Assembly (NCBI RefSeq): GCF_004366075.1
Contig: NZ_SODU01000001.1
Location: 62,001 to 126,000 of the forward strand
Length of the DNA: 64,000 nt
Direction: 5' to 3'
Source of the DNA: Kribbella pratensis
Lineage (GTDB): Bacteria > Actinomycetota > Actinomycetes > Propionibacteriales > Kribbellaceae
Part shown: positions 1 to 64,000 of the stretch, in pieces
How positions within the stretch are numbered: the first letter of the stretch is position 1
Layout of the letters: each line of letters starts with the position of its first letter
Program-made: the position numbers and the translations under genes
The notes under the pieces: generated by a model
Told to the model about the DNA's origin: nothing
Seen by the model: the letters and a program-made list of their open reading frames with translations, nothing else
The model's database searches: none

Positions 1-85
1 GCGACGAATTCCGAAGCGCATGCCTGCTCGTGGCGGTGGGAACCGCGTGAGTATCAGGGAAGAATTTGCTCAAGAGGGTGATGAC

Positions 86-502
86 ATGACGACTGCACGG
101 GATTTGATGACGCCGGGTGCGGAGTGTGTCGGCGAGAACGAAACCCTGGTCCTGGCGGCGCGGAAGATGCGGGATCTGGATGTCGGGGCGCTGCCGATCT
201 GCGGTGAGGACAACCGGCTGAAGGGCATGCTGACCGATCGTGACATCGTCGTGAAGTGCATCGCCGACGGAGGCGATCCGACGAAGGCCACGGCTGGTTC
301 GTTCGGGCAGGGAAAGCCGGTGACGATCGGTGCGGACGACAGCATCGAGGAGGCGCTGCAGACGATGGAAGCGCATCAGGTACGCCGCCTGCCGGTCATC
401 GACGGTCATGATCTCGTCGGGATGCTGGCCCAGGCGGACGTCGTACAGGCGATGCCCGGGCGCGCCGGCGGGACCGTCAGCGACATCTCCGAGCCGAGCT
501 AG
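86..502 (+). CDS. Two-CBS-domain protein
   Basis: A 138-residue protein made almost wholly of a CBS pair (about residues 5-60 and 70-128). The first begins ARDLMTPGAECV and contains LTDRDIVVKC; the second contains RLPVIDGHDLVGML. Stand-alone CBS pairs usually bind adenosyl ligands and act as energy or stress sensors; the ligand is not readable here. I chose ATG 86 because an AGAGGG run lies just upstream and the longer reading from 20 adds an unrelated N-terminus. It stands next to a GAF-ANTAR regulator, fitting a stress-response neighbourhood. Confidence 0.88.
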   Translation: MTTARDLMTPGAECVGENETLVLAARKMRDLDVGALPICGEDNRLKGMLTDRDIVVKCIADGGDPTKATAGSFGQGKPVTIGADDSIEEALQTMEAHQVRRLPVIDGHDLVGMLAQADVVQAMPGRAGGTVSDISEPS

Positions 503-602
503 CTGACGCCGAGCAGGCGGGTCGCCTGCAACGAGGTGGCCAAGCTGCGCTTCGGTGACCGGTGTGTGTCGAGGGGGCCGGCGATATTCGGGGATGAGGC
601 AG

Positions 603-1322
603 ATGGATCTGGTGGATCGGACGGCCTTGCTGGCGCGGTTGGCGAGGAAGATCGCCGAGGACGGTCCGGAGCTGTCGCTCGTGACCCGTCTCTGCCGCGC
701 GTTTCTGGCTCTCGTGGGTGGTGACGGAGCTGCGATCACCCTTTCCTATACCGAGCCGAGCCGCGTGACGCTGTGCGCCACGGACGACGTGGCGGCGCGT
801 TTGGAAGATCTGCAGGATGTGCTGGGCGAGGGCCCGGGCCCTGCTGCGTACAAGGCCGAGACCGCCATGGCGACCGACCTGCGTGTCGATCATGATCGAT
901 GGCCGTTGTTCACCGAGGCGGCCCGCGAGGTGGCGGGTGCCCGGACCGTGTACGCCGTACCGATGCGTCCTGGTCAGCGCACGATCGGCGTAGTCACGGT
1001 TCACCAGAACGACGGCGACCTGCCGGACGGTGACCGCGCGCAGTTCCTGGCCGATGCGATCGGGGCCGCGCTCATGAAGGAGCCACCGCCACCGGTCGAG
1101 TCGGAGCTCGAGCCCGGGCCGTGGTCGACGCGGGCGCAGATCCATCAGGCCACAGGCATGGTACTGATGCAGTTGCGGATCAGTCCCAGCGACGCGATGG
1201 CGTTGATGCGGGCGCATGCCTTCTCCCACAACACGACCCTGGCCGACGTCGCCGAGCAGATCATCAGCCGGCGCCTGCGATTCTCCGATGACGACGACGC
1301 CGACCACGACGCCGAGAGTTGA
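603..1322 (+). CDS. GAF-ANTAR RNA-binding antiterminator regulator
   Basis: A 239-residue protein with an N-terminal GAF domain (about 20-155) and a C-terminal ANTAR domain (about 168-230; motif QIHQATGMVLMQL followed by ALMRAHAFSHNTTLADVA). ANTAR proteins bind paired hairpins in leader RNA and prevent termination; the GAF domain is the likely signal input. It ends in an acidic tail (DDDDADHD). ATG 603 is preferred because GGATGAGG precedes it; ATG 594 is an alternative. Target RNAs are not evident. A second GAF-ANTAR protein is encoded on the other strand at 1712-2458. Confidence 0.85.
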   Translation: MDLVDRTALLARLARKIAEDGPELSLVTRLCRAFLALVGGDGAAITLSYTEPSRVTLCATDDVAARLEDLQDVLGEGPGPAAYKAETAMATDLRVDHDRWPLFTEAAREVAGARTVYAVPMRPGQRTIGVVTVHQNDGDLPDGDRAQFLADAIGAALMKEPPPPVESELEPGPWSTRAQIHQATGMVLMQLRISPSDAMALMRAHAFSHNTTLADVAEQIISRRLRFSDDDDADHDAES

Positions 1323-1334
1323 CGGCAGCTGAAC

Positions 1335-1559
1335 TCAGGACTTCTTGGCGGCGGCTTTCCCGCCCTTGCGGCCGGCTTCCTTCTTCTGGGCCGTCGTACC
1401 GCCTTGCTTGCTGTTGCCGCCCTTGCCGCTCTGTTTTCCGCCGTGCTCGCTGGACTTGGGCGCGTTGGCGATCTTGGCAGCGCGCTCCTTCGACATTCCT
1501 TTGTCCTTGAGCGCCTCGTACTGCTTCTCGTTCTTGACGTTCGCCGACTTTCCGGGCAT
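1335..1559 (-). CDS. Small basic lysine-rich protein (DUF7218-like)
   Basis: A 74-residue, strongly basic protein. Its N-terminal half reads MPGKSANVKNEKQYEALKDK, followed by GMSKERAAKIAN; its C-terminal half is Lys/Gly/Ser-rich (GRKGGKAAAKKS), like a histone or nucleic-acid-binding tail. This N-terminal block recurs in small actinobacterial proteins of unknown function, which I recall as DUF7218. ATG 1559 is chosen because GAGGAGG sits seven to eight bases upstream; the longer reading to 1601 would pass through that site. It is convergent with the ANTAR gene before it. Binding to nucleic acid is inferred only from charge. Confidence 0.75.
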   Translation of the reverse strand: MPGKSANVKNEKQYEALKDKGMSKERAAKIANAPKSSEHGGKQSGKGGNSKQGGTTAQKKEAGRKGGKAAAKKS

Positions 1560-1711
1560 CTCTGCCTCCTCGGGTGTGTGAATCGCGTTACCCGCCGTCA
1601 AGTAGTTGCTGGTGGCCCCTGACAGGAGTCCGCCGTGGACGGGGCCACAGCTCCGCGGCCCGATGTCCGCGTAGCCCAGCAGTACCCGCGGCCGAACGAT
1701 TCATGCGCCGG

Positions 1712-2458
1712 TCAGACGGTGGGGAGGCGGCGGCTGTCGATCAATTGCTGAGCGACCTCGCGGAGCTTGGTGTTGGTGTCCTGGGAGTAGCGCCTGAGGA
1801 CCTGGAAGGCACGGTCACTGTCCAGGTCGTAGCGCTCCATCAGGATCCCCATCGCCTGGCCGACCAGCTTCCGGGCGTCGACCGCGACCATCAGGTTCTG
1901 CTCGCGGCGCGCGGTCGCGACCGCGACCGCGGCGTGCCGGGCGAGGATGTGGGCGACGGCCTCCTCATCCGGCCCGAAGGCTGCCGATTGATGGCTGTAG
2001 AGGCCCAGAACGCCGACGGCCCCGAACCCCGTCCACAGCGGGACATCGAGAACACTGTGAACCCCGAGGCCGAGAACCTTCTTGGTCCACTCCGGCCAGC
2101 GGGTCTCCTGGACGAGATCAGGGATCGAGACGGTGGCACGGTCGCGCATGCACTCCACCAACGGTCCGTCCCCGCCGGCCAGCTGGAACCGGTAGATCTC
2201 GGCGACGACAGGATCGGTGACGGCGGGCACCTCCGGCCGGTTGCCGGCCGTGTGCAGTGCTACGCCGGCGTAATCGCAGTTCAGCGCCTGCAACGCGAAC
2301 TCGACCAGTGCCTCGACAGTCTCTTCCACACCCTCCGCTTCGTGCATCTCCAGAGCGAGCCGGGAGAAGCCTTCAGCGGCCGGTACAAGGTCTGTCCGCG
2401 CCGAAGGTTCGCCCGCATCGTCCTCGGTACCCGTGATTCGCCGGCCTGTGTCCGTCAC
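1712..2458 (-). CDS. GAF-ANTAR RNA-binding antiterminator regulator
   Basis: A 248-residue protein with a GAF domain (about 25-170, ending in HILARHAAVAVATARREQNL) and a C-terminal ANTAR domain (about 180-245, ARKLVGQAMGILMERYDLD and SQDTNTKLREVAQQLI). It probably acts as a signal-controlled transcription antiterminator. The GTG at 2458 gives a sensible start; longer in-frame extension runs far into the antisense of the neighbouring molybdoenzyme and is not credible. It is divergent from the molybdopterin oxidoreductase, which it might control (inference). Its ANTAR domain closely matches the broken fragment at 59147-59311 (40 of 54 residues identical by eye). Confidence 0.85.
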   Translation of the reverse strand: MTDTGRRITGTEDDAGEPSARTDLVPAAEGFSRLALEMHEAEGVEETVEALVEFALQALNCDYAGVALHTAGNRPEVPAVTDPVVAEIYRFQLAGGDGPLVECMRDRATVSIPDLVQETRWPEWTKKVLGLGVHSVLDVPLWTGFGAVGVLGLYSHQSAAFGPDEEAVAHILARHAAVAVATARREQNLMVAVDARKLVGQAMGILMERYDLDSDRAFQVLRRYSQDTNTKLREVAQQLIDSRRLPTV

Positions 2459-2539
2459 GTCCCTATCATGCACCGCAGCACGCGCCGAACCCAGAAGGGG
2501 AAGCCGTTTCGAGGGGTACGCCGAGGGCACCAGAGCGAA

Positions 2540-4987
2540 ATGGGAGAGATCGATCGGATTGCGGAGCCGTGGGGGACACGGGCGGCGTACGGACCGGGGG
2601 AGTTCTGGCCGGTGCGGGTGGACGTGCGGCTGGACGACGGAGTGCGTCCGGCCGATGTCGACGAGTGGGTACAGTCCGCGACCATCCTGCACTCGAACGG
2701 TGACGGGCTGGACATCGCGGTCAAGGACGGCCGGATCGTGGGGGTGCGGGGCCGGGCCGACGACCGGGTGAATCACGGCCGGCTGGGGCCGAAGGACCTG
2801 TTCGGCTACCAGGCCAACAACTCGGCGGACCGGCTGACGACGCCGCTGGTCCGCCGGGACGGGGAGCTCGTGGAGACGGACTGGGACACCGCGATGGCGG
2901 CGGTGGCCGGACGAACGCGGGAGCTGCTCGCCGAGCGCGGCCCGAGTTCGGTCGGCTTCTACACCACCGGCCAGCTGTTCCTCGAGGAGTACTACACGCT
3001 CGCGTTGATCGCCCGCGGCGGTATCGGCACCAACCACCTGGACGGCAACACCAGACTCTGTACGGCGACCGCGGCGGCAGCGCTGAAGGAAACGTTTGCG
3101 TGCGACGGTCAGCCTGGCTCGTACACCGATGTCGATCATGCCGACGTGATCGCGCTCTACGGCCACAACATGGCCGAGACCCAGACGGTGCTGTGGACCC
3201 GGATCCTCGACCGGCTCGCCGGCCCGAACCCGCCGAAGATCCTGTGCGTGGATCCGCGCCGTACGCCGGTGGCCGCCGCCGCGACGATCCACCTGGCGCC
3301 GAAACCCGGGACGAACGTCGCCCTGATGAACGCGATCCTGCACGAGATCATCGCGAACGAGTGGGTCGATCGCGACTACGTCGACCGGCACACGATCGGG
3401 TACGACGAACTCGCGAAACAGGTGGCGGACTGCGATCCGGAGTGGGCTGCGGCGATCTGCGACGTACCGCCTGGTGACATCCGCGACGCGGCCCGGCTGC
3501 TCGGCACCGCGGAACGGCTGCTGTCGACGGTGCTGCAAGGCTTCTACCAGTCTCACCAGGCGACGGCAGCCGCGGTCCAGGTCAACAATGTCAACCTGCT
3601 CCGCGGGATGCTCGGCCGGCCGGGGTGCGGGATCCTGCAGATGAACGGCCAGCCGACCGCGGAGAACACCCGGGAGTGCGGCGCCGACGGCGACCTGCCG
3701 GGTTTCCGGAACTGGGCGAACGAAGACCAGGTCGCCGACCTCGCGAAGGTCTGGAACGTCGACCCGACGCAGATCCCGCACTACTCCGAGCCGACGCACC
3801 TGATGCAGATGCTGCGGTACGTCGAGGACGGGTCGATCCGCTTCCTCTACGTCAGCGGGACCAATCCGGCGGTGTCGCTGCCCGAGCTGGCCAGGGTCAG
3901 GAAGCTGCTCAGCCAGGAGCGGCTGTTCCTCGTCGTCCAGGACATCTTCCTCTCGGAGACCGCGGAGCTGGCCGACGTGGTGCTGCCGGCGGCCACCTGG
4001 GGCGAGAAGACCGGCACGTTCACGAACGCCGACCGTACCGTGCATCTGTCGGAGAAGGCCGTGGAGCCGCCCGGTACGGCGCGGGCTGATCTGGACATCT
4101 TCCTCGACTACGCCCGGCGTCTCGAGCTGACGGACAAGGACGGCGAACCGCTGGTGAAGTGGACCGACGCGGAAGGCGCGTTCGAGGCATGGAAGGAGTG
4201 CAGCGCGGGGCGGCCGTGCGACTACAGCGGTTTGAGCTACGAGAAGCTGCGGGGTGGGAGCGGGATCCAGTGGCCGTGCAACGCGGAGCATCCGGACGGC
4301 ACCGAGCGCATCTATACGAATGGCGAGTTCTGGAGTGAACCGTCGTACTGCGAGAGCTATGGCAAGGATCTGGTGACGGGCGCGCCGTTGGACCCGGTCG
4401 AGTACGAGGCGATGAATCCGTCCGGGAAGGCGGTCCTGAAGGCGGCGGAATACCTGGAGCTGCATGAGCCGCCGACGTCTGAGTATCCGTACCTGCTGAC
4501 GACCGGGCGCACGCTGTACCACTTCCACACGCGGACGAAGACCGGGCGCGTGCGGCAGCTGCAGAACGCTGCGCCGGAGGTCTGGGTGGAGATGTCGCCG
4601 TACGACGCGGAGCTGCAGGGATGGGACGAAGGCGATCTCCTGCGGATCAGCACGTCGCGGGGGAGCGTGAGGGCGCGGCTGCGGATCAGCGGGATCCGGC
4701 CGGCGACCTTGTTCCTGCCGTTCCACTACGGGTACTGGGACGCGCCCGACGAGCGGTCGGCCCGGGCGGCCAACGAACTCACCGCCACCGACTGGGATCC
4801 GTGCTCGAAGCAGCCGCTGTTCAAGTGCGCGGCCGCCAGGGTCGAACGGATCGGCGTGGGGAACGCGCCCTCGCCGGCGCCGACCACGACGGCGTCCAAG
4901 CCGGTCGTCGCCGGCGTATCACCGACGCGAGGTGGGACCGACGCCGTGGTTCTCGAGCACTTCCCGGCGAAGGGGGACGAGCGATGA
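2540..4987 (+). CDS. Molybdopterin oxidoreductase lacking the N-terminal Fe-S motif
   Basis: An 815-residue protein of the DMSO-reductase superfamily, closest in layout to assimilatory nitrate reductases and formate-dehydrogenase-like enzymes. The Mo-binding region includes GNTRLC, with Cys174 as the likely Mo ligand, then YGHNMAETQ, DPRRTPVA, SGTNPAVSLPEL and LPAATWGEKTGTFTN. A C-terminal molybdopterin dinucleotide-binding domain (about 670-775) is followed by a Pro/Thr/Ser-rich linker. No cysteine occurs before residue 174, so the usual N-terminal [4Fe-4S] motif is absent although its surroundings (residues 44-87) are recognisable. ATG 2540 follows an AG-rich run; upstream in-frame sequence is antisense to the ANTAR gene. 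Substrate unknown. The next gene is translationally coupled. Confidence 0.85.
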   Translation: MGEIDRIAEPWGTRAAYGPGEFWPVRVDVRLDDGVRPADVDEWVQSATILHSNGDGLDIAVKDGRIVGVRGRADDRVNHGRLGPKDLFGYQANNSADRLTTPLVRRDGELVETDWDTAMAAVAGRTRELLAERGPSSVGFYTTGQLFLEEYYTLALIARGGIGTNHLDGNTRLCTATAAAALKETFACDGQPGSYTDVDHADVIALYGHNMAETQTVLWTRILDRLAGPNPPKILCVDPRRTPVAAAATIHLAPKPGTNVALMNAILHEIIANEWVDRDYVDRHTIGYDELAKQVADCDPEWAAAICDVPPGDIRDAARLLGTAERLLSTVLQGFYQSHQATAAAVQVNNVNLLRGMLGRPGCGILQMNGQPTAENTRECGADGDLPGFRNWANEDQVADLAKVWNVDPTQIPHYSEPTHLMQMLRYVEDGSIRFLYVSGTNPAVSLPELARVRKLLSQERLFLVVQDIFLSETAELADVVLPAATWGEKTGTFTNADRTVHLSEKAVEPPGTARADLDIFLDYARRLELTDKDGEPLVKWTDAEGAFEAWKECSAGRPCDYSGLSYEKLRGGSGIQWPCNAEHPDGTERIYTNGEFWSEPSYCESYGKDLVTGAPLDPVEYEAMNPSGKAVLKAAEYLELHEPPTSEYPYLLTTGRTLYHFHTRTKTGRVRQLQNAAPEVWVEMSPYDAELQGWDEGDLLRISTSRGSVRARLRISGIRPATLFLPFHYGYWDAPDERSARAANELTATDWDPCSKQPLFKCAAARVERIGVGNAPSPAPTTTASKPVVAGVSPTRGGTDAVVLEHFPAKGDER

Positions 4988-5475
4988 CGAACAAGGTGGG
5001 CCTGGCGATCCGGGAATTGCACCGCGCGGAGAACGACCTGGCCGCGGAACTGCTGCAGGTGTCCAGCCGGCACAAGTCCGATCATGAGATCTTCTACCTC
5101 GGCAGGGATCTGGCCAGGTGGTCGCAGAACCACGTGCGGGAGCTCGCGAAGCACGGCAAGAACTACGAAGTCGACCTGGACGCCGAGGCGCACGACGAAC
5201 CAAGCCTGCTGGCGACCGTCCGGCAGAAGGGTGCAGAGCTGATCGGCGGGCTCCACGATCCGTCGCTCCTGCTCCTGAAGGACCTCAGAGAGATCCACCG
5301 CAAGGCGGCGGGTGTGTCACTCGACTGGGAGGTCCTGGCCCAGACTGCCCAGGCCCTGAAGGACACCGAGCTGCTCACCCTCACCAAGACCTGCCATCCC
5401 CAAACCCTGCGTCAACTCCGCTGGGCCAACGCCTCCCTGAAGGCGAACGCCGCCCAGATCATGGTGACGCCTTAG
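4984..5475 (+). CDS. Conserved hypothetical helical protein coupled to the molybdoenzyme
   Basis: A 163-residue protein whose ATG overlaps the TGA of the molybdopterin oxidoreductase (ATGA), so the two are probably translated together. It looks all-helical, with no signal peptide or membrane span. Repeated Glu/His-bearing helices (IRELHRAENDLAAELL and ARWSQNHVRELAKHG) recall ferritin-like bundles, but no complete metal-binding motif is visible. Only one cysteine (KTCHPQT) is present, so it is not a ferredoxin-type electron-transfer subunit. A role as partner, chaperone or electron relay of the enzyme is inferred from coupling alone. Confidence 0.75.
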   Translation: MTNKVGLAIRELHRAENDLAAELLQVSSRHKSDHEIFYLGRDLARWSQNHVRELAKHGKNYEVDLDAEAHDEPSLLATVRQKGAELIGGLHDPSLLLLKDLREIHRKAAGVSLDWEVLAQTAQALKDTELLTLTKTCHPQTLRQLRWANASLKANAAQIMVTP

Positions 5476-5523
5476 CTCGTGTGGGTACAGGGTGTTGACA
5501 ATCGGATGACTGAGGAGGACACA

Positions 5524-6045
5524 GTGGGCAGGATCGCTTTTCTGGTAGCCGCCGAAGGGATCGAGCGGGTCGAGCTGACCGAGCCGTGGGCCGCTGTCGA
5601 GAGCGCCGGGCACGAGCCCGTTCTGGTGAGTCCGGACAGCGGCGAGGTGCAGACGTTCGACCATCTGACGGCCGCGGACAAGCTGCCGGTCGACGAGGTT
5701 GTCGCCGACGTGGCAGTCGACGACTTCGCCGCGCTCGTGCTGCCCGGTGGAGTCGCCAATCCGGACGCCTTGCGGCGCGACGAGAAGGCTGTTGCCTTCG
5801 TCAAGGATTTTGTTGCCTCCGGCAAACCGGTGGCCGCGATCTGCCACGCTCCGTGGACGTTGGTCGAGGCCGGTGTCGTGCGTGGGCGCACGCTCACGTC
5901 CTGGCCCAGTCTGCAGACCGATCTCCGCAACGCCGGAGCCACCTGGGTCGATCAGGAGGTCGCGACCGACGACAACCTGATCACGAGCCGGAATCCGGAC
6001 GATCTCCCGGCGTTCTCCACCGCTCTGCTCAAGGCTCTCACTTGA
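5524..6045 (+). CDS. PfpI/DJ-1 family type 1 glutamine amidotransferase-like protein
   Basis: A 173-residue protein of the DJ-1/PfpI fold. The nucleophile elbow is AICHAPW, with the reactive Cys followed by His as in YhbO/PfpI proteins; LVLPGGVANPDALR is also typical. Members act as deglycases, chaperones or stress-protective proteins; the exact activity cannot be read. GTG 5524 is preferred because GAGGAGG lies six to seven bases upstream; ATG 5506 is in frame but lies before that site. Its last bases overlap the convergent permease gene by eight bases. Confidence 0.85.
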   Translation: MGRIAFLVAAEGIERVELTEPWAAVESAGHEPVLVSPDSGEVQTFDHLTAADKLPVDEVVADVAVDDFAALVLPGGVANPDALRRDEKAVAFVKDFVASGKPVAAICHAPWTLVEAGVVRGRTLTSWPSLQTDLRNAGATWVDQEVATDDNLITSRNPDDLPAFSTALLKALT

Positions 6046-6865
6046 GACCTGCGAGGCGGACGCCGTTGACGATGTAGCGCTGGAAGATGAGCACGAGCAG
6101 GATCGTCGGCAGCGCTGCCAGGGTCGATCCGGCCATCAGCATGCCCCATTCGTTGCCGCGCGCCGAGCGGAACGTCGCGAGGTACTGCATGATCTGGGTC
6201 AGGTCGGGGTTCGACACGACGAGCACCGGCCAGACGTAGGAGTTCCAGTATCCGAGGAACGAGGCGATGCCGACGACGACGAACGGCCCGAGCGACTGCG
6301 GCACGAAGATCTGCAGGAAGATCTGCCAGCGGGTCGCGCCGTCGATGAGCGCGGCCTCCTCCACCGCGGCCGGCATGTTGAGGTAGAACTGCCGCAGGAA
6401 GAACATCTGGGCGCTCGCCGCGACGCCGGGGATGATCAGCACCGCCAGGGTGTCGAGCATGCCGAGCTTGCTCACGACGACGAACGACGTCAGCAGGATC
6501 GCCATCGCCGGGACGAACATCGGCGTGATGCAGACCAGCCACCACAGCCGCTTCCCGGCGAAGTCGAGGCGCGCGAACGCGTACGCCGCCATCGAGTTCA
6601 CCACCAGGCTCGCGACAGTGAAGATAACGGCGCCGACGAAGGTGATGACCATGGCGCGCACGAACGCCGGATCCGCGAGGATCAGGCGGTAGTTGTCGAT
6701 CCGCCAGACGTCGGGGAAGAACTGGAACGGACTGCGCAGCACCTCGTCCTGGCCCTTGAACCCGGAGATCGCCATCCACGCCAGCGGAAAGAGCGCGGTC
6801 ACGGCGATGCCGGCGACGAGCAGGTACGACAGGAGCCGGCGCGGGGCGTACCACGAGCGGTTCAT
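6038..6865 (-). CDS. Carbohydrate ABC transporter permease, MalG type
   Basis: A 275-residue integral membrane protein with about six spans. The cytoplasmic EAA loop is EEAALIDGATRWQIFLQI, the docking site for the ATPase. N-terminal residues 14-32 form the first span and the protein ends in the usual VNGVRLAGLK. It is the last gene of a three-gene importer (binding protein, MalF-type permease, MalG-type permease); AAAGGA precedes the start. No ATPase gene lies nearby, so a shared MsiK-like ATPase encoded elsewhere probably powers it (inference). Substrate unknown. Confidence 0.92.
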   Translation of the reverse strand: MNRSWYAPRRLLSYLLVAGIAVTALFPLAWMAISGFKGQDEVLRSPFQFFPDVWRIDNYRLILADPAFVRAMVITFVGAVIFTVASLVVNSMAAYAFARLDFAGKRLWWLVCITPMFVPAMAILLTSFVVVSKLGMLDTLAVLIIPGVAASAQMFFLRQFYLNMPAAVEEAALIDGATRWQIFLQIFVPQSLGPFVVVGIASFLGYWNSYVWPVLVVSNPDLTQIMQYLATFRSARGNEWGMLMAGSTLAALPTILLVLIFQRYIVNGVRLAGLK

Positions 6866-6889
6866 CGGGGTCCTTTCGGTGACGCCACC

Positions 6890-7885
6890 TCAGGCGTCCG
6901 ACGACTTCTCGGAGCTGACGACCCGGAAGATGACGAGCGAGATGGTGCCGATGACGAGGAACAGCAGCAGCGCCGCGGTCAGGGAGTAACTCGTCGCGTA
7001 CGGCGTGGCGTCACGGAAGCTGTTGAAGATGTAGAGGTTGGGCGTGTTCGTCGCGTTGACGGGGCCGCCGTTCGTCATCACGAGCGGCAGCTGGAACTCC
7101 TGGATCGTCAACGTCAGGCCGGAGACGAGCAGGAACAGGATGACGTTGCGCAGCGACGGGATCGTGATGTAGCGGGTGCGCTGCCAGAAGTTCGCACCGT
7201 CGAGCCTGGCCGACTCGAAGTAGCTTTCGGGGATGTCGAGGATGCCGGCGAGCATGATCAGCGTCGAGACGCCGAAGCCGAGCCAGATCGCGGGGACCGC
7301 CACGGCCGGCAGCGCCGTCGACGCCGTGTTGAGCCACGCGAGCGGGCCCTGTCCGAACAGCCCGATGAACCAGTTCGCGAAACCCTCGTCCTGGTAGATG
7401 AAGACGAAGATGATCGCCGCCACGACGCTCGAGACGACGGCCGGCACGTAGACGGTCGTCTTCATGAAGGCCGCCATCCGCTTCGACAGCGTCGCAAGGA
7501 AGCTCGCCAGGAGCAGGGCCAGCACCAGGATGGTTGGCACGACCATCAAGGCGAGCTTGAGGCCGACCAGGAGCGACTCGTAGAACTCAGGGTCGGTGAG
7601 GACGTACTTGTAGAAGTCGAACCCGACGAACTCGGCGTCCTTGTAGAAGCTCATCTCGAAGAAGCTCAGGTAGAACGCGTAGACGAGCGGCCAGATGACG
7701 AAGATGCCGAGCAGCACGACCATCGGCGTGATCATCAGGTACGCCGTGAGATGCGCACGCAGATGCCGCGGGACCTGTTCGGTGATCTTCGTGGGACGTC
7801 GGCGCCGTCGGCGCGACGTACGGCCCGGGTCGGTCGCCGCACCGGCCTGGGCCGTCGGCTGCGCCGGCGTGTCGATCATGGACAT
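6890..7885 (-). CDS. Carbohydrate ABC transporter permease, MalF type
   Basis: A 331-residue permease with a charged N-terminal tail (RTSRRRRRRPTK) and six or more spans. The EAA-like loop is ESARLDGANFWQRTRYITIP. It pairs with the MalG-type permease downstream (24-base gap) and follows the binding-protein gene by five bases, so the three form one operon. ATG 7885 and ATG 7879 are both possible starts; no strong ribosome site is visible, consistent with coupling to the upstream stop. Substrate probably an oligosaccharide or sugar derivative, not identifiable from sequence. Confidence 0.92.
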   Translation of the reverse strand: MSMIDTPAQPTAQAGAATDPGRTSRRRRRRPTKITEQVPRHLRAHLTAYLMITPMVVLLGIFVIWPLVYAFYLSFFEMSFYKDAEFVGFDFYKYVLTDPEFYESLLVGLKLALMVVPTILVLALLLASFLATLSKRMAAFMKTTVYVPAVVSSVVAAIIFVFIYQDEGFANWFIGLFGQGPLAWLNTASTALPAVAVPAIWLGFGVSTLIMLAGILDIPESYFESARLDGANFWQRTRYITIPSLRNVILFLLVSGLTLTIQEFQLPLVMTNGGPVNATNTPNLYIFNSFRDATPYATSYSLTAALLLFLVIGTISLVIFRVVSSEKSSDA

Positions 7886-7890
7886 ACCTG

Positions 7891-9234
7891 TCAGCCCTTC
7901 GGTGCCGTGCCCTTGAGGCGCTGCTGCTTGATGACGCGGTCGATCGCGTCGCTCGCCTTCTGCGTCGCCGTCGGGATGTCGGACTTGCCCTTCATGACGG
8001 ACTCGATCGCGGTCGCGAAGGCGAGGGAGATGTCGAACGGGTACGCCGGCTCGGCCTTGCCGGTCGCGACGACCTTGTCGCTGATGATCTTCATGAACGG
8101 GTCGGCCGTGGCTGCCGGGTCACCGGCGAGCGCCTGGTCGACCGACGTACGGACGGTGTACTTCGAGAAGCCGCTCTGCCGGAAGAAATCGGCCATGATC
8201 GCCGGGTCGCCCGCGAGCAGGTACTCGATGAACTTCGCCGCCGCCTCCTTGTGCTTCGACTTGGCGTCGACCGTGAGGGTCCAGCCGCCGAGCGTCGCGG
8301 TCGGCTTGCTCGGATCGCCGTCGACGGACGGGAACGGAGCGACCGCGGTGTTCTTGATCATCGCCGGGAAGGTTTGCTTGAGCTGGCCGACCGCCCACGA
8401 GCCGTTCGCCATCATCGCGACCTGGCCCTGACCGTACGGCGTCGCGTCGGGATAGCCGACCTTCGGCTGCTGCGGAATCCAGCCCTTCTGGAACAGGGTC
8501 TGGTAGAACTCGAACAGCTTCGTGTAGCACGGGTCCTTCGCGTTGGCGGCGGACCAGTCGTCGTTGATCGGCAGGTGGCCGCACGCGTTGTACTGCAGGC
8601 CCCAGCTCGACCAGCCGAGGTCGGTGGCGACGGAGGCGATGCTCATGCCCTTGACCTTGCCCTTGGTCAGCTTCTCGGCCCACGTGAGCAGTTCGTCCCA
8701 GGTCTTGGGTGGCGCATTCGGGTCGAGACCGGCGGCCTTGACGAGGTCGGTGCGGTAGTAGAGCACCGTCGACGGCTCGACGAGCATCGGGTACGCGTAG
8801 TGCTTGCCGTCGACCTGGACGAACCCCCCGACGTTCGACTTGATGTCGCTCCACGCCTTGCCGGGCAGCAGCTTGTCGAGCTCGGCGAACTGGCCGTTCG
8901 CAACGCCGGCGGGAATGCCGCCGTAGTTCGTCGTCGCGACATCCGGTTGGGTGCCGGCGGCCTGCGCGGCCTTGAGTTTCTGCTGCCACGTGTCACCGGG
9001 GACGACCTGGTACTTGACCTTCACATCGGTCTGCGACGCGTTGAACTTGTCGACGTACGTCTTGAACCATTTCTGCTGGTACGGCTCGAACTGCGACTGC
9101 CAGAAGGTGATCTCGGCCGGTCCTCCGCTACCCCCGGAGCCCCCTGAGTTGCCGTTGTTCGAGCTGCAGCCCGCGAGGGCGATCAACGCGGCCACGGCTG
9201 TTGCTGCGACGATCCTGAGTCTCCGTTGACGCAT
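7891..9234 (-). CDS. Extracellular sugar-binding lipoprotein of ABC transporter
   Basis: A 447-residue solute-binding protein. The signal peptide MRQRRLRIVAATAVAALIAL ends in lipobox LAGC (lipidated Cys near residue 23), followed by a Gly/Ser/Asn linker and ITFWQSQFEPYQQKWFKTYV, typical of family-1 carbohydrate-binding proteins. It captures the substrate at the membrane surface for the two permeases downstream. ATG 9234 is chosen because AAGGGAGC precedes it and it begins the signal peptide; the reading from 9312 adds 26 unlikely residues. A perfect 12-bp palindrome about 60 bases upstream may be the operator. Confidence 0.92.
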   Translation of the reverse strand: MRQRRLRIVAATAVAALIALAGCSSNNGNSGGSGGSGGPAEITFWQSQFEPYQQKWFKTYVDKFNASQTDVKVKYQVVPGDTWQQKLKAAQAAGTQPDVATTNYGGIPAGVANGQFAELDKLLPGKAWSDIKSNVGGFVQVDGKHYAYPMLVEPSTVLYYRTDLVKAAGLDPNAPPKTWDELLTWAEKLTKGKVKGMSIASVATDLGWSSWGLQYNACGHLPINDDWSAANAKDPCYTKLFEFYQTLFQKGWIPQQPKVGYPDATPYGQGQVAMMANGSWAVGQLKQTFPAMIKNTAVAPFPSVDGDPSKPTATLGGWTLTVDAKSKHKEAAAKFIEYLLAGDPAIMADFFRQSGFSKYTVRTSVDQALAGDPAATADPFMKIISDKVVATGKAEPAYPFDISLAFATAIESVMKGKSDIPTATQKASDAIDRVIKQQRLKGTAPKG

Positions 9235-9292
9235 GCCGATGCTCCCTTGACGCTTGGGTCCTACAACGCTGCTCACGCGAGGGAGTGTGGCA

Positions 9293-9304
9293 GAAATCGA
9301 TTTC
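9293..9304. promoter_or_regulatory. Candidate operator palindrome upstream of sugar transporter
   Basis: GAAATCGATTTC is a perfect 12-bp palindrome with a central CG, as in LacI-family operators. It lies about 60 bases before the start of the binding-protein gene (minus strand). No regulator gene is adjacent, so the assignment rests on form and position only. Confidence 0.4.
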
Positions 9305-9363
9305 CCAGACAATGCCCTGGAGACTGGTTATCGAGAAGTTGCAGAGCGTTCGGTTGCGTTCGG

Positions 9364-9897
9364 TTACGTTGTGCGCTCGCTGATGCTGTCTCGATGTTGT
9401 TCCAGCAGGTGGAGCACGGGTACGCCGAGGTGGCGGCGAGCCTGCGCCGACCAGTCGACGTGGAGCAACTCGGCGATCACGTGCGGCCGGGTGAGTACGA
9501 CGACCTCCTGGCCGTTCACCCGCTCGATGTAGTCGGCCAGCTCGTCGATCGGGTGCCGGCGGGTGATCAGGCCCTCCGCCTCGCGATCGAACGAGCGCAG
9601 GCGCCCGACGCTGCGGTTCAGTGCCTCAGTGGCCTCGGCGTCGACGGCACGCTGTGCCTCCTCGGCTGCTACGTGGACCTCGTCGTCGGCGCGGACGGCG
9701 TACCGCTGTGTGGTGATGCCGAACAGATCCGATCCGGCAAGGTCGGCCAGCGACGTCTCCACCTGGGTTTTGGCGTCCTCGCAGGGAATCACCACGTGGA
9801 ACTTCACTCGATCGGGAGCGTCGGCGAACAGCTGCACGATCTGTTCCGCGTCGGCTACGCTCAGTTCTTCCTCGACCAGAATCATCACGTCGTACAT
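9364..9897 (-). CDS. Conserved hypothetical stress-type protein
   Basis: A 177-residue soluble protein with alternating strands and helices, starting MYDVMILVEEELSVADAEQI and containing VKFHVVIPCED and a hydrophobic strand GQEVVVLTRPHVIAELL. The layout resembles a small alpha/beta domain such as a universal-stress-like fold, but the ATP-binding glycine motif is missing, so I do not assign that family. ATG 9897 follows a strong site, GGAGGTGA. No signal peptide or membrane span. Function unknown. Confidence 0.75.
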   Translation of the reverse strand: MYDVMILVEEELSVADAEQIVQLFADAPDRVKFHVVIPCEDAKTQVETSLADLAGSDLFGITTQRYAVRADDEVHVAAEEAQRAVDAEATEALNRSVGRLRSFDREAEGLITRRHPIDELADYIERVNGQEVVVLTRPHVIAELLHVDWSAQARRHLGVPVLHLLEQHRDSISERTT

Positions 9898-9955
9898 GTG
9901 ACTCACCTCCACTCCTGGTCCGGTACCCGATTGGCGTCCGGAGGTCACGGCCGAG

Positions 9956-10114
9956 TCAGACGGGTGCGGGTTCGGTGGGTGGCGGCGGCGGTTCGGTCGG
10001 CTCGGGTGGCTCGGGCGGTTCGGGACGGGTCGGGGTCGGCGGCACCGGCTCGTGCGGGTCCGGTGGATCCGGCGGCGGCGGGATGGTTTCCGGGTCGATG
10101 ACCATGGCAAACAT
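9956..10114 (-). CDS. Proline-rich microprotein (52 residues)
   Basis: A 52-residue protein: a short head (MFAMVIDPETI) followed by a tail made nearly wholly of Pro with Glu, Asp, Thr and Arg, e.g. PPPPDPPDPHEPVPPTPTRP. It should form an extended polyproline-II rod. AGGAGGAGC immediately before ATG 10114 argues that it is translated. No signal peptide or membrane segment. It could be a ligand for SH3-like or WW-like modules or simply a stress-induced disordered protein; function unknown. Low-complexity composition makes homology inference unsafe. Confidence 0.6.
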   Translation of the reverse strand: MFAMVIDPETIPPPPDPPDPHEPVPPTPTRPEPPEPPEPTEPPPPPTEPAPV

Positions 10115-10288
10115 CGGCTCCTCCTGTGATCGGGAACTGATCAGGTGGCGCTGCGCATGGTGGTCCGGTATCCGGCTGCCCGCTGCCGAAACGGCCAGGG
10201 TTTGCCCGGGCACGGCGCGGGCACCGGAGGGTGGCTACTCGGGGATTCAGCCTGCCGGGTCGTGCCCGGCTGTGGAAAGGGGAAGACC

Positions 10289-10432
10289 ATGGGACTCGTT
10301 CTGTGGATCATCGCCGCGATCCTCGTGGTGTCCGGGATCGTGTCGCTGTTCCGTGGCCAGATGATCTGGGGTATCGCGCTGATCGTGCTCGGCCTCCTGG
10401 TCGGACCCGGTGGTGTCAGCATCTTCACCTGA
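10289..10432 (+). CDS. GPGG-motif small membrane protein
   Basis: A 47-residue hydrophobic protein with two membrane spans (about 3-19 and 22-39) joined by a short loop SLFRGQMIW, ending in VGPGGVSIFT. The GPGG ending is a hallmark of a small actinobacterial membrane-protein family of unknown role. AAAGGGGA precedes ATG 10289. A strong hairpin terminator follows eight bases after the stop. Too small to appear in many gene predictions, but the family signature is clear. Confidence 0.8.
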   Translation: MGLVLWIIAAILVVSGIVSLFRGQMIWGIALIVLGLLVGPGGVSIFT

Positions 10433-10440
10433 TCCGCGGC

Positions 10441-10474
10441 GTCGCCCCCACCGCTACCTCCGAGTGGGGGCGAC
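10441..10474. terminator. Bidirectional hairpin terminator
   Basis: GTCGCCCCCAC pairs perfectly with GTGGGGGCGAC (11-bp stem, 12-base loop). It sits between the convergent GPGG-protein gene and the gene ending at 10481 and could serve both strands. Confidence 0.8.
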
Positions 10475-10480
10475 GTACGC

Positions 10481-10912
10481 CTAGCTGGTGGGGTCGTCGT
10501 CTTCCCAGGCGATCGAGCTGATGCGCCAGCCGGCCGGTGTGCGGACGAACTGGATGGTCTTGTGCCCGCCGCCCTCGAACCGCCGGCCGTTCTGGACGCC
10601 CGACTTGCGGTACTCGCTGAAGCGGTGGGCGATCGAGCCGTAGATCTGGGTCTGCTCACCGACCTCCCACTCGGCGAACTCGGCCAGCGTGCCATCGGTG
10701 AGTATCTGCTGCCGGGGTGCGATGAAGGAGCCGAGATCGTAGACGACGGTCCGGTCGCCGGTCTGACTGATGATCGTCCCTTCCGGGATGAACACCTCGT
10801 GGATGCGGTCCGTGCGGGGCGGCCCGTCGGTGTTGGTGAACGCATTGAAGAACAGGCGCATCAGCTCATCGAGCTCGGCTTTGACGACATCGGACTCGCG
10901 GCGGTTCGGCAT
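10481..10912 (-). CDS. SnoaL/DUF4440-like NTF2-fold protein
   Basis: A 143-residue protein with the helix-rich start and curved-sheet pattern of NTF2-like proteins: an N-terminal helix (DVVKAELDELMRLFFNAFTN), then a run of strands ending in KTIQFVRTPAGWRISSIAWEDD, the typical last strand of DUF4440/SnoaL-like proteins. Such proteins are small-molecule-binding or isomerase-like; no catalytic pair can be named. ATG 10912 (MPNRRES) is taken as start; ATG 10921 is also possible. It ends at a shared terminator. Confidence 0.75.
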   Translation of the reverse strand: MPNRRESDVVKAELDELMRLFFNAFTNTDGPPRTDRIHEVFIPEGTIISQTGDRTVVYDLGSFIAPRQQILTDGTLAEFAEWEVGEQTQIYGSIAHRFSEYRKSGVQNGRRFEGGGHKTIQFVRTPAGWRISSIAWEDDDPTS

Positions 10913-10956
10913 GCTGCGCATCCTAGGTGACCCGTACGAAACCGACCGGCAGTTTG

Positions 10957-11745
10957 TCAGGTGCCGGAGCGGGAGGCGCCGAGGGTGGCCTGTGCTTTCT
11001 CCACCGCGGTCGTGGTGGCGCCGTCGATGTCGTCGGGCAGTCCGTTGATCACGGTGACGGCCACGATCACGTCGTCGACGGCGACGGTGACCATGGTGAC
11101 TTCGAAGCCTTCCAGCGGACCGCCGGTCGCCGTGAAGCGGACGGCGACCGGGTCGGTGCCGACGGCCGGCGCGGAGACCTCACGGACACTGATCGGCGAG
11201 CTTCCTTCGCCCGGAATCTTCAAGGTCATGGTGCGGCAGGTGGTGACGGCCTGCTTGAAGGACTTCTGGAGTGCCCGGGCGGCTGCCGGTGATCCCATGG
11301 CGTCGATGGTCTCGTCGACGAAGGGGCCTTGCGCGCCACCGGAGTACGACTGACCGGCGGATGCCTTCGAGCCGGGCGGGTTGTCCGCGTTGGTGAAGGC
11401 AACCAGCTTGGCGCAGCGGCTGTCCTTCGACGACACGCTGACGTCGGAGTCGTCGCCCGCGTCGTCCTTCTCGAGCGAGAATCCCGGCGGCAGATCGGCC
11501 AGCGCGAGCAGTGCCTTCATGAGCTGAGCCGCCGTGCGTGCCGGTGCTGCGGGCGGGTTCGACGACGGTACGGCGCTCGGCGTGACGGCAGGCGGCGTAC
11601 TGCTCGGTGCCGTGCTGGTGGGCGCCGGCGTCGAGGAAGGGGCGCTCGAGGGCGTGGAAGAGCCGCTGTCCTTTCCGCCGGAGCAGGCGGTGAACGCGAG
11701 CATGAGAACCGCGGAACAGGCAACAGCACGAAGGGATTTCGTCAT
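10957..11745 (-). CDS. Secreted lipoprotein with Ser/Thr/Pro linker
   Basis: A 262-residue lipoprotein. The signal peptide ends in lipobox FTAC (lipidated Cys about 21), followed by a 50-residue Ser/Thr/Pro linker and a globular domain from about residue 75, ending in strands such as VTMVTVAVDDVIVAVTVING. Two cysteines in the domain (SRCAKL and TTCRTM) could pair. Comparable lipoproteins include sensor-like PknH-type extracellular domains, but I cannot assign a ligand. ATG 11745 follows CAGGAG. One copy of the repeated hairpin element lies 39 bases upstream. Confidence 0.8.
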   Translation of the reverse strand: MTKSLRAVACSAVLMLAFTACSGGKDSGSSTPSSAPSSTPAPTSTAPSSTPPAVTPSAVPSSNPPAAPARTAAQLMKALLALADLPPGFSLEKDDAGDDSDVSVSSKDSRCAKLVAFTNADNPPGSKASAGQSYSGGAQGPFVDETIDAMGSPAAARALQKSFKQAVTTCRTMTLKIPGEGSSPISVREVSAPAVGTDPVAVRFTATGGPLEGFEVTMVTVAVDDVIVAVTVINGLPDDIDGATTTAVEKAQATLGASRSGT

Positions 11746-11783
11746 GGGAGTCTCCTGGTGGCAAAGGGCATGGGTCGGGCGCT

Positions 11784-11802
11784 GCCGACCAGACTTCCCG
11801 GC
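11784..11802 (-). repeat. Copy 1 of 19-bp hairpin element
   Basis: Read in the gene direction (minus strand) the site is GCCGGGAAGTCTGGTCGGC. The ends pair (TGCCG with CGGCA here) around an 11-base loop GGAAGTCTGGT. It starts 39 bases before the lipoprotein ATG. A second hairpin, TGCGGTCCC/GGGACCGCA, lies just further upstream. Identical 19-mers occur at 12323-12341 and 14364-14382. Role unknown; an RNA element or a regulator site are both possible. Confidence 0.7.
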
Positions 11803-11942
11803 ACACCAGAACAACCAACTGCGGTCCCGCCGGGACCGCACTCACAGAATGAATCGTTTGAAGCCGCCGAACGTTACGCCAGTGACAAAACTGTGACCGA
11901 AGGCTCAACGTCTCCAGCGCCGGGCGACTGAGCTCTGAGGGG

Positions 11943-12284
11943 TCAGGGTTGCTGGTGCGGAGCCGGAGGTGTTGGGAACAGCGAGATGAGTTTGCCCGGC
12001 TGCCGGGGCCGCGGGGCGCCGGCGGGGTCTTCGAAGATCTCGAGCCGGTCGTGGATTCGCATGATGAGTAGTTGTGCGATCGCGCTCAGGTCGCTTCCCG
12101 GGTCGTCGGCGATCTGTTCGAGCAGTTCGGCGACGATCAGTGCCTCCGGGCCGGACAGCACCGGCACGAGGCTTGCATCGGTTCCCGCTCCGAGGCGGTC
12201 TCCGAGCGTGTCAGGTCGTCGTCCCGGCCAGGGGATGGTCCCGGACGGATCGGCGGTGGTGAGGCTCTCGTCAGGTTGTGGCAT
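11943..12284 (-). CDS. Hypothetical protein
   Basis: A 113-residue protein with a disordered Pro/Gly-rich N-terminus, a helical core (GPEALIVAELLEQIADDP and SAIAQLLIMRIHDRLEIF, about 47-85) and a Pro-rich C-terminus. No signal peptide, membrane span or recognised domain. GGAGGCG precedes ATG 12284 by about eight bases. The second copy of the 19-bp hairpin element lies 39 bases upstream, at exactly the same distance as for the lipoprotein gene, suggesting common control. Confidence 0.65.
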   Translation of the reverse strand: MPQPDESLTTADPSGTIPWPGRRPDTLGDRLGAGTDASLVPVLSGPEALIVAELLEQIADDPGSDLSAIAQLLIMRIHDRLEIFEDPAGAPRPRQPGKLISLFPTPPAPHQQP

Positions 12285-12322
12285 GCGATGCGCCTCCAGG
12301 CGGGATGTGGGGTCCAGACGTC

Positions 12323-12341
12323 GCCGACCAGACTTCCCGGC
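12323..12341 (-). repeat. Copy 2 of 19-bp hairpin element
   Basis: Identical to the copy at 11784-11802 (GCCGGGAAGTCTGGTCGGC on the minus strand), and the match extends seven bases upstream in gene direction (CTGGTGT). It begins 39 bases before the ATG at 12284. The loop sequence AGTCTGGT is echoed just upstream in gene direction. Confidence 0.7.
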
Positions 12342-12480
12342 ACACCAGACTGCTTACTCCTGACATCGAGCAAGCGCCCGGCCGCGTTACAGCGATCGCG
12401 GTCTTTAACGATCCAAGGACCCCCCTTGACGCTTGCCTCGCGCAACGATCACGGAGAGTTGCCGTCTGAGCGGCGGTCGG

Positions 12481-13770
12481 TCAGGACAGAACGAAGTACC
12501 GCAGCCACAGGTACGGCGCCGCGACGGCGATGGTGATCGCGGTCATCACCACGCCCTTGCGGGTGAACTCCCAGAAGGTGATCGGGTTGCCGGCGCGCAG
12601 CGCGATGCCGATGGCGACGACGTTGGCGCTGGCGCCGACCGCGGTCGCGTTGCCGCCGAAGTCGGCTCCCGCGGCGAGCGCCCACCACAGGGCGTTGGCG
12701 TGGGCCGGGTCGTGCATGCTCTTGGTCAGTTCGAGGACCACGGGGCTCATGGTGGCGACGTACGGGATGTTGTCGACGATGCCGGACAGGACCGCCGACA
12801 CGAACAGGATCAGCATCACCGCCAGCAGGGGCTTGCCGTTGGTCGCCTGGCCGACCTGGTCGGCGAGGTTGCCGATCACGCCCGTCTTGACCAGGGCGCC
12901 GACCATGACGAACAGGCCGGCGAAGAACAGCAGGGTTTGCCACTCCACGCTGGTCATGTAGTCCTTGGTCGGCACGCCGGAGATCAGCACGAGCAGGCCG
13001 GCGCCGAGGAGTGCTACCACGGACGGGGCGAGGTGGAAGAGCGAGTGGCCGATGAATCCGGTGAAGACGACCACGAGGACCGAGCCGCATTTGATGAGCA
13101 GGCGGGGGTCCTGGATCGCCTCGCGCTCGTTCAGCCGCAGGACGTTCTCGACCCTGTCGGGATCGACGTCGAACGATCCCTTGAACAGGCGGGGGAGGAC
13201 CAGCGTGAACACGATCAGCTCGATGACGACGAGCGGGGTCATGTGGAGGAGGAAGTCGTTGAAGGTGAGGCCGGAGCGGCTGGCGATGATGATGTTCGGC
13301 GGGTCGCCGATCAGCGTGGCGGCGCCGCCGATGTTGGAGGCCATCACCTCGGCGATCAGGAACGGGACTGGATTGATCCCGAGCCGGTCGCAGACCAGCA
13401 GTGTGACCGGTGCGATCAGCAGCACCGTGGTCACGTTGTCCAGGAACGCCGAGGCGACGGCGGTGATCAGCGTCAGCAGGATCATCACCCGCAGCGGCGA
13501 TCCCTTGGCCCGCTTGGCGGCCCAGATGGCGACGTACTCGAAGACTCCGGTACGGCGCAGGATGCCGACGATGATCATCATGCCCAGCAGCAGGAAGATG
13601 ACGTCCCAGTCGATGCCGGTGTCGTGGGAGTAGAACGCGTGCTCGGCATCGGTCACCCCGAGCGCGAGCAGCACGGCCGCACCGCCGAGTGCGGCGAGCA
13701 GCTTGTGCGTCCACTCCGTCGCGATCAGCACGTAGGCGACCACGAAGACGACGACCGCGATCACTGTCAC
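12481..13770 (-). CDS. SLC13/ArsB-type ion transporter permease
   Basis: A 429-residue membrane protein with roughly ten to twelve spans. The family's two discontinuous motifs are visible: [16 protein letters not shown] with [10 protein letters not shown] in the first half and [17 protein letters not shown] with [20 protein letters not shown] in the second. This is the ion-transporter fold shared by ArsB, NhaD, CitMHS and SLC13 carriers; the ion (Na+/H+, arsenite or dicarboxylate) cannot be decided. GTG 13770 lies 19 bases after the stop of the CBS protein gene, so the two are probably one operon and the CBS protein may gate or report on transport. Confidence 0.88.
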
Positions 13771-13789
13771 GTGATCACTGGTCCGTCGG

Positions 13790-14269
13790 TCAGTGCGCCG
13801 CGACGACCAGTTCCAGCAGCCGGGACGCGGTGATCGCGCCCAGGATCTCGCCGTCCTTCACGACCGCGACCAGCGGGCACCGCAACCGGGCCATGATGGC
13901 CGCCACCTCGATGACCGTGTCGTCGTGGTTGACCACCGGCAGCTCGACCGGTTCCCTCGGCAACAGCTTGCGGACGGTCACTCCTGCCAGCCGGTCGGCT
14001 ACCTGGTCGGCCAGCGGCTCGTCCATCACCCGAGCCAGGGACGGATCGTCCTGCACGTACGTCGGGACCAGGAAGCGCACCACCTGCGACGCGGGCAGCA
14101 CCGAGTGCGGCCGGCCCTTCTCGTCGACCACGATCAACCCCGGCAAGCGCCGCGAGGCGAGCAGTTCGGCAGCGTCGCGCGCGTCCGTGTCCAGGCTGAC
14201 CACCGGAAACGCCTCGGCCATCTGCTCTCCGTGCACACCTGCACCATACGCCGGGACTCTCAGGCTCAC
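13790..14269 (-). CDS. CBS-domain protein paired with SLC13-type permease
   Basis: A 159-residue protein with two CBS domains (about 18-70 and 95-155). Landmarks are [40 protein letters not shown] and [20 protein letters not shown]. This CBS type recurs next to SLC13-like permeases in actinobacteria from memory. Start is uncertain: GTG 14269 gives 159 residues; ATG 14221, preceded by GGAGAG, gives a shorter protein beginning [20 protein letters not shown]. The third copy of the 19-bp hairpin element lies about 95 bases upstream of GTG 14269. Confidence 0.82.
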
Positions 14270-14363
14270 ACAACGTCAGCAGGTCCTGACCGTGGGATCC
14301 TTCCAGCATGGTGCGGCCTCCGGGGTCGTCGATCGCCCCGCACCTCGGTCGAGGGCGGGTACT

Positions 14364-14382
14364 GCCGACCAGACTTCCCGGC
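14364..14382 (-). repeat. Copy 3 of 19-bp hairpin element
   Basis: A third identical GCCGGGAAGTCTGGTCGGC on the minus strand, upstream of the CBS-permease pair. It stands farther from its gene than the other two (about 95 bases from GTG 14269, about 140 from ATG 14221). Confidence 0.7.
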
Positions 14383-14528
14383 GCTCCGCCGCCAAGCCTC
14401 TCCCATCACAGGCATTAGGCGCAAACGAACTCGCGGACCGCAGACGCAGCGACCAATGCCGTCGGCAACCAATTGCCACCTTCTCGGACAGAGCGGTGGA
14501 TGATCGAAGTGCGGACTATGCTCGGCCC

Positions 14529-14852
14529 ATGATCTGTCGTCAGTGGCGAGGGTGGACCACGCACGAGAACGCTGCCGCATACGAGCGCGTCGTCCGGGAA
14601 CAGGTCATCCCCGGAATCGAGGCGCTGCGCATCCCGGGCTTCCTCGCGATCGATCTGGTTCGCCGCGAGCGGGAGCAGGACGTCGAGTTCATGACCCTGA
14701 TGTGGTTCGAGTCCTTGGACTCCGTACGGACGTTCATGGGCGAGGACTACGAGACGGCCCACGTGCCGGCAGCCGCCCAGGCCGTACTCGCGGACTTCGA
14801 CAAGCGATCAGCCCACTTCGAGGTACTCGACCGCCGCGAACAGCCACACTGA
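14529..14852 (+). CDS. Antibiotic-biosynthesis-monooxygenase-like (ABM) small protein
   Basis: A 107-residue protein with a dimeric ferredoxin-like (ABM) pattern: MICRQWRGWTTHENAAAYER, then IPGFLAIDLVRRE, VEFMTLMWFESLDSVRTF and a C-terminal helix and strand (ADFDKRSAHFEVL). Family members are cofactor-free monooxygenases, haem-degrading enzymes or simple binding proteins; no substrate is evident. ATG 14529 begins the conserved first strand; the long upstream reading frame is antisense to the CBS gene. No strong ribosome site is visible. Confidence 0.75.
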   Translation: MICRQWRGWTTHENAAAYERVVREQVIPGIEALRIPGFLAIDLVRREREQDVEFMTLMWFESLDSVRTFMGEDYETAHVPAAAQAVLADFDKRSAHFEVLDRREQPH

Positions 14853-14924
14853 ACCTCACCCGCACGCCGGCACCTCCGCAAACGTGGCGGGTCACGTTGG
14901 ACGCGTGGGACGGAGGGCTGTGTG

Positions 14925-15707
14925 TCAGCCGCCGGTGGCGGCGGCGGGGATGATTGTGACGGGGCAGTCGGCGTGGTGGAGGACGGTCTGGCTGACGGAG
15001 CCGATGAGCATGCCGGCGAAGCCGCCGCGTCCGCGGGCGCCGAGGACAATCAGGCCGGCGTCCGATGAGAGACGCAGAATGTGCTCGGCCGGGTGGCCGG
15101 TGATCTGGATGAGTTCGGCGTCGTGGCCGTCGCGTTTGTGGACGGCCTCCCGGAGCTGGTCTTCGGTGATCCGGTGGAGCTCGGTCCCGGTCGGCTGGGC
15201 GGCGACGACCCGTACGGCGAGGCTGTGGCGGCGGGCGTACTCGATGCCGTAGTCGAGGGCTGTGTCGCCGGCAGGCGATCCGTCGTACCCGATGACGACG
15301 CGGACTCCGTCGAGCTCGGCGAGGTCCGGGCGTACGACGACGATCGGGCACCGGGCGTTCGCTGCGAGGTCCAGGCCGGTCGCACCGACGAGCGCACCGG
15401 CCATCAGGCCGAGCCCGCGGCTGCCGATCACCACGACCTCCGCGTCGCCGGAGGCCTTGACGAGAACCGTTGACGGCGCGCCCTTGTCGATGTGGGTGTC
15501 GATCTCGATGCCCGGGGCCAGCCCGCGGGCCAGCTGGACCGCGCGATACACGACTTCGCCGGCGTTCGACGCGGCCTCATGTGCCGCGACGGCGTGCAGC
15601 ATGCGGAGAGTGCTGCGCAACGACGTTGCTTCCACGGCCGCCCACTTGATGGCGATCTCGGCGGCTGGTGATCCGTCGATGCCTACGACCACAGGCTTGT
15701 GCCTCAT
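14925..15707 (-). CDS. Universal stress protein, tandem UspA domains
   Basis: A 260-residue protein of two UspA domains (about 5-138 and 142-255). Both carry the nucleotide-binding loop: VIGSRGLGLMAGALVGATG in the first and VLGARGRGGFAGMLIGSVS in the second, with VVVGIDGS and VVIGYDGS starts, so both should bind ATP. Such tandem proteins are typical of hypoxia or dormancy regulons under DevR/DosR control. AGGAGGAGGT precedes ATG 15707. The flavodoxin-domain gene ends 67 bases upstream on the same strand, so they may be co-transcribed. The DevS/DevR-like pair lies 1.5-4.5 kb away. Confidence 0.92.
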   Translation of the reverse strand: MRHKPVVVGIDGSPAAEIAIKWAAVEATSLRSTLRMLHAVAAHEAASNAGEVVYRAVQLARGLAPGIEIDTHIDKGAPSTVLVKASGDAEVVVIGSRGLGLMAGALVGATGLDLAANARCPIVVVRPDLAELDGVRVVIGYDGSPAGDTALDYGIEYARRHSLAVRVVAAQPTGTELHRITEDQLREAVHKRDGHDAELIQITGHPAEHILRLSSDAGLIVLGARGRGGFAGMLIGSVSQTVLHHADCPVTIIPAAATGG

Positions 15708-15774
15708 ACCTCCTCCTGAGCTCCTTTCGTTCCAGCATGGCCCGTTCGGGTGGCGCGCGCACCGGCTGGGCTCA

Positions 15775-16341
15775 TCAGCCGAGGAAGTGGCCGGCTGGGC
15801 GCTTGCGGGAGTGGTTGGCCGGTGGCCGGTGCCAGGTGCTGCGTTGGGTGGCTTCGATGGCGGCGCTGACGTCGGCTGACCACGCACGGATCTTGTCCCA
15901 GTCGCGCGCATCGCCGGCCAGTTTGCCGGCCGCGAGCCGGCGAGCCAGGAAGCCCTTCGCCGTGGCCGGTTCAAGGCGGCCGGCGAAGGTGACGGCCGGT
16001 GTCGCGCCGATCGAGCGGGCGAGGTGGCGGACCGCCGGCGGCATCGTCTGGTCCTCGTCCTTGTCGGGTCCGACAGGCCCGCTGTGGAAGAGCCAGACCT
16101 GGCGCTGACGGAGACCTGCGACGTTGTGGCGGAGGAAGCGTACGGCGTCCCGCCGCCACCGACGGACGTAGATCGCGCTGCCCAGGACGACGGCGTCGTA
16201 CGGCGCGACGTCGTTCACACTCGTCACCTCGGCAACGTCGGCGGAGTGCCCGTGCGCACGTAGCTCGTCACCGATCGCGGCGGCAATGCCCGCGGTCGCG
16301 CCCATCTTGCTGGCGTAGGCGACCAATACCTTCTTCGACAT
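15775..16341 (-). CDS. Flavodoxin-domain protein (protoporphyrinogen oxidase-like)
   Basis: A 188-residue protein starting KKVLVAYASKMGATAGIAAA, an FMN phosphate-binding loop of the Flavodoxin_5/HemG type, followed by YDAVVLGSAIYVRRWRRDAVR, which matches the second FMN loop. It probably binds FMN and moves electrons; HemG-like protoporphyrinogen oxidation is possible but unproven. AAGGAGG precedes ATG 16341. Members of this family often accompany universal stress proteins in actinobacterial dormancy clusters. The C-terminal 25 residues are basic and His-rich. Confidence 0.82.
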   Translation of the reverse strand: MSKKVLVAYASKMGATAGIAAAIGDELRAHGHSADVAEVTSVNDVAPYDAVVLGSAIYVRRWRRDAVRFLRHNVAGLRQRQVWLFHSGPVGPDKDEDQTMPPAVRHLARSIGATPAVTFAGRLEPATAKGFLARRLAAGKLAGDARDWDKIRAWSADVSAAIEATQRSTWHRPPANHSRKRPAGHFLG

Positions 16342-16488
16342 CGGAACCTCCTTCGGGGTCGCATCCAGGACACCAGGCAAAGGGCCGCGTGGGCAGAGCC
16401 GAACGGCCCGGTTGCCTAGGACCCAACGGCACCCCTCGGGCGTTTTCCGGCGCTCTTACGTCGGATCGCCTGTGTGCTCCTCACCGAC

Positions 16489-16502
16489 GGGACTTCCGGC
16501 CC
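16489..16502. promoter_or_regulatory. Candidate DevR/DosR-type box
   Basis: GGGACTTCCGGCCC resembles the known DosR/DevR half-site core (GGGACT plus inverted GxCCC). It sits in the divergent gap between the flavodoxin-domain gene and the membrane sensor fragment, where a DevR-like regulator encoded 3 kb away could act. Single site, assigned by pattern only. Confidence 0.4.
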
Positions 16503-16538
16503 TGTGGCCTGACCGCGGTGCGGGCTATTGCTGGAGCT

Positions 16539-17159
16539 ATGACCGACGTCGCGTGGCCCCTGCGCAGGTCGGCGCCGCGCAATCCGTGGTTCCGGCAAGA
16601 TCCGTCCGTAGCCCTCGTGGTGGCGGCGGGGTTGTACGTCGTCGTTCTGTTGCTGACTCTGTTCGCCGGTACACCAGGCGACGACTACTTCTTGCTGTAT
16701 GTGTTCCCGGTCGCCCTGATCGCGATGACGTTCGGCCTGCGCGCGGGCGCCCTTGCCGGGATGTCCGCCGTTGCCTTCGTGGTGGTCTGGGTCGTGGTGC
16801 GTGACATCTCGTTCTCCACCGCTGGGTGGGCGGCGCGCGTTGCGCCGCTGCTGGTGCTGGGGCTCCTGCTGGGTATGGCGGCCGACCGATTGCGTTGGGC
16901 GGAGGCCGAGCGTCTCCGGCTTGAAGCAGCCGCGCTGCTGCACCGCGAGGCGATCGAGATCAACGATTCGCTGGTGCAGGGCATGGCCGCCGCCCGGTGG
17001 TCCTTGCAGGCCGGTGAGGTGGGTGTCGGCGTCAGGATCCTCGACGGGACTATCGACAGTGCCCAGGAGTTGGTGTCCGACCTGATCCGGAGGGCCGGCA
17101 TGGGACGCCGCTCCGAACCGCTCGACGGCTCGGCGGCGAGGCGTCCACCAGTGCCCTGA
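16539..17159 (+). CDS. Membrane sensor fragment (DUF4118-like) without kinase core
   Basis: A 206-residue protein with four close-set membrane spans (about 23-43, 50-70, 75-91 and 100-117), like the DUF4118/KdpD-type sensor module, followed by a helical stretch (about 120-190) resembling a dimerisation helix: EAIEINDSLVQGMAAARWSL and DSAQELVSDLI. No histidine-kinase ATP-binding domain follows. It may therefore be an orphan input subunit or a naturally shortened kinase. CTGGAG precedes ATG 16539. It converges on the DevS-like kinase gene. Confidence 0.7.
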   Translation: MTDVAWPLRRSAPRNPWFRQDPSVALVVAAGLYVVVLLLTLFAGTPGDDYFLLYVFPVALIAMTFGLRAGALAGMSAVAFVVVWVVVRDISFSTAGWAARVAPLLVLGLLLGMAADRLRWAEAERLRLEAAALLHREAIEINDSLVQGMAAARWSLQAGEVGVGVRILDGTIDSAQELVSDLIRRAGMGRRSEPLDGSAARRPPVP

Positions 17160-17186
17160 CACTCGCCACGACGGGTGCGTCTCTGA

Positions 17187-18929
17187 TCAGTCGGTCGGTG
17201 CCTGGAGTTCGATGACTGTGCCGTGGGGATCGTTGGTGGTGATGCGGACGGTGCCGCCGAGGGCCTGCGCGCGTTCGGTGAGGTTGCGGAGGCCGCTGCG
17301 GCGGGTGCTGGGGCCGATGCCGATGCCGTTGTCGGTGATGCGTGCTAGGACGAGACTGTCGCCGACCGAGATCTCGACGGTCGCTTGTGAGGCTTTGGCG
17401 TGCCGGACGATGTTGGACAGCGATTCTCGGATCGCGGCGAGGATCTGGGGCCTGGCCGCGGCTGGTACGGCGGTGTCGATCGGGCCGCTCAGGGTCAGGT
17501 GTGGCCGGAACCCGAGTGGTTCGGTGTATTCGTTGACCAGGGCCTGGATGTCGCCGCGTAGTGTGCTGGCGCCGGGGGCCTGCTGGAGGCCGAAGATCGC
17601 GGCGCGGAGGTCGTGGATGGTGGTGTCGATGTCGTCGACCGCCTGGGCGAGTCGTTGCTGGTGTTCGGGGCGTGCCAGGCGGTGCATTCCCTGGAGTTGC
17701 AGTCCGGTGGCGAACAGGCGTTGGATGACGAGGTCGTGCAGGTCCCGGGCGATCCGGTCGCGGTCCTCGAGGACCGCGAGCATGTCGCGGTCGCGTTGCG
17801 ACTGAGCACGTTCGAGGGCCAGGGTGGCCTGGCCGGCGAACATCCGGATCAGGTCGGTGCCGTCGGACATGGCGGTGTCGCGGCCTTGTTCGGAGGCGAC
17901 CACGAGCAGGCCGCCGGTGCCGGTAGTGCCTGCCGGTAGCGGTGCCATCGTGGTACGGCCGAGCCGTGCGCCTTCGGGGAACTCGGTCAGGGTGTCGTTG
18001 TCCTTCAGCAACTCGGCCAGGTCGTCGATCGTGACCTGCTCGCCGCCGGTCAGGGCGCGGCCCAGCACGGGAAGGTCGTGGGGCAGCCGTTGTCCGAGGA
18101 AGCGCTGGAACTGCGGCGGCCCGTCGACGGCTCGGACGACGAGTTGGTCGCCGTCGGCGAACAGTACGGCCGCGACGGCGGTGCCGGACACCTCCCGGGC
18201 CCTCTGCGCGATCAGCTGGAGTGCCTGGTCGGGGTCGAATTCGCCGAGCATCAGCTGGGTGATCTCGGCGGTGACCTCGTGCCAGCGGCGGCGCTGTTCG
18301 GTGTCGGCGTACAGCCGGGCGTTGTCGATGACCACGCCGGCCGCGGCGGCCAGGGCGGTGACGGTGCGTTCGTCGTCTTCGGTGAAGTCGGCGCCGCCGG
18401 TCTTCTCGGTCAGGTACAGGTTGCCGTAGGCGTGTTCGCGGGTCCGGATCGGGACGCCGAGGAAGCTCTTCATCGGTGGGTGGTTGGCCGGGAAGCCGTA
18501 GGAGCGGGGGTGCTCGGCGAGGTCGTGCATCCGGATCGGTTCGGGGTGCTCGATCAGCAGGCCGAGGATGCCGTGGCCCTCGGGGTACGGGCCGATGGCG
18601 GCGATCTCCTCGTCGCTGACACCGCGGGTGATGAACCGGACCAGTCGCCGGCCGTCCGGCCCGACGACGCCGAGCGCGCCGTACCGGGCACCGGCGAGTT
18701 CGCAGGCCGCGGTGACGATGCGGTCCAGGGTGCTGTTCAGATCCAGATCCGCACCGATGCCGACAACCGCGTCGAGGAGCGCCCGCAGGCGTTCCTGGTA
18801 CTCCATGATCTCGTCGACACGCCCGAGCAGCTCCTGCAACAGCGCATCAAGACGCACCCGGGACAGGCCTGCGTACTCCAAAGCGCCCTCGTCCCAGCCC
18901 CCACGCCCTGACCGCGAGCCGTCAGTCAC
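17187..18929 (-). CDS. devS: DevS/DosT-like GAF-GAF sensor histidine kinase
   Basis: A 580-residue sensor kinase: GAF-A (about 64-205), GAF-B (about 226-372), HisKA_3 (DRIARDLHDLVIQRLF, phospho-acceptor His398) and an HATPase domain (RESLSNIVRHAKAS, TDNGIGIG). In GAF-A the segment FPANHPPMKSFLG places His150 where mycobacterial DevS has its proximal haem ligand (His149), so haem-based sensing of O2, NO or CO is likely. No membrane span. GTG 18929 is the start. The DevR-like regulator is divergent about 490 bases away. Named devS by architecture; direct function is inferred. Confidence 0.88.
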   Translation of the reverse strand: MTDGSRSGRGGWDEGALEYAGLSRVRLDALLQELLGRVDEIMEYQERLRALLDAVVGIGADLDLNSTLDRIVTAACELAGARYGALGVVGPDGRRLVRFITRGVSDEEIAAIGPYPEGHGILGLLIEHPEPIRMHDLAEHPRSYGFPANHPPMKSFLGVPIRTREHAYGNLYLTEKTGGADFTEDDERTVTALAAAAGVVIDNARLYADTEQRRRWHEVTAEITQLMLGEFDPDQALQLIAQRAREVSGTAVAAVLFADGDQLVVRAVDGPPQFQRFLGQRLPHDLPVLGRALTGGEQVTIDDLAELLKDNDTLTEFPEGARLGRTTMAPLPAGTTGTGGLLVVASEQGRDTAMSDGTDLIRMFAGQATLALERAQSQRDRDMLAVLEDRDRIARDLHDLVIQRLFATGLQLQGMHRLARPEHQQRLAQAVDDIDTTIHDLRAAIFGLQQAPGASTLRGDIQALVNEYTEPLGFRPHLTLSGPIDTAVPAAARPQILAAIRESLSNIVRHAKASQATVEISVGDSLVLARITDNGIGIGPSTRRSGLRNLTERAQALGGTVRITTNDPHGTVIELQAPTD

Positions 18930-19134
18930 ACCGCAACACTACGTGAAGTAACCGTCTGAATGAACCGCAACGCTGACCGCACCGACGGTGGGGGAGTGGG
19001 AACAGGCCCTGGTGACTGGGGACAGGCAATACCGGGTTCCGACCCACCGTTGCCTGTCGCACGTTCCGCGGTGGGCATGAGATCGGCGCCGGTGGGTCGT
19101 ACCGCTGTTGTGGCGGCCGTCGTTGCTCGACCGG

Positions 19135-19300
19135 AAGGTTGCCGTCGGCATCGACGGTACGGCGTAGTCCGCGGAGGCGCTGGGGTCCGCTCAGCCCGCC
19201 GCCGTCCGCGGCGCTGGTGCACGAGAGCGCCGACGTCGGCCTGGTGGTGGTCGGGGCGCACAGCGCGCTGCGGGGCAGGGGTGGCGGCGGCCGCCGAAGG
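19135..19300 (+). pseudogene. Decayed universal stress protein fragment
   Basis: Within the 486-base gap between devS-like and devR-like genes (18930-19415). One frame reads KVAVGIDGTA, a stop, then SAEAL, as in a UspA N-terminus (typical GVDGS then SxAAL). A second frame then reads ALVHESADVGLVVVGAHSAL and RGRGG, as in the UspA ATP loop. The middle of the gene is missing. The rest of the gap holds no credible gene; it must contain both divergent promoters. Confidence 0.5.
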
Positions 19301-19415
19301 TCCTGCACAAGGCGGGACTCTGGGCCCTGGCGGGTAGCGTGGGTACGGCGGGATGCTGGGGAGGGGCGCCGGGGTACCGGCTGGCCGGAGCGAGACGTGG
19401 TTGAAGGAGTTCGTG

Positions 19416-20066
19416 ATGGCGATCAAGGTGTTCCTGCTCGATGACCACGAGGTGGTGCGGCTGGGGCTGCATCAGTTGCTCGACGCGGAGCCGGACATCG
19501 AGGTGGTCGGGGATGCGTCGACGGCAGCCGAGGCGATTGCCCGGATTCCCGCCGTACGTCCCGATGTCGCTGTCTTGGATGTGCGGCTGCCTGACGGTGA
19601 CGGGATCAGCGTGTGCCGGGAGGTCCGCTCGCAGATGGACGAGCCGCCGGCGTGCCTGATGCTGACCTCGTTCTCCGACGACGAGGCGCTGTTCACCGCG
19701 ATCATGGCCGGCGCGTCCGGGTACCTGCTGAAGCAGATCCACGGTCAGGCCTTGATCGACGCCGTACGTCGTCTTGCGGCCGGGGAGTCGCTGCTGGACC
19801 CGAGCATGACCGCCAAGGTGCTGGACCGTCTGCGGCACCCGGTTGACACCGAGGACCCGCGGTACGCGTCGTTGACCGAGCAGGAACGCCGGATCCTCGC
19901 CGAGATCGCCGAGGGCAAGACCAACCGCCAGATCGCGCAGTCGCTGTTCCTGGCCGAGAAGACCGTCAAGAACTACGTGTCCTCGCTGCTGCGCAAACTC
20001 AACCTGGAGCGCCGCACCGAGGCGGCTGTGTTCGCTGTCGAGCACGAGCGGAAGCAGCGCGGCTGA
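19416..20066 (+). CDS. devR: DevR/DosR-like NarL-family response regulator
   Basis: A 216-residue response regulator: receiver domain (about 4-118) with DD at 9-10, phospho-acceptor Asp55 (AVLDVRLPDG) and Lys in YLLKQ, then a LuxR-type HTH (about 148-205, LTEQERRILAEIAEGKTNRQ and KTVKNYVSSLLRKL). The KTVKNYVSSLL recognition helix matches the DevR subgroup. GAAGGAG lies just before ATG 19416. It is the likely partner of the GAF-GAF kinase at 17187-18929 and may control the nearby universal stress, flavodoxin and CBS genes (inference). Confidence 0.9.
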   Translation: MAIKVFLLDDHEVVRLGLHQLLDAEPDIEVVGDASTAAEAIARIPAVRPDVAVLDVRLPDGDGISVCREVRSQMDEPPACLMLTSFSDDEALFTAIMAGASGYLLKQIHGQALIDAVRRLAAGESLLDPSMTAKVLDRLRHPVDTEDPRYASLTEQERRILAEIAEGKTNRQIAQSLFLAEKTVKNYVSSLLRKLNLERRTEAAVFAVEHERKQRG

Positions 20067-20099
20067 ACCTCGATAGCGGCTGTCGTGAAGCGCCGATAG

Positions 20100-20816
20100 T
20101 CAGGGCCGGGGTTCGGCGTTCGTGATGGGGGAGGGCTTGAAACCCTTGGTGACCAGATAGACGCCGAGCGAGAGCTCCCACACGGCGATCGGGAGGGTCA
20201 GGACGGCTGAGATGGCGGACGTCTGCGCCCAGAGATCGAACAGTGTTGCGATCACGGAGATGACGAGGAGTGGGGCGCCGATCAGGCCGAGCACCGGGAG
20301 TGCTCGCGGCACGAGGCGCGACTGGTACAGCAGGGTGCCGATCAGCAGGGCGTTCACGGCCGGGATGAAGCCTTGCCCGAGCAAGAAGATCCAGTCATGG
20401 AACGCGACCAGCGCCCGGGCAGCCACTTCTGTGTCCGGTCCGGCGCCGGCCCTTCGCAGGCTGACGACGGACATCAGGCTCACGACGCAGCCGACGATGG
20501 TGGCAGCCTCGAGGACGCGCGCTCCGACGAAGCCCAGCGCACGCAGTTCGCTCTGCCTGCGCACCACCGGGTACAACGCGACCGCGGTGCCGATGCAGGC
20601 CAGAGCGACGATCATCTCCAGGATGCCGCCGATGACCACCGGGGTGTCCGGTCCGGGGCCGGTGACATAGTTCGGCTCGCGGACCTTGCTGTAGAGGCCG
20701 AGTGTCGGGATCGAGACGAAGCTGAGCAGGTAGAAGGCGCCAGCGACGAGGGCGGTCTTCCGCAGGGAAGTCATCGGGACCCGGGTCGGCGTCGTGGTCT
20801 GCTTGAGGGTGGTCAT
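20100..20816 (-). CDS. DUF4386 family membrane protein
   Basis: A 238-residue membrane protein with six predicted spans starting LRKTALVAGAFYLLSFVSIP, typical of the DUF4386 family. Other hallmarks are LVAFHDWIFLLGQGFIPAVN and NALLIGTLLYQSRLVPR. The family has no established biochemical role. Its ATG overlaps the stop of the small gene upstream by four bases, so the two are translated together. About 30 bases separate its end from the convergent devR-like gene. Confidence 0.85.
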   Translation of the reverse strand: MTTLKQTTTPTRVPMTSLRKTALVAGAFYLLSFVSIPTLGLYSKVREPNYVTGPGPDTPVVIGGILEMIVALACIGTAVALYPVVRRQSELRALGFVGARVLEAATIVGCVVSLMSVVSLRRAGAGPDTEVAARALVAFHDWIFLLGQGFIPAVNALLIGTLLYQSRLVPRALPVLGLIGAPLLVISVIATLFDLWAQTSAISAVLTLPIAVWELSLGVYLVTKGFKPSPITNAEPRP

Positions 20817-21070
20817 GGCGTTCTCCTTGCGTGCGTTGAGGTGCCGTCCGGGTACGGCGTACCGGCTTGCGATCGTCTGGTGACCGAGATCAGCGGCAGG
20901 CCCAGGTCACGGACCTTGTCCAGCAGACCGTGCAGGGCGGCTTGGTCGGCAACGTGGCCGGAGATGACGGTGGTTCCGTCGGGCTCGACGGTCAGGTTCA
21001 GGCCGTCGAACCAGGTAGCCCATCGGCGATCGAGGTGGCCCTGCAGGCGGATCTCGTAGGCGTCGCTCAC
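20813..21070 (-). CDS. Conserved small actinobacterial protein
   Basis: An 85-residue protein reading SDAYEIRLQGHLDRRWATWF, then LNLTVEPDGTTVISGHVADQ and ALHGLLDKVRDLGLPLISV. The pattern strand-helix-strand-strand-helix-strand suggests a compact ferredoxin-like or ACT-like fold that could bind a small ligand. I recognise it as a recurrent actinobacterial type without an assigned function. GTG 21070 follows GGAGGAATC. It is coupled (ATGA) to the DUF4386 gene downstream and lies next to a LuxR/MalT-type regulator. Confidence 0.8.
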   Translation of the reverse strand: MSDAYEIRLQGHLDRRWATWFDGLNLTVEPDGTTVISGHVADQAALHGLLDKVRDLGLPLISVTRRSQAGTPYPDGTSTHARRTP

Positions 21071-21158
21071 GATTCCTCCGTCCCTCGCCTTGATCGAAAG
21101 GTAGAAGGAGAGGTGGTGAGCGAGCATCACCACATGTGGTGATCTGCGTGATGAAAGG

Positions 21159-23870
21159 CTAGGAGAGCAGACCGAGTTCTCGAGCCCGGCGGACCGCGGC
21201 CCGGCGGTTGTTGACCCCGAGCTTGGCGTAGACGTGTTTGGTGTGGGTCCGCACCGTATTCAAGGAGACGACGAGTTCCCGGGCGATGTCAGGACCGTCG
21301 AGGTCGGTGTTGAGCATCCTCAGGATGTCCAGTTCCCGCGCACTCAGTTCCTCGACGAGGCCGCGTTCGGCCGGCCGGTTCGTCGCGACGCCGCTCAGGA
21401 GCCTCCGAACGTAACTCGGCGCGATGCCCCGTTTCGCGGCGGTTCTCAACAGCGTCGTCATCGGCGCGCCCTCGTCCGCGAAGACGCAAACGTAGTGTTC
21501 CGGCTCGGCCAGGGTCAGCGCTCGTCGCAGCAACGCGAGCGCGGAGGCGGTGTCGCCTCGCGCTTGATGCGCGAGGGCCTGTACGACCAGGATCTCGATG
21601 ACGCTTCCCGTTCGCAGGCCCTCTTCGGCCGCTGTCAGGAGACGCTCGAGGAGCCGTACGGCGTCATTGATCAGGCCTTGGTCATGCTCGGCCGTGGAGC
21701 GGGCGAGAAGCAGCCTGGCGAGGGTGAGGTGTTCGAACTCGCGGCCGTAGCTCAGCTCGTCCTCGGTGGACAGAGTCGCGTGGTGCGCCCAGTCGAGGGC
21801 TTCGCCCAGGTTGCCTTGCCGGATCCAGACGCGTGCTCTGAGTGCAGGGATCGGCCGTACGGCGGGGAAGAAGTCACCCACGTACACGCGCTCCGCCTCG
21901 TTGAGCAGTGTGACGGCGCCGTCCGCATCTCCGTCGGCTTCACACATCCTTGCCATCGCGACCCGTCGGCGGTACGGGTTCTGCGGTAGTCCGGTGTTCT
22001 CGCCCAGCTCTTGAGCGTGCTGCAGTTGCTTCCTTGCCGCTCGGAGGTCGCCGCGCTCGCGGTGGAGCTCGCTCAGGCCGACGTACATGTCCGCGGTGCC
22101 GCGCAGCACAGGCTTGCCTTCCTCGGCGGCTCGGCTCAGTGCCTGTTCGTAGGTGCGTAGTGCATCGCCGAGACGCCCCTGGGTGACCCGGATGTCTGCC
22201 AGCGCGATCGCGCAGCCCAAGGTGTCGGCGACGAACCCGGCCTTCAACAGTCCTGCGACGCAATCGGAATACGCCCGGTGTCCGGCCTCGAGGTCTCCGC
22301 TGCCCCAGAACGCGAGCCCCATCAGACCGGCGGAGCCGGCACGGCACAGATCGTCCTCGTCCTGGGCCAGACTGATCGCCTGCTGAGCGTGTCTGACGGT
22401 GGCCGCTGTGTTGCCTTCGGCAAGAGCGAGCGCGGCGCGGTACATCTCGATCGTCGCCGGAAGGCGGGAGAACTCGGCCCGGTCGACGACGACCATCTCG
22501 ATCGCCGGGTCCTCCGACGGGGTCGCGACCGCTGATCGGTGAATCCACCGCTCCGCGATCCGCAGCCGGTTCTCCACGCCGTCCAGCTGACCGCCGGACA
22601 GCAGAGCGCCGGCCAGTCCAACGGTGAGTACGGGTCGCTGGTGGACGAGGTCGTCGGGCAGCATCTCCTGCCAGACCCGCAGTGCGGCCTCCTGTCTGGT
22701 ACGCCGCATTGCCGGGATCGCGAGTTCGATGAGGCCGGCCGCTCGTTCCAGGTCTGCCGCGGCGAACGCGTGGCGGATCGCCTCGGCCGCGTCGTCGTTC
22801 TGCTGGTACCACAAGCTCGCACGCCGGTGCAGCTCGGGAACATCGCCGGATCGCTCGTCCAGGAGATGTGCTTGGAGGACGTCGGCGAACAGTTGGTGAT
22901 AGCGATACCACTGGCGGCGGTCGTCGAGCGGAACCAGGAAGAGGTTGGCGCGCTCCAGGGCCGCGAGCTGTGCGGTGCCACCGGACTGAGAGGTGACTGC
23001 GTCGCACAGCGGGCCGCTCAGCCGGTCGAGGATCGAGGTCATCAGCAGAAACAGCCGGGTGGATTCCGGCTGCCGTTGCAGGACTTCCTCGGCGAGGTAG
23101 TCGACGACGTATCGGTCGTCTCCACCGAAGCCGGCGACGAACCCGGCGACGTCCTCACGGCCCTGCATCGAGAGCGCGGCAAGTTGCAGGGCGGCGATCC
23201 AGCCTTCCGTACGTCGCTCCAGCGTCAGGATCTCCTGTGCTGTCAGGGACAGTCCCATGGTCTCGCTCAGATAGGCCGCGGCTTCGTCGGGGGTGAATCG
23301 CAGGTCCGCGACGCGGATCTCGACGAGCTCGCCCTGCCCTCGCAGCCGCCCCAGTGGAAGTAGTGGATCTGCGCGGCCCGCGATCACCACGTGGGCCTGT
23401 TCGGGCAGGTGTTCGAGCAGGAAGGCCATCCCGTCGTGGATGTCGCGTGTGTCGATGTGGTGGTAGTCGTCGAGCACCAGCACGACGTCCGTCGGGGCGG
23501 CGTGCAGATCGTTGAGCAGGGCGCTGAGAACAGCCTCCACCGGCGGCTGGGGCGACTGCAGGAGAGCCAGCGCGCCTGCGCCGATCCCGTCCACAGCAGT
23601 TCGCAGCGCGGCAACGACGTACGTCCAGAACACCGTGGGGTCGTTGTCCCGCTGATCGAGGGAGAGCCAGGCGATGGCCCGGCCGTCGCGCCCAAGTCCG
23701 GCCACCCAGTCCGTCAACAGCGTCGTCTTGCCGAACCCGGCCGGAGCAGACACCAGCGTGAGCACCGAATCCGACCCACGGCTCATCCGGTCACTCAGCC
23801 GAGGACGTGCGACCAGCCCACGCCGCAGCCTCGGGACACGGACCTTGGCGTCGAGCAGCGTCCCCGCCAT
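21159..23870 (-). CDS. Large LuxR/MalT-type ATP-dependent regulator (LAL)
   Basis: A 903-residue regulator of the MalT/LAL class. It has a Walker A loop (APAGFGKTTLL, about 43-52), an NB-ARC-like ATPase region with VVLVLDDYHHID as Walker B, a long helical-repeat middle part (TPR-like, about 400-820) and a C-terminal LuxR HTH (LSARELDILRMLNTDLDGPD and SLNTVRTHTKHVYAKLGVNN). Such proteins oligomerise on ATP and inducer binding to activate transcription. Start ATG 23870 follows GGGGAGG; the longer frame reads into the divergent dehydrogenase. Likely targets are the two small coupled genes downstream or the divergent dehydrogenase (inference). Confidence 0.9.
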   Translation of the reverse strand: MAGTLLDAKVRVPRLRRGLVARPRLSDRMSRGSDSVLTLVSAPAGFGKTTLLTDWVAGLGRDGRAIAWLSLDQRDNDPTVFWTYVVAALRTAVDGIGAGALALLQSPQPPVEAVLSALLNDLHAAPTDVVLVLDDYHHIDTRDIHDGMAFLLEHLPEQAHVVIAGRADPLLPLGRLRGQGELVEIRVADLRFTPDEAAAYLSETMGLSLTAQEILTLERRTEGWIAALQLAALSMQGREDVAGFVAGFGGDDRYVVDYLAEEVLQRQPESTRLFLLMTSILDRLSGPLCDAVTSQSGGTAQLAALERANLFLVPLDDRRQWYRYHQLFADVLQAHLLDERSGDVPELHRRASLWYQQNDDAAEAIRHAFAAADLERAAGLIELAIPAMRRTRQEAALRVWQEMLPDDLVHQRPVLTVGLAGALLSGGQLDGVENRLRIAERWIHRSAVATPSEDPAIEMVVVDRAEFSRLPATIEMYRAALALAEGNTAATVRHAQQAISLAQDEDDLCRAGSAGLMGLAFWGSGDLEAGHRAYSDCVAGLLKAGFVADTLGCAIALADIRVTQGRLGDALRTYEQALSRAAEEGKPVLRGTADMYVGLSELHRERGDLRAARKQLQHAQELGENTGLPQNPYRRRVAMARMCEADGDADGAVTLLNEAERVYVGDFFPAVRPIPALRARVWIRQGNLGEALDWAHHATLSTEDELSYGREFEHLTLARLLLARSTAEHDQGLINDAVRLLERLLTAAEEGLRTGSVIEILVVQALAHQARGDTASALALLRRALTLAEPEHYVCVFADEGAPMTTLLRTAAKRGIAPSYVRRLLSGVATNRPAERGLVEELSARELDILRMLNTDLDGPDIARELVVSLNTVRTHTKHVYAKLGVNNRRAAVRRARELGLLS

Positions 23871-24017
23871 CACAACCTCCCCCTCGCGAGTTCCATTGTG
23901 ACCGGACCAGCGCGAACCGGACAGCCTGGGCGGGACCGACCGTTTTCGAGGTCGACGACGCGGGCACCCGGCAAACACGGGCGAAACGCTGATCGGAACC
24001 GGGACCGGAGGGGCTAA

Positions 24018-25190
24018 GTGAAAGCGCTGACCTGGCAAGGCAAGCGGGACGTCGCGTACGGCGATGTGCCCGACCCGATCATCCAGCAGCCGACCGACGC
24101 GATCATCAAGGTCACGTCGACCGGGATCTGCGGGTCCGACCTGCACCTGTACGAGGTGATGGCGCCGTACCTCGAGGAAGGCGATGTGCTCGGCCACGAG
24201 CCGATCGGCATCGTCACCGAGGTCGGTGCGGAAGTGACCGGCCTCGCTCCCGGTGACCGCGTCGTCGTACCGTTCCAGATCGCCTGCGGGCGGTGCTTCA
24301 TGTGCGATCAAGGCCTGCAGACGCAGTGCGAGACCACTCAGGTCCGCGATCAGGGGATGGGCGCGGCGCTCTTCGGCTACACCAAGCTCTACGGGCAGGT
24401 CCCGGGCGCGCAGGCGGAGTACTTACGCGTCCCGCAGGCGCAGTACGGGCCGATCAAGGTGCCGGCGGGGCCGCCGGACGACCGGTTCGTCTACCTGTCC
24501 GACGTACTGCCGACGGCCTGGCAGGCGGTCGAGTACGCCGACGTGCCGCCGGGCGGGACCGTCGTGGTGATCGGGCTCGGTCCGATCGGCGACATGGCTG
24601 CCCGGATCGCGATGCACCGCAGCTGTCGGGTGATCGGCATCGACCTGGTCGCGGAGCGGCTCGAACGCGCCCGGCGGCGCGGCGTCGAGACACTGGAGTA
24701 CGGCGACGACGTGGCCGAGGTGGTCCGCGAGCTGACCGCCGGGCGCGGGGCCGACGCGGTGATCGATGCGGTCGGGATGGAGGCGCACGGGTCACCGGTC
24801 GCGAAATTCGGGCAGCAGCTGGCCGGGTTGCTGCCCGACAAGGTCCAGCAGCGGTTCATGGAGACGGCGGGAGTGGACCGGCTGGCAGCGCTGTACCTGG
24901 CGATCGACGTGGTCCGTCGCGGCGGCACGATCTCGTTGGTCGGTGTCTACGGCGGGATGGCGGATCCGCTGCCGATGCTGACGATCTTCGACAAGCAGAT
25001 CCAGTTGCGGATGGGGCAGGCCAACGTTCGCCGCTGGGTGGACCAGATTCTCCCGCTCCTCGGGAACGACGATCCGCTCGGGGTCGACGACTTCGCCACC
25101 CATCGCCTGCCGTTGTCGGACGGGCCTGCGGCGTACGAGATGTTCCAGAAAAAGCAGGACGGCGCGGTCAAGATCCTTTTGGCTCCGTAG
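24018..25190 (+). CDS. Zinc-dependent alcohol dehydrogenase (MDR family)
   Basis: A 390-residue medium-chain dehydrogenase. The catalytic zinc site includes Cys in GICGSDLH and HEPIG; the structural zinc site is CGRCFMCDQGLQTQC. The NAD-binding loop is VIGLGPIGDMAARIA. The insert between the cofactor domain and the C-terminus, with MEAHGSPVAKF, matches the formaldehyde-dehydrogenase-like subgroup, so a hydroxymethyl or aldehyde-type substrate is possible. GTG 24018 follows GGAGGGG. It is divergent from the LAL regulator and is followed, five bases after its stop, by a protein kinase gene. Confidence 0.9.
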   Translation: MKALTWQGKRDVAYGDVPDPIIQQPTDAIIKVTSTGICGSDLHLYEVMAPYLEEGDVLGHEPIGIVTEVGAEVTGLAPGDRVVVPFQIACGRCFMCDQGLQTQCETTQVRDQGMGAALFGYTKLYGQVPGAQAEYLRVPQAQYGPIKVPAGPPDDRFVYLSDVLPTAWQAVEYADVPPGGTVVVIGLGPIGDMAARIAMHRSCRVIGIDLVAERLERARRRGVETLEYGDDVAEVVRELTAGRGADAVIDAVGMEAHGSPVAKFGQQLAGLLPDKVQQRFMETAGVDRLAALYLAIDVVRRGGTISLVGVYGGMADPLPMLTIFDKQIQLRMGQANVRRWVDQILPLLGNDDPLGVDDFATHRLPLSDGPAAYEMFQKKQDGAVKILLAP

Positions 25191-25194
25191 CCGG

Positions 25195-26607
25195 GTGGGT
25201 ACCGGTAGCGGGATGTTGGCAGCAGGACGGTACAGACTGGGCTCCGTCATCGGGCGGGGCGGAATGGGCGAGGTCTTCCGCGCGACCGATGAACAGCTGG
25301 GACGTCCGGTTGCGGTCAAGGTGCTGTTACCGTCCGATCGCGATCCGTGCGCGGGGGAGAGGTTCCACCGCGAGGCGCGCGCCGCGGCGAGGCTGAACGA
25401 TCCGCACGTCGTGTCCGTGTACGACTTCGGCCACCACGACGACGGCTTCTTCCTGGTCATGGAACTGGTCGAAGGTCGTACGATCGCCGACGAGCTGGCC
25501 GAGCACGGGCCACTGCCGAAAGACCGGGCGATCGACATCGTCGAGCAGGCCGCCGCGGGACTGGCCGCGGCACATCGTGAGTCCGTCGTGCATCGCGACG
25601 TCAAGCCGGGCAATCTTCTGCTGGCGGCGGACGGGACCGTCAAGGTCGCGGACTTCGGGATCGCTCAGCTTCCAGGAGATGGCGCGGCAACGCTGACGGC
25701 GGGCGGCCAGATCATCGGCAGCGCGCCGTACCTCGCGCCCGAGCGTGCCAGCGGCGGTCAGGCCGGCCAGCCGTCCGATGTGTACGCCTTGGGTTGCGTG
25801 CTCTACCAGTTGGTCACGGGGCAGCCACCGTTCACCGGGGAACACCCAGCGGCGATCCTCTACCAGCACGTCGACGCCGATCCCGAGCCGCCGAGTCTGG
25901 TCAGCCCCGAACTCGGCGGACAGTTCGAGAGCGTTCTGCTCAGCATGCTCGCCAAGGATCCCGACGGCCGTCCGTCCGCTTCCGAGATCGCCACCGGCGC
26001 GCTGCGTGCTGCGCCAGTCCGTACGCCAGACCGTACGCCAGCCGGTGCGCCTGTTGGTGCGCCTGTCGGCTCGCGGCTGAAGGCGTTGCTGGCCGGGGGG
26101 ATCGCGGTCCTCGCGACCACAGCTGCCGTGCTGGCCGGAGTCGTCCTGGACGACAGTGAGAAGAGGTTGCCTCCGACAACCGACGTCGGTCCGCAGCCGA
26201 TCGTGACATCTGGTACGCCGGAAGCGCGCCCGACCGCGACGAGAACGTCAACCTCCACAACGCGACGTACCCCGTCAGGGGCGACGAGGTCAGCTCCGGC
26301 GTCGCAACGGGTGTCGCCGAGCACGCCTGCGGCTGCCACGACCTCGACCGACCAGTCGCCGTCGAGCGCACCCACTCGAAGCAGCACGACACGAACACCG
26401 GAAACGCCTGCAACCGGTCCATCCTCCTCGGCCCCGCCTCCGACATCCGAGAGCCCGACGCCTGACAGGCCGACATCCGGCTCCCCGGCATCCGGCACGC
26501 CGTCGCCGAGTTCCCAGGCCAGCACCACGCCATCGGCTTCGACCCCAGCCGCTCAAGACCGAGCCCACGGGAATTCGACCGATCGCACCGAACCGACTGC
26601 CTGCTGA
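25195..26607 (+). CDS. Transmembrane Ser/Thr protein kinase with mucin-like tail
   Basis: A 470-residue Hanks-type kinase. The catalytic domain (about 13-270) carries GRGGMGEVF, Lys42, HRDVKPGN (133-140), DFG (153-155) and APE (181-183), all intact. A Pro/Ala linker leads to one membrane span (about 297-318). The outer part (319-470) is almost only Ser, Thr and Pro, with no PASTA or other sensor domain. It should autophosphorylate and sense envelope state or act in a scaffold; substrates unknown. GTG 25195 lies close to the upstream stop; ATG 25213 is an equally sensible start. Confidence 0.88.
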   Translation: MGTGSGMLAAGRYRLGSVIGRGGMGEVFRATDEQLGRPVAVKVLLPSDRDPCAGERFHREARAAARLNDPHVVSVYDFGHHDDGFFLVMELVEGRTIADELAEHGPLPKDRAIDIVEQAAAGLAAAHRESVVHRDVKPGNLLLAADGTVKVADFGIAQLPGDGAATLTAGGQIIGSAPYLAPERASGGQAGQPSDVYALGCVLYQLVTGQPPFTGEHPAAILYQHVDADPEPPSLVSPELGGQFESVLLSMLAKDPDGRPSASEIATGALRAAPVRTPDRTPAGAPVGAPVGSRLKALLAGGIAVLATTAAVLAGVVLDDSEKRLPPTTDVGPQPIVTSGTPEARPTATRTSTSTTRRTPSGATRSAPASQRVSPSTPAAATTSTDQSPSSAPTRSSTTRTPETPATGPSSSAPPPTSESPTPDRPTSGSPASGTPSPSSQASTTPSASTPAAQDRAHGNSTDRTEPTAC

Positions 26608-26666
26608 CGCCTACCGTGGGTACCTGGCTTACGGAGAGAGGATCCTGGACGGAGGAAATCGACACC

Positions 26667-27155
26667 ATGGCTGAGGCGGAGCCCGCAGACGAGGCCGCGA
26701 CGATCGCGGACCGGGTAGCTCATGCCGCTCAGGACCAAGGGCTGACGATCGCGGTCGCGGAGTCGTTGACGAGCGGTGCCATCGCCAGCCGTCTCGGCGC
26801 GGCGCCCGACGCCAGTTCCTGGTTCGCCGGCGGTGTCGTGGCGTATGCGTCGGAGGTCAAGTTCAAGGTGCTGGACGTCGTGCCAGGGGCAGTCGTGTCC
26901 GCGCGGTGCGCTGCGCAGATGGCGCGTGGTGCCGCACGGTTGATGGCTGCGGATCTTGCCGTCGCGGTGACGGGAGTCGGTGGCCCGGGGCCGGTGGAGG
27001 GCCATCCTGCCGGGACGGTCTTTCTCGCCGTCAGCTCCGGCTCGGAAGAGCAAGTCCTCGAGCACCGTTTCGACGGCAGTCCGCAACACGTGGTGGAGCT
27101 CGCGACGCTCGCCGCTCTGCAGGCCCTGCTGAGCGCACTGGGAGCCGCAGGCTGA
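26667..27155 (+). CDS. CinA C-terminal-type nicotinamide-nucleotide amidohydrolase
   Basis: A 162-residue stand-alone CinA C-terminal (PncC) domain. The hallmark AVAESLTSGAIASRLGAAPD and SSWFAGGVVAYASEVKFKVL are clear, with GVGGPGPVEGHPAGTVFLAV. Family members convert NMN to nicotinic acid mononucleotide plus ammonia in pyridine-nucleotide recycling. The N-terminal MoaB-like domain of full CinA is absent, as in E. coli PncC. ATG 26667 follows GGAGG; the earlier in-frame ATG 26616 lacks such a site. The NAD synthesis genes near 60-64 kb may be functionally linked. Confidence 0.87.
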   Translation: MAEAEPADEAATIADRVAHAAQDQGLTIAVAESLTSGAIASRLGAAPDASSWFAGGVVAYASEVKFKVLDVVPGAVVSARCAAQMARGAARLMAADLAVAVTGVGGPGPVEGHPAGTVFLAVSSGSEEQVLEHRFDGSPQHVVELATLAALQALLSALGAAG

Positions 27156-27203
27156 CGCCCGCGAGCGGGTTTGCGGGCAGCCAAGGCTGGCTACCGGCCG
27201 AGA

Positions 27204-28163
27204 ATGATGAAGCTGGGGTTCAAGTTGATCGCCGAGGCGTACGGACCACGGGAGATCGTCGCGCAGGCGGCGCGCGCCGAGGAGGCCGGGTTCGACTTCG
27301 TCGAGGTGAGTGATCACTTTCATCCGTGGGTGAGCGAGCACGAGCATTCGGGTTTCGCGTTCTCGATGCTGGCGGCGATCGCTGCCCGTACGTCGTCTCT
27401 CGGTCTGGCGACCGGTGTGACGTGTCCGTTCATCCGGTATCACCCGGCGATCGTCGCGCAGGCCGCGGCGACCATCGCGATCCTGTCCGACGGGCGCTTC
27501 ACGTTGGGAGTCGGTGCGGGGGAGCGGCTCAACGAGCACGTCGTCGGCGCCGGTTGGCCGGCGGCCGCCACCCGGCACGAGATGCTGCGTGAGTCGCTGG
27601 AGATCATCCGGCTGCTGTGGAGCGGCGGATACCACTCGTACGACGGGAAACATGTGCGACTGGAGGACGCACGCGTCTTCGACCTCCCCGATGAGCGGCC
27701 GGATATCGCCGTCGCCGCCGGTGGGCCGGAGGCGGCTCGGCTTGCCGGTGAGCTTGGTGATGCGTTGTTCGTGACCGAACCGCGTGCGGACCTGGTTGCG
27801 GCGTACGAAGAAGTCGGTGGGCGCGGCCCTCGCTATGCCGAGGTCCCGTTGGCGTGGGCGGAGTCGGAGGATGACGCGGCGGAGTCGGCGCGGCGGTTGT
27901 TCCGGTTCGGTGTGACGGGCTGGAAGGTGCAGGCCGAGCTGCCGAATCCGGTGAACTTCGACGCCGCGACGGAGCTGGTCACCGCGGATCACATGCGTGA
28001 CCAGTTCGGCTGCGGGCCTGACGTGGAACGCCATGTGCAGATCGCGCGTCCGTTCGTCGATGCGGGTTATGACCGTCTGGCGCTGATCAACGCCGGCCCG
28101 GACATGGACGGCTTCTTCGACTTCTTCACCAAAGAACTCGGCCCCGCACTCCGCGCCCTCTGA
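27204..28163 (+). CDS. F420-type LLM-class oxidoreductase
   Basis: A 319-residue luciferase-fold enzyme starting KLGFKLIAEAYGPREIVAQA, with VEVSDHFHPW, TCPFIRYHPAIVAQAAATI and LGVGAGERLNEHVVG. This combination is that of F420-dependent glucose-6-phosphate dehydrogenase-like and TIGR03557-type enzymes. F420 rather than FMN is therefore the likely cofactor; substrate unknown. ATG 27204 or 27207 are both possible starts, with a weak GGCCGAG upstream. No neighbour gives a clear pathway. Confidence 0.85.
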   Translation: MMKLGFKLIAEAYGPREIVAQAARAEEAGFDFVEVSDHFHPWVSEHEHSGFAFSMLAAIAARTSSLGLATGVTCPFIRYHPAIVAQAAATIAILSDGRFTLGVGAGERLNEHVVGAGWPAAATRHEMLRESLEIIRLLWSGGYHSYDGKHVRLEDARVFDLPDERPDIAVAAGGPEAARLAGELGDALFVTEPRADLVAAYEEVGGRGPRYAEVPLAWAESEDDAAESARRLFRFGVTGWKVQAELPNPVNFDAATELVTADHMRDQFGCGPDVERHVQIARPFVDAGYDRLALINAGPDMDGFFDFFTKELGPALRAL

Positions 28164-28411
28164 CACGACCTGACACGACCCGGCGGACGGCATGGACCGG
28201 TGTGTCGGCGGGTACCGGGAGGGGGACCGTCCAGCAGCGGGCGGGTGCTGACGGATCGCAGCGCTGGAGGCGATTGTGATCACAGTTGGTGACGTGGACA
28301 CGTACTACGACTACGACGAGCGTCGATGGAAGTATCGCCGCCTGGGCGGCGGCCCCGTTCGTTCGAAGCCCGTATGTCCACAGGCGAGAGAACTGATGAC
28401 GGGAGAGATCG

Positions 28412-28585
28412 ATGGGTCTCGGAGACAAGGCGAAGCACACCGCGGAGGCGGCGAAGGGCAAGATGAAGGAGAAGACCGGCGACGCGACTGACAATCGCGA
28501 TCTGCAGGCCGAAGGGCAGGCGGAGAAGACCAAGGCCGACCTGAAGCAGGCCGGCGAGAAGGCAAAGGACGCCTTCAAGGACTGA
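28412..28585 (+). CDS. CsbD family stress protein
   Basis: A 57-residue, highly charged helical protein: MGLGDKAKHTAEAAKGKMKE, KTGDATDNRDLQAEGQAEKT, ADLKQAGEKAKDAFKD. This is the CsbD family, abundant general-stress proteins of unknown mechanism. GGGAGAG precedes ATG 28412. A perfect 11-bp terminator hairpin follows 21 bases after the stop. The preceding 246 bases (28166-28411) hold no credible gene and presumably the promoter. Confidence 0.88.
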   Translation: MGLGDKAKHTAEAAKGKMKEKTGDATDNRDLQAEGQAEKTKADLKQAGEKAKDAFKD

Positions 28586-28605
28586 CCCCTCCCGCAAGGA
28601 ACTCC

Positions 28606-28636
28606 CGGATCCCCACTCCTCACGGGTGGGGATCCG
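28606..28636 (+). terminator. Hairpin terminator after csbD-like gene
   Basis: CGGATCCCCAC pairs perfectly with GTGGGGATCCG (11-bp stem, 9-base loop), directly after the CsbD-type gene. Confidence 0.8.
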
Positions 28637-28806
28637 TCGCGTTGTGCGCACCCTCCGTTCGCCGCCCGGCCCGCTGCCACGGCCAGCTCGACCAGCCGGC
28701 CGACGCCGATCCGTCTGCTGAGTCACGGTTCGGTGACGTCAGCGGTACGGCATGAGCATGCTCGGTCTGGTGAGTATGTTTCAGTTGTTAACGTGTCCAT
28801 AGATGG

Positions 28807-29001
28807 GTGAAGACTTTCCGCGTGCCGGTCGCGGGGGCGGAGGCAATTCCTCCAGGGATCGCGCTGTGCGCGGAATGCCCTTTCCAGGAACGATGTTCGG
28901 CGATGCGTCGCCAAGGTCCGATTGATCGCCGTTACGAGAACGTGACGCGTGGATGTCTGGTTGATGTCTTGACCAACCGGAATGTGAGCGCAAACATGTG
29001 A
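28807..29001 (+). other. Doubtful small Cys-bearing ORF in a 403-base gap
   Basis: The gap 28637-29039 has no clear gene. The frame from GTG 28807 could encode 64 residues with the pattern CAECPFQERC and a later RGC, reminiscent of small Fe-S or zinc proteins. Against it: no ribosome site, third-codon-position GC of only about 62 percent by eye (neighbours are much higher), and its 3' end runs through the LacI-type operators. I list it as an open question, not as a gene. Confidence 0.25.
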
Positions 29002-29012
29002 GCGCTAACAAT
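28982..29012. promoter_or_regulatory. Tandem LacI-type operators before the sugar-importer gene
   Basis: Two abutting sites, ATGTGAGCGCAAACAT (28982-28997) and ATGTGAGCGCTAACAAT (28996-29012), match the LacI pattern TGTTAGCGCTAACA. They lie 28-58 bases before the binding-protein start, and TTGACC at 28969-28974 may be the -35 box. The same core occurs before araB (35188, 35243), so one or both local LacI regulators probably act here. Confidence 0.65.
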
Positions 29013-29039
29013 CCGATCGGGCCCTGGAGGGGAAGAGTT

Positions 29040-30179
29040 GTGAAGAAGAGGTTTGTGGCCACTCTGAGTGGGGCCTTGCTGATGCTCGGCCTCGCGGCGT
29101 GCGGCGGACAAGGAGCGGGCGCGACTACCGACACCGCGAGTCAGCAGCCCAAGGATCTGACCATCGGGGTATCGATGCCGACACAGACGTCCGAGCGCTG
29201 GATCGCCGACGGCAAGGCGGTGAAGGAGAAGCTCGAGGCGAAGGGATACAAGGTCGATCTGCAGTACGCGAACGACGACATCCCGACCCAGTCGCAGCAG
29301 GTGGACCAGATGATCACCCAGGGCGCCGACGTGCTGGTGATCGCCGCGATCGACGGCACCGCGCTGAGCAGCCAGTTGCAGGCTGCGGCCGACAAGAAGA
29401 TCCCGGTGATCGCGTACGACCGGCTGATTCGCGGCAGTCAGAACGTCGACTTCTACGTCAGTTTCGACAACTACAAGGTCGGCGTCGCCCAGGCCAAGGC
29501 ACTTCTCCGCGGGCTGGGTCTGGAGAACGCGGACGGCTCGAAGGGCACCAAGACCGGGCCGCTCAACATCGAGGTCTTCGCCGGTTCGCTGGACGACAAC
29601 AACACGCACTTCTTCTTCCAGGGCGCCATGGACACCCTCAAGCCGTACATCGACAACGGCACGCTGGTGGTCAAGTCGAAGCAGACCAAGCTCGAGCAGG
29701 TCGCGATCCTGCGCTGGCAGCAGGAGGCCGCGCAGAAGCGGATGGAGAACCTGCTGACCTCGAGCTACAACGACGGCGCCAAGGTGGCCGGCGTCCTCTC
29801 GCCGTACGACGGCATTTCGCGCGGCATCATCACCGCGTTGCAGAACGTCGGTTACGGTACGGCGGCCAACCCGATGCCGGCGATCACCGGTCAGGACGCG
29901 GAGATCGCGTCGGTCAAGCTGATCAACACCGGTGTCCAGAGCTCGACGATCTTCAAGGACACCCGGTTGCTGGCCGCTCAGGCCGTCAACGCGTCGGTGG
30001 CGTTCCTGGAGAAGAAGGAGCCGGAGGCGAACGACACCAAGTCGTACGACAACGGCGTGAAGGTCGTCCCGGCGTACCTGCTGCCGATCCAGACCGTCTT
30101 CAAGCAGGACATCCAGAAGCAGCTCGTCGACTCCGGTTACTACACGGCCGCCGAGGTCGCCGCCGGTCAGGCGAAGTGA
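29040..30179 (+). CDS. chvE: ChvE-type multiple-monosaccharide-binding lipoprotein
   Basis: A 379-residue periplasmic-type sugar-binding lipoprotein. The signal peptide KKRFVATLSGALLMLGLAAC ends in a lipobox (Cys about 21). The mature part, with DLTIGVSMPTQTSERWIADG, GADVLVIAAIDGTALSSQL, IPVIAYDRLI and DFYVSFDNYKVG, matches ChvE/XylF-type proteins. It feeds arabinose or related sugars to the GguA/GguB-like importer encoded next. GTG 29040 follows GGAGGGG. Tandem LacI operators lie upstream and a long hairpin follows the stop. Confidence 0.92.
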   Translation: MKKRFVATLSGALLMLGLAACGGQGAGATTDTASQQPKDLTIGVSMPTQTSERWIADGKAVKEKLEAKGYKVDLQYANDDIPTQSQQVDQMITQGADVLVIAAIDGTALSSQLQAAADKKIPVIAYDRLIRGSQNVDFYVSFDNYKVGVAQAKALLRGLGLENADGSKGTKTGPLNIEVFAGSLDDNNTHFFFQGAMDTLKPYIDNGTLVVKSKQTKLEQVAILRWQQEAAQKRMENLLTSSYNDGAKVAGVLSPYDGISRGIITALQNVGYGTAANPMPAITGQDAEIASVKLINTGVQSSTIFKDTRLLAAQAVNASVAFLEKKEPEANDTKSYDNGVKVVPAYLLPIQTVFKQDIQKQLVDSGYYTAAEVAAGQAK

Positions 30180-30184
30180 AGCCC

Positions 30185-30224
30185 GGCCGGGTCCCGGCGG
30201 TATGCGAACCGCCGGGGCCCGGCC
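30185..30224 (+). promoter_or_regulatory. Long intercistronic hairpin between chvE and gguA
   Basis: A 17-base arm (GGCCGGGTCCCGGCGGT) pairs with ACCGCCGGGGCCCGGCC with one G-T wobble around a 6-base loop. It begins five bases after the binding-protein stop. Such hairpins commonly protect the upstream mRNA or partly terminate, giving more binding protein than membrane components. Confidence 0.7.
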
Positions 30225-30263
30225 GCGATCCGATGTGGATGGTGTGGCCGTGAAGGAGGCTGA

Positions 30264-31802
30264 ATGAACGACGTGCTGCTCGAGATGCGGGGAATCACCA
30301 AGCGTTTCCCCGGTGTCACGGCTCTCGAGGACGTGTCACTCGCCGTACGGCGTGGGGAGATCCACGCGATCTGTGGCGAGAACGGTGCCGGCAAGTCGAC
30401 GCTGATGAAGGTGCTGTCCGGCGTCTACCCGACCGGTAGCTACGAGGGCGAGATCAGGTTCGACGGAAAACCCGTGCACTTCGGTGGCATCCGTGACAGC
30501 GAAGCCGTCGGGATCGTCATCATCCATCAGGAGCTGGCCCTCGTGCCCTACCTGTCGATCGCGGAGAACATCTTTCTCGGCAACGAACGCCGCGGCCGCG
30601 GCGGGCTGATCGACTGGAACCGGGCCAACGCCGAGGCCCGCGAACTGCTGACGTCGGTCGGGCTGGACGAGAACCCCGTGTCGCCGGTGATCCAGCTCGG
30701 AGTCGGCAAGCAGCAGTTGGTCGAGATCGCCAAGGCCCTGTCCAAGGAGGTCCGGCTGCTGATCCTCGACGAGCCGACCGCCGCGCTCAACGACGTGGAC
30801 TCGGCACATCTGCTCGAGCTGCTCCGGCGGCTCCGGGACCGGGGGATCACCTGCATCATGATCTCCCACAAACTCAGCGAGATCACGGCGATCGCCGACT
30901 CCACCACGGTGATCCGGGACGGAAAGACGGTCGAGACTCTCGACATGAGCTCCGGGGACGTGACCCAGCAGCGGATCATCCGCGGCATGGTCGGACGCGA
31001 CATCGACAGCTTCTATCCGGACCGGGTCTCCGAGCCCGGGCCCGAAGTGCTGCGGATCGAGAACTGGACTGCGTGGCATCCGGTCCAGCAGCGCAAGGTC
31101 GTCGACGGAGCCTCCCTCAACGTGCGGGCCGGCGAGGTCGTCGGCATCGCCGGACTGATGGGCGCGGGACGCACCGAACTCGCGATGAGCGTCTTCGGGC
31201 GCTCGTACGGGCGCAATATCAGCGGCCGGCTGTACCTGCACGGCAAGGAGGTCCGGGCCCGAACCGTGGCCGAGGCGATCTCCAACGGCATCGCCTACGC
31301 CACCGAGGATCGCAAGCGGTACGGGCTGAACCTGATCGCCGACGTCCGGGCCAACGTCTCCGCCGCCGCACTAGGCAAGCTGGCCCGGGCCGGCTGGATC
31401 AACGGCAACGAGGAGATCAAGGTCGCCGAGCAGGGCCGGCGGGACATGAACATCAAGACGCGCACCGTGCTGGACACCGTCGGCACCTTGTCCGGGGGCA
31501 ACCAGCAGAAGGTCGTGCTGTCCAAATGGCTCTTCACGGATCCGGACGTGCTCATCCTGGACGAGCCCACGCGCGGTATCGACGTCGGAGCCAAGTTCGA
31601 GATCTACACGATCATCAACCGGCTCGTAGCCCAGGGGAAGGCGGTCATCGTCATCTCCTCCGAACTCCCTGAACTGCTGGGGATGTGCGACCGGATCTAC
31701 ACGTTGTCGGCCGGACGGATCACTGGCGAGTTGCCGGTCGGCCAGGCCACCCAGGAAGACCTCATGGCGCTCATGACGATGGAGAAGGAGCTCGCCGGAT
31801 GA
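30264..31802 (+). CDS. gguA: Sugar ABC transporter ATPase (GguA/MmsA type)
   Basis: A 512-residue ATPase with two ABC cassettes. The first has Walker A GENGAGKST, then LGVGKQQLVEIAKAL and LLILDEPTAAL. The second has the expected degenerate Walker A (GLMGAGRTE) and signature LSGGNQQKVVLSKWLF. This is the tandem-cassette arrangement of ribose/xylose/arabinose importers. GGAGG precedes ATG 30264. It overlaps the permease gene by ATGA. Confidence 0.93.
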   Translation: MNDVLLEMRGITKRFPGVTALEDVSLAVRRGEIHAICGENGAGKSTLMKVLSGVYPTGSYEGEIRFDGKPVHFGGIRDSEAVGIVIIHQELALVPYLSIAENIFLGNERRGRGGLIDWNRANAEARELLTSVGLDENPVSPVIQLGVGKQQLVEIAKALSKEVRLLILDEPTAALNDVDSAHLLELLRRLRDRGITCIMISHKLSEITAIADSTTVIRDGKTVETLDMSSGDVTQQRIIRGMVGRDIDSFYPDRVSEPGPEVLRIENWTAWHPVQQRKVVDGASLNVRAGEVVGIAGLMGAGRTELAMSVFGRSYGRNISGRLYLHGKEVRARTVAEAISNGIAYATEDRKRYGLNLIADVRANVSAAALGKLARAGWINGNEEIKVAEQGRRDMNIKTRTVLDTVGTLSGGNQQKVVLSKWLFTDPDVLILDEPTRGIDVGAKFEIYTIINRLVAQGKAVIVISSELPELLGMCDRIYTLSAGRITGELPVGQATQEDLMALMTMEKELAG

Positions 31803-33049
31803 CCAGCACCGAACCAACCGCTCGACCACAGGACGCACCGGCGGAGAGCGCCCCCGCCGCCGCGCTGCACGTCGGTACCAGCGATCCGCTCACCTTGCTG
31901 ACGCGCAACCTGCGGCAGAGCGGCATCTACATCGCCTTCGTCGTGATCGTGGCGCTGTTCGCGTTCCTGACCGACGGTGTCCTGCTCAGCCCGGGCAACA
32001 TCACCAACATCGTGCTCCAGTACTCCTACATCCTGGTGCTCGCGATCGGCATGGTGATCCTGATCATCGCCGGCCACATCGACCTGTCGGTCGGGTCGAT
32101 CGTCGCGTTGACGGGCGCGGTGTCCGCCGTACTGGTCATCCAGCACGGACAGCCGTGGTGGGTCGGCGTGGTCGCGGCCGTCGCGGTGGGTGTCGCGGTC
32201 GGGGCCTGGCACGGCTTCTGGGTGGCGTACGTCGGTATGCCTGCGTTCATCGTGACGCTGGCCGGCATGTTGCTGTTCCGTGGCCTGACGTTGCAGGTGC
32301 TGGACAACGTCTCCTTGTCGCCGTTCCCGGCCGACTACCAGAAGGTCGCCAGCGGCTTCCTGAACGGCCTGATGGGCGGGCAGGGGTACGACGCGTTCAC
32401 GCTGCTGATCGCCGGGATCGCGGTCGCCGGGTACGCGGTCAGCGTGTTCCGCACCCGGTTGGCGCGGATCCGCTACCAGCAGCCGGTGGAGTCGTTCCCG
32501 CTGTTCGTGGCTCGCGTGCTGGTGGTCGCCGCGGTCGTCATGTACTTCGCCTGGCAGCTGGCTCATGCCCGCGGTCTGCCGATCGTCCTGATCATTCTGG
32601 CCGTCCTCGTGATCGCCTACGGGCTGATGACGAACAACACCGTCTTCGGCCGCCAGGTCTACGCGATCGGCGGCAACCTGTCGGCCGCGATGCTGTCCGG
32701 TGTGAAGGTCCGCAAGGTCAACTTCTGGATCTTCGTGAACATGGGCTTCCTGGCCGGGATCGCCGGCGTCATCTACTCGTCGCGGTCCAACGGCGCCCAG
32801 CCCGCGGCCGGCAACATGTTCGAACTCGACGCCATCGCCGCGGCGTTCATCGGCGGCGCCGCCGTCGCTGGCGGCGTCGGCACCGTGGTCGGGGCGATGG
32901 TCGGCGGTCTGATCATGGCGGTGATGAGCAACGGTATGCAGTTGATGGGTGTCGACCAGTCGACGCAGTCGGTCGTGAAGGGCCTGGTGCTGCTGCTGGC
33001 CGTTGCCTTCGACATCTACAACAAGCGCCGCGCCGGCGCCTCCCGCTGA
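31799..33049 (+). CDS. gguB: Sugar ABC transporter permease (GguB/MmsB type)
   Basis: A 416-residue permease with a disordered N-terminus (about 1-35) and ten or more membrane spans. Landmarks are MVILIIAGHIDLSVGSIVAL (the conserved BPD_transp_2 motif), FVAYVGMPAFIVTLAG-like text WVAYVGMPAFIVTLAGMLLF, and YAIGGNLSAAMLSGVKV. It forms the channel for the ChvE-like/GguA-like importer. Its ATG overlaps the ATPase stop. Thirteen bases later a LacI regulator gene begins, so the operon continues. Confidence 0.93.
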   Translation: MTSTEPTARPQDAPAESAPAAALHVGTSDPLTLLTRNLRQSGIYIAFVVIVALFAFLTDGVLLSPGNITNIVLQYSYILVLAIGMVILIIAGHIDLSVGSIVALTGAVSAVLVIQHGQPWWVGVVAAVAVGVAVGAWHGFWVAYVGMPAFIVTLAGMLLFRGLTLQVLDNVSLSPFPADYQKVASGFLNGLMGGQGYDAFTLLIAGIAVAGYAVSVFRTRLARIRYQQPVESFPLFVARVLVVAAVVMYFAWQLAHARGLPIVLIILAVLVIAYGLMTNNTVFGRQVYAIGGNLSAAMLSGVKVRKVNFWIFVNMGFLAGIAGVIYSSRSNGAQPAAGNMFELDAIAAAFIGGAAVAGGVGTVVGAMVGGLIMAVMSNGMQLMGVDQSTQSVVKGLVLLLAVAFDIYNKRRAGASR

Positions 33050-33061
33050 CGAAGGAGCCCT

Positions 33062-34153
33062 ATGGATCGCCCCGTGGTGGGTTCGGGACCAGCAGATCTC
33101 GGGGCGACCCGCTCCCTCGGTATGGCGGACGTCGCGGCCCGCGCCGGGGTTTCGCACCAGACGGTGTCGAGGGTGGTCAACGCGCAGCCGAACGTGGCTG
33201 CCGCGACCCGCAAGAAGGTGCTGGACGCGATCGCCGAGCTCGGCTACCGGCCCAACAGCGCGGCCCGGGCCCTGGTGACCGGGTCGTCGCGCACGATCGG
33301 CCTCGCGATCGCCAACGTGAGCCAGTACGGACCCGCCCAGACCTTGCTGGGTCTGGAACATGCGGCGCGCGAGGCCGGCTACTTCCTGACCGTGTCGGTA
33401 CTCGACGACGACAGCCCCGGCAATCTGATCGAGGCCGTCGAGCGGTTGGCGACGCAGTCCGTCGCCGCCATTGTTGCGTTGAGCACCTATGAGGGTGCTG
33501 TTCGCGCCTTGCCCGTGGTGAATCCGAGAGTGCCGCTGATCACCGTCCAGGCGGAGCGTGGCGGGCAGGACCTCGCGGTCTGGGTCGACCAGGAGACCGG
33601 CGCCGCGCTCGCCACCAAGCATCTCCTCGACCTCGGGCACCGCACTGTGCATCACGTGAGAGGGCCGGCCAACGCCCTCGAGGCCGACGCCCGGCAACGT
33701 CGCTGGCGGATCGAGCTCGAGTCGGTCGGCGCTCCGGTGCCCCCTGTGCTGCACGGTGACTGGTGGCCGCCGACCGGTTACCTGGCTGGTCGCGAGCTGA
33801 TCGCACGGCGTCGCGGGGGAGAGGAGGTCACAGCCGTCTTCGTCGCCAACGATCAGATGGCCCTGGGCCTGCTCAGCGCGTTCGACGAAGCTGGGATCCG
33901 GGTTCCGGACGACATCAGTGTCGTCGGATTCGACGACGTCCCCGAGGCGCCGTACTACGCGCCGCCCCTGACGACAGTTCGGCAGGACTTCGCCGAACTG
34001 GGCCGGCGCGTCGTCCAGGCGGTCCTCGCGCGCATCGGTGGTACGTCGGTCCAGCCCGAACCGGTGCAACCGCGTCTGATGGTCCGCAGTACGACCGCCC
34101 CGCCACAGGCTGCTCGGCCGGGCATCCGGGGGTCAGCGGCGCCGCGCACCTAG
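33062..34153 (+). CDS. LacI family transcriptional regulator
   Basis: A 363-residue LacI/GalR regulator: HTH about 20-42 (GMADVAARAGVSHQTVSRVV), hinge helix NSAARALVTG, and a periplasmic-binding-protein-like effector domain with TIGLAIANVSQYGPAQTLLG, TAVFVANDQMALGLLSAFDE and ISVVGFDDVPEAPYYAPPLT. It ends in a Pro/Arg-rich tail. GAAGGAG precedes ATG 33062. It lies between the importer and the araBDA genes and probably represses one or both through the TGTTAGCGCTAACA-type sites (inference). Confidence 0.9.
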   Translation: MDRPVVGSGPADLGATRSLGMADVAARAGVSHQTVSRVVNAQPNVAAATRKKVLDAIAELGYRPNSAARALVTGSSRTIGLAIANVSQYGPAQTLLGLEHAAREAGYFLTVSVLDDDSPGNLIEAVERLATQSVAAIVALSTYEGAVRALPVVNPRVPLITVQAERGGQDLAVWVDQETGAALATKHLLDLGHRTVHHVRGPANALEADARQRRWRIELESVGAPVPPVLHGDWWPPTGYLAGRELIARRRGGEEVTAVFVANDQMALGLLSAFDEAGIRVPDDISVVGFDDVPEAPYYAPPLTTVRQDFAELGRRVVQAVLARIGGTSVQPEPVQPRLMVRSTTAPPQAARPGIRGSAAPRT

Positions 34154-34162
34154 TATTTCCCC

Positions 34163-35185
34163 ATGGCGAGAGCAAGCGAGGGGCTTGGGCGAGCTCCGAG
34201 CATGACCGATGTGGCCGCTGCGGCAGGCGTCTCGCACCAGACCGTATCCCGGGTGCTGAACGGATCGGAGCTGGTGCGGGACGAGACCCGCACCCGCGTG
34301 CTGGCGGCGATCGCCGAGTTGGGCTACCGGCGCAACAACGCGGCCCGGCTGCTCGTGACGAACAGGTCGCACCGCATCGGGATGATCTCGGCTCATCTGG
34401 TGCTGCACGGGCCGAGCATGATCGCTGTGTCGGTTCAGGACGCCGGCCACAAGGCGGGGTACGACGTCTCGCTCGTCGCGGTCGAGGACTTCACGGCGCA
34501 GTCGCTCCGGGAGGCCGTCGATCGCCTGCTCGACGAGGCTGTTGAGGCGATCGTCGTTGCCGTCGCCCATCGCGAGGCACTCGGGCAGGTCAGGTCCCTC
34601 GAGATGCCCGTACCCCTGGTCGTCGTCCAAGGCGTGAGCGACGGACAGCGGATGGCGGTGGGAATCGACCAGGAGGCGGGTGCCTGCCTGGCGGTGGAGC
34701 ATCTGCTCGACCTCGGCCACCGCCACGTCGCCCATGTCACCGGGCCGCTGGAGTGGGTGGAAGCCGGCCAGCGGCGTGCGGGCTGGCGGAGCGCGCACGA
34801 GCAGCGCCATGTTCTGCCCGGACCGGAGCTCTCCGGCGACTGGTCGCCGGAGAGCGGGTACCAGGCGGGTCTGCGGATCGCCGAGGATCCGGACGTGACG
34901 GCGGTCTTCGTGGCCAACGACGGGATGGCCATCGGGTTGATGTACGCCTTGCACGAGAAGGGCCGCGACGTCCCCGGTGAGATCAGTGTCGTGGGATTCG
35001 ACAACGTGCCGGAGGCGCGGTACCTCTGGCCGGCTCTCACGACCGTCGACCAGGAGTTCTCCCTGCTCGGCCGGCGAGCTGTCGAGCTGACCCTGCGGGC
35101 GCTCGGCGGTGAGGTCGATCCGTCGGCCGAGCTGATCCGTCCGGCACTCGTCGTACGCGACTCCACGGGACCACCGCGGTACTGA
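34163..35185 (+). CDS. LacI family transcriptional regulator
   Basis: A 340-residue LacI/GalR regulator: HTH about 14-35 (SMTDVAAAAGVSHQTVSRVL), hinge NNAARLLVTN, and an effector domain with TAVFVANDGMAIGLMYALHE, ISVVGFDNVPEARYLWPALT. It is closely related to the gene just before it (nine bases apart): the recognition helix SHQTVSRV is identical, so the two may read the same operator while answering to different sugars. An operator palindrome follows its stop by three bases. Confidence 0.9.
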   Translation: MARASEGLGRAPSMTDVAAAAGVSHQTVSRVLNGSELVRDETRTRVLAAIAELGYRRNNAARLLVTNRSHRIGMISAHLVLHGPSMIAVSVQDAGHKAGYDVSLVAVEDFTAQSLREAVDRLLDEAVEAIVVAVAHREALGQVRSLEMPVPLVVVQGVSDGQRMAVGIDQEAGACLAVEHLLDLGHRHVAHVTGPLEWVEAGQRRAGWRSAHEQRHVLPGPELSGDWSPESGYQAGLRIAEDPDVTAVFVANDGMAIGLMYALHEKGRDVPGEISVVGFDNVPEARYLWPALTTVDQEFSLLGRRAVELTLRALGGEVDPSAELIRPALVVRDSTGPPRY

Positions 35186-35187
35186 CA

Positions 35188-35256
35188 GTTAGCGCTAACA
35201 GGCACTGTCCGAATGGTTGTTGGCGTTGTTGACAAGCTAGAATGTTAGCGTTCACA
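35188..35256. promoter_or_regulatory. araB promoter with two LacI-type operators
   Basis: GTTAGCGCTAAC (35188-35199) is a perfect palindrome; TGTTAGCGTTCACA (35243-35256) is a weaker copy. TTGACA at 35229-35234 is a good -35 box, and CACAAT at 35253-35258 could be the -10 box (18-base spacing). The second operator would then lie between the two boxes, as in classical repression. Confidence 0.65.
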
Positions 35257-35304
35257 ATCTCGGCACTGATGCTGTTCCTGCGCATCATCAGAGAGGATCT
35301 GTGC

Positions 35305-36969
35305 ATGAGCCCCGAAGACCAGTACGTCGTCGGAGTCGACTTCGGTACGTTGTCCGGCCGCGCTGTTGTCGTTCGCGTGAGTGACGGGGCCGAGCTCGGT
35401 ACCGGCGTCCACGAGTACGCGCACGCGGTGATCGACGACCGGCTGCCGGCGACCGGTCTGCGGTTGCCGCCGGAGTGGGCCCTGCAGGTCCCCGACGACT
35501 ACCGCGAGGTGCTCAGGACCGCCGTCCCCGCGGCGATCGCCGCGTCCGGGATCGACCCGGCGCGGGTGATCGGAATCGCTACCGACTTCACCGCCTGCAC
35601 GATGGTTCCGTGCCTCGCCGACGGTACGCCGCTGAACGAGGCCGACGGGTTCGCGGACAGACCGCATGCGTACGTCAAGCTGTGGAAGCACCACGCCGCG
35701 CAGTTGCAGGCCGACCGCATCAACGAACTCGCCCGCGAGCGGGGCGAGGACTGGCTGCCGCGGTACGGCGGATTGATCTCGTCGGAGTGGGAGTTCGCCA
35801 AAGCGTTGCAGATGTTCGAGGAGGACCGCCCGCTCTACGACCGGATGGAGCGCTGGGTCGAGGCGGCCGACTGGATCGTGTGGCAGTTGTGCGGGCGCTA
35901 CGTCCGCAACGCCTGCACCGCGGGCTACAAGGGCATCCTGCAGGACGGCCGGTATCCGTCGACGGACTTCCTCGAGGGCCTCGCGCCCGGTTTCGGGCGC
36001 TTCGTCGAGGACAAACTGGAGCACCCGATCGGGCAGCTCGGCTCCGCCGCCGGACAGTTGACTGCCGAGGCAGCTGCCTGGACCGGCCTCCCTGAAGGGA
36101 TCGCGGTCGCCGTCGGGAACGTCGACGCGCACGTGACAGCGCCCGCGGCGCAGGCAGTGGATCCGGGGCAGATGGTCGCCATCATGGGTACGTCGACGTG
36201 TCACGTGATGAGCGCGGACGCGCTGCGTGAGGTGCCCGGCATGTGCGGTGTTGTCGATGGCGGCATCATCGCGGGCCGCTGGGGCTACGAGGCCGGCCAG
36301 AGCGGTGTCGGCGACATCTTCGGCTGGTACGTCGACAACGCCGTACCGCCGTCGTACCACGAAGCTGCTGCCGCCGCGGGGGAGTCGTTGCACGAGCACC
36401 TGACGAGGCTCGCGGCCGATCAGGCGGTAGCCGAGCACGGGCTGGTCGCGCTCGACTGGCACAGCGGCAACCGGTCGGTGCTCGTCGACCACGAACTCTC
36501 GGGACTGGTCGTCGGCCAGACGTTGGCGACTCGCCCCGAGGACGGCTACCGCGCCCTGCTCGAGGCGACCGCGTTCGGTACCCGCGTCATCGTCGAGACG
36601 TTCGCGAACAGCGGCGTACCGGTCAAGGAGCTGATCATCGCCGGCGGGCTCGCGAAGAACGCCCTGCTGATGCAGATCTACGCCGACGTCACCAGGCTTC
36701 CGCTGTCGATCATCGATTCCGAACAGGGGCCGGCGCTGGGTTCGGCCATCCACGCGGCGGTCGCCGCCGGTGCCTATCCCGACGTCCCGACGGCGGCCAA
36801 GAGCATGGGCAAGGTCCGGCGCGGCGTCCACCTCCCGGACGAGGAACGGGCTAGGGCCTACGACGAGCTGTTCGAGCTGTACCTCGAACTGCACGACTAC
36901 TTCGGGCGGAACACCAAGTTGATGCGGAAGCTGAAAGCGATCCGGCGTAGGGCGGTGGAGACCAAGTGA
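35305..36969 (+). CDS. araB: Ribulokinase
   Basis: A 554-residue FGGY-family kinase beginning QYVVGVDFGTLSGRAVVVRV, the ribulokinase nucleotide loop, with EWALQVPDDY, GIATDFTACTMVP, GVVDGGIIAGRWGYEAGQSG and LIIAGGLAKNALLMQIYADV. It phosphorylates L-ribulose to L-ribulose-5-phosphate in arabinose breakdown. ATG 35305 follows AGAGAGGA; the frame start at 35242 would begin inside the operator. Its stop overlaps the araD start (GTGA). Confidence 0.94.
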   Translation: MSPEDQYVVGVDFGTLSGRAVVVRVSDGAELGTGVHEYAHAVIDDRLPATGLRLPPEWALQVPDDYREVLRTAVPAAIAASGIDPARVIGIATDFTACTMVPCLADGTPLNEADGFADRPHAYVKLWKHHAAQLQADRINELARERGEDWLPRYGGLISSEWEFAKALQMFEEDRPLYDRMERWVEAADWIVWQLCGRYVRNACTAGYKGILQDGRYPSTDFLEGLAPGFGRFVEDKLEHPIGQLGSAAGQLTAEAAAWTGLPEGIAVAVGNVDAHVTAPAAQAVDPGQMVAIMGTSTCHVMSADALREVPGMCGVVDGGIIAGRWGYEAGQSGVGDIFGWYVDNAVPPSYHEAAAAAGESLHEHLTRLAADQAVAEHGLVALDWHSGNRSVLVDHELSGLVVGQTLATRPEDGYRALLEATAFGTRVIVETFANSGVPVKELIIAGGLAKNALLMQIYADVTRLPLSIIDSEQGPALGSAIHAAVAAGAYPDVPTAAKSMGKVRRGVHLPDEERARAYDELFELYLELHDYFGRNTKLMRKLKAIRRRAVETK

Positions 36970-37643
36970 GCGCGATCGCGGACGTTGCCGACACGCTCAC
37001 CCGGCTGCGGGCCGAGGTGTGTCAGCTGCATGCGCATCTGCCTGCCTACGGGCTGGTGGTGTGGACGGCGGGCAACGTCTCCGCCCGGGTTCCCGGACAC
37101 GACCTCATGGTGATCAAGCCGAGCGGGGTCGCCTACGACGAGCTGACACCGGAGAACATGGTTGTCTGCGACCTCGACGGCAAAGTCGTCGACGGTGAGC
37201 ACGCGCCGTCCTCGGACACCGAGGCGCAGGCCTACGTCTACCGGGAGATGCCGGACGTCGGCGGTGTGGTGCACACCCATTCGCCGTACGCCGTCGCGTG
37301 GGCCGCGCGCGGCGAAGCGATCCCGTGTGTCACGACGATGTGTGCCGACGAGTTCGGCGGCCCGATCCCCGTGGGGCCGTTCGCGATCATCGGAGACGAC
37401 TCCATCGGCCGCGGCATCGTCGAGACGCTCCGCGGCTCGCGTTCGCCCGCCGTGCTGATGCAGAACCACGGCGTCTTCACCATCGGGCCGACCGCCAAGG
37501 CCGCCGTCAAGGCGGCTGTCATGTGTGAGGACGTCGCCCGGACGGTGCACCTCGCCCGGCAACTCGGCGAGCCGATCCCCATCGACCAGTCGTACGTCGA
37601 CCAGCTCTTCGACCGCTACCAGAACGTCTACGGACAACGATGA
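36966..37643 (+). CDS. araD: L-ribulose-5-phosphate 4-epimerase
   Basis: A 225-residue class II aldolase/epimerase. Zinc-ligand and phosphate-site motifs are visible: [11 protein letters not shown]-like [49 protein letters not shown] (the two His ligands) and the later QNHGVFTIG. It converts L-ribulose-5-phosphate to D-xylulose-5-phosphate. GTG 36966 overlaps the araB stop. The araA gene follows 37 bases later. Confidence 0.92.
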
Positions 37644-37680
37644 CCGCTGCTCTGTGCTGGTCAGATCCCGGAAGGACCGC

Positions 37681-39192
37681 ATGACTGTGAACACCACTGA
37701 GACCGCTCGCGAGGTCTGGTTCCTGACCGGCAGCCAAGGCCTGTACGGCCCTGGCACCCTCGAGCAGGTCGCCGAACAGTCTCAGGCGGTTGCCAAGCGT
37801 CTCGCCGAAGCCGGCCTGCCCGTGGAGATCGTGTGGAAGCCGGTGCTGCTCGACGCCGATGCGATCCGCCGGCAGATGCTGGCGGCGAACAGCGCGCCGG
37901 AGTGCGTCGGCGTCATCGCGTGGATGCACACTTTCTCGCCGGCCAAGATGTGGATCGCCGGACTCGACGCGCTCCGCAAACCGCTGCTGCACCTGCACAC
38001 GCAGGCCAATGTCGCGTTGCCCTGGTCAACGATCGACATGGACTTCATGAACCTCAACCAGGCCGCCCACGGCGACCGCGAGTTCGGCTACATCCAGTCC
38101 CGGCTGCAGGTGCCGCGCAAGACCGTGGCCGGGCATGTCGAGTCTGCTTCGGTCCAGCAGCGGGTCGGGCACTGGGCTCGTGCGGCGCTCGGCGTCGCCG
38201 AACTTCGCTCGCTCAAGCTCGCGCGCTTCGGCGACAACATGCGCGACGTCGCCGTGACCGAGGGAGACAAGGTCGAGGCGCAGTTGCGGTTCGGCGTGTC
38301 GGTCAATACCTACAGCGTCAACGAGCTCGTCGCAGCGGTCGACGGCGTCTCGGGTGACGAGGTCTCCACCCTGGTGGACGAGTACGTCGAGACGTACGCC
38401 GTCGTACCGGAACTGCTGCCCGGCGGCGAGCGGCACGAGTCGCTGCGCTACGGCGCACAGATTGAGCTGGGGCTGCGATCGTTCCTGACCGACGGCGGGT
38501 TCGGAGCGTTCACCTCCAACTTCGAGGATCTGGGCGGACTCCGCCAGCTGCCTGGTCTGGCCGTGCAGCGGCTGATGGCCGACGGCTACGGATTCGGCGG
38601 TGAGGGGGACTGGAAGACCTCGGTGCTGCTGCGTGCCAGCAAGGCGATGGCCGACGGGCTGCCGGGCGGCACGTCCTTCATGGAGGACTACACGTACCAC
38701 CTGGTGCCGGGGGAGGAGAAGATCCTCGGCGCCCACATGCTCGAGGTGTGTCCGTCGCTCACGTCGGCCCGCCCGTCGCTGGAGATTCACCCGCTCTCGA
38801 TCGGCGGCCGCGAGGATCCGGTCCGGCTGCGCTTCACCGCCGACCCGGGAGACGGTGTCGTGGTCGGGATCGCCGACCTGGGCGACCGCTTCCGGCTCAC
38901 GGCCAACGTCGTACACCTCGTCGAGCCGGACGAGGCGCTCCCGCGGCTCCCCGTCGCCTGTGCGGTGTGGAAGCCCGAGCCGTCCCTGTCTACCTCGGCC
39001 GAGTCGTGGCTGGTTGCCGGCGCACCGCATCACACGGTCCTGACGACCGCCCTCGACCGGGAGGTCTACGAAGACTTCGCCGACATGCTGTCCGTCGAGC
39101 TGGCCGTCATCGACGCGTCGACCACCGTGCGCGAGTTCCAGCGCGAACTCCACTGGAACGACGTCTACCACCGCCTCAGCAGAACCCGCTGA
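37681..39192 (+). CDS. araA: L-arabinose isomerase
   Basis: A 503-residue isomerase of usual length. [55 protein letters not shown] and [20 protein letters not shown], with the metal-binding Glu/His residues of the family, leave little doubt. It converts L-arabinose to L-ribulose, the first step before AraB and AraD. ATG 37681 follows GGAAGGA. It ends the arabinose operon; the next gene begins about 90 bases on. Confidence 0.95.
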
Positions 39193-39283
39193 AGGAGGTT
39201 GATCTGCGCCATCAACCCGTGATGCAACTGCCGTCGGGCCCGCCTGGTGCATGGTGGTGGGAGGACGCGGGGTAGGAGGTGCG

Positions 39284-40054
39284 ATGCGGCTGCGCGGGAA
39301 GGTTGCGTTGGTGACTGGCGGGTCCGCGGGGATCGGGGCTGCTGTGGTGGAGCGGCTCGCTGCGGCTGGGGCCCAGGTGGTCGTGCATGGACGCGACGCT
39401 GAGCGGAGCGCTGCGGTTGCCGAGAGGGTGGGCGGTGCCGTTGTGCTGGGAGATCTGGCCGTGCCTGGCGTGGCGGCCGAGGTCGCCGAAGCGGCGATCG
39501 CCGTCCACGGGCGTGTCGACGTCCTGGTCGCGAATGCCGGCGCCGGCTGGTCGGGGCCGTTCACGAAACTGAACGGCGACGAGCTCGAGCGGCTGGTCAT
39601 GCTCGACCTGCTCGCACCACTGCACCTGGTTCGTTGCCTCCTTCCCCCGATGATCGAGCGGCGAAGCGGTCACATCGCGCTCGTCGGGTCGGTCGCCGGG
39701 CGTACGGCGGTCGCCGGCGAGGCCGTCTACGCCGCCACCAAGGCCGCTCTGGACATCTTCGCGGAGAGCCTCCGCCTGGAACTTCGTGATACCGGTGTCG
39801 GTGTGAGCCTCATCGTCCCTGGCGTCGTGGACACCGCGTTCTTCACCGCCCGCGGCCGGCCGTACGAGCGGAAGCGCCCCCGCCCGGTGTCCGCAGCCAC
39901 AGTCGCGCAGGCGCTGGTCGATGGCATTGCCAACGACCGCGCAGAGGTCTGGGTGCCGGGCTGGCTCCGCGTCGCGCCGGCCGTGCGTGCGTTGGCGCCC
40001 GGCCTCTACCGACGACTTTCCGCTCGGTTCGGCGAGCAGGCGCCGGGGAGATGA
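39284..40054 (+). CDS. Short-chain dehydrogenase/reductase
   Basis: A 256-residue SDR with TGGSAGIGAAVVE (cofactor loop), LVANAGAGW, a catalytic Ser in LVGSVAGRTAVAG and YAATKAA (Tyr-Lys pair), all intact. The lack of an acidic residue directly after the second strand and the presence of VVHGRDAER suggest NADP(H). Substrate unknown, but it overlaps by four bases (ATGA) a WS/DGAT-type acyltransferase gene, so a lipid aldehyde, ketone or alcohol is plausible. TAGGAGGT precedes ATG 39284. Confidence 0.9.
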   Translation: MRLRGKVALVTGGSAGIGAAVVERLAAAGAQVVVHGRDAERSAAVAERVGGAVVLGDLAVPGVAAEVAEAAIAVHGRVDVLVANAGAGWSGPFTKLNGDELERLVMLDLLAPLHLVRCLLPPMIERRSGHIALVGSVAGRTAVAGEAVYAATKAALDIFAESLRLELRDTGVGVSLIVPGVVDTAFFTARGRPYERKRPRPVSAATVAQALVDGIANDRAEVWVPGWLRVAPAVRALAPGLYRRLSARFGEQAPGR

Positions 40055-41319
40055 AAGGCACCGTCGTAGCGTCCGCGGACGCTTTCTTCCTGCACATCGA
40101 GCGTATGGGCGCAGCGCAACATGTCGGCGGTGTCGTCGTCCTCGAACCCACCGATCAGCGACCCACGCTGGACGAGGTCCGGACTCTGGTGGCCAGTGAC
40201 TTCGCGCGACTGCCACGAATGCATCAGCGCCTCGCACCGCCGACGCGCTGGCGCCGTCCGCGCTGGGTCGAGGCGGAACATGTCGACCTCGATTGGCACG
40301 TAGTCGAGCACCGGTCGCCTGCTGGGTACACCGGCCTGCTGCGGCTCATCGGCGATCTGGCGGAACAGCCGATGCCGCGGGACCGGCCGCTGTGGCGGAT
40401 CGTGCTCGTTCGCGACGTCGGTCCCGACGGCGCCGACGCCCTGGTTGTGCTCGTTCACCATGCGATTGCCGACGGCATCGGAACGGTGCTGCAGGCCATG
40501 AGCCTCTTCGAGCCTCGCATTTCGATCGCCGTGCCGACCGGTCCCAGGCCCCGTCGACCGGCACGTGCGGCGGCCATCGCGGCCGGTCTGGCCCAGCTGG
40601 CGACCGACGGCACCGCGAAGCCGTTGCCGGGCGGCTCGTTGCGCCGCGACTTCGCGACGGCCGACGTCCAGTTCGACGTCGTACGACGGATCGCGGCAAC
40701 CCGGGGCGTACGGGTCACAGACCTGTTGATCGCACTCCTTGCCGACGGCGTGCACGCTGTGTCGCCGAGGCTCCCGCAGGCCATGCGGTTCTCCGTGACG
40801 ACCATGGTGCGGACGCCGGACACCGCGGCGGAAGGCAACGCGACCGCGGCGGTCATCGTCGAGGTTCCGGTGGACGGGAGGCCGTTCGACGAACTGGTCG
40901 CCGAGGTCGCCACGCGGACCGCCCGGCTGCGGCGGCCCACGCGGGCGCTCGCGTCGCGGTTCGTGATGGCGACCGGGCTGCGGGTCGTACCGGAGCCGTT
41001 CGCGGAGTGGTTCGCGCGCACCGTGTACGGTCCACGATTCCTGCACGCAGTGGTCTCGAACATGCCCGGTCCGACGGTCCCGATGACGTTCGCCCACGTC
41101 CCGCACCGCAGCGCGTACCCGATCCTGCCGCTGGTGCCGGGTACGCCGCTCGCGGTTGGTGCGCTGAGCTGGTCCGGCGTCCTCGGCATCGGCCTGGCGA
41201 CCGACCCCGAGTTGATCGACGGTACGGCGCTGGCCGCTCATGTGCAGCGGACGCTCCGGGAGCTGAGCACCGGGTCAGGGCCCGGGCCACTCGAGGGCCA
41301 GGAAGAGGCGGGCGCGTGA
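40051..41319 (+). CDS. WS/DGAT-type acyltransferase
   Basis: A 422-residue protein of the wax ester synthase/diacylglycerol acyltransferase family. The catalytic motif HHAIADG is at 136-142; other family blocks are PLWRIVLVRDV and NMPGPTVPMTFAHV. The usual actinobacterial family length is about 450-480, so this is slightly short. It would join fatty acyl-CoA to an alcohol or diacylglycerol to make storage lipid; the coupled SDR may supply or modify the acceptor (inference). Its 3' end overlaps the convergent PucR-type gene by 45 bases. Confidence 0.85.
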   Translation: MKGTVVASADAFFLHIERMGAAQHVGGVVVLEPTDQRPTLDEVRTLVASDFARLPRMHQRLAPPTRWRRPRWVEAEHVDLDWHVVEHRSPAGYTGLLRLIGDLAEQPMPRDRPLWRIVLVRDVGPDGADALVVLVHHAIADGIGTVLQAMSLFEPRISIAVPTGPRPRRPARAAAIAAGLAQLATDGTAKPLPGGSLRRDFATADVQFDVVRRIAATRGVRVTDLLIALLADGVHAVSPRLPQAMRFSVTTMVRTPDTAAEGNATAAVIVEVPVDGRPFDELVAEVATRTARLRRPTRALASRFVMATGLRVVPEPFAEWFARTVYGPRFLHAVVSNMPGPTVPMTFAHVPHRSAYPILPLVPGTPLAVGALSWSGVLGIGLATDPELIDGTALAAHVQRTLRELSTGSGPGPLEGQEEAGA

Positions 41320-42471
41320 GTCCGGGTCGTCCAAGCGGTCGCCGTACAGGGTTCTGAGCCGCGCCATCCGGTACCGCACTGTCTGGGGGTGGATGCTCAG
41401 CTCGTCTGCGATCGCGTGCCGGTCGCCGAAGTGCCGAAGCCAACTGGCCAACGTCTGTGCGAGCCGTTCGCGGGCCGCGGCGGTCTCACCGGCGAGTGGC
41501 GCGAGCATCTCGTCGCGGAGCGCGGCGACCAGGGCCTCGTCGCGCCACACGATCAGCGCGTCCAGGTGCTCGTCGGCGAACACCGGGTCGTCGGAGAGTA
41601 CGCCGGTACTCCGCAGCCGGACCGCGATCCGGGCGATCTCCAGGCTGCGCGGAAGTTGCGCCAGGGCGACGGCGTTGCCGACCACCGCGCCCATCCCGGC
41701 GAGCTCGCGACCGAGCTGCAGCCGGCGTCCCGGACCCGACGGTTCCGGAACGATCGCGCCGACCAGCAGGCCGTTGCGCCGGATCGGCAGCGCGCCGGGC
41801 TCGAGCCGCGCGACCAGCGTGCCCGCGGGCTGGTGGTCGCCGCCGTAGATGACGACTGCGGCGGTCTCCGGGATCCGCCAGGCCGCCTGCCGTGCGGCGG
41901 TGCGGATCGCTTCGGTACTCGCCCGGCCGGACAGCAGCAGGCTGGCCAGCTCCTCGCGACGCCGCTCCCGGGCCAAGGCATCGTCGAGCTGTTCCTGCAG
42001 ATAGCCGTTCGCAGCCGAGAAGGACAGTTGGTTGACGAAGACGAACACCGAGTCCGCCAGCGCGGCGAGATGGTCCGGCGCGAACTCCAGCCGCAGCGCA
42101 GTGGCCGCGACGTGCCGCCACGCGACCCGAGCACCGAGCTGGAAGGCGGTGAGCAGCCGGGTCAGATCGGTGCCCTCTCGCAGCTGGCGGCGACCGATCT
42201 CCTCGAACACCTCGCGGACGCCTCCGTCAGCCCGTTCGGCGTGGTCGAGCGTGGTCTGCCCCGGGCTGCTGAGGTTGGCGATCGACATGTCGAGCAGGCG
42301 GTGGACGAACAGTTCCGCGGGCCCGAGCACGACGTCCCGGTCGGTGTCCAGGAACGCCGCGTAGTCCGGCCAGTGCTCGGCCAGCCGGTCGCGGACCTCG
42401 TCGAGCAGATCAGGGAGGCCTGTGAGCAGAGCCGCCTCGAGGCCGGCGCGGTCGAAGGTGGCGATGGTCAT
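41275..42471 (-). CDS. PucR/CdaR-type helix-turn-helix regulator
   Basis: A 398-residue regulator. The C-terminal PucR-type HTH (LSIHPQTVRYRMARLRTLYG, about 365-384) is typical; the N-terminal half carries a RsbRD-like helical region (FVHRLLDMSIANL). ATG 42471 is chosen because it begins a well-behaved N-terminus (MTIATFDRAGLEAALLTGLP); upstream frame reads antisense to hpnC. It is divergent from the hopanoid operon with about 130 bases between, making it the best local candidate for its control (inference). Confidence 0.85.
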   Translation of the reverse strand: MTIATFDRAGLEAALLTGLPDLLDEVRDRLAEHWPDYAAFLDTDRDVVLGPAELFVHRLLDMSIANLSSPGQTTLDHAERADGGVREVFEEIGRRQLREGTDLTRLLTAFQLGARVAWRHVAATALRLEFAPDHLAALADSVFVFVNQLSFSAANGYLQEQLDDALARERRREELASLLLSGRASTEAIRTAARQAAWRIPETAAVVIYGGDHQPAGTLVARLEPGALPIRRNGLLVGAIVPEPSGPGRRLQLGRELAGMGAVVGNAVALAQLPRSLEIARIAVRLRSTGVLSDDPVFADEHLDALIVWRDEALVAALRDEMLAPLAGETAAARERLAQTLASWLRHFGDRHAIADELSIHPQTVRYRMARLRTLYGDRLDDPDSRARLFLALEWPGP

Positions 42472-42600
42472 GCGATGACTCCCACCGAGAAGCTCAGGGA
42501 ATGCGCATCGAGCCAACTGTAACGCGGTGACAAATTCCGGTCGCCCGAATGTGCACGATCGGGGCAGAGTTGGCAGGAAACCGCTTCCGATCATGGAAAG

Positions 42601-43431
42601 GTGCATCCAGACGGGCTGCAGAGAGAACTCGGTAGGAGGGAACAGGGCGAGAACTTCCCTGTCGCGTTGAAGCTCCTCCCCGGCGCACCGCGGGAAGGCC
42701 TGCATGCCATCTACGCCTACGCGCGGACGGTCGATGAGCTGGGCGACAGCCTCCCCGGAGACCGTACGGCGGCCTTGCACGCCTTCGCGGACGACCTGGA
42801 CCGTATCTGGACCGACCGCCACCCGGCGCACCCCGTCCTGCGCCGGCTGGAACCGGTCGTCCGCGCCCACGGCCTGCCGGCCGATCCGTTCCACCGCCTG
42901 ATCCAGGCCAACCTGCAGGACCAGACGGTGACGCGCTACCGCACCTTCGACGATCTCGTCGGCTACTGCCGGCTGTCCGCCGATCCGGTCGGCCGGATGG
43001 TGCTAGGTGTCTTCCATGTCAATGATCCCGAAACCGAGCGGCTGTCCGACCTGGTGTGTACCGCGTTGCAGCTGGTCGAGCACTGGCAGGACGTCGCGGA
43101 GGATCGCCGGGCCGGACGGATCTACCTCCCGCAGGAGGACCTGACGTCGTACGGCGTCCCCGAGAGTGACCTCGACCAGCCCGCGGCGTCGGAGGCGCTG
43201 CGGCGGCTGATGATTTTCGAGACCGATCGGGCCGCGAGGATGCTCGCCGAAGGGGCCGCGATCGTGCGGCGGCTGCACGGCTGGGCGCGGGTATCGGTCG
43301 CCGGGTTCGTGGCCGGCGGGCAAGCCACGGTACGGGCGTTGCGCCGTACGGGCGGCGACGTACTGGCACACGAGGCGCGGCCGTCGAAGGCCGAAACGGT
43401 CCGTCTGTTGATCAAGGCGGTGGCGCGATGA
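42601..43431 (+). CDS. hpnC: Squalene synthase HpnC (hydroxysqualene synthase)
   Basis: A 276-residue trans-isoprenyl transferase. [16 protein letters not shown] carries the first Asp-rich site in the reduced HpnC form and [20 protein letters not shown] the second. HpnC converts presqualene diphosphate to hydroxysqualene in the HpnCDE route. It is the first gene of a seven-gene hopanoid operon; GTG 42601 is preceded by GGAAAG. It overlaps hpnD by ATGA. Confidence 0.92.
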
Positions 43432-44312
43432 AGCCGACGGTTGCCGAGGCCTACGCCGCCTGTTTGGACATCACCAGAGCGGAGGCGCGCAACTTCTATT
43501 ACGGCATCCGGCTGCTACCGCCTCCGAAACGCAATGCCTTGTCGGCGCTGTACGCACTCGCCCGGCGGATCGACGACATCGGCGACGGCGACCTGCCGTT
43601 GGAGGACAAGCGAAACGCGCTCGCCGGGGTCCGCAAGGATCTCGGCCGGCTCGACGACCTGGACGAACCGGTGTACGTCGCGGTGGCCGACGCCGCCCGT
43701 CGGTACCCGGTCCCGCTCGGTGCCTTCGAGGAGCTCGTCGCGGGGGTCGAGACGGACCTGTGCGACGTACGCATCGCGGACTTCGATGAGCTCGTCGTGT
43801 ACTGCCGCCGGGTCGCGGGATCCGTCGGTCGGCTCTGCTTGTCCATCTTCGGTCCCAGCACCGGGGGCACCGACTTCGAGACCCTCGCGCTGTACGCCGA
43901 CCAGCTCGGCATCGCTCTGCAGCAGACCAACATCCTGCGCGACATCCGCGAGGACTTCACCAACGGCCGGATCTACCTTCCGTCCGACGAGCTGGAGCAC
44001 TTCGGCGCCCGGGTCGCCCTCGACGAGCACGGCGCGCTCGATGACCCGCAAGGCCGGCTGGCCGGGTACATCCGGTACGCGGCCGGCCGGGCACAGGACT
44101 GGTACTCGCTCGGCTGGCGGCTGCTGCCGTACCTCGACCGGCGCAGCGGTGCGTCCTGCCGCGCGATGTCCGGTATCTACCATCACCTCCTGCGCCGGAT
44201 CGGCGCGAACCCTGTCCTCGTCTATGACCAGCGGTTGTCGCTGTCGGCGGGCGAGAAGGCCCAGGTCGCTCTCGCATCGTTGGCCGGACGACGGAAGTCG
44301 GTGCCGTCATGA
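43428..44312 (+). CDS. hpnD: Presqualene diphosphate synthase HpnD
   Basis: A 294-residue squalene/phytoene synthase family enzyme. [20 protein letters not shown], then [13 protein letters not shown] (first DxxxD site) and [20 protein letters not shown] (second site) are intact. It condenses two farnesyl diphosphates to presqualene diphosphate, passed to HpnC and HpnE. Four-base overlaps join it to hpnC before and hpnE after. Confidence 0.94.
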
Positions 44313-45649
44313 AGCGGGTGGCTGTCATCGGCGGCGGACTGGCGGGGATCACCGCTGCGCTCGAGCTGGCCGATGCGGGCTGTGCGGTGGCGCTGTTCGA
44401 GGCGCGGCCGAAGCTCGGCGGGCTGACACACTCGTTCGAACGGCACGGTCGGTGGATCGACAACGGCCAGCACGTGTTCCTTCGGTGCTGTACGTCGTAC
44501 CTGCGGCTGCTCGACCGTTTAGGGGTGCGGGATCAGGTGCAGCTGCAGCGGCGGCTCGATGTACCGGTGCGAAGCGGCCTGCACAGCGGTGTAGGGCGGA
44601 TCCGGCGGAACGGGATGCCTGCGCCGCTGCACCTTGGGCCTGCGTTGGCGTCGTACCGCTGGTTGAGTGTCGCGGAACGGGTTGCGGCGATGCGAGCGGC
44701 GCTGGCGATCGCACGGGTGGACCGTACGACTGCCGAAGCGGATGCACAGTCGTTCGGGGAGTGGCTGGCGGCGCACGGTCAGAGTCCGCGCGCGGTGGAG
44801 GCCTTGTGGGAGCTGATCGGGATCGCGACGCTCAACGCCCGGGCTGACGATGCGTCGCTGGCGGTGGCGGCGACGGTGTTCCAGCTCGGACTGCTCGAGC
44901 GGAGCGATGCCGCGGATATCGGATGGTCGTTGGTGCCGTTGCAGCAATTGCACGGTGATGCTGCGGCGCGGGTGTTGATGGCTGCGGGCGTCGCGGTGCG
45001 GTTGCGGGCCCGGATTCGTGCCCTGGAGGAGGGCGACGGTGCATGGGCGATCGAGGGGGAGGAGTACGACGACGTCGTACTGGCGGTGCCGCCGGCCGAG
45101 GCTGCAGGACTGCTGCCGGACGGTGCGGTGGAGCTGCCTGCAGGGTGGGCGGAGGCACTCGGTAGTTCGCCGATCGTCAATGCGCACGTGATTTTCGATC
45201 GGGCTGTGCTGCACGAGCCGTTCGTCGCCGGTGTCGACAGCCCGCTGCAGTGGGTGTTCGACCGGACGGTGCAGAGCTGCGGGGGAGTTCATGGCGACAG
45301 GGATGAGCAGTACCTCGCCGTCTCACTGTCGGCGGCGGACGAGCTGATCGACGCTCCGGTCGCGGACCTGCGTGAGGTGTTGGTGCCTGCTCTCCGGCAG
45401 TTGCTTCCCGCGGCTGCCGACGCGCGTGTGAAGGAGTTCTTCGTGACCCGAGAACGACATGCCACCTTCCGGGCGGCACCTGGCTCCGGCCGGCTCCGTC
45501 CGGGTGCGACCACGGCCCGCGCGGGCCTGCATCTCGCAGGTGCGTGGACCGCGACCGGCTGGCCCGCCACGATGGAAGGCGCCGTACGCAGCGGCGAGGC
45601 CGCGGCAGCCTCGGTGCTACAGACCTCAGCACTGCCGGTCGCGTCATGA
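44309..45649 (+). CDS. hpnE: Hydroxysqualene dehydroxylase HpnE
   Basis: A 446-residue FAD-dependent amine-oxidase-fold enzyme. The FAD loop is [20 protein letters not shown] (residues 4-23), with [20 protein letters not shown], a family hallmark, and a C-terminal FAD segment [20 protein letters not shown]. It reduces hydroxysqualene to squalene, completing HpnCDE. Coupled by ATGA overlaps on both sides. Confidence 0.93.
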
Positions 45650-46686
45650 CCGCCGTCGATCCGATGCCGTCGGCAACCAAGGTTCCGGATCTGTTGGCCC
45701 GTGCGCGGGACCTGGTCGAGCCTGCGCTGCGGCAGGCCGTGACCCGGCTCGACGACCAGACCCGGCTGGTCGCGTCCTACCACCTCGGATGGTGTGACGA
45801 GGACGGCCGGCCGACGACCGGCAGCTCTGGCAAGGCGATCCGGCCGGGGCTGACGCTGCTCGTCACCGAGGCGGTCTGCGGTACGCCGGATCCGGGTGTG
45901 CCCGGTGGTGTCGCGGTCGAGTTGGTGCACAACTTCTCGCTGATCCACGACGACCTGATGGACCGCGACAGCCGGCGCCGGCACCGCCGGACCGTCTGGG
46001 CTGTCTGGGGCGACGCCACCGCGATCCTGGTCGGGGACGCGCTGGCCTGTCTCGCCGACGAGGTGCTCGCGGAATGCGGCTCGCCGTACGCTGCCCGAGC
46101 CGGTCATGCACTGGCGGTCGCGACGCGGGAGCTGATTCGCGGACAGGTTCTCGACGTGGCCTTCGAGCAACGAGACGACGTCGGCCTGGCGGAATGCGTG
46201 GACATGGCCGTCGGCAAGACCGGCTCGTTGCTCGGGGCATCGGCCGAGCTCGGGGCGATCCTGGCCGGTGCTGACCCTGCGACGTGCGAGGCGTTCCGGA
46301 GATACGGGCGGGAGCTGGGGCTGGCGTTCCAGCTCGTCGACGACCTGCTGGGCATCTGGGGTACGCCGGAGCAGACCGGCAAACCGGTGTTCTCCGATCT
46401 GCGGGCGCACAAGAAGACGCTGCCGGTCGTGTGGTCCCTCGAGTACGGCGGGACGCCTGGGCAGGAACTGGCTGCGTGGCTCGCGGAGACCGGGGACCCG
46501 TCCGAGGACGACCTGCAGCACGCCGCCGTACTCGTGGAACGTGCGGGCGGACGCGAGTGGGCGATGGCCGAGGCCGCGGAGCGGGTGCGCCGAGCTGGCA
46601 GGGCCTTGTACGTCGGGGGCGTCCAGCCGGCCAACCGTGAGCAGCTCGATCAATTGGCCCAGTTTGTCGCGGAGCGTCAGCTGTGA
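45646..46686 (+). CDS. Polyprenyl diphosphate synthase
   Basis: A 346-residue trans-prenyl synthase. The first Asp-rich motif is DDLMD (102-106, HDDLMDRDSRRR) and the second is DDLLGIWG (from 232), in which the last Asp of the canonical motif is replaced, as is common in actinobacterial enzymes. KAIRPGLTLLVTEAV carries the diphosphate-binding basic region. In this operon it most likely makes farnesyl diphosphate for HpnD; chain length cannot be fixed from sequence alone. ATG 45646 overlaps the hpnE stop. Confidence 0.9.
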   Translation: MTAVDPMPSATKVPDLLARARDLVEPALRQAVTRLDDQTRLVASYHLGWCDEDGRPTTGSSGKAIRPGLTLLVTEAVCGTPDPGVPGGVAVELVHNFSLIHDDLMDRDSRRRHRRTVWAVWGDATAILVGDALACLADEVLAECGSPYAARAGHALAVATRELIRGQVLDVAFEQRDDVGLAECVDMAVGKTGSLLGASAELGAILAGADPATCEAFRRYGRELGLAFQLVDDLLGIWGTPEQTGKPVFSDLRAHKKTLPVVWSLEYGGTPGQELAAWLAETGDPSEDDLQHAAVLVERAGGREWAMAEAAERVRRAGRALYVGGVQPANREQLDQLAQFVAERQL

Positions 46687-48596
46687 CCGCCGAACGGGTG
46701 GCCGAGGAGTCGCGGGCCGACGTACAGGTGCAGGAATGCCTGGACGCCGCGGTGGCGTACCTGCGGTCGTTGCAGCACGAGGACGGATGGTGGAAGGGCG
46801 ACCTGGCGACGAACGTGACGATGGACGCCGAGGACCTGATGCTGCGGCACTTCCTCGGAGTGGCGACGGCGCGGACGGACGCGGAGACGGCGCGATGGAT
46901 CCGGTCGCAGCAGCGTGACGACGGGACGTGGGCGACGTTCCCCGGCGGGCCCGGGGACCTGTCGACGACGGTCGAGTCGTGGGTCGCGCTGCGGATGGCG
47001 GGGGAGGATCCGGAGGCGCCGCACCTGACGAAGGCGGCCGAGTTCGTCCGATCGGCGGGCGGGGTGGAGAAGGCCCGGGTGTTCACGCGCATCTGGCTCG
47101 CGCTGTTCGGGCTGTGGCCGTGGGACGCCTGCCCGGGCCTTCCGCCGGAGCTGATCTTCCTGCCGCGCTGGGCGCCGTTGAACGTCTACAACTGGGCGTG
47201 CTGGGCCCGTCAGACCATCGTGCCGCTGACCATCGTGAGTGCGCATCGCCCGGTCCGGCCGGTCGGCTTCACGATCGACGAACTGTTGTCGGGTCGTGCA
47301 GCGTCGGCGCATGCTCCGCTGTGGAACCTCGAAGGAGCGTTTCAACGATTGGACGTCGTACTGAACGCCTACACGCGGTGGGGGCCGCGCGGGCCGCTGA
47401 AGGCAGTGCGCCGGTTGGCGATGCGGCGGGCCACCGAGTGGATCGTGGCTCGGCAGGAGGCGGACGGCGGTTGGGGCGGCATTCAGCCCCCGTGGGTCTA
47501 TTCGCTGATCGCGCTGCAGTTGATGGGCTATCCGATCGACCATCCCGTGATGGCCGCGGGGCTGCGTGGGCTGGAAGGGTTCACGGTGCACGAGGAGACG
47601 GCCGACGGGCCAGTGCGCTGGTTGGAGGCCTGCCAGTCGCCGGTGTGGGACACCGGGCTCGCGGTGGCCGCGCTGCTCGATGCCGGCGTACCCGGGGACG
47701 ACCAGACGGTGCTCAAGGCAACTGATTGGCTACTGGCCGAACAGATCGACGCGCCGGGTGACTGGCAGGTCCGGCGGCCGGAACTGGTGTCGGGCGGGTG
47801 GGCGTTCGAGTTCGCGAACGACGGTTATCCCGACACCGACGACACCGCAGAGATCGTCCTCGCACTCCGTCGGGTCGAGCATCCCGAACCGGAGCGATTG
47901 CGGTCAGCGCTGGACAACGCGGTCGCGTGGACGACCGGCATGCAGTCGGCCGACGGGGGATGGGCTGCGTTCGACGCCGACAACACGGACACGACTGCGC
48001 TGAAGTTGCCGTTCTGCGACTTCGGTGCCGTGATCGACCCGCCGTCGGCCGACGTCACCGCGCACGTGGTGGAGATGCTGGCGGCGGAAGGGAAGGTTGA
48101 CACGGACGAGTGCCGGCGCGGCGTTCGGTGGTTGCTGGCCGCGCAGGAGGACGACGGATCCTGGTTCGGTCGCTGGGGGACGAACCACGTGTACGGCACG
48201 GGGGCGGTGGTCCCGGCTCTGATCGCGGTCGGGATGCGGACTGACGATCCCGTCATCCGGCGGGCGGTGCGATGGGTGGAAGAGCACCAGAATCCGGACG
48301 GTGGCTGGGGCGAGGATCTGCGCTCGTACGTCGACCCGTCCTGGATCGGCCGAGGTGACTCCACGCCGTCGCAGACCGCGTGGGCCCTGCTGACCTTGCT
48401 GGCCGCCGAGTCCCGTGGCGAGGCCGTGCAGCGGGGACTCGCGTACCTCGTCGACACGCAGCGACCGGACGGCGGCTGGGACGAGCACCGGTACACCGGC
48501 ACAGGGTTCCCCGGCGACTTCTACATCGGCTACCACCTGTACCGCTTGGTCTTTCCGATCTGGGCCTTGGGCCGCTACCTGAGGAGCACGCGATGA
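46683..48596 (+). CDS. shc: Squalene-hopene cyclase
   Basis: A 637-residue class II triterpene cyclase. The catalytic DXDD motif is DTDD at 384-387 (YPDTDDTAEIVLAL). Several QW repeats are present, e.g. DGGWGGIQPPWVY, DGGWAAFDADN, DGSWFGRWGTNHVYGTGAVV and DGGWDEHRYTGTGFPGDFYI. It protonates squalene and cyclises it to hopene or hopanol, membrane-bound as a monotopic protein. GTG 46683 overlaps the previous stop, and its own stop overlaps the fusion gene that follows. Confidence 0.95.
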   Translation: MTAERVAEESRADVQVQECLDAAVAYLRSLQHEDGWWKGDLATNVTMDAEDLMLRHFLGVATARTDAETARWIRSQQRDDGTWATFPGGPGDLSTTVESWVALRMAGEDPEAPHLTKAAEFVRSAGGVEKARVFTRIWLALFGLWPWDACPGLPPELIFLPRWAPLNVYNWACWARQTIVPLTIVSAHRPVRPVGFTIDELLSGRAASAHAPLWNLEGAFQRLDVVLNAYTRWGPRGPLKAVRRLAMRRATEWIVARQEADGGWGGIQPPWVYSLIALQLMGYPIDHPVMAAGLRGLEGFTVHEETADGPVRWLEACQSPVWDTGLAVAALLDAGVPGDDQTVLKATDWLLAEQIDAPGDWQVRRPELVSGGWAFEFANDGYPDTDDTAEIVLALRRVEHPEPERLRSALDNAVAWTTGMQSADGGWAAFDADNTDTTALKLPFCDFGAVIDPPSADVTAHVVEMLAAEGKVDTDECRRGVRWLLAAQEDDGSWFGRWGTNHVYGTGAVVPALIAVGMRTDDPVIRRAVRWVEEHQNPDGGWGEDLRSYVDPSWIGRGDSTPSQTAWALLTLLAAESRGEAVQRGLAYLVDTQRPDGGWDEHRYTGTGFPGDFYIGYHLYRLVFPIWALGRYLRSTR

Positions 48597-50044
48597 GCGG
48601 CGTCGTCTGCACGCCTCTCTACGCCGAGTGGCTGGCGCTCCGAGCGGCACGCCCCGTTCACACCGGCCGTTCTCGCGGATCCCGGCACGAAGGCCCGGTC
48701 CTCGTTGCAGGGGTCGCCGGCGCGCTGGTCGACGGAATCGCCCCGGGAGACCTGGTCGTTGCGACCGAGATCCAACACCACCAGCGAACAGTGAGCTGTG
48801 ATGCCGCTCCTTTTGTCGTGGGGGAGTTGCGTCGGCGGGGGTTCACCGTGCATGCGGGGCGTGTCGTGACCACTGATCACGTTGTTGACTCGCCCGCGGA
48901 GCGGGCCGCGTTGGCGGCGCAGGGAGCTGTTGCCGTTGACACCGAGTCGGCGCTGCTGGCCGGCGGCGACGGGCGGACCGTGGTGGTTCGCGCGGTGGTG
49001 GATACGCCGGGGCGGCCCCTTCGGGCGTGGGGGATGCCCGCGCGCGGAGTGCGTGCACTGCGAGAGTTGCGGCGTACGGCGGGAGTGATCAACGCGTGGA
49101 GCGCGGCCACTGGTGAGCGAGAGGTGCTGCTGGCCGGGCCGCGGTCGTTCTGCGCTGGTGTGGAGCGGGCAATCGAGACGGTCGAGCGAGCCCTGGAGCG
49201 ATTCGGTGCGCCGGTGTACGTACGCCGGCAGATCGTCCACAACCGGCACGTCGTCAGCGACCTCGAACGCCGCGGCGCGGTATTCGTCGAGGAGGTCGAC
49301 GCGGTCCCGGAAGGCAGCCTGCTCGTGCTCGCGGCGCACGGCGTCGCTCCCGCGGTACGCGCCCAGGCGGCCGAGCGTCAGCTCCGCGTCGTCGACGCCA
49401 CCTGCCCACTGGTCGCCAAGGTCCACCAAGAAGTACGACGGTACGCCGACCACGACGACACCGTCGTACTCATCGGGCACGCCGACCACGAGGAGGTCGT
49501 CGGGACGACGGGCGAGGCGCCCGGCCACGTGCTCGTCGTCGCCGGACCCGCCGAGGCCGAAACGATCCAGGTGCCGGACCCGACCAGGGTCGCCTACGCG
49601 ATGCAGACCACCCTCGCCGTCGAGGAAGCCTCCGAAACCGCTGCCGTCCTCCGACGGCGATTCCCGGCGCTCAAAGGTCCTCGCACCGACGACATCTGCT
49701 ACGCCACCAGCAACCGCCAGGCGGGCGTCCGCGCCATCGCCAGGCAGTCCGACCTGGTGATCGTGCTCGGTTCCCAGAATTCGTCGAACTCCCGCCGGCT
49801 TGCCGAGGTCGCAGAGGCTGCGGGAGCCCCCGCAGTCCTCATCGACGACGCCACCGAGCTGGAGCTCGCCCGCTTGGCCGGCGCGACCAGGATCGGCATC
49901 ACAGCAGGCGCGTCCGCCCCGCCAACACTCGTCGACGAACTTGTCCGCTGCCTGTCGGGCCTGGGGCCGGTCATGGTGACCGAGGCCGGCGAGCTGACCG
50001 AGGACATCCGTTTCGCGCTACCGAAAGAGGTGAGTCAGGCGTGA
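48593..50044 (+). CDS. ispH: Fusion: nucleoside-phosphorylase-like (HpnG) domain with IspH
   Basis: A 483-residue two-domain protein. Residues 1-175 resemble the hopanoid phosphorylase HpnG (PVLVAGVAGALVDGIAPGDL, HQRTVSCDAAP, AVAVDTESALLA). Residues 177-483 are a full IspH (4-hydroxy-3-methylbut-2-enyl diphosphate reductase) with three [4Fe-4S] cysteines, Cys187, Cys271 and Cys369, and the catalytic Glu301 in GHADHEEVVGTTG. No stop or frameshift separates them. IspH makes IPP and DMAPP; HpnG would release ribose-bearing hopanoid from adenosylhopane. HpnH, the preceding enzyme for the HpnG reaction, is coded next with a GTGA overlap. Confidence 0.9.
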   Translation: MSGVVCTPLYAEWLALRAARPVHTGRSRGSRHEGPVLVAGVAGALVDGIAPGDLVVATEIQHHQRTVSCDAAPFVVGELRRRGFTVHAGRVVTTDHVVDSPAERAALAAQGAVAVDTESALLAGGDGRTVVVRAVVDTPGRPLRAWGMPARGVRALRELRRTAGVINAWSAATGEREVLLAGPRSFCAGVERAIETVERALERFGAPVYVRRQIVHNRHVVSDLERRGAVFVEEVDAVPEGSLLVLAAHGVAPAVRAQAAERQLRVVDATCPLVAKVHQEVRRYADHDDTVVLIGHADHEEVVGTTGEAPGHVLVVAGPAEAETIQVPDPTRVAYAMQTTLAVEEASETAAVLRRRFPALKGPRTDDICYATSNRQAGVRAIARQSDLVIVLGSQNSSNSRRLAEVAEAAGAPAVLIDDATELELARLAGATRIGITAGASAPPTLVDELVRCLSGLGPVMVTEAGELTEDIRFALPKEVSQA

Positions 50045-51042
50045 CCATGCCGCTGCGGCAGTCCATCCGCCTGGGCAGCTACCTGATGAAACAGAAGCTT
50101 CGGCGCCGGGAGAAGTTCCCGATCCTGCTCGAGCTCGAGCCGCTGTACGCGTGCAATCTGAAGTGTGCCGGCTGCGGCAAGATCCAGCAGACCCACGACT
50201 GGCTGAAGCAGCGGATGCCCGTCGAGCAGGCCGTCGCGGCGGTCGAGGAGTGCGGTGCGCCGATGGTGTCGATCGCCGGCGGCGAACCGCTGATGCACAA
50301 GGAGATCGACGAGATCGTCCGGCAACTGCTGGCGCGGAACAAGATCGTGTTCCTCTGCACCAACGCCGTACTGCTGCCGAAACACCTGCACAAGTTCACG
50401 CCACACCGGAACTTCGCCTGGATGGTCCACATCGACGGGCTGCGGGACCGTCACGACCAGTCGGTGTGCAAGGACGGCGTGTTCGACCAGGCGGTCGACG
50501 CGATCAAGCAGGCGCAGGCGGCCGGCTTCCGGGTGATGACCAACACGACGTTCTTCGACACCGACAGCCCGCAGGACGTGATCGACGTCCTCGACTACCT
50601 GAACGACGACCTGCACGTGGACAACATGCAGATCTCCCCGGGGTTCGCGTACGAGAAGGCGCCCGACCAGGAGCACTGGCTCGGCCCGGACGAGACCCGG
50701 CAGTTGTTCCGGAAGGCGTTCGGCGACGGGCGGCGGAAGCGCTGGCGGCTGAACCACTCGCCGCTGTTCCTCGACTTCCTGGAGGGCAAGGTCGACTTCG
50801 ACTGTACGGCGTGGGCGATCCCGCTGTACTCGCTGAAGGGCTGGCAGCGGCCCTGTTACCTGATGGACGACGGGTACGTCGAGACGTACCAGCAACTCCT
50901 CGACGAAACCGACTGGTCCAAGTACGGCCGCGGCCGCGACCCTCGCTGCGCCAACTGCATGGCCCACTGCGGCTACGAACCAACCGCCGTAGTAGCAACC
51001 CTGGGCTCCCTCCGAGAATCGATCCGCGCAGCCATCAGTTAG
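50041..51042 (+). CDS. hpnH: Adenosyl-hopene transferase HpnH (radical SAM)
   Basis: A 333-residue radical-SAM enzyme. The cluster motif is C38-x3-C42-x2-C45 (YACNLKCAGCGKIQQ), followed by SIAGGEPLMHKEIDEIVRQL and a C-terminal cysteine cluster (DPRCANCMAHCGYEPTA), matching HpnH. It adds the 5'-deoxyadenosyl group to hopene (diploptene) as the first step to extended C35 hopanoids. Start GTG 50041 overlaps the previous stop; ATG 50047 is an alternative. It ends the operon. Confidence 0.93.
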   Translation: MTMPLRQSIRLGSYLMKQKLRRREKFPILLELEPLYACNLKCAGCGKIQQTHDWLKQRMPVEQAVAAVEECGAPMVSIAGGEPLMHKEIDEIVRQLLARNKIVFLCTNAVLLPKHLHKFTPHRNFAWMVHIDGLRDRHDQSVCKDGVFDQAVDAIKQAQAAGFRVMTNTTFFDTDSPQDVIDVLDYLNDDLHVDNMQISPGFAYEKAPDQEHWLGPDETRQLFRKAFGDGRRKRWRLNHSPLFLDFLEGKVDFDCTAWAIPLYSLKGWQRPCYLMDDGYVETYQQLLDETDWSKYGRGRDPRCANCMAHCGYEPTAVVATLGSLRESIRAAIS

Positions 51043-51160
51043 CCCGTGGGCCGCCGGGCCGCTCCAGCTTGCCCATCCCGGCCTACGCGTCGCACTGTAG
51101 CGGTACAAGGTCCAGTCGCCGGGCCCTTCCGCTGCAGTGCGTGCGGGCGCACGATGAGTC

Positions 51161-52135
51161 ATGAAGACCATCGCTGCACTGCCCGACGGTTACACCGTCC
51201 GTCCGGCTGAGCCGGCCGATGCCGAGGCGCTGTTCGACATGCTCGCGGCCTACAACACTGCGGTGGTCGGGTTCGCCGACACAACGTTGCAGGAAGTCGC
51301 CTACTGCATTGACAGGCCCGGCTTCGACCGGACGATCGACGGCTGGCTCGTGCTCGCCGCGGACGGCCTGCCGGCCGGGTATGCGACCACGCTCGGCACA
51401 GGTGATCGTCGGCAGATCGACATCGAAGTGGCGGCGAAGGACCCAGAGGTCGCCGGCTGGCTGGTCGATCGGACGACGCAGCGCGCCCAGGAGATGGGAC
51501 GCGAGCGCGGCCATGCCGAGGTCACCGTCGACGCGTTCGTCTGCCGGACAGACGAACCGCTGCGCGCGCAGCTGTCCGACCACGGCTTCACCACAGGTAC
51601 GTCGTACCACCGGATGCGGATCGACCACACCGGACCAGCTGCCACCCCGGCTGTCTCCCAGGACGGGCCCGTCGGCGTCGTGGTCCGCCGCGGGGCCTTC
51701 GACGACGCCACCCGCTGGGCCGCACACGAGGTCATCAACGAGTGCTTTCGCGGCCAGTTCGGCTGGGTCGAAACTCCCCACGAGGCGTGGCTCGAGGCGA
51801 ACTACGACTTACCCATCTTCGAGTGGGCCCAGCTCACCCTGCTCGAGGTTGACGGCCGGGCGGTCGCGGTCCGCGTGTGCAGCGACAAGTACGTCGAGAC
51901 TGAGAACTGCGGCTACATCGGCATGCTCGGCGTGGTCGAGGAGTTTCGGGGGCGGGGTCTGGCCAAGTTCCTGCTGCACGACGCCTTCGCCCTCGACGCA
52001 GCCATCGGCCGGGCCGGCACGATCCTGCATGTCGACACGAACAACCCGACGCCTGCACTCGGCCTGTACCTGTCAGTGGGCATGAACGCCACCGTAGTCT
52101 TCGACGGCTGGCGCCGTGTTGTCCCCGTCGCCTAG
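51161..52135 (+). CDS. Two-domain GNAT acetyltransferase
   Basis: A 324-residue protein with a degenerate N-terminal GNAT-like half (about 8-150) and an intact C-terminal GNAT domain (about 165-318): GYIGMLGVVEEFRGRGLAKF holds the acetyl-CoA R/Q-x-x-G-x-G/A loop (RGRGLA) and HVDTNNPTPALGLYLSVGMN the C-terminal motif. Mycothiol synthase has a similar two-half plan, but identity with it is not obvious. Acceptor unknown. The preceding 118 bases contain nothing but presumed promoter. Confidence 0.85.
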   Translation: MKTIAALPDGYTVRPAEPADAEALFDMLAAYNTAVVGFADTTLQEVAYCIDRPGFDRTIDGWLVLAADGLPAGYATTLGTGDRRQIDIEVAAKDPEVAGWLVDRTTQRAQEMGRERGHAEVTVDAFVCRTDEPLRAQLSDHGFTTGTSYHRMRIDHTGPAATPAVSQDGPVGVVVRRGAFDDATRWAAHEVINECFRGQFGWVETPHEAWLEANYDLPIFEWAQLTLLEVDGRAVAVRVCSDKYVETENCGYIGMLGVVEEFRGRGLAKFLLHDAFALDAAIGRAGTILHVDTNNPTPALGLYLSVGMNATVVFDGWRRVVPVA

Positions 52136-52189
52136 CTCGGCGAAGCGGGCACCGACCGAGGGGCTGACGGGGTTCTGAAAGGTAGGGGC

Positions 52190-53051
52190 ATGTCCGATCG
52201 CCCCTGCTCTTGCCACCCGCCGGTTTGCGCGGTGAGAACCTCCGAGTGTGCCAAGCACACGTTGCAGAAGATCTGCACCGACGGCCTGATCGCTCAGGAC
52301 GACCAATGGTGGGATCAGATCATCTGGGTCATCGGCGCACGGCACCATCACCTGGTGACCGGCGACGCGGAGTTCGCGGCCGATGCTTTCCGGATCGGCG
52401 CGGCTTCCCTGGACATCCTCCGGCGTGATCGCTTCGACAGCCGGTCGGGCCTCTACCGCGGTCCGGCCCTCACGCAGGACGGCAGCGCCGGCTACCCGGA
52501 ACCGCCGTACCAGCTACTCGCAGCCGAGGTCGGCGCGGATCCGGAACCGTACGCCGCCCAGCGGGCCGAACTCGTTGCCGCCATCAACGACCATCTCTGG
52601 TCGGACAAGCTCGGCACGTACGGCTATTTCCTCGGACCCGACGGCCTTGATCTCCATCAGGAAACCGCTGGGCTCGCGCTGGTGATCGAGTTCGGCATCG
52701 CCGAGGCGGAGCGCGCAGCGGGGATCGTCGGGGGCACCCACCGCGAGCCTTTCGGCGTGGTGAACGTGTGGCCGCACTTCGCCCGCTTCAGCCCTCCGAC
52801 TCGTCCACGAAGGTCCGTTCGGGCTCAGGTTCGGTGCCGACGGCATCACGATCCGGCCGACCGTGCCGACGACGTACGCCGGTGAGTGGTCGCTGCAATC
52901 GCTTCGTCACCGAGCAGCGACGCTCGACGTGACGCTGCGCGGCGAAGGCACTCGCGTCCGGTCTGTTCACCTCGACGGTCAAGCGATGGAAGCACCGTTC
53001 GCCCCGGCGACCCTCGCCGGCCACCATCACGTCGAAGTCGTTGTCGGCTGA
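52190..53051 (+). pseudogene. Decayed six-hairpin glycosidase (rhamnosidase-like) fragment
   Basis: One frame (52190 to about 52800) encodes LIAQDDQWWDQIIWVIGARH, FRIGAASLDILRRDRFDSRS, GLYRGPALTQDGSAGYP and VVNVWPHFARFS, as in six-hairpin glycosidases such as rhamnosidases. From 52800 another frame continues with LVHEGPFGLRFGADGITIRP and VPTTYAGEWSLQSLRHRAAT to a stop at 53051, the usual C-terminal sandwich. The shift coincides with a missing stretch of the catalytic barrel, and the N-terminal domains are absent. The reading is therefore a remnant with deletion plus frameshift. It overlaps the convergent rhomboid-like gene by 25 bases. Confidence 0.7.
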
Positions 53052-53635
53052 TCGCGCCGGTGTGGCAAGAGCAGGAATCCCAGGGCAACCCCGAGGAGAC
53101 AGGGGAGGCCGTGGTTGTCGTGCAGGATCGTGTCGACCACGGCCAACACTGGTACGGCGAGCGCCGTGATCCGGAGCTGTACTGGCGGTAGGACGCCGTA
53201 CCGGCGCGGGGCCAGGAGGATCACCGTGGCCAGCCCGCCGATCAGGCCGGCGACGCACATCGAGTTGCCTGCCCCCACTGGATTGAGCCAGATGTAGCTC
53301 ATGAACTGACCGAACCATCCGCAGGCGAAGTAGAGCACAAGCCACCGTCGGCGGCCGAACACGCGCTCGGCCAGCGTGCCAAAAACCGCCAGCAAGAGCA
53401 GGTTCGAGACGAGCCCGGACGCCCACCCGTCCTGGAAGAACATACCTGTCAGCAATCGATACCACTGGCCGTGGTCGATGCGAGAGGCGTCCCGTACGAC
53501 GTGCTCGTAGAGCGGCCGGTACACCAGTTGCGCGATCCCGCACGCCAGCGTCACCAGAAACACGGCTGCAGTCAGCAAGGGCCGGGTCGGGCCGACGGCG
53601 AGTGCCGTGAGCGGGGTCCGAGTTGCGGTGGTCAC
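53027..53635 (-). CDS. Rhomboid-like intramembrane protein
   Basis: A 202-residue protein with six membrane spans in rhomboid order: a first span (LLTAAVFLVTLACGIAQLVY), WYRLLTGMFFQDGW with a following NLLLLAVFGTLAERVFGRRR, GNSMCVAGLIGGLATVIL (Ser in place of the GxSG motif) and NHGLPCLLGVALGFLLLP (His). The Ser and His could form the catalytic dyad, but the usual GASG is altered, so activity is uncertain. GTG 53635 is the start. Confidence 0.75.
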   Translation of the reverse strand: MTTATRTPLTALAVGPTRPLLTAAVFLVTLACGIAQLVYRPLYEHVVRDASRIDHGQWYRLLTGMFFQDGWASGLVSNLLLLAVFGTLAERVFGRRRWLVLYFACGWFGQFMSYIWLNPVGAGNSMCVAGLIGGLATVILLAPRRYGVLPPVQLRITALAVPVLAVVDTILHDNHGLPCLLGVALGFLLLPHRRDQPTTTST

Positions 53636-53707
53636 AGCAGGACCCTACGGTGCCGACGGCTGCCGCACCTCCGACGTTTGTCATGGTGAAGGTGCTCAGC
53701 TCGAAGA

Positions 53708-53748
53708 CTTGACCCACCACCGGTGACGTGCGCCGGTGGCGGGTCAAG
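53708..53748 (-). terminator. Long hairpin terminator for the secreted-protein gene
   Basis: CTTGACCCACCACCGG pairs with CCGGTGGCGGGTCAAG (15 of 16 positions) around a 9-base loop, immediately after the stop of the minus-strand gene at 53752. Confidence 0.8.
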
Positions 53749-53751
53749 CGC

Positions 53752-54687
53752 CTACTCGCCCACGAGTGGGTCGACGGATGGGGCCCAGCTGAAGTACGCC
53801 GGGTCGTTGAACGTGCCGGGAACCTTGCCGAGACCCTGGATGACCGTCGCGGTGCCGTTGGCGTGCCCGACGGCGTACAGATAGGCCGATTGGGTGTCCT
53901 TGTCGATGCCCAGCAGCAGGGTGCCCTGAATGCCGCACTTCTGCGCGATCAGGAATTCGAAGCCCTGCCAGGTACGGGTGCGTACCGGTTTGACGACCGG
54001 TTTCATCGGCGACGTCGTCGGGATGTGAATCGTGTAGAGCGCGCCGCCCCGGGTGTTCGCGAGGAACGTGTCGTAGGTCCGGGTCTTGCTGATCAACGTC
54101 ATCGCCTTCACCGACGCGAAGCCCGAGGACATGCCGGTGATCTGCCTACCCGCGCTGGTGGAGGTCCATCTGTGCAGCGCGCCGTCGCCTCGCAGTCCGT
54201 AGTTCGTGGTTCGCGGGACGGAGGTTCCCTCCTGATAGCGAGCCTCCTCGAACGCGACCATGTCACCGTACTCGCCGCCGTCGACCGGCAGGAGTCGGAT
54301 CGAGGCTGTATCGAGTCCGCCGTTGACGAACGTGTACACACTGCGGGCCAGGGTGCCGCCGGTGATCACCTGGCTCTCGACCAGATCTCCGCCCGGACTC
54401 GGGACGGTGAAGGTCGAACCGCTGAGCCGTACCGGATCCTTGAACAGCCCGGGTGCCACCACATGGTCGTTCGTTCTCGTCGGAGGCGAGTTGGCAGTGA
54501 TGCGCTGCGACCTGTGATCACCTCCAGCCGTGACCGAACCCAGATCCAACGCGCACTTGCCGGCGCTTACATCGCCGGTGGTTGTGGTCACAGCGTCCGC
54601 GGCTCCGGGAAACAAGCCGACGGCCAACAGCGCAGCCGCACTGAGTACTACCGATCCTCGACGGACAAGCCTTCGCTTACCGTGCAT
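53752..54687 (-). CDS. Secreted hypothetical protein
   Basis: A 311-residue exported protein. The signal peptide (RRGSVVLSAAALLAVGLFPG then AADA) predicts cleavage near residue 34. The mature part is beta-rich with regular short repeats, e.g. TRTYDTFLANTRGGALYTIH and GIDKDTQSAYLYAVGHANGT, recalling a tachylectin-like or beta-propeller fold that is known for sugar-binding in other bacteria. I assign no function. ATG 54687 follows GAGAGG; the earlier frame start lacks a signal peptide at its N-terminus. A strong terminator follows. Confidence 0.75.
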   Translation of the reverse strand: MHGKRRLVRRGSVVLSAAALLAVGLFPGAADAVTTTTGDVSAGKCALDLGSVTAGGDHRSQRITANSPPTRTNDHVVAPGLFKDPVRLSGSTFTVPSPGGDLVESQVITGGTLARSVYTFVNGGLDTASIRLLPVDGGEYGDMVAFEEARYQEGTSVPRTTNYGLRGDGALHRWTSTSAGRQITGMSSGFASVKAMTLISKTRTYDTFLANTRGGALYTIHIPTTSPMKPVVKPVRTRTWQGFEFLIAQKCGIQGTLLLGIDKDTQSAYLYAVGHANGTATVIQGLGKVPGTFNDPAYFSWAPSVDPLVGE

Positions 54688-54824
54688 TTCGCAACCTCTC
54701 GCGACCCGACCCCCAGGTTGCGGCTCCATGCCAGCAGTAGATCGTTACCCACCTTGATGCAGCCGACCCGCAGAAAGTTGCGCGCACTCGTAACCGAGCC
54801 AGGTTACGTCCTATCATCAGCCGC

Positions 54825-55943
54825 ATGGGGGAATCTGAAGCCGGGGAGGGGACCGATCGCGGTCCCGATGAATCAGATCTCAGTCGTTGGCGTGAGCGTC
54901 AGCAAAGATTGTCCGAGATCCACACGCGTGGAACAGCGCAACTCGACGCGCAGTTCGAGTTGCGGCCGATCGCACGTGACTTGGCCGAACTGCTGTGGTC
55001 CTTTCACGACGACGATCAGCTCTGGAAGCAACTGAGATCGGAGCATCGAACGCTGGAGGGCCTCGACGAAGGTCAACGAGTACGCCTCCTTGCCGCCGGC
55101 AACCTTGATTGGACGCCGTTCCTGGTCGAGGCGGGATATCGCCCGCCTCCGCAGGTCGAGGTGCTCGCCGACGAATTCCGGCGAGACATGTTTCGCGCCA
55201 TCGACAACCCGCAGGGAATCCACATCCGCGCGCTGCGCGATCGCGTCGCCGATCTCGCCACCCGGCTCGACCAGACCTTGGCGGACGAACGGCCCGGAGC
55301 CTTCGCAAAGCTCGGCTCGTATCTGCGACTGACCCTGCCCGTCGCCGCCCGGGCTGCCCTCGTCAACGGAGCCGCCGCAGCCGGCGGCCTCGCAGCCGGC
55401 GCCGCAGTAACCGCAACGGTCGCAGGGATCGGGGTAGGTCCGGTCGCTGCCGCTGTTGCAGGAAGTGCCCTCCGGGTTGCGTTGGACCGGGCGCTTCCGG
55501 AGTGGTCGCCGGAGGATCGGCCACAGGCCGGACGTACGGCGGATGAAGTCACCTGGACACTCATCCAACGGATCCGTCCGGGCGAGGCCGGCATGACCCA
55601 GGCCAACCTCCGCATGCTGAGCATGGTGGCCGCCGAACGTCCGGACGACATGCTGTGGGTCGTCGCTCAGGACGCCGGCATGGAACCCCACTTGCAGGCT
55701 GCGATTGAATGGATCGACCGCAGCCTGGGCGCTCTCTTCATTGCTTGGGAGCAGACCGGCGCCGAAGGCAAGCGGGACGAGAATCTGGAGCGCCTCGTCG
55801 ATCGATTGACCGGCATCCGCAGAATTCTGGCCGACATCGGCCTCGGTGGTGGGCCGCTCCTCGGCGAGCTCGCAGACGGCCTGGGCGAAGCCGTCGTCGC
55901 CGTCCTGAGCGACCTCCCTCCGGGCCACTGCCAGCCAGGCTGA
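54825..55943 (+). CDS. Hypothetical protein with central Ala/Gly hydrophobic hairpin
   Basis: A 372-residue protein. The N-terminal 165 residues are charged and helical (WRERQQRLSEIHTRGTAQLD). A central hydrophobic Ala/Gly-rich stretch (about 172-215: AARAALVNGAAAAGGLAAGA, VTATVAGIGVGPVAAAVAGS) could insert in a membrane as a hairpin. The C-terminal part is helical again. No known domain. Such soluble-hydrophobic-soluble layouts occur in toxins, gasdermin- or bacteriocin-like proteins and in simple membrane anchors; nothing here discriminates. Confidence 0.7.
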   Translation: MGESEAGEGTDRGPDESDLSRWRERQQRLSEIHTRGTAQLDAQFELRPIARDLAELLWSFHDDDQLWKQLRSEHRTLEGLDEGQRVRLLAAGNLDWTPFLVEAGYRPPPQVEVLADEFRRDMFRAIDNPQGIHIRALRDRVADLATRLDQTLADERPGAFAKLGSYLRLTLPVAARAALVNGAAAAGGLAAGAAVTATVAGIGVGPVAAAVAGSALRVALDRALPEWSPEDRPQAGRTADEVTWTLIQRIRPGEAGMTQANLRMLSMVAAERPDDMLWVVAQDAGMEPHLQAAIEWIDRSLGALFIAWEQTGAEGKRDENLERLVDRLTGIRRILADIGLGGGPLLGELADGLGEAVVAVLSDLPPGHCQPG

Positions 55944-56176
55944 TCAATCGCCTACGCGGGAGGTCGCGTGGTCCGAGCCGCGGACTTCGAAAGACGGATC
56001 GACGGCGGCGCGCGCTCGACGCTGGCTGGGTGGGGGGCCGTGGACCTGCACGAGCTGGCGTTGACGTACCAGCACGCCCAGCGGACGCTGAAGTGGAAAT
56101 CGTCCCGCTGGCCGACCGTGTGGATGAGCACCGTCCCGAGGAGGGATACGCAACCTTGACCATCTAGACTGCGGGG

Positions 56177-57544
56177 GTGCGACATCACGACGTGATTGTC
56201 ATCGGGGCCGGGTCCGGGAACATGGTCATAGGGGACTCCTTTGCCGGGCTCGACGTCGCCGTCGTGGAGGAGCGCCGGTTCGGTGGAACCTGTTTGAACT
56301 TCGGGTGTATCCCGTCGAAGATGCTCGCCTATGCGGCCGAGGTCGCAGACACCGTACAAAGGGCGGGGCGGTACGACGTCGACGCCGAGTTGCTCGGATT
56401 GCGCTGGACCGAGCTCCGGGACCGCGTCTTCGCCCGCATCGACGCTGATGAGGCGAAGGGGCGTGCTGGTCGGGAGGCGAGCGACTTCGTGACGGTGTAT
56501 CCGGGACACGCTCGCTTCCTCGGTCCAACCAGGTTGCAGATCGAGCTGGGTGCCGAGTCGGTTTCGGTGGAGGCAGATCAGATCGTGATCGCAGCCGGCG
56601 GCCGTCCGGTGATACCGCCGCCGGTTGCGGCGTCGGGTCTGCCGTACGAGACGTCGGACACGATCATGCGGATCGAGACTCCGCCGCGGCGGCTGGCAAT
56701 CCTCGGGGGCGGCTACATCGCGGCTGAGCTCGCCCACGTCTTCGCTGCCGCGGGCAGCGAGGTCGTCATCATCGAGCAAGCAGACCACTTGCTCGGACCC
56801 CAGGACGAGTCGGTCGCGCAGGCTTACACCGAGCTGGCGCGGCATCGTTTCGAGCTGCACCTTGGTCGCGAACTGACGAAGCTGGAAGGCGGACCCGGCG
56901 CACTGCGGCTGCGGCTTGACGATGGTACGACGCTGACCGCCTGTACTCTCCTGGTCGCCGTGGGCCGCACGCCGAACTCGGACAAGTTGGATCTGGACAA
57001 GGCCGGGATCAGCACGCACGACGACGGACGCATCGTTGTGGACAAGTACCAGCGCACCGAGGTCGACGGGGTCTACGCGCTGGGCGACATCTGCTCGCCG
57101 TACCCGCTCAAGCATGTCGCGAATCGGGAGGCCGAGACCGTCGCGCACAATCTGCGCCATCCCGAGGATCTGCGTGCGACCGACCACGGCGCCGTACCCG
57201 CGGCTGTCTTCACTGATCCGCAGGTCGCGTCGGTCGGTTCGACCGAGCAGGACATCCGGGACGCGGGAAGCGACTATGTTGCCGCAAGCACCCAGTTCGC
57301 CGATGTCGCGTACGGGTGGGCGATCGAAGACACCACTGGCTTCTGCAAGCTGCTCGCCGACCGTGCCACGGGCCGCCTGCTCGGCGCACACCTCTTGGGC
57401 CCGCAGGCGGCGACGCTGATCCAGCCGCTCGTCGTGGCGATGACGCTCGACATCGACGTCAAGACCCTTGCCGAACGCCCCTTGTGGATCCATCCAGCCC
57501 TCACCGAGGTAGTGAAGGAGACCCTGCGCCAACTCGCGGCTTGA
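56177..57544 (+). CDS. mtr: Mycothione reductase (pyridine nucleotide-disulfide oxidoreductase)
   Basis: A 455-residue flavoprotein. FAD loop VIVIGAGSGN, redox-active Cys39-Cys44 in GGTCLNFGCIPSK, NAD(P)H loop LAILGGGYIAAELAHVFAAA, and active-site His-Glu in HPALTEVVKETLRQL. The length matches mycothione reductase (about 459) and the CLNFGC variant and GSGN start distinguish it from lipoamide dehydrogenase. It reduces mycothione to mycothiol with NADPH. GTG 56177 follows a G-rich stretch. The 233 bases upstream hold no convincing gene. Confidence 0.85.
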   Translation: MRHHDVIVIGAGSGNMVIGDSFAGLDVAVVEERRFGGTCLNFGCIPSKMLAYAAEVADTVQRAGRYDVDAELLGLRWTELRDRVFARIDADEAKGRAGREASDFVTVYPGHARFLGPTRLQIELGAESVSVEADQIVIAAGGRPVIPPPVAASGLPYETSDTIMRIETPPRRLAILGGGYIAAELAHVFAAAGSEVVIIEQADHLLGPQDESVAQAYTELARHRFELHLGRELTKLEGGPGALRLRLDDGTTLTACTLLVAVGRTPNSDKLDLDKAGISTHDDGRIVVDKYQRTEVDGVYALGDICSPYPLKHVANREAETVAHNLRHPEDLRATDHGAVPAAVFTDPQVASVGSTEQDIRDAGSDYVAASTQFADVAYGWAIEDTTGFCKLLADRATGRLLGAHLLGPQAATLIQPLVVAMTLDIDVKTLAERPLWIHPALTEVVKETLRQLAA

Positions 57545-57613
57545 TGCGATTGCTGAGCGGTGAGTGTGCGGCGGCGGGTAGCTGCACGGCCCTCGCAGCC
57601 CTTGCCGCTCTGC

Positions 57614-57870
57614 TCACCGCCGTGCATGTTTGACTTCGGGCGGCGGCGTGAGCTCTTGTGCAAGTCCCTTGGTGAAGTTGAGGATCGCTTTGCTGGTGGC
57701 GTAGCTCCCTTCCGCGCGAACGCGACCGCGAGTGCGACGGCGCGCCCGATGCCGGAGTCGCCGCCGGTGATCAGCGCCCGCTTGCCGGTCAGCTTCCCGC
57801 TGCCGCGCCCGGCAGGCGCCTTTCTGCCAACGCGGCGGCGGCACCTTCTGCGCGACGTCCGGGCGGATAG
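57614..57870 (-). pseudogene. Internally deleted SDR gene remnant
   Basis: In the 425-base gap 57545-57969. Read on the minus strand, one frame gives GRGSGKLTGKRALITGGDSG then IGRAVALAVAFARKGA, the N-terminus of a YghA-like SDR. A different frame then gives GSYATSKAILNFTKGLAQEL, the active-site Tyr-Lys region, which normally lies about 130 residues later. The middle is deleted, the frame is broken and the C-terminus is absent. The rest of the gap shows nothing else. Confidence 0.65.
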
Positions 57871-57969
57871 TGAGGGCCCGCGAAGAAGGTGGACAGGCGG
57901 GCACAGGCATCACGTTCCATGACTGGAGGTTGCGACCTGTTGCGCTTGTGAAGTGGGTACAGCGGGGGG

Positions 57970-58842
57970 ATGTTCGAAGACTTTGTGTTGAAGGAGCTCG
58001 ACGTCGCGGGGATCCGGACCCGGGTGCGGTACGGCGGTTCCGGGCCGGCTGTGGTGTTGCTGCACGGTCACCCGCGGACGCACACGACGTGGTACGCCGT
58101 CGCGCCACGGCTCGCCGACGCGGGGTTCACCGTGGTGTGCCCGGATCTGCGTGGGTACGGCGGATCGGGCAAACCTGTGACGGACGCCGACCACACTCCG
58201 TACTCCAAACGTGCGATGGCCGCCGAGGTCGTCGGCCTGATGGAAGTGTTGGGCCATCAGCGGTTCGCTGTCGTGGGGCACGATCGGGGCTCGTACGTCG
58301 CCTATCGGACCGCGCTGGATCATCCTGATCGGGTGGCGAAGCTGGTCGTGATGGACGGGGTGCCGGTGGTGGAGGCGCTGGAGCGGTGCGGGTCCGAGTT
58401 CGCGGCGGCGTGGTGGCACTGGTGGTTCTTCGCGCAATCGGCGAAACCGGCCGAACGGGTGATCTGCGCCGACCCGGAGACCTGGTACGAGGCCTGGACC
58501 AAGAACACACCGCAGGCGCTCGGACCGGAGAACCACGCCGACTTCTTGGCGGCGATCCGCAACCCGGCGACGGTGCACGCGATGCTGGAGGACTATCGGG
58601 CCGGGATCGGGATCGATCGCCACAACGACGAGGCCGATCGTGCTGCCGGTCGGCGGATCGAGTGCCCGACGCTGGCCCTGTGGTCGACCGATGACGATCT
58701 CGAGCGGCTCTACGGAGATCCGGTCGAGGTCTGGCGGTCCTGGTGCCACCAGGTGGAAGGGCACGGCATCAAGTCCGGTCATCACATGGCCGAGCAGGCG
58801 CCGGAAGAGCTGGCCAACAGCTTGTCCGCGTTCTTGGGCTAG
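57970..58842 (+). CDS. Alpha/beta hydrolase, haloacetate dehalogenase type
   Basis: A 290-residue hydrolase. The nucleophile is Asp105 in VVGHDRGSYVAYR (GxDxG), as in fluoroacetate dehalogenases and epoxide hydrolases; HGHPRTHTTWY is the oxyanion region, RGYGGSGKP follows the lid start, and GHHMAEQAPEEL holds the catalytic His. AWWHWWFFAQ is a family hallmark of haloacetate dehalogenase. It could remove halogen from haloacids; the natural substrate is unknown. ATG 57970 follows a GGGGG run. Confidence 0.85.
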   Translation: MFEDFVLKELDVAGIRTRVRYGGSGPAVVLLHGHPRTHTTWYAVAPRLADAGFTVVCPDLRGYGGSGKPVTDADHTPYSKRAMAAEVVGLMEVLGHQRFAVVGHDRGSYVAYRTALDHPDRVAKLVVMDGVPVVEALERCGSEFAAAWWHWWFFAQSAKPAERVICADPETWYEAWTKNTPQALGPENHADFLAAIRNPATVHAMLEDYRAGIGIDRHNDEADRAAGRRIECPTLALWSTDDDLERLYGDPVEVWRSWCHQVEGHGIKSGHHMAEQAPEELANSLSAFLG

Positions 58843-58889
58843 TTGCCGGGTAGGAAGAGGCACACCAGGTGGACGCGGACGCCGTCGGG

Positions 58890-59114
58890 TTATGGCTGAT
58901 GTGACTCGACCGTCGCGCCGAGCTTGACGGCGCGCTCGGCCTCGCGATCCAGGTCATCGACCGATTCGCCTTGCTGGTCGAGCTTGCGCCGGTAGAAGTC
59001 GTAGGCGGCCTGCCTGCTCATGCCCAAGGCGGTGCCGACCTGGCTCCAGCTGGAGCCCTCCTCGCGGGCCTGACGCATGAGGTGCCACCGCGCAGCGGTC
59101 AACGGCTCCACCAC
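58890..59114 (-). pseudogene. Truncated HTH protein at a recombination junction
   Basis: The 74 residues from GTG 59114 read LTAARWHLMRQAREEGSSWS, QVGTALGMSRQAAYDFYRRK, then a charged C-terminus. This is the C-terminal HTH end of a known type of small actinobacterial regulator. The upstream N-terminal part is missing: within 35 bases the DNA turns into a fragment of an ANTAR gene on the other strand. It may still be translated from a GTG but is probably a remnant. Confidence 0.55.
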
Positions 59115-59146
59115 GCGCCTGCTTGCGGCGCAGCGCCTCCAGCCCG

Positions 59147-59311
59147 GACGCCCGCCAACTCGTCGGTCAGGCAGTGGGCATCCTGATGGAGCGCTACAAC
59201 CTCGACGGCGACCGGGCCTTCGCCATACCGCGGCGCTGTTCCCAAGACACCAACACGAAGCGGCGCGCCGTCGCGCTCCAGCTGATCGACACCCGCAAGC
59301 TGCCCGACTGA
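59147..59311 (+). pseudogene. Orphan ANTAR-domain fragment
   Basis: Encodes 54 residues (ARQLVGQAVGILMERYNLDG, SQDTNTKRRAVALQLIDTRK) matching the C-terminal ANTAR domain of the regulator at 1712-2458 at 40 of 54 positions. No GAF domain or credible start precedes it, and the changes include hydrophobic-core positions. It is a broken copy. The remaining 233 bases to 59544 hold no gene and probably the promoter of the next one. Confidence 0.7.
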
Positions 59312-59544
59312 TCATCCGGAGTGCCGCAGGCCGGGTGATTGCCGTACGCATACGGCCGGGCACCGGCAGTGTCAGGAAGCCTGATCGCGCGCGAGGTCCG
59401 GTGTTCCAGGTTCCGGGAGTTCAGACCAGCAGCCCCGGAACCGCACCCGACACCAGGGGCTTGACCGGTTTGTGGCGTGGGCACCGGTGAGGTCGCTGCG
59501 GTACATCACCTCAGCGATTCGGGGTTACAAAGAGGAACGGAATC

Positions 59545-59817
59545 ATGGAAATCATCGGAGTCATCGTCGCCGGCATCATCATCGGCCTACTCGGAAAGTT
59601 CGTCGCTCCGGGCAACAAGGACAACATCCCGATCTGGCTGACCATATTGTGCGGAATCGGCGGGGTAATTATCGGATGGTTCGTCTACACAGCGTTCGGC
59701 GGTAATGGCAGCCCAGGCGTCGACTGGGTGCGCTGGATCGTGGCCATCGCGATCTCAGCCGTTCTGGTCGTCATCGCATCCACGGTGACCGGTCGGAACA
59801 CGTCCGCGCGAGGCTGA
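59545..59817 (+). CDS. GlsB/YeaQ/YmgE family membrane protein
   Basis: A 90-residue protein with three membrane spans and the family pattern GVIVAGIIIGLLGKFVAPGN, ILCGIGGVIIGWFVYTAFG and WIVAIAISAVLVVIASTV. Members are general-stress membrane proteins, also called transglycosylase-associated proteins, without known activity. AGAGGAA precedes ATG 59545. The gene is visibly richer in A/T (e.g. ATATTG, GTAATTATC) than its neighbours. A perfect 9-bp hairpin follows. Confidence 0.88.
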   Translation: MEIIGVIVAGIIIGLLGKFVAPGNKDNIPIWLTILCGIGGVIIGWFVYTAFGGNGSPGVDWVRWIVAIAISAVLVVIASTVTGRNTSARG

Positions 59818-59837
59818 ACGGCAAGTCTGCTCGCCCA

Positions 59838-59862
59838 TTCGAGCCGCAGTGGACGGCTCGAA
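59838..59862. terminator. Hairpin terminator after GlsB-type gene
   Basis: TTCGAGCCG pairs perfectly with CGGCTCGAA (9-bp stem, 7-base loop) about 20 bases after the stop. It could also stop transcription coming from nadB on the other strand. Confidence 0.7.
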
Positions 59863-59971
59863 GGGGCGTGGGGCAGGGGACATCAGGAGCGGCCTAGCCT
59901 CTCCGGTCGATGTGACATGAAGTTGGTTGGAGCATTGGCGGCGGGGGCCAACGCGACCCCGGATGGGTGGA

Positions 59972-61486
59972 CTACGCCGGGCACGTCGAGGGGAGGAGTT
60001 GGCGTGTAGTCGGGCGGCCTTCTTGGTCGAGGCGTACGACTATGTGCTTGTCCCATCGTTCGTCGGCGTGCGGATGGTCGGAACGCCAGTGGCAGCCGCG
60101 GCTGTCTTGTCGTGCGGTCGCCGCAGCGACGACAGCCCGCGCCACCGTCGCGAGCGGGCCGGTGCCTAGGGTGTCGAGCTCGTCCGCGGCGGCGTTCAGG
60201 CCGGCGCCGTCGCGACGGATCCCGGCGTACCTGCTGAGGATCGTGCGAATCCGCTCCGGTTCACGATCCTCGCCGAGCGTGAGCTCACGGGCGCGGCCGA
60301 GGTCCTTCGCGGGGATGTCGAGGGTCAGGGCCGTTGCGACGCGTCGCCCGAAGACGAGTCCTTCCAGCAGGCTGTTCGAGGCGAGCCGGTTGGCCCCGTG
60401 TACGCCGGTCGCGGCGACTTCGCCGACCGCGTACAGGCCGGGTACGTCGGTTGCGCCGTTCCGATCGGTCCGAACGCCGCCGCACAGGAAGTGTTCGGCC
60501 GGCGCGACCGGGATCTGCTCGGACAACAGGTCGACGCCGATGCGTGCGCATGAGGCCAGTACGGTCGGGAACCGCTTCCGGAGTACGTCCGGCGCGACAG
60601 CTGTCGCATCCAGCCAGACATGGTCCGATCCGTCGCGGCGCATCGTCGCCTCGATCGCCCGAGCGACGACGTCTCGCGGCGCCAGGTCGGCCCGCGGATG
60701 CCGTCCGGCCATGATCCGACGGCCGTGGACGTCGCGCAGTACGGCGCCTTCACCTCGGACAGCCTCGGTGACCAGGGGCAACTGACCGCTGGTCTCACCG
60801 GTGTGGAGCGCGGTCGGGTGGAACTGAACGAACTCCATGTCCACCAGCGACGCGCCGGCCCGCAGCGCCAAGGCGATCCCGTCACCGCGCACCGTCGCGG
60901 GATTGGTGCTGGCCAGGTAGGCGTTGCCGATACCGCCGGTGGCCAGTACGACGGCGCGCGCCTCGATCTGCCTGAGTTCGGTGCCCGTCTCGACGAGCAC
61001 CCCGACCACGCTTCCGGACTCCGACTGAAGCAGACCGACGGTACGCCCGGTCACCGTCTGAACGCTGCTTCGTTGCAGGGCGCTGAGGAGCGCGCGGTGA
61101 ACCTCAGCACCGGTGGCGTCACCGCCTGCGTGCACGATCCGAGGACGACTGTGACCGCCTTCGAGCGTCCTCGACAGCGAGCCGGCACCGTCACGGTCGA
61201 AGCGCGCCCCGTGAGCGATGAGTTCGGCAAGCCGCTGCGGTCCCTCCTCGACCAGCGCGCGGACGTTCCGGGGATCGCAGAATCCCGCGCCCGCGACCTC
61301 GGTGTCGTGCCAGTGGTCGAGTGGATCGTCCTCGCCGTACGCGGCCGAGATGCCACCCTGCGCCCAGGGCGTACTGCCGTCGCCGGCACTGAGCAGGATC
61401 ACCTGACGGGTGGCCGCGAGACCGAGTGCGGTTGACATGCCCGCCACGCCGGAGCCGATGACGACGACATCGGCCACGCGCGTCAT
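59972..61486 (-). CDS. nadB: L-aspartate oxidase
   Basis: A 504-residue flavoprotein: FAD loop [66 protein letters not shown] and [20 protein letters not shown], all classic for NadB. It oxidises L-aspartate to iminoaspartate, which NadA uses. Its ATG overlaps the nadA stop by four bases. It is the last gene of the NAD cluster. Confidence 0.94.
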
Positions 61487-62463
61487 CGAGCACCCGCAGG
61501 CTTGCCGATGGCAACCATCCGCTCGACCGAACGCCGCGCCCGCTCGACGACCTCAGGCGGTAGCTGGATCTCGTCGCGTCCCTCCCGCAGGCACCGCACC
61601 AGCAGCTCCGGGGTGATCATCTTCATGAAGCGGCACGAGGCCTTCGGGTTCACCGGCAGGAACGTCGTCTGCTGGTTGACCTTGCGAAGCTGATGGAGCA
61701 TGCCGATCTCCGTCGCGACCAGAGCCGTCTTCGCAGTCATGCCGCGAGCGGTGTCCAACATGCCGGCGGTGGAGAGGATGTGCGTCCGCTCGGCCGGAAG
61801 GTCACCCACGCCGGCGAGCCAGAGGGCCGATGACGCGCAGCCGCACTCGGGGTGCACGAGAACTTCGGCCGCGGGATCGGCGGCTACCTGAGCGCGCAGG
61901 TCGGCCGCGGTGATGCCGGCATGTACATGACACTCGCCCATCCACACCTCGATGTTGTCCCGGCCGGTCTGTCGCCGGACGTGCGCGCCGAGGAACTGAT
62001 CCGGCAGGAACAGGACCGGCTGATCCGCCGGAATCGAGTTCACCACCTCCACTGCGTTGGACGAGGTACAACAGATGTCGGCCTCGGCCTTCACCGCCGC
62101 GCTGGTGTTGACATAGGCAACAACAACCGCATCGGGATGGTCAGCCTTCCAGGCTCGTAGCTGGTCGGCGTCGATGGTGTCCGCCAGCGAGCAGCCCGCC
62201 TGGGCCGTCGGGATCAACACGGTCTTGCCGGGGCTGAGAAGTTTGGCCGTCTCCGCCATGAAGTGCACGCCGCAGAACACGATCGTGGACGCCTCGGTAC
62301 TGGCCGCGATGCGCGACAGTGCGAGTGAGTCGCCGACGTGGTCGGCTACGTCCTGGATCGCCGGTTCCTGGTAGTTGTGGGCGAGGATCACAGCATCCCG
62401 CTCCTGGGCGAGGCGCCGTACCTCTTCCTGCCAGCTGATTGCCGTGCGCTGACCAACGGTCAC
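61483..62463 (-). CDS. nadA: Quinolinate synthase
   Basis: A 326-residue Nad[54 protein letters not shown] and VHPECGCAS provide the three conserved cysteines that hold the [4Fe-4S] cluster. It condenses iminoaspartate with dihydroxyacetone phosphate to quinolinate. GTG 62463 follows GAAGGAT; the longer frame runs through the operator at 62485-62507. Coupled with nadB. Confidence 0.94.
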
Positions 62464-62484
62464 AACAGATCCTTCTTTCGGGAG

Positions 62485-62507
62485 GTTTTCGCTTGATAAG
62501 CGATAAC
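62485..62507. promoter_or_regulatory. NAD-regulon inverted repeat before nadA
   Basis: The site contains CGCTT-GAT-AAGCG with flanks TTTT and ATAAC. A second copy with the same spacing and flanks (CGCTT-CAG-AGGCG) lies at 63417-63439. The position just upstream of nadA and nearness to an NrtR-type gene suggest an NrtR operator. Confidence 0.65.
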
Positions 62508-62527
62508 TGGGCATGGCGAGCCCTGGT

Positions 62528-63394
62528 TCAGCCGTGGCTGCGGGTCACCAGCAGACTGATGTCGAGTGCGGTAGGGGAGTGGGTCAGGGCACCGACCGAA
62601 ATGGCATCGACGCCGGTGGCGGCGACATCGGCAATGGTGTCCAGGGTGATGTTGCCGGAGGCCTCGAGCCGGGTGGCGGATCCGGAGGTGTTGCGCCGCT
62701 CGACGATCAGAGCCATCTGCTCGAGCGGCATGTTGTCCAGCAGGATCCACTCGACCTGGCAGTCCAGCGCTTCGCGGGCCTCCTCGGCAGTGGTGACTTC
62801 GACCTCGATCGCCATGCGGTTGTCTTCGGCGGCCATGCCGTCCCGGACCCGGCGAACGGCCGGGAGGACGCCGCCGGCCGCGGCGAGATGGTTCTCCTTG
62901 AGCAGCACCATGGCCGACAGGTCGAGCCGGTGGTTGGTCCCCCCGCCGCAACTCACGGCGTACTTGTCCATGGCCCGGAGGCCGGGTGCTGTCTTTCGGG
63001 TGTCGAGGAGCGCGATCGGGCGTCCGTCGATCGCTGCGACGAACGCCGACGTGAGGGTTGCGATGCCCGACATCCGTTGTGCGAAGTTCAGCGCCACCCG
63101 CTCGCCGGTGATGACCGACCGCGCTGCGCCGCTGATCCACGCCAGCGGCTGCCCCGGGACAACCGGATCGCCGTCGGCGACAGCCGTCCGCACCGTCACG
63201 GTGGGATCGACGGCGGCGTACACCTCCTGTACAGCGGTCAGACCGGCCACGCGACCGGACTGCTTGGCGATCATCGTCGCCTCGGCCTCCAGCGCCTCCG
63301 GGACGCTCCATCGGGTGGTGACATCGTCTGCCGCCTGGTCCTCGATCAGTGCGGCCGCCACCGCGGTCCGGACCGTCTCCGTCGTCAGTTGCAT
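62528..63394 (-). CDS. nadC: Nicotinate-nucleotide pyrophosphorylase (carboxylating)
   Basis: A 288-residue quinolinate phosphoribosyltransferase. [60 protein letters not shown], and IAVEVEV-like text [15 protein letters not shown] with [20 protein letters not shown] are all present. It turns quinolinate plus PRPP into nicotinate mononucleotide. ATG 63394 is taken; the earlier frame begins inside the divergent regulator. An operator copy lies 23 bases upstream. It is placed ahead of nadA-nadB on the same strand. Confidence 0.94.
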
Positions 63395-63416
63395 CTGCTG
63401 CCCTGCTCTCCGTGAT

Positions 63417-63439
63417 GTTTTCGCTTCAGAGGCGATAAC
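63417..63439. promoter_or_regulatory. NAD-regulon inverted repeat between nadC and nrtR
   Basis: Second copy of the repeat (CGCTT-CAG-AGGCG with flanks TTTT and ATAAC). It lies in the divergent gap and ends three bases before the nrtR-like ATG, so binding there could control nadC and the regulator itself. Confidence 0.65.
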
Positions 63440-63442
63440 TAG

Positions 63443-64000
63443 ATGCACGCTACCATCGGCCTCGTGCCCACAGCCAAGAAAGGTGATCCGGTTAACTTCC
63501 CCAGTTACCCGCACGAGGTGCTAGCCGTGGTCCTGTCCGTTCGCGACGGCAGGCTGTGCGTGCTGCTGTGGAAACGCGCACGGAGCCCGTACCGCGGCCG
63601 CTGGGCCCTTCCCGGCGGCGGGGTCGAGCCCACGGAGCGGCTTCGGGACGCCATCACCGGGCACCTTGCGACGAAGGTCGACGTTCGTGACGTCGCGCAC
63701 CTCGAACAGTTGGCCACGCACAGTGCGATCGATCGTGATCCGCGGGCCCGCGTGCTGGCGACGGGCTATCTGGGCCTGGTTCCGTCCGACGTACAGCCGA
63801 AGCTTCCGTCCGACACGCAGTGGCACCCCGTCGACGAACTGCCGCGGACCGCGTTCGATCATCACTACTTCATCGATGCCGCGGTCGCGCGGTTGCGCGC
63901 GAAACTGTCGTACACGAACATCGGTTTCGCGCTGGCTCCGCTGGAGTTCACCATTGCGGAGCTCCGTGATCTGTTCGGTGCCGCACTCGGCTATGAGCTC
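63443..64000 (+). CDS. nrtR: NrtR-type Nudix-HTH regulator (cut by window end)
   Basis: The first 186 residues of a protein that runs beyond the window. After a short N-terminus comes a Nudix fold: EVLAVVLSVRDGRLCVLLWK, RGRWALPGGGVEP. The Nudix box is degenerate (the RExxEE catalytic run is replaced by RDAITGHL), as expected for a sensor that binds ADP-ribose or NAD metabolites without cleaving them. From about 150 the winged-helix part begins (AKLSYTNIGFALAPLEFTIA ELRDLF). It is divergent from nadC and flanked by matching inverted repeats, so it is the likely NAD-synthesis regulator. GTG 63464 is an alternative start. Confidence 0.87.
   Translation, partial: MHATIGLVPTAKKGDPVNFPSYPHEVLAVVLSVRDGRLCVLLWKRARSPYRGRWALPGGGVEPTERLRDAITGHLATKVDVRDVAHLEQLATHSAIDRDPRARVLATGYLGLVPSDVQPKLPSDTQWHPVDELPRTAFDHHYFIDAAVARLRAKLSYTNIGFALAPLEFTIAELRDLFGAALGYEL

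What the first reader, a model, noticed from the sequence alone, without database searches (positions are those of the whole stretch)
48593..50044. HpnG-like phosphorylase fused to IspH in a hopanoid operon
One uninterrupted ORF joins a nucleoside-phosphorylase-like domain (1-175) to a complete IspH (177-483) with all three cluster cysteines (187, 271, 369) and Glu301. In other hopanoid clusters known to me HpnG is separate and IspH sits elsewhere. The fusion would tie isoprenoid supply to extended-hopanoid side-chain processing. The phosphorylase half is short (about 175 residues), so its activity needs proof.
Basis: partly seen in the sequence, partly recalled or inferred. Interest (0 to 1): 0.72.

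Follow-up and report, generated by a model that had tools for sequence, protein, structure and literature searches.

The report
Hopanoid nucleosidase-like enzyme fused to IspH
A soil actinobacterium makes one protein that joins an early isoprenoid enzyme (IspH) to a late hopanoid side-chain enzyme (HpnG-like); the fusion is real, recurs in hopanoid operons of many actinobacteria, and seems to have left a worn-down remnant of its first half on IspH genes in a second kind of gene cluster.

Summary
In detail: window 48593-50044 is one 483-residue ORF with a PNP/UDP-phosphorylase-superfamily domain (about 1-172) and a complete IspH (177-483). It is no one-off: it is in 21 of 58 relatives, exactly those with HpnH, in 42 of 80 HpnH-positive genomes tested in the class, and in 60 named loci, 53 with SHC directly upstream. 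The IspH half keeps its active site; the first half keeps MTAN-type catalytic residues, but in Kribbella lacks one helix. All 63 fusion genomes checked have a second IspH. Trees suggest an old fusion, repeatedly split. Twelve IspHs of non-hopanoid clusters, 8 of them near encapsulin shell genes, carry an HpnG-like fragment without catalytic segments. Best reading: a hopanoid-dedicated IspH joined to an adenosylhopane-cleaving enzyme; neither activity was tested. The bare fusion is in print for Frankia (PMC4746011) without a hopanoid link. The curated HpnG cut-off was not met, so 'HpnG-like' is the safe name.

The parts
48593..50044 (+). HpnG-like::IspH fusion gene, 483 aa
48593..49108 (+). First half (about residues 1-172), PNP/UDP-phosphorylase fold, compact; catalytic-type residues E12, D116, E118, R133, D137
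49121..50041 (+). IspH half (residues 177-483) with C187, H216, H249, C271, H299, E301, T339, C369, S397, N399, S441
48593..48596 (+). ATGA overlap of SHC stop and fusion start (suggests translational coupling, inferred)
50041..50044 (+). GTGA overlap of fusion stop and HpnH start
42601..43431 (+). HpnC (TIGR03464 over cut-off)
43428..44312 (+). HpnD-like (TIGR03465, 272.4 bits, just under cut-off 278.6)
44309..45649 (+). HpnE (TIGR03467 over cut-off)
45544..46686 (+). Polyprenyl diphosphate synthase; best NCBIfam match is the family 2 encapsulin cargo polyprenyl transferase (432 bits, cut-off 450); true start uncertain
46683..48596 (+). Squalene-hopene cyclase (TIGR01507 over cut-off)
50041..51042 (+). 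HpnH, adenosyl-hopene transferase (TIGR03470 over cut-off)

Best explanation
One polypeptide with two working enzymes of the same lipid pathway. The IspH half is a second, hopanoid-dedicated HMBPP reductase that supplies IPP/DMAPP for squalene and hopene. The HpnG-like half removes adenine from adenosylhopane made by the next gene, HpnH, giving ribosylhopane or its phosphate. The two steps are not consecutive, so channelling between the two active sites is unlikely; the link most likely fixes co-expression and stoichiometry and may hold IspH near the hopanoid machinery. In Kribbella and its nearest relatives in the tree the first half is a trimmed version. SHOWN by computation: fusion, synteny, residue conservation, predicted folds, trees. 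INFERRED: both activities, and the benefit of the link.
For: Co-occurrence: 21 of 58 relatives have HpnH over cut-off, and the same 21 have the fusion. IspH site residues: 11 of 12 counted positions unchanged in 102 of 102 fused rows, S398 being S in 84 and A in 18. In 101 first halves: E12 98, D116 101, E118 100, R133 101, D137 100; E118, R133 and D137 align with E. coli MTAN 'EMEA...VVRAISD'. Models: pLDDT 93.3, pTM 0.89; residues 1-171 on MTAN 4f3c Z 19.8, rmsd 2.2, 170 aligned; IspH half on 3f7t Z 38.7, rmsd 1.9, 307 aligned. dN/dS well under 1 in both halves. Supply genes gather round this kind of IspH: dxs in 14 and ispG in 3 of 60 named hopanoid loci; polyprenyl synthase in 18, dxs in 10 and ispG in 7 of the 20 non-hopanoid loci.
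Against: No activity is measured. All fusion genomes checked also have a separate IspH (42 of 42, 21 of 21), so the extra copy is not proven needed. In Kribbella the Gly-x-Gly loop and the helix after it are gone and the Met before the catalytic-type Glu is Thr. Alone, the Kribbella first half finds no significant solved structure by sequence (best E 0.041); the likeness rests on profiles and fold. No genome of the 58 has an HpnG over the family cut-off, and in 4 of 14 Kribbella fusion genomes (G009, G010, G018, G030) another nucleosidase-like locus scores higher on the HpnG model than the fusion does, so another gene could in principle do the step. Either half has been lost elsewhere, so the link is not essential.
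Confidence: 0.62

Rival explanations
1. In Kribbella the first half is no longer an enzyme: a structural, docking or stability module on a working IspH.
For: Lost loop and helix, Met to Thr next to the catalytic-type Glu, low-complexity insertions seen by eye in three species rows; in 4 of 14 Kribbella fusion genomes another locus scores higher on the HpnG model; related IspHs keep an HpnG-like fragment without catalytic segments, so dead remnants do persist.
Against: E12, D116, E118, R133 and D137 are invariant in the 21-row alignment that holds all 14 Kribbella rows; median dN/dS of the first half is no higher than in the fuller relatives (0.27 against 0.33); in the window's genome the fusion is the best HpnG-model match (56.1 bits against 41.6 for the next) and HpnH is present.
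Confidence: 0.22
2. Both halves work, but the covalent link has no function: a passive consequence of an old gene joining in a tightly overlapped operon.
For: Neighbouring genes overlap by 4 bases; standalone HpnG rows need at least five label changes on the tree, so splitting is tolerated.
Against: Retention across eight families of the class draw and in three genomes outside the class.
Confidence: 0.3
3. The IspH half has been repurposed to reduce ribosylhopane to bacteriohopanetetrol, a step with no assigned enzyme.
For: It was an extra IspH copy in all 63 fusion genomes checked; the enzyme for ribosylhopane to BHT is described as not established (PMC12583986, passages); the fusion partner would make the substrate of that step.
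Against: The HMBPP-site residues are kept; related IspHs sit in non-hopanoid clusters, 10 of 20 with dxs; in the 6 standalone-HpnG loci laid out there is no IspH between HpnG and HpnH.
Confidence: 0.04
4. Sequencing or assembly artefact.
For: None found.
Against: Recurs in many separate assemblies with conserved protein sequence.
Confidence: 0.01

Closest known systems
UDP/PNP phosphorylase-IspH fusion of Frankia sp. QA3, EUN1f, EAN1pec (Rao et al. 2015, PMC4746011, passages read)
   Same: Same two domains in the same order; records named Frankia are among the loci here.
   Different: [quoted passage not shown] Here it recurs in many families, in hopanoid operons, and is HpnG-like.
IspH-RPS1 and IspH-UbiA fusions (same paper)
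   Same: IspH joined to another domain in one ORF.
   Different: Different partner domains.
HpnG, TIGR03468 (hopanoid-associated phosphorylase)
   Same: Superfamily, place next to HpnH, catalytic-type residues.
   Different: Scores 53.8 bits against a cut-off of 187.1; a standalone actinobacterial HpnG next to HpnH is also far below it (77.4 bits, L081).
MTA/SAH nucleosidase (MTAN)
   Same: Most rows of the nearest fold matches for the first half; shared E, R and D residues.
   Different: About 20% identity; shorter; hopanoid operon context; far below the MTAN family cut-off.
Family 2 encapsulin polyprenyl transferase clusters (PMC8346489, passages)
   Same: The polyprenyl synthases and IspHs of the non-hopanoid loci, 16 of 20 with a shell gene, are kin of the hopanoid operon's.
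   Different: No SHC or HpnH hit in those loci; HpnG reduced to a fragment or absent.

Membership tests
IspH (TIGR00216, PF02401) | Score over curated cut-offs | tested here: met
   300.3 against 187.85; 306.6 against 24.5. Three longer NCBIfam IspH models (NF002188, NF002189, NF002190) fall just under theirs
IspH | Three cluster cysteines, catalytic Glu and HMBPP-pocket residues | tested here: met
   the role of each site is recalled knowledge
IspH | HMBPP reductase activity | not testable with these tools
   needs assay
PNP/UDP phosphorylase superfamily (PF01048) | Score over curated cut-off and fold | tested here: met
   35.1 against 25.1; Z 19.8 to MTAN 4f3c
HpnG (TIGR03468) | Score over curated cut-off | tested here: not met
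   53.8 against 187.1; 0 of 58 genomes reach it; a standalone HpnG next to HpnH in another genus scores 77.4
HpnG | Adjacent to HpnH in a hopanoid operon | tested here: met
HpnG | Only or best candidate in the genome | tested here: inconclusive
   Best model match in G000 and in 17 of the 21 fusion genomes; not in G009, G010, G018, G030
HpnG | Cleaves adenine from adenosylhopane | not testable with these tools
   needs assay
MTAN (TIGR01704) | Score over curated cut-off | tested here: not met
   11.7 bits against 73.8 for residues 1-174
Phosphorylase-IspH fusion of Rao 2015 | Phosphorylase-type domain N-terminal to IspH in one ORF | tested here: met

The most novel reading that the evidence does not exclude
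The HpnG-like fold has had a second life as a non-catalytic module on IspH. A block 'polyprenyl synthase ... HpnG::IspH' left a hopanoid operon, lost SHC and most of HpnG, and joined family 2 encapsulin/terpenoid clusters, often with dxs and ispG; there a dead HpnG fragment is kept on IspH in some lineages, perhaps to dock or target it, while in hopanoid operons the full fusion anchors precursor supply to hopanoid assembly.
Probability: 0.2. Interest if true: 0.75.

Novelty: new variant of a known kind. Interest (0 to 1): 0.5.

Why it matters
It turns a footnoted Frankia oddity into a recurrent feature of actinobacterial hopanoid operons, marks a pathway-dedicated IspH, gives a single protein in which hopanoid precursor supply and side-chain processing can be tested together, and shows by decay how a hopanoid gene block may have seeded encapsulin-linked terpenoid clusters. 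It also bears on whether HpnG is a phosphorylase or a nucleosidase.

Tried and rejected
Artefact or chance ORF joining: rejected. Repurposed IspH: held unlikely. Extra relaxation of selection on the Kribbella first half: not seen. The curated HpnG model could not serve as a yes/no test: its matches at E 0.001 ring in 12 of 14 control genomes, its cut-off in none. The coding-bias gene caller preferred an antisense ORF over this gene; conservation decided. In the VIA lists absence of a family proves nothing.

Limits of the counts. One search took 80 of the 87 HpnH-positive genomes besides G000 (7 of family f20 left out by the 80-handle limit), and its match list was cut at the weak end; counts from it were made by eye on the listed rows. 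One search lost L115, L118 and L132 (motif not found) and exact duplicates; its support for the split is 86 (SH-aLRT, quick method, below the starred level), starred branches alone force only one change for the fused group, and two of the 27 non-hopanoid rows (L023, L178) lie outside the clan of the other 25. One search lost L012 (short), some of its rows hold residues upstream of true starts, several standalone rows have long branches, and 9 of its 14 standalone rows are from one family. One search lost 7 incomplete rows. All trees are midpoint-rooted; the remnant group was chosen by eye, so 12 of 12 is partly by construction; the training rows hold some residues upstream of true starts; 4 of the 12 (L167, L168, L177, L181) had been fetched on IspH plus at most about 20 residues before it, and match in the middle of the domain all the same. 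One search compares saturating dS. The A6 alignment held one wrongly cut row and was not used for any conclusion.

Nothing-in-print claim: beyond PMC4746011 no paper linking HpnG and IspH in one protein was seen in searches (open-licence PMC only; listings, and passages of ten papers).
Full report
WHAT IS THERE. Window 48593-50044 (+) is one ORF of 483 codons. Pfam finds PNP_UDP_1 at 36-123 and LYTB at 178-454, both over their cut-offs. NCBIfam gives IspH over cut-off (TIGR00216, 300.3 bits) and HpnG (TIGR03468) at 53.8 bits, well under its cut-off of 187.1. The gene lies in HpnC-HpnD-HpnE-polyprenyl synthase-SHC-[fusion]-HpnH, overlapping SHC and HpnH by four bases each. The genome holds a second IspH elsewhere, 52% identical. 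The genus is Kribbella: two genomes of the same genus group carry stretches identical to named Kribbella records (86 of 86 sampled 200-base words each).

HOW FAR IT SPREADS. Of 58 relatives searched, 21 hold a full-length fusion (14 of 37 in the genus, 7 in another family of the order). The same 21, and no others, have HpnH over its cut-off. None of the 58 has an HpnG over cut-off; the fusion is the best HpnG-model match in 17 of the 21, but not in four Kribbella genomes (G009, G010, G018, G030), where another nucleosidase-like locus scores higher. In a class-wide draw, 88 of 393 genomes have HpnH. A profile spanning the junction was run on 80 of the 87 besides G000: 42 have one match across the junction, in eight families (one of them, G251, only from position 41 on); the other 38 do not: 33 of family f20, whose size and content suggest Streptomyces though no call names it, and 5 others. 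There a standalone HpnG adjoins HpnH (by eye; for G317 the standalone HpnG was seen only). In a phylum-wide draw 4 of 396 have it, G000 and three outside the class. A scan of named genomes, capped at its best 80 loci, gave 60 loci with the fusion, L102-L161, among them records named Frankia, Amycolatopsis, Pseudonocardia, Actinomadura, Nonomuraea, Micromonospora, Nocardia, Rhodococcus, Nocardioides, Modestobacter, and Thermoleophilia and Acidimicrobiaceae MAGs. All 60 have HpnH downstream (0 to 95 bases in 57, up to 3950 in L112). SHC directly precedes in 53; in L107, L122 and L161 the contig begins too close; in L115 and L118 SHC lies further upstream; in L132 HpnE precedes; in L150 none of the reference genes was found in 5 kb upstream. 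In L159 the first half was too diverged to be marked in the layout.

THE ISPH HALF. It aligns end to end with E. coli IspH (3.6e-89), and its model superposes on it with Z 38.7, rmsd 1.9, 307 aligned. Twelve recalled active-site positions were counted: eleven are unchanged in 102 of 102 fused rows, 12 of 12 remnant-bearing rows, 15 of 15 other non-hopanoid rows and 23 of 23 remaining IspHs; S398 is S in 84 and A in 18 of the 102. The fusion genomes checked have another IspH as well (42 of 42; 21 of 21). The half is therefore best read as an extra, pathway-dedicated HMBPP reductase; that is inference.

THE FIRST HALF. As a profile of fused relatives it matches MTA/SAH nucleosidases of known structure (8.8e-13; 4.4e-11); purine and uridine phosphorylases follow with weaker scores. 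The Kribbella sequence alone reaches only E 0.041. E118, R133 and D137 fall on the E, R and D of E. coli MTAN; that these are catalytic or substrate-binding in MTAN, as E12 is, is recalled. In 101 first halves E12 is kept in 98, D116 in 101, E118 in 100, R133 in 101 and D137 in 100; one MAG (L159) has E118 and D137 changed. Compared with the fuller relative L018, the Kribbella model lacks helix 38-50, and its sequence lacks the Gly-Met-Gly loop, yet it is confident (pLDDT 93.3, pTM 0.89) and fits MTAN 4f3c with Z 19.8 against 23.2 for L018. Between the Gly25 and Gly40 columns 11 Kribbella rows have 14 residues, the other three 16, 18 and 33; Nocardia 18, Rhodococcus and Aldersonia 16, Nocardioides 14; the 80 rows outside these and Modestobacter (20) have a median of 24 (15 to 36). 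The trimmed rows lie together in the first-half tree (99/96). Median dN/dS is no higher than in the fuller family f4 (0.27 against 0.33).

HISTORY. The IspH-half tree puts 23 other IspHs on one side (support 86) and all 102 fused plus 27 related non-hopanoid IspHs on the other; 25 of the 27 form one starred clan (98). The first-half tree scatters 14 standalone HpnGs through the fused ones; six label changes are needed and starred branches force at least five. One old joining followed by repeated loss of the IspH half is the simplest reading; with midpoint rooting and no outgroup phyla this is inference. In Kribbella the operon's proteins group with Nocardioides and Nocardiaceae rather than with the other family of its own order, hinting at transfer.

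A DECAY SERIES. Loci L162-L181 carry an IspH of the fused side of the tree without any SHC or HpnH hit; polyprenyl synthase is in 18 of the 20, dxs in 10, ispG in 7. In 12 the IspH has an N-terminal extension that matches the HpnG-like profile (E 7e-11 to 4e-4; best of 240 shuffled controls 0.13; 0 of 15 other non-hopanoid IspHs, 8 of them in these loci and 7 from Kribbella genomes; 1 of 23 remaining IspHs at E 7.1) (group chosen by eye, see limits). The matched part is the middle of the domain; segments with the catalytic-type residues were not seen in the printed sequences. Sixteen of the 20 loci, 8 of the 12 with the remnant, hold a family 2 encapsulin shell gene; none of 81 hopanoid loci does. 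One shell was typed as family 2B (L164). The polyprenyl synthases of 18 of these loci form one clan (99/96), grouped with those of two hopanoid operons (99/95). So a block from a hopanoid operon appears to have been recruited, leaving HpnG as a fossil.

LITERATURE. Rao et al. 2015 (PMC4746011, passages) list a UDP/PNP phosphorylase-IspH fusion in three Frankia strains, note that the single-example fusions could be random, and a term search found no 'hopan'. A Frankia alni proteome (PMC10252897, passages) lists SHC FRAAL1432 and 'HMBPP reductase' FRAAL1433 among proteins overabundant in propionate-fed cells (4.23 and 5.12 fold); that FRAAL1433 is the fusion is inferred from its number next to SHC. 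The step from ribosylhopane to BHT is described as unassigned (PMC12583986, passages). Encapsulin-linked polyprenyl transferases are known (PMC8346489, passages); the terms LytB, hydroxymethylbut and DXS gave no occurrence there.

VERDICT. The bare fusion is known from one genus; its HpnG-like identity, spread, operon context, trimming and fossil remnants were not found in print in the searches made. The name HpnG is used as a working likeness, since the curated cut-off was tested and not met. On checking, confidence in the bifunctional reading was lowered from 0.65 to 0.62 because in four Kribbella genomes another locus scores higher on the HpnG model.

Noticed in passing
L162-L168, L175-L177, L180, L181 (N-terminal extension of the IspH ORFs): IspHs of non-hopanoid clusters carry a fragment of the HpnG-like domain without its catalytic segments.
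   Followed up: partly
L164, L165, L167-L174, L176-L181: Family 2 encapsulin shell genes lie in 16 of the 20 non-hopanoid IspH loci, with terpene synthase hits in nine of them.
   Followed up: partly
window 45544-46686: The hopanoid operon's polyprenyl synthase matches the family 2 encapsulin cargo model best (432 bits, cut-off 450).
   Followed up: partly
G042:C1:3476127-3477359 and G055:C1:4470324-4471280: Second HpnH copies; in G042 two short IspH pieces lie just upstream, as if a second fusion had decayed.
   Followed up: no
L159: A MAG whose fused first half has changed the Glu and Asp otherwise kept in 100 of 101 rows.
   Followed up: no
L150 upstream of 5004: An Amycolatopsis fusion locus whose first half looks cut short and with no hopanoid gene found in 5 kb upstream; truncation or misassembly.
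   Followed up: no
L008, L011, L012 (first half, near residue 62 of the window protein): Low-complexity or repeated insertions in a loop of the Kribbella first half (by eye).
   Followed up: no
L153: A contig labelled Melainabacteria holds the same operon; transfer or a binning error.
   Followed up: no
PDB 9ql0: An E. coli IspH structure titled as crystallized with adenosine hemisulfate; odd beside an adenine-releasing partner, but no link is shown.
   Followed up: no
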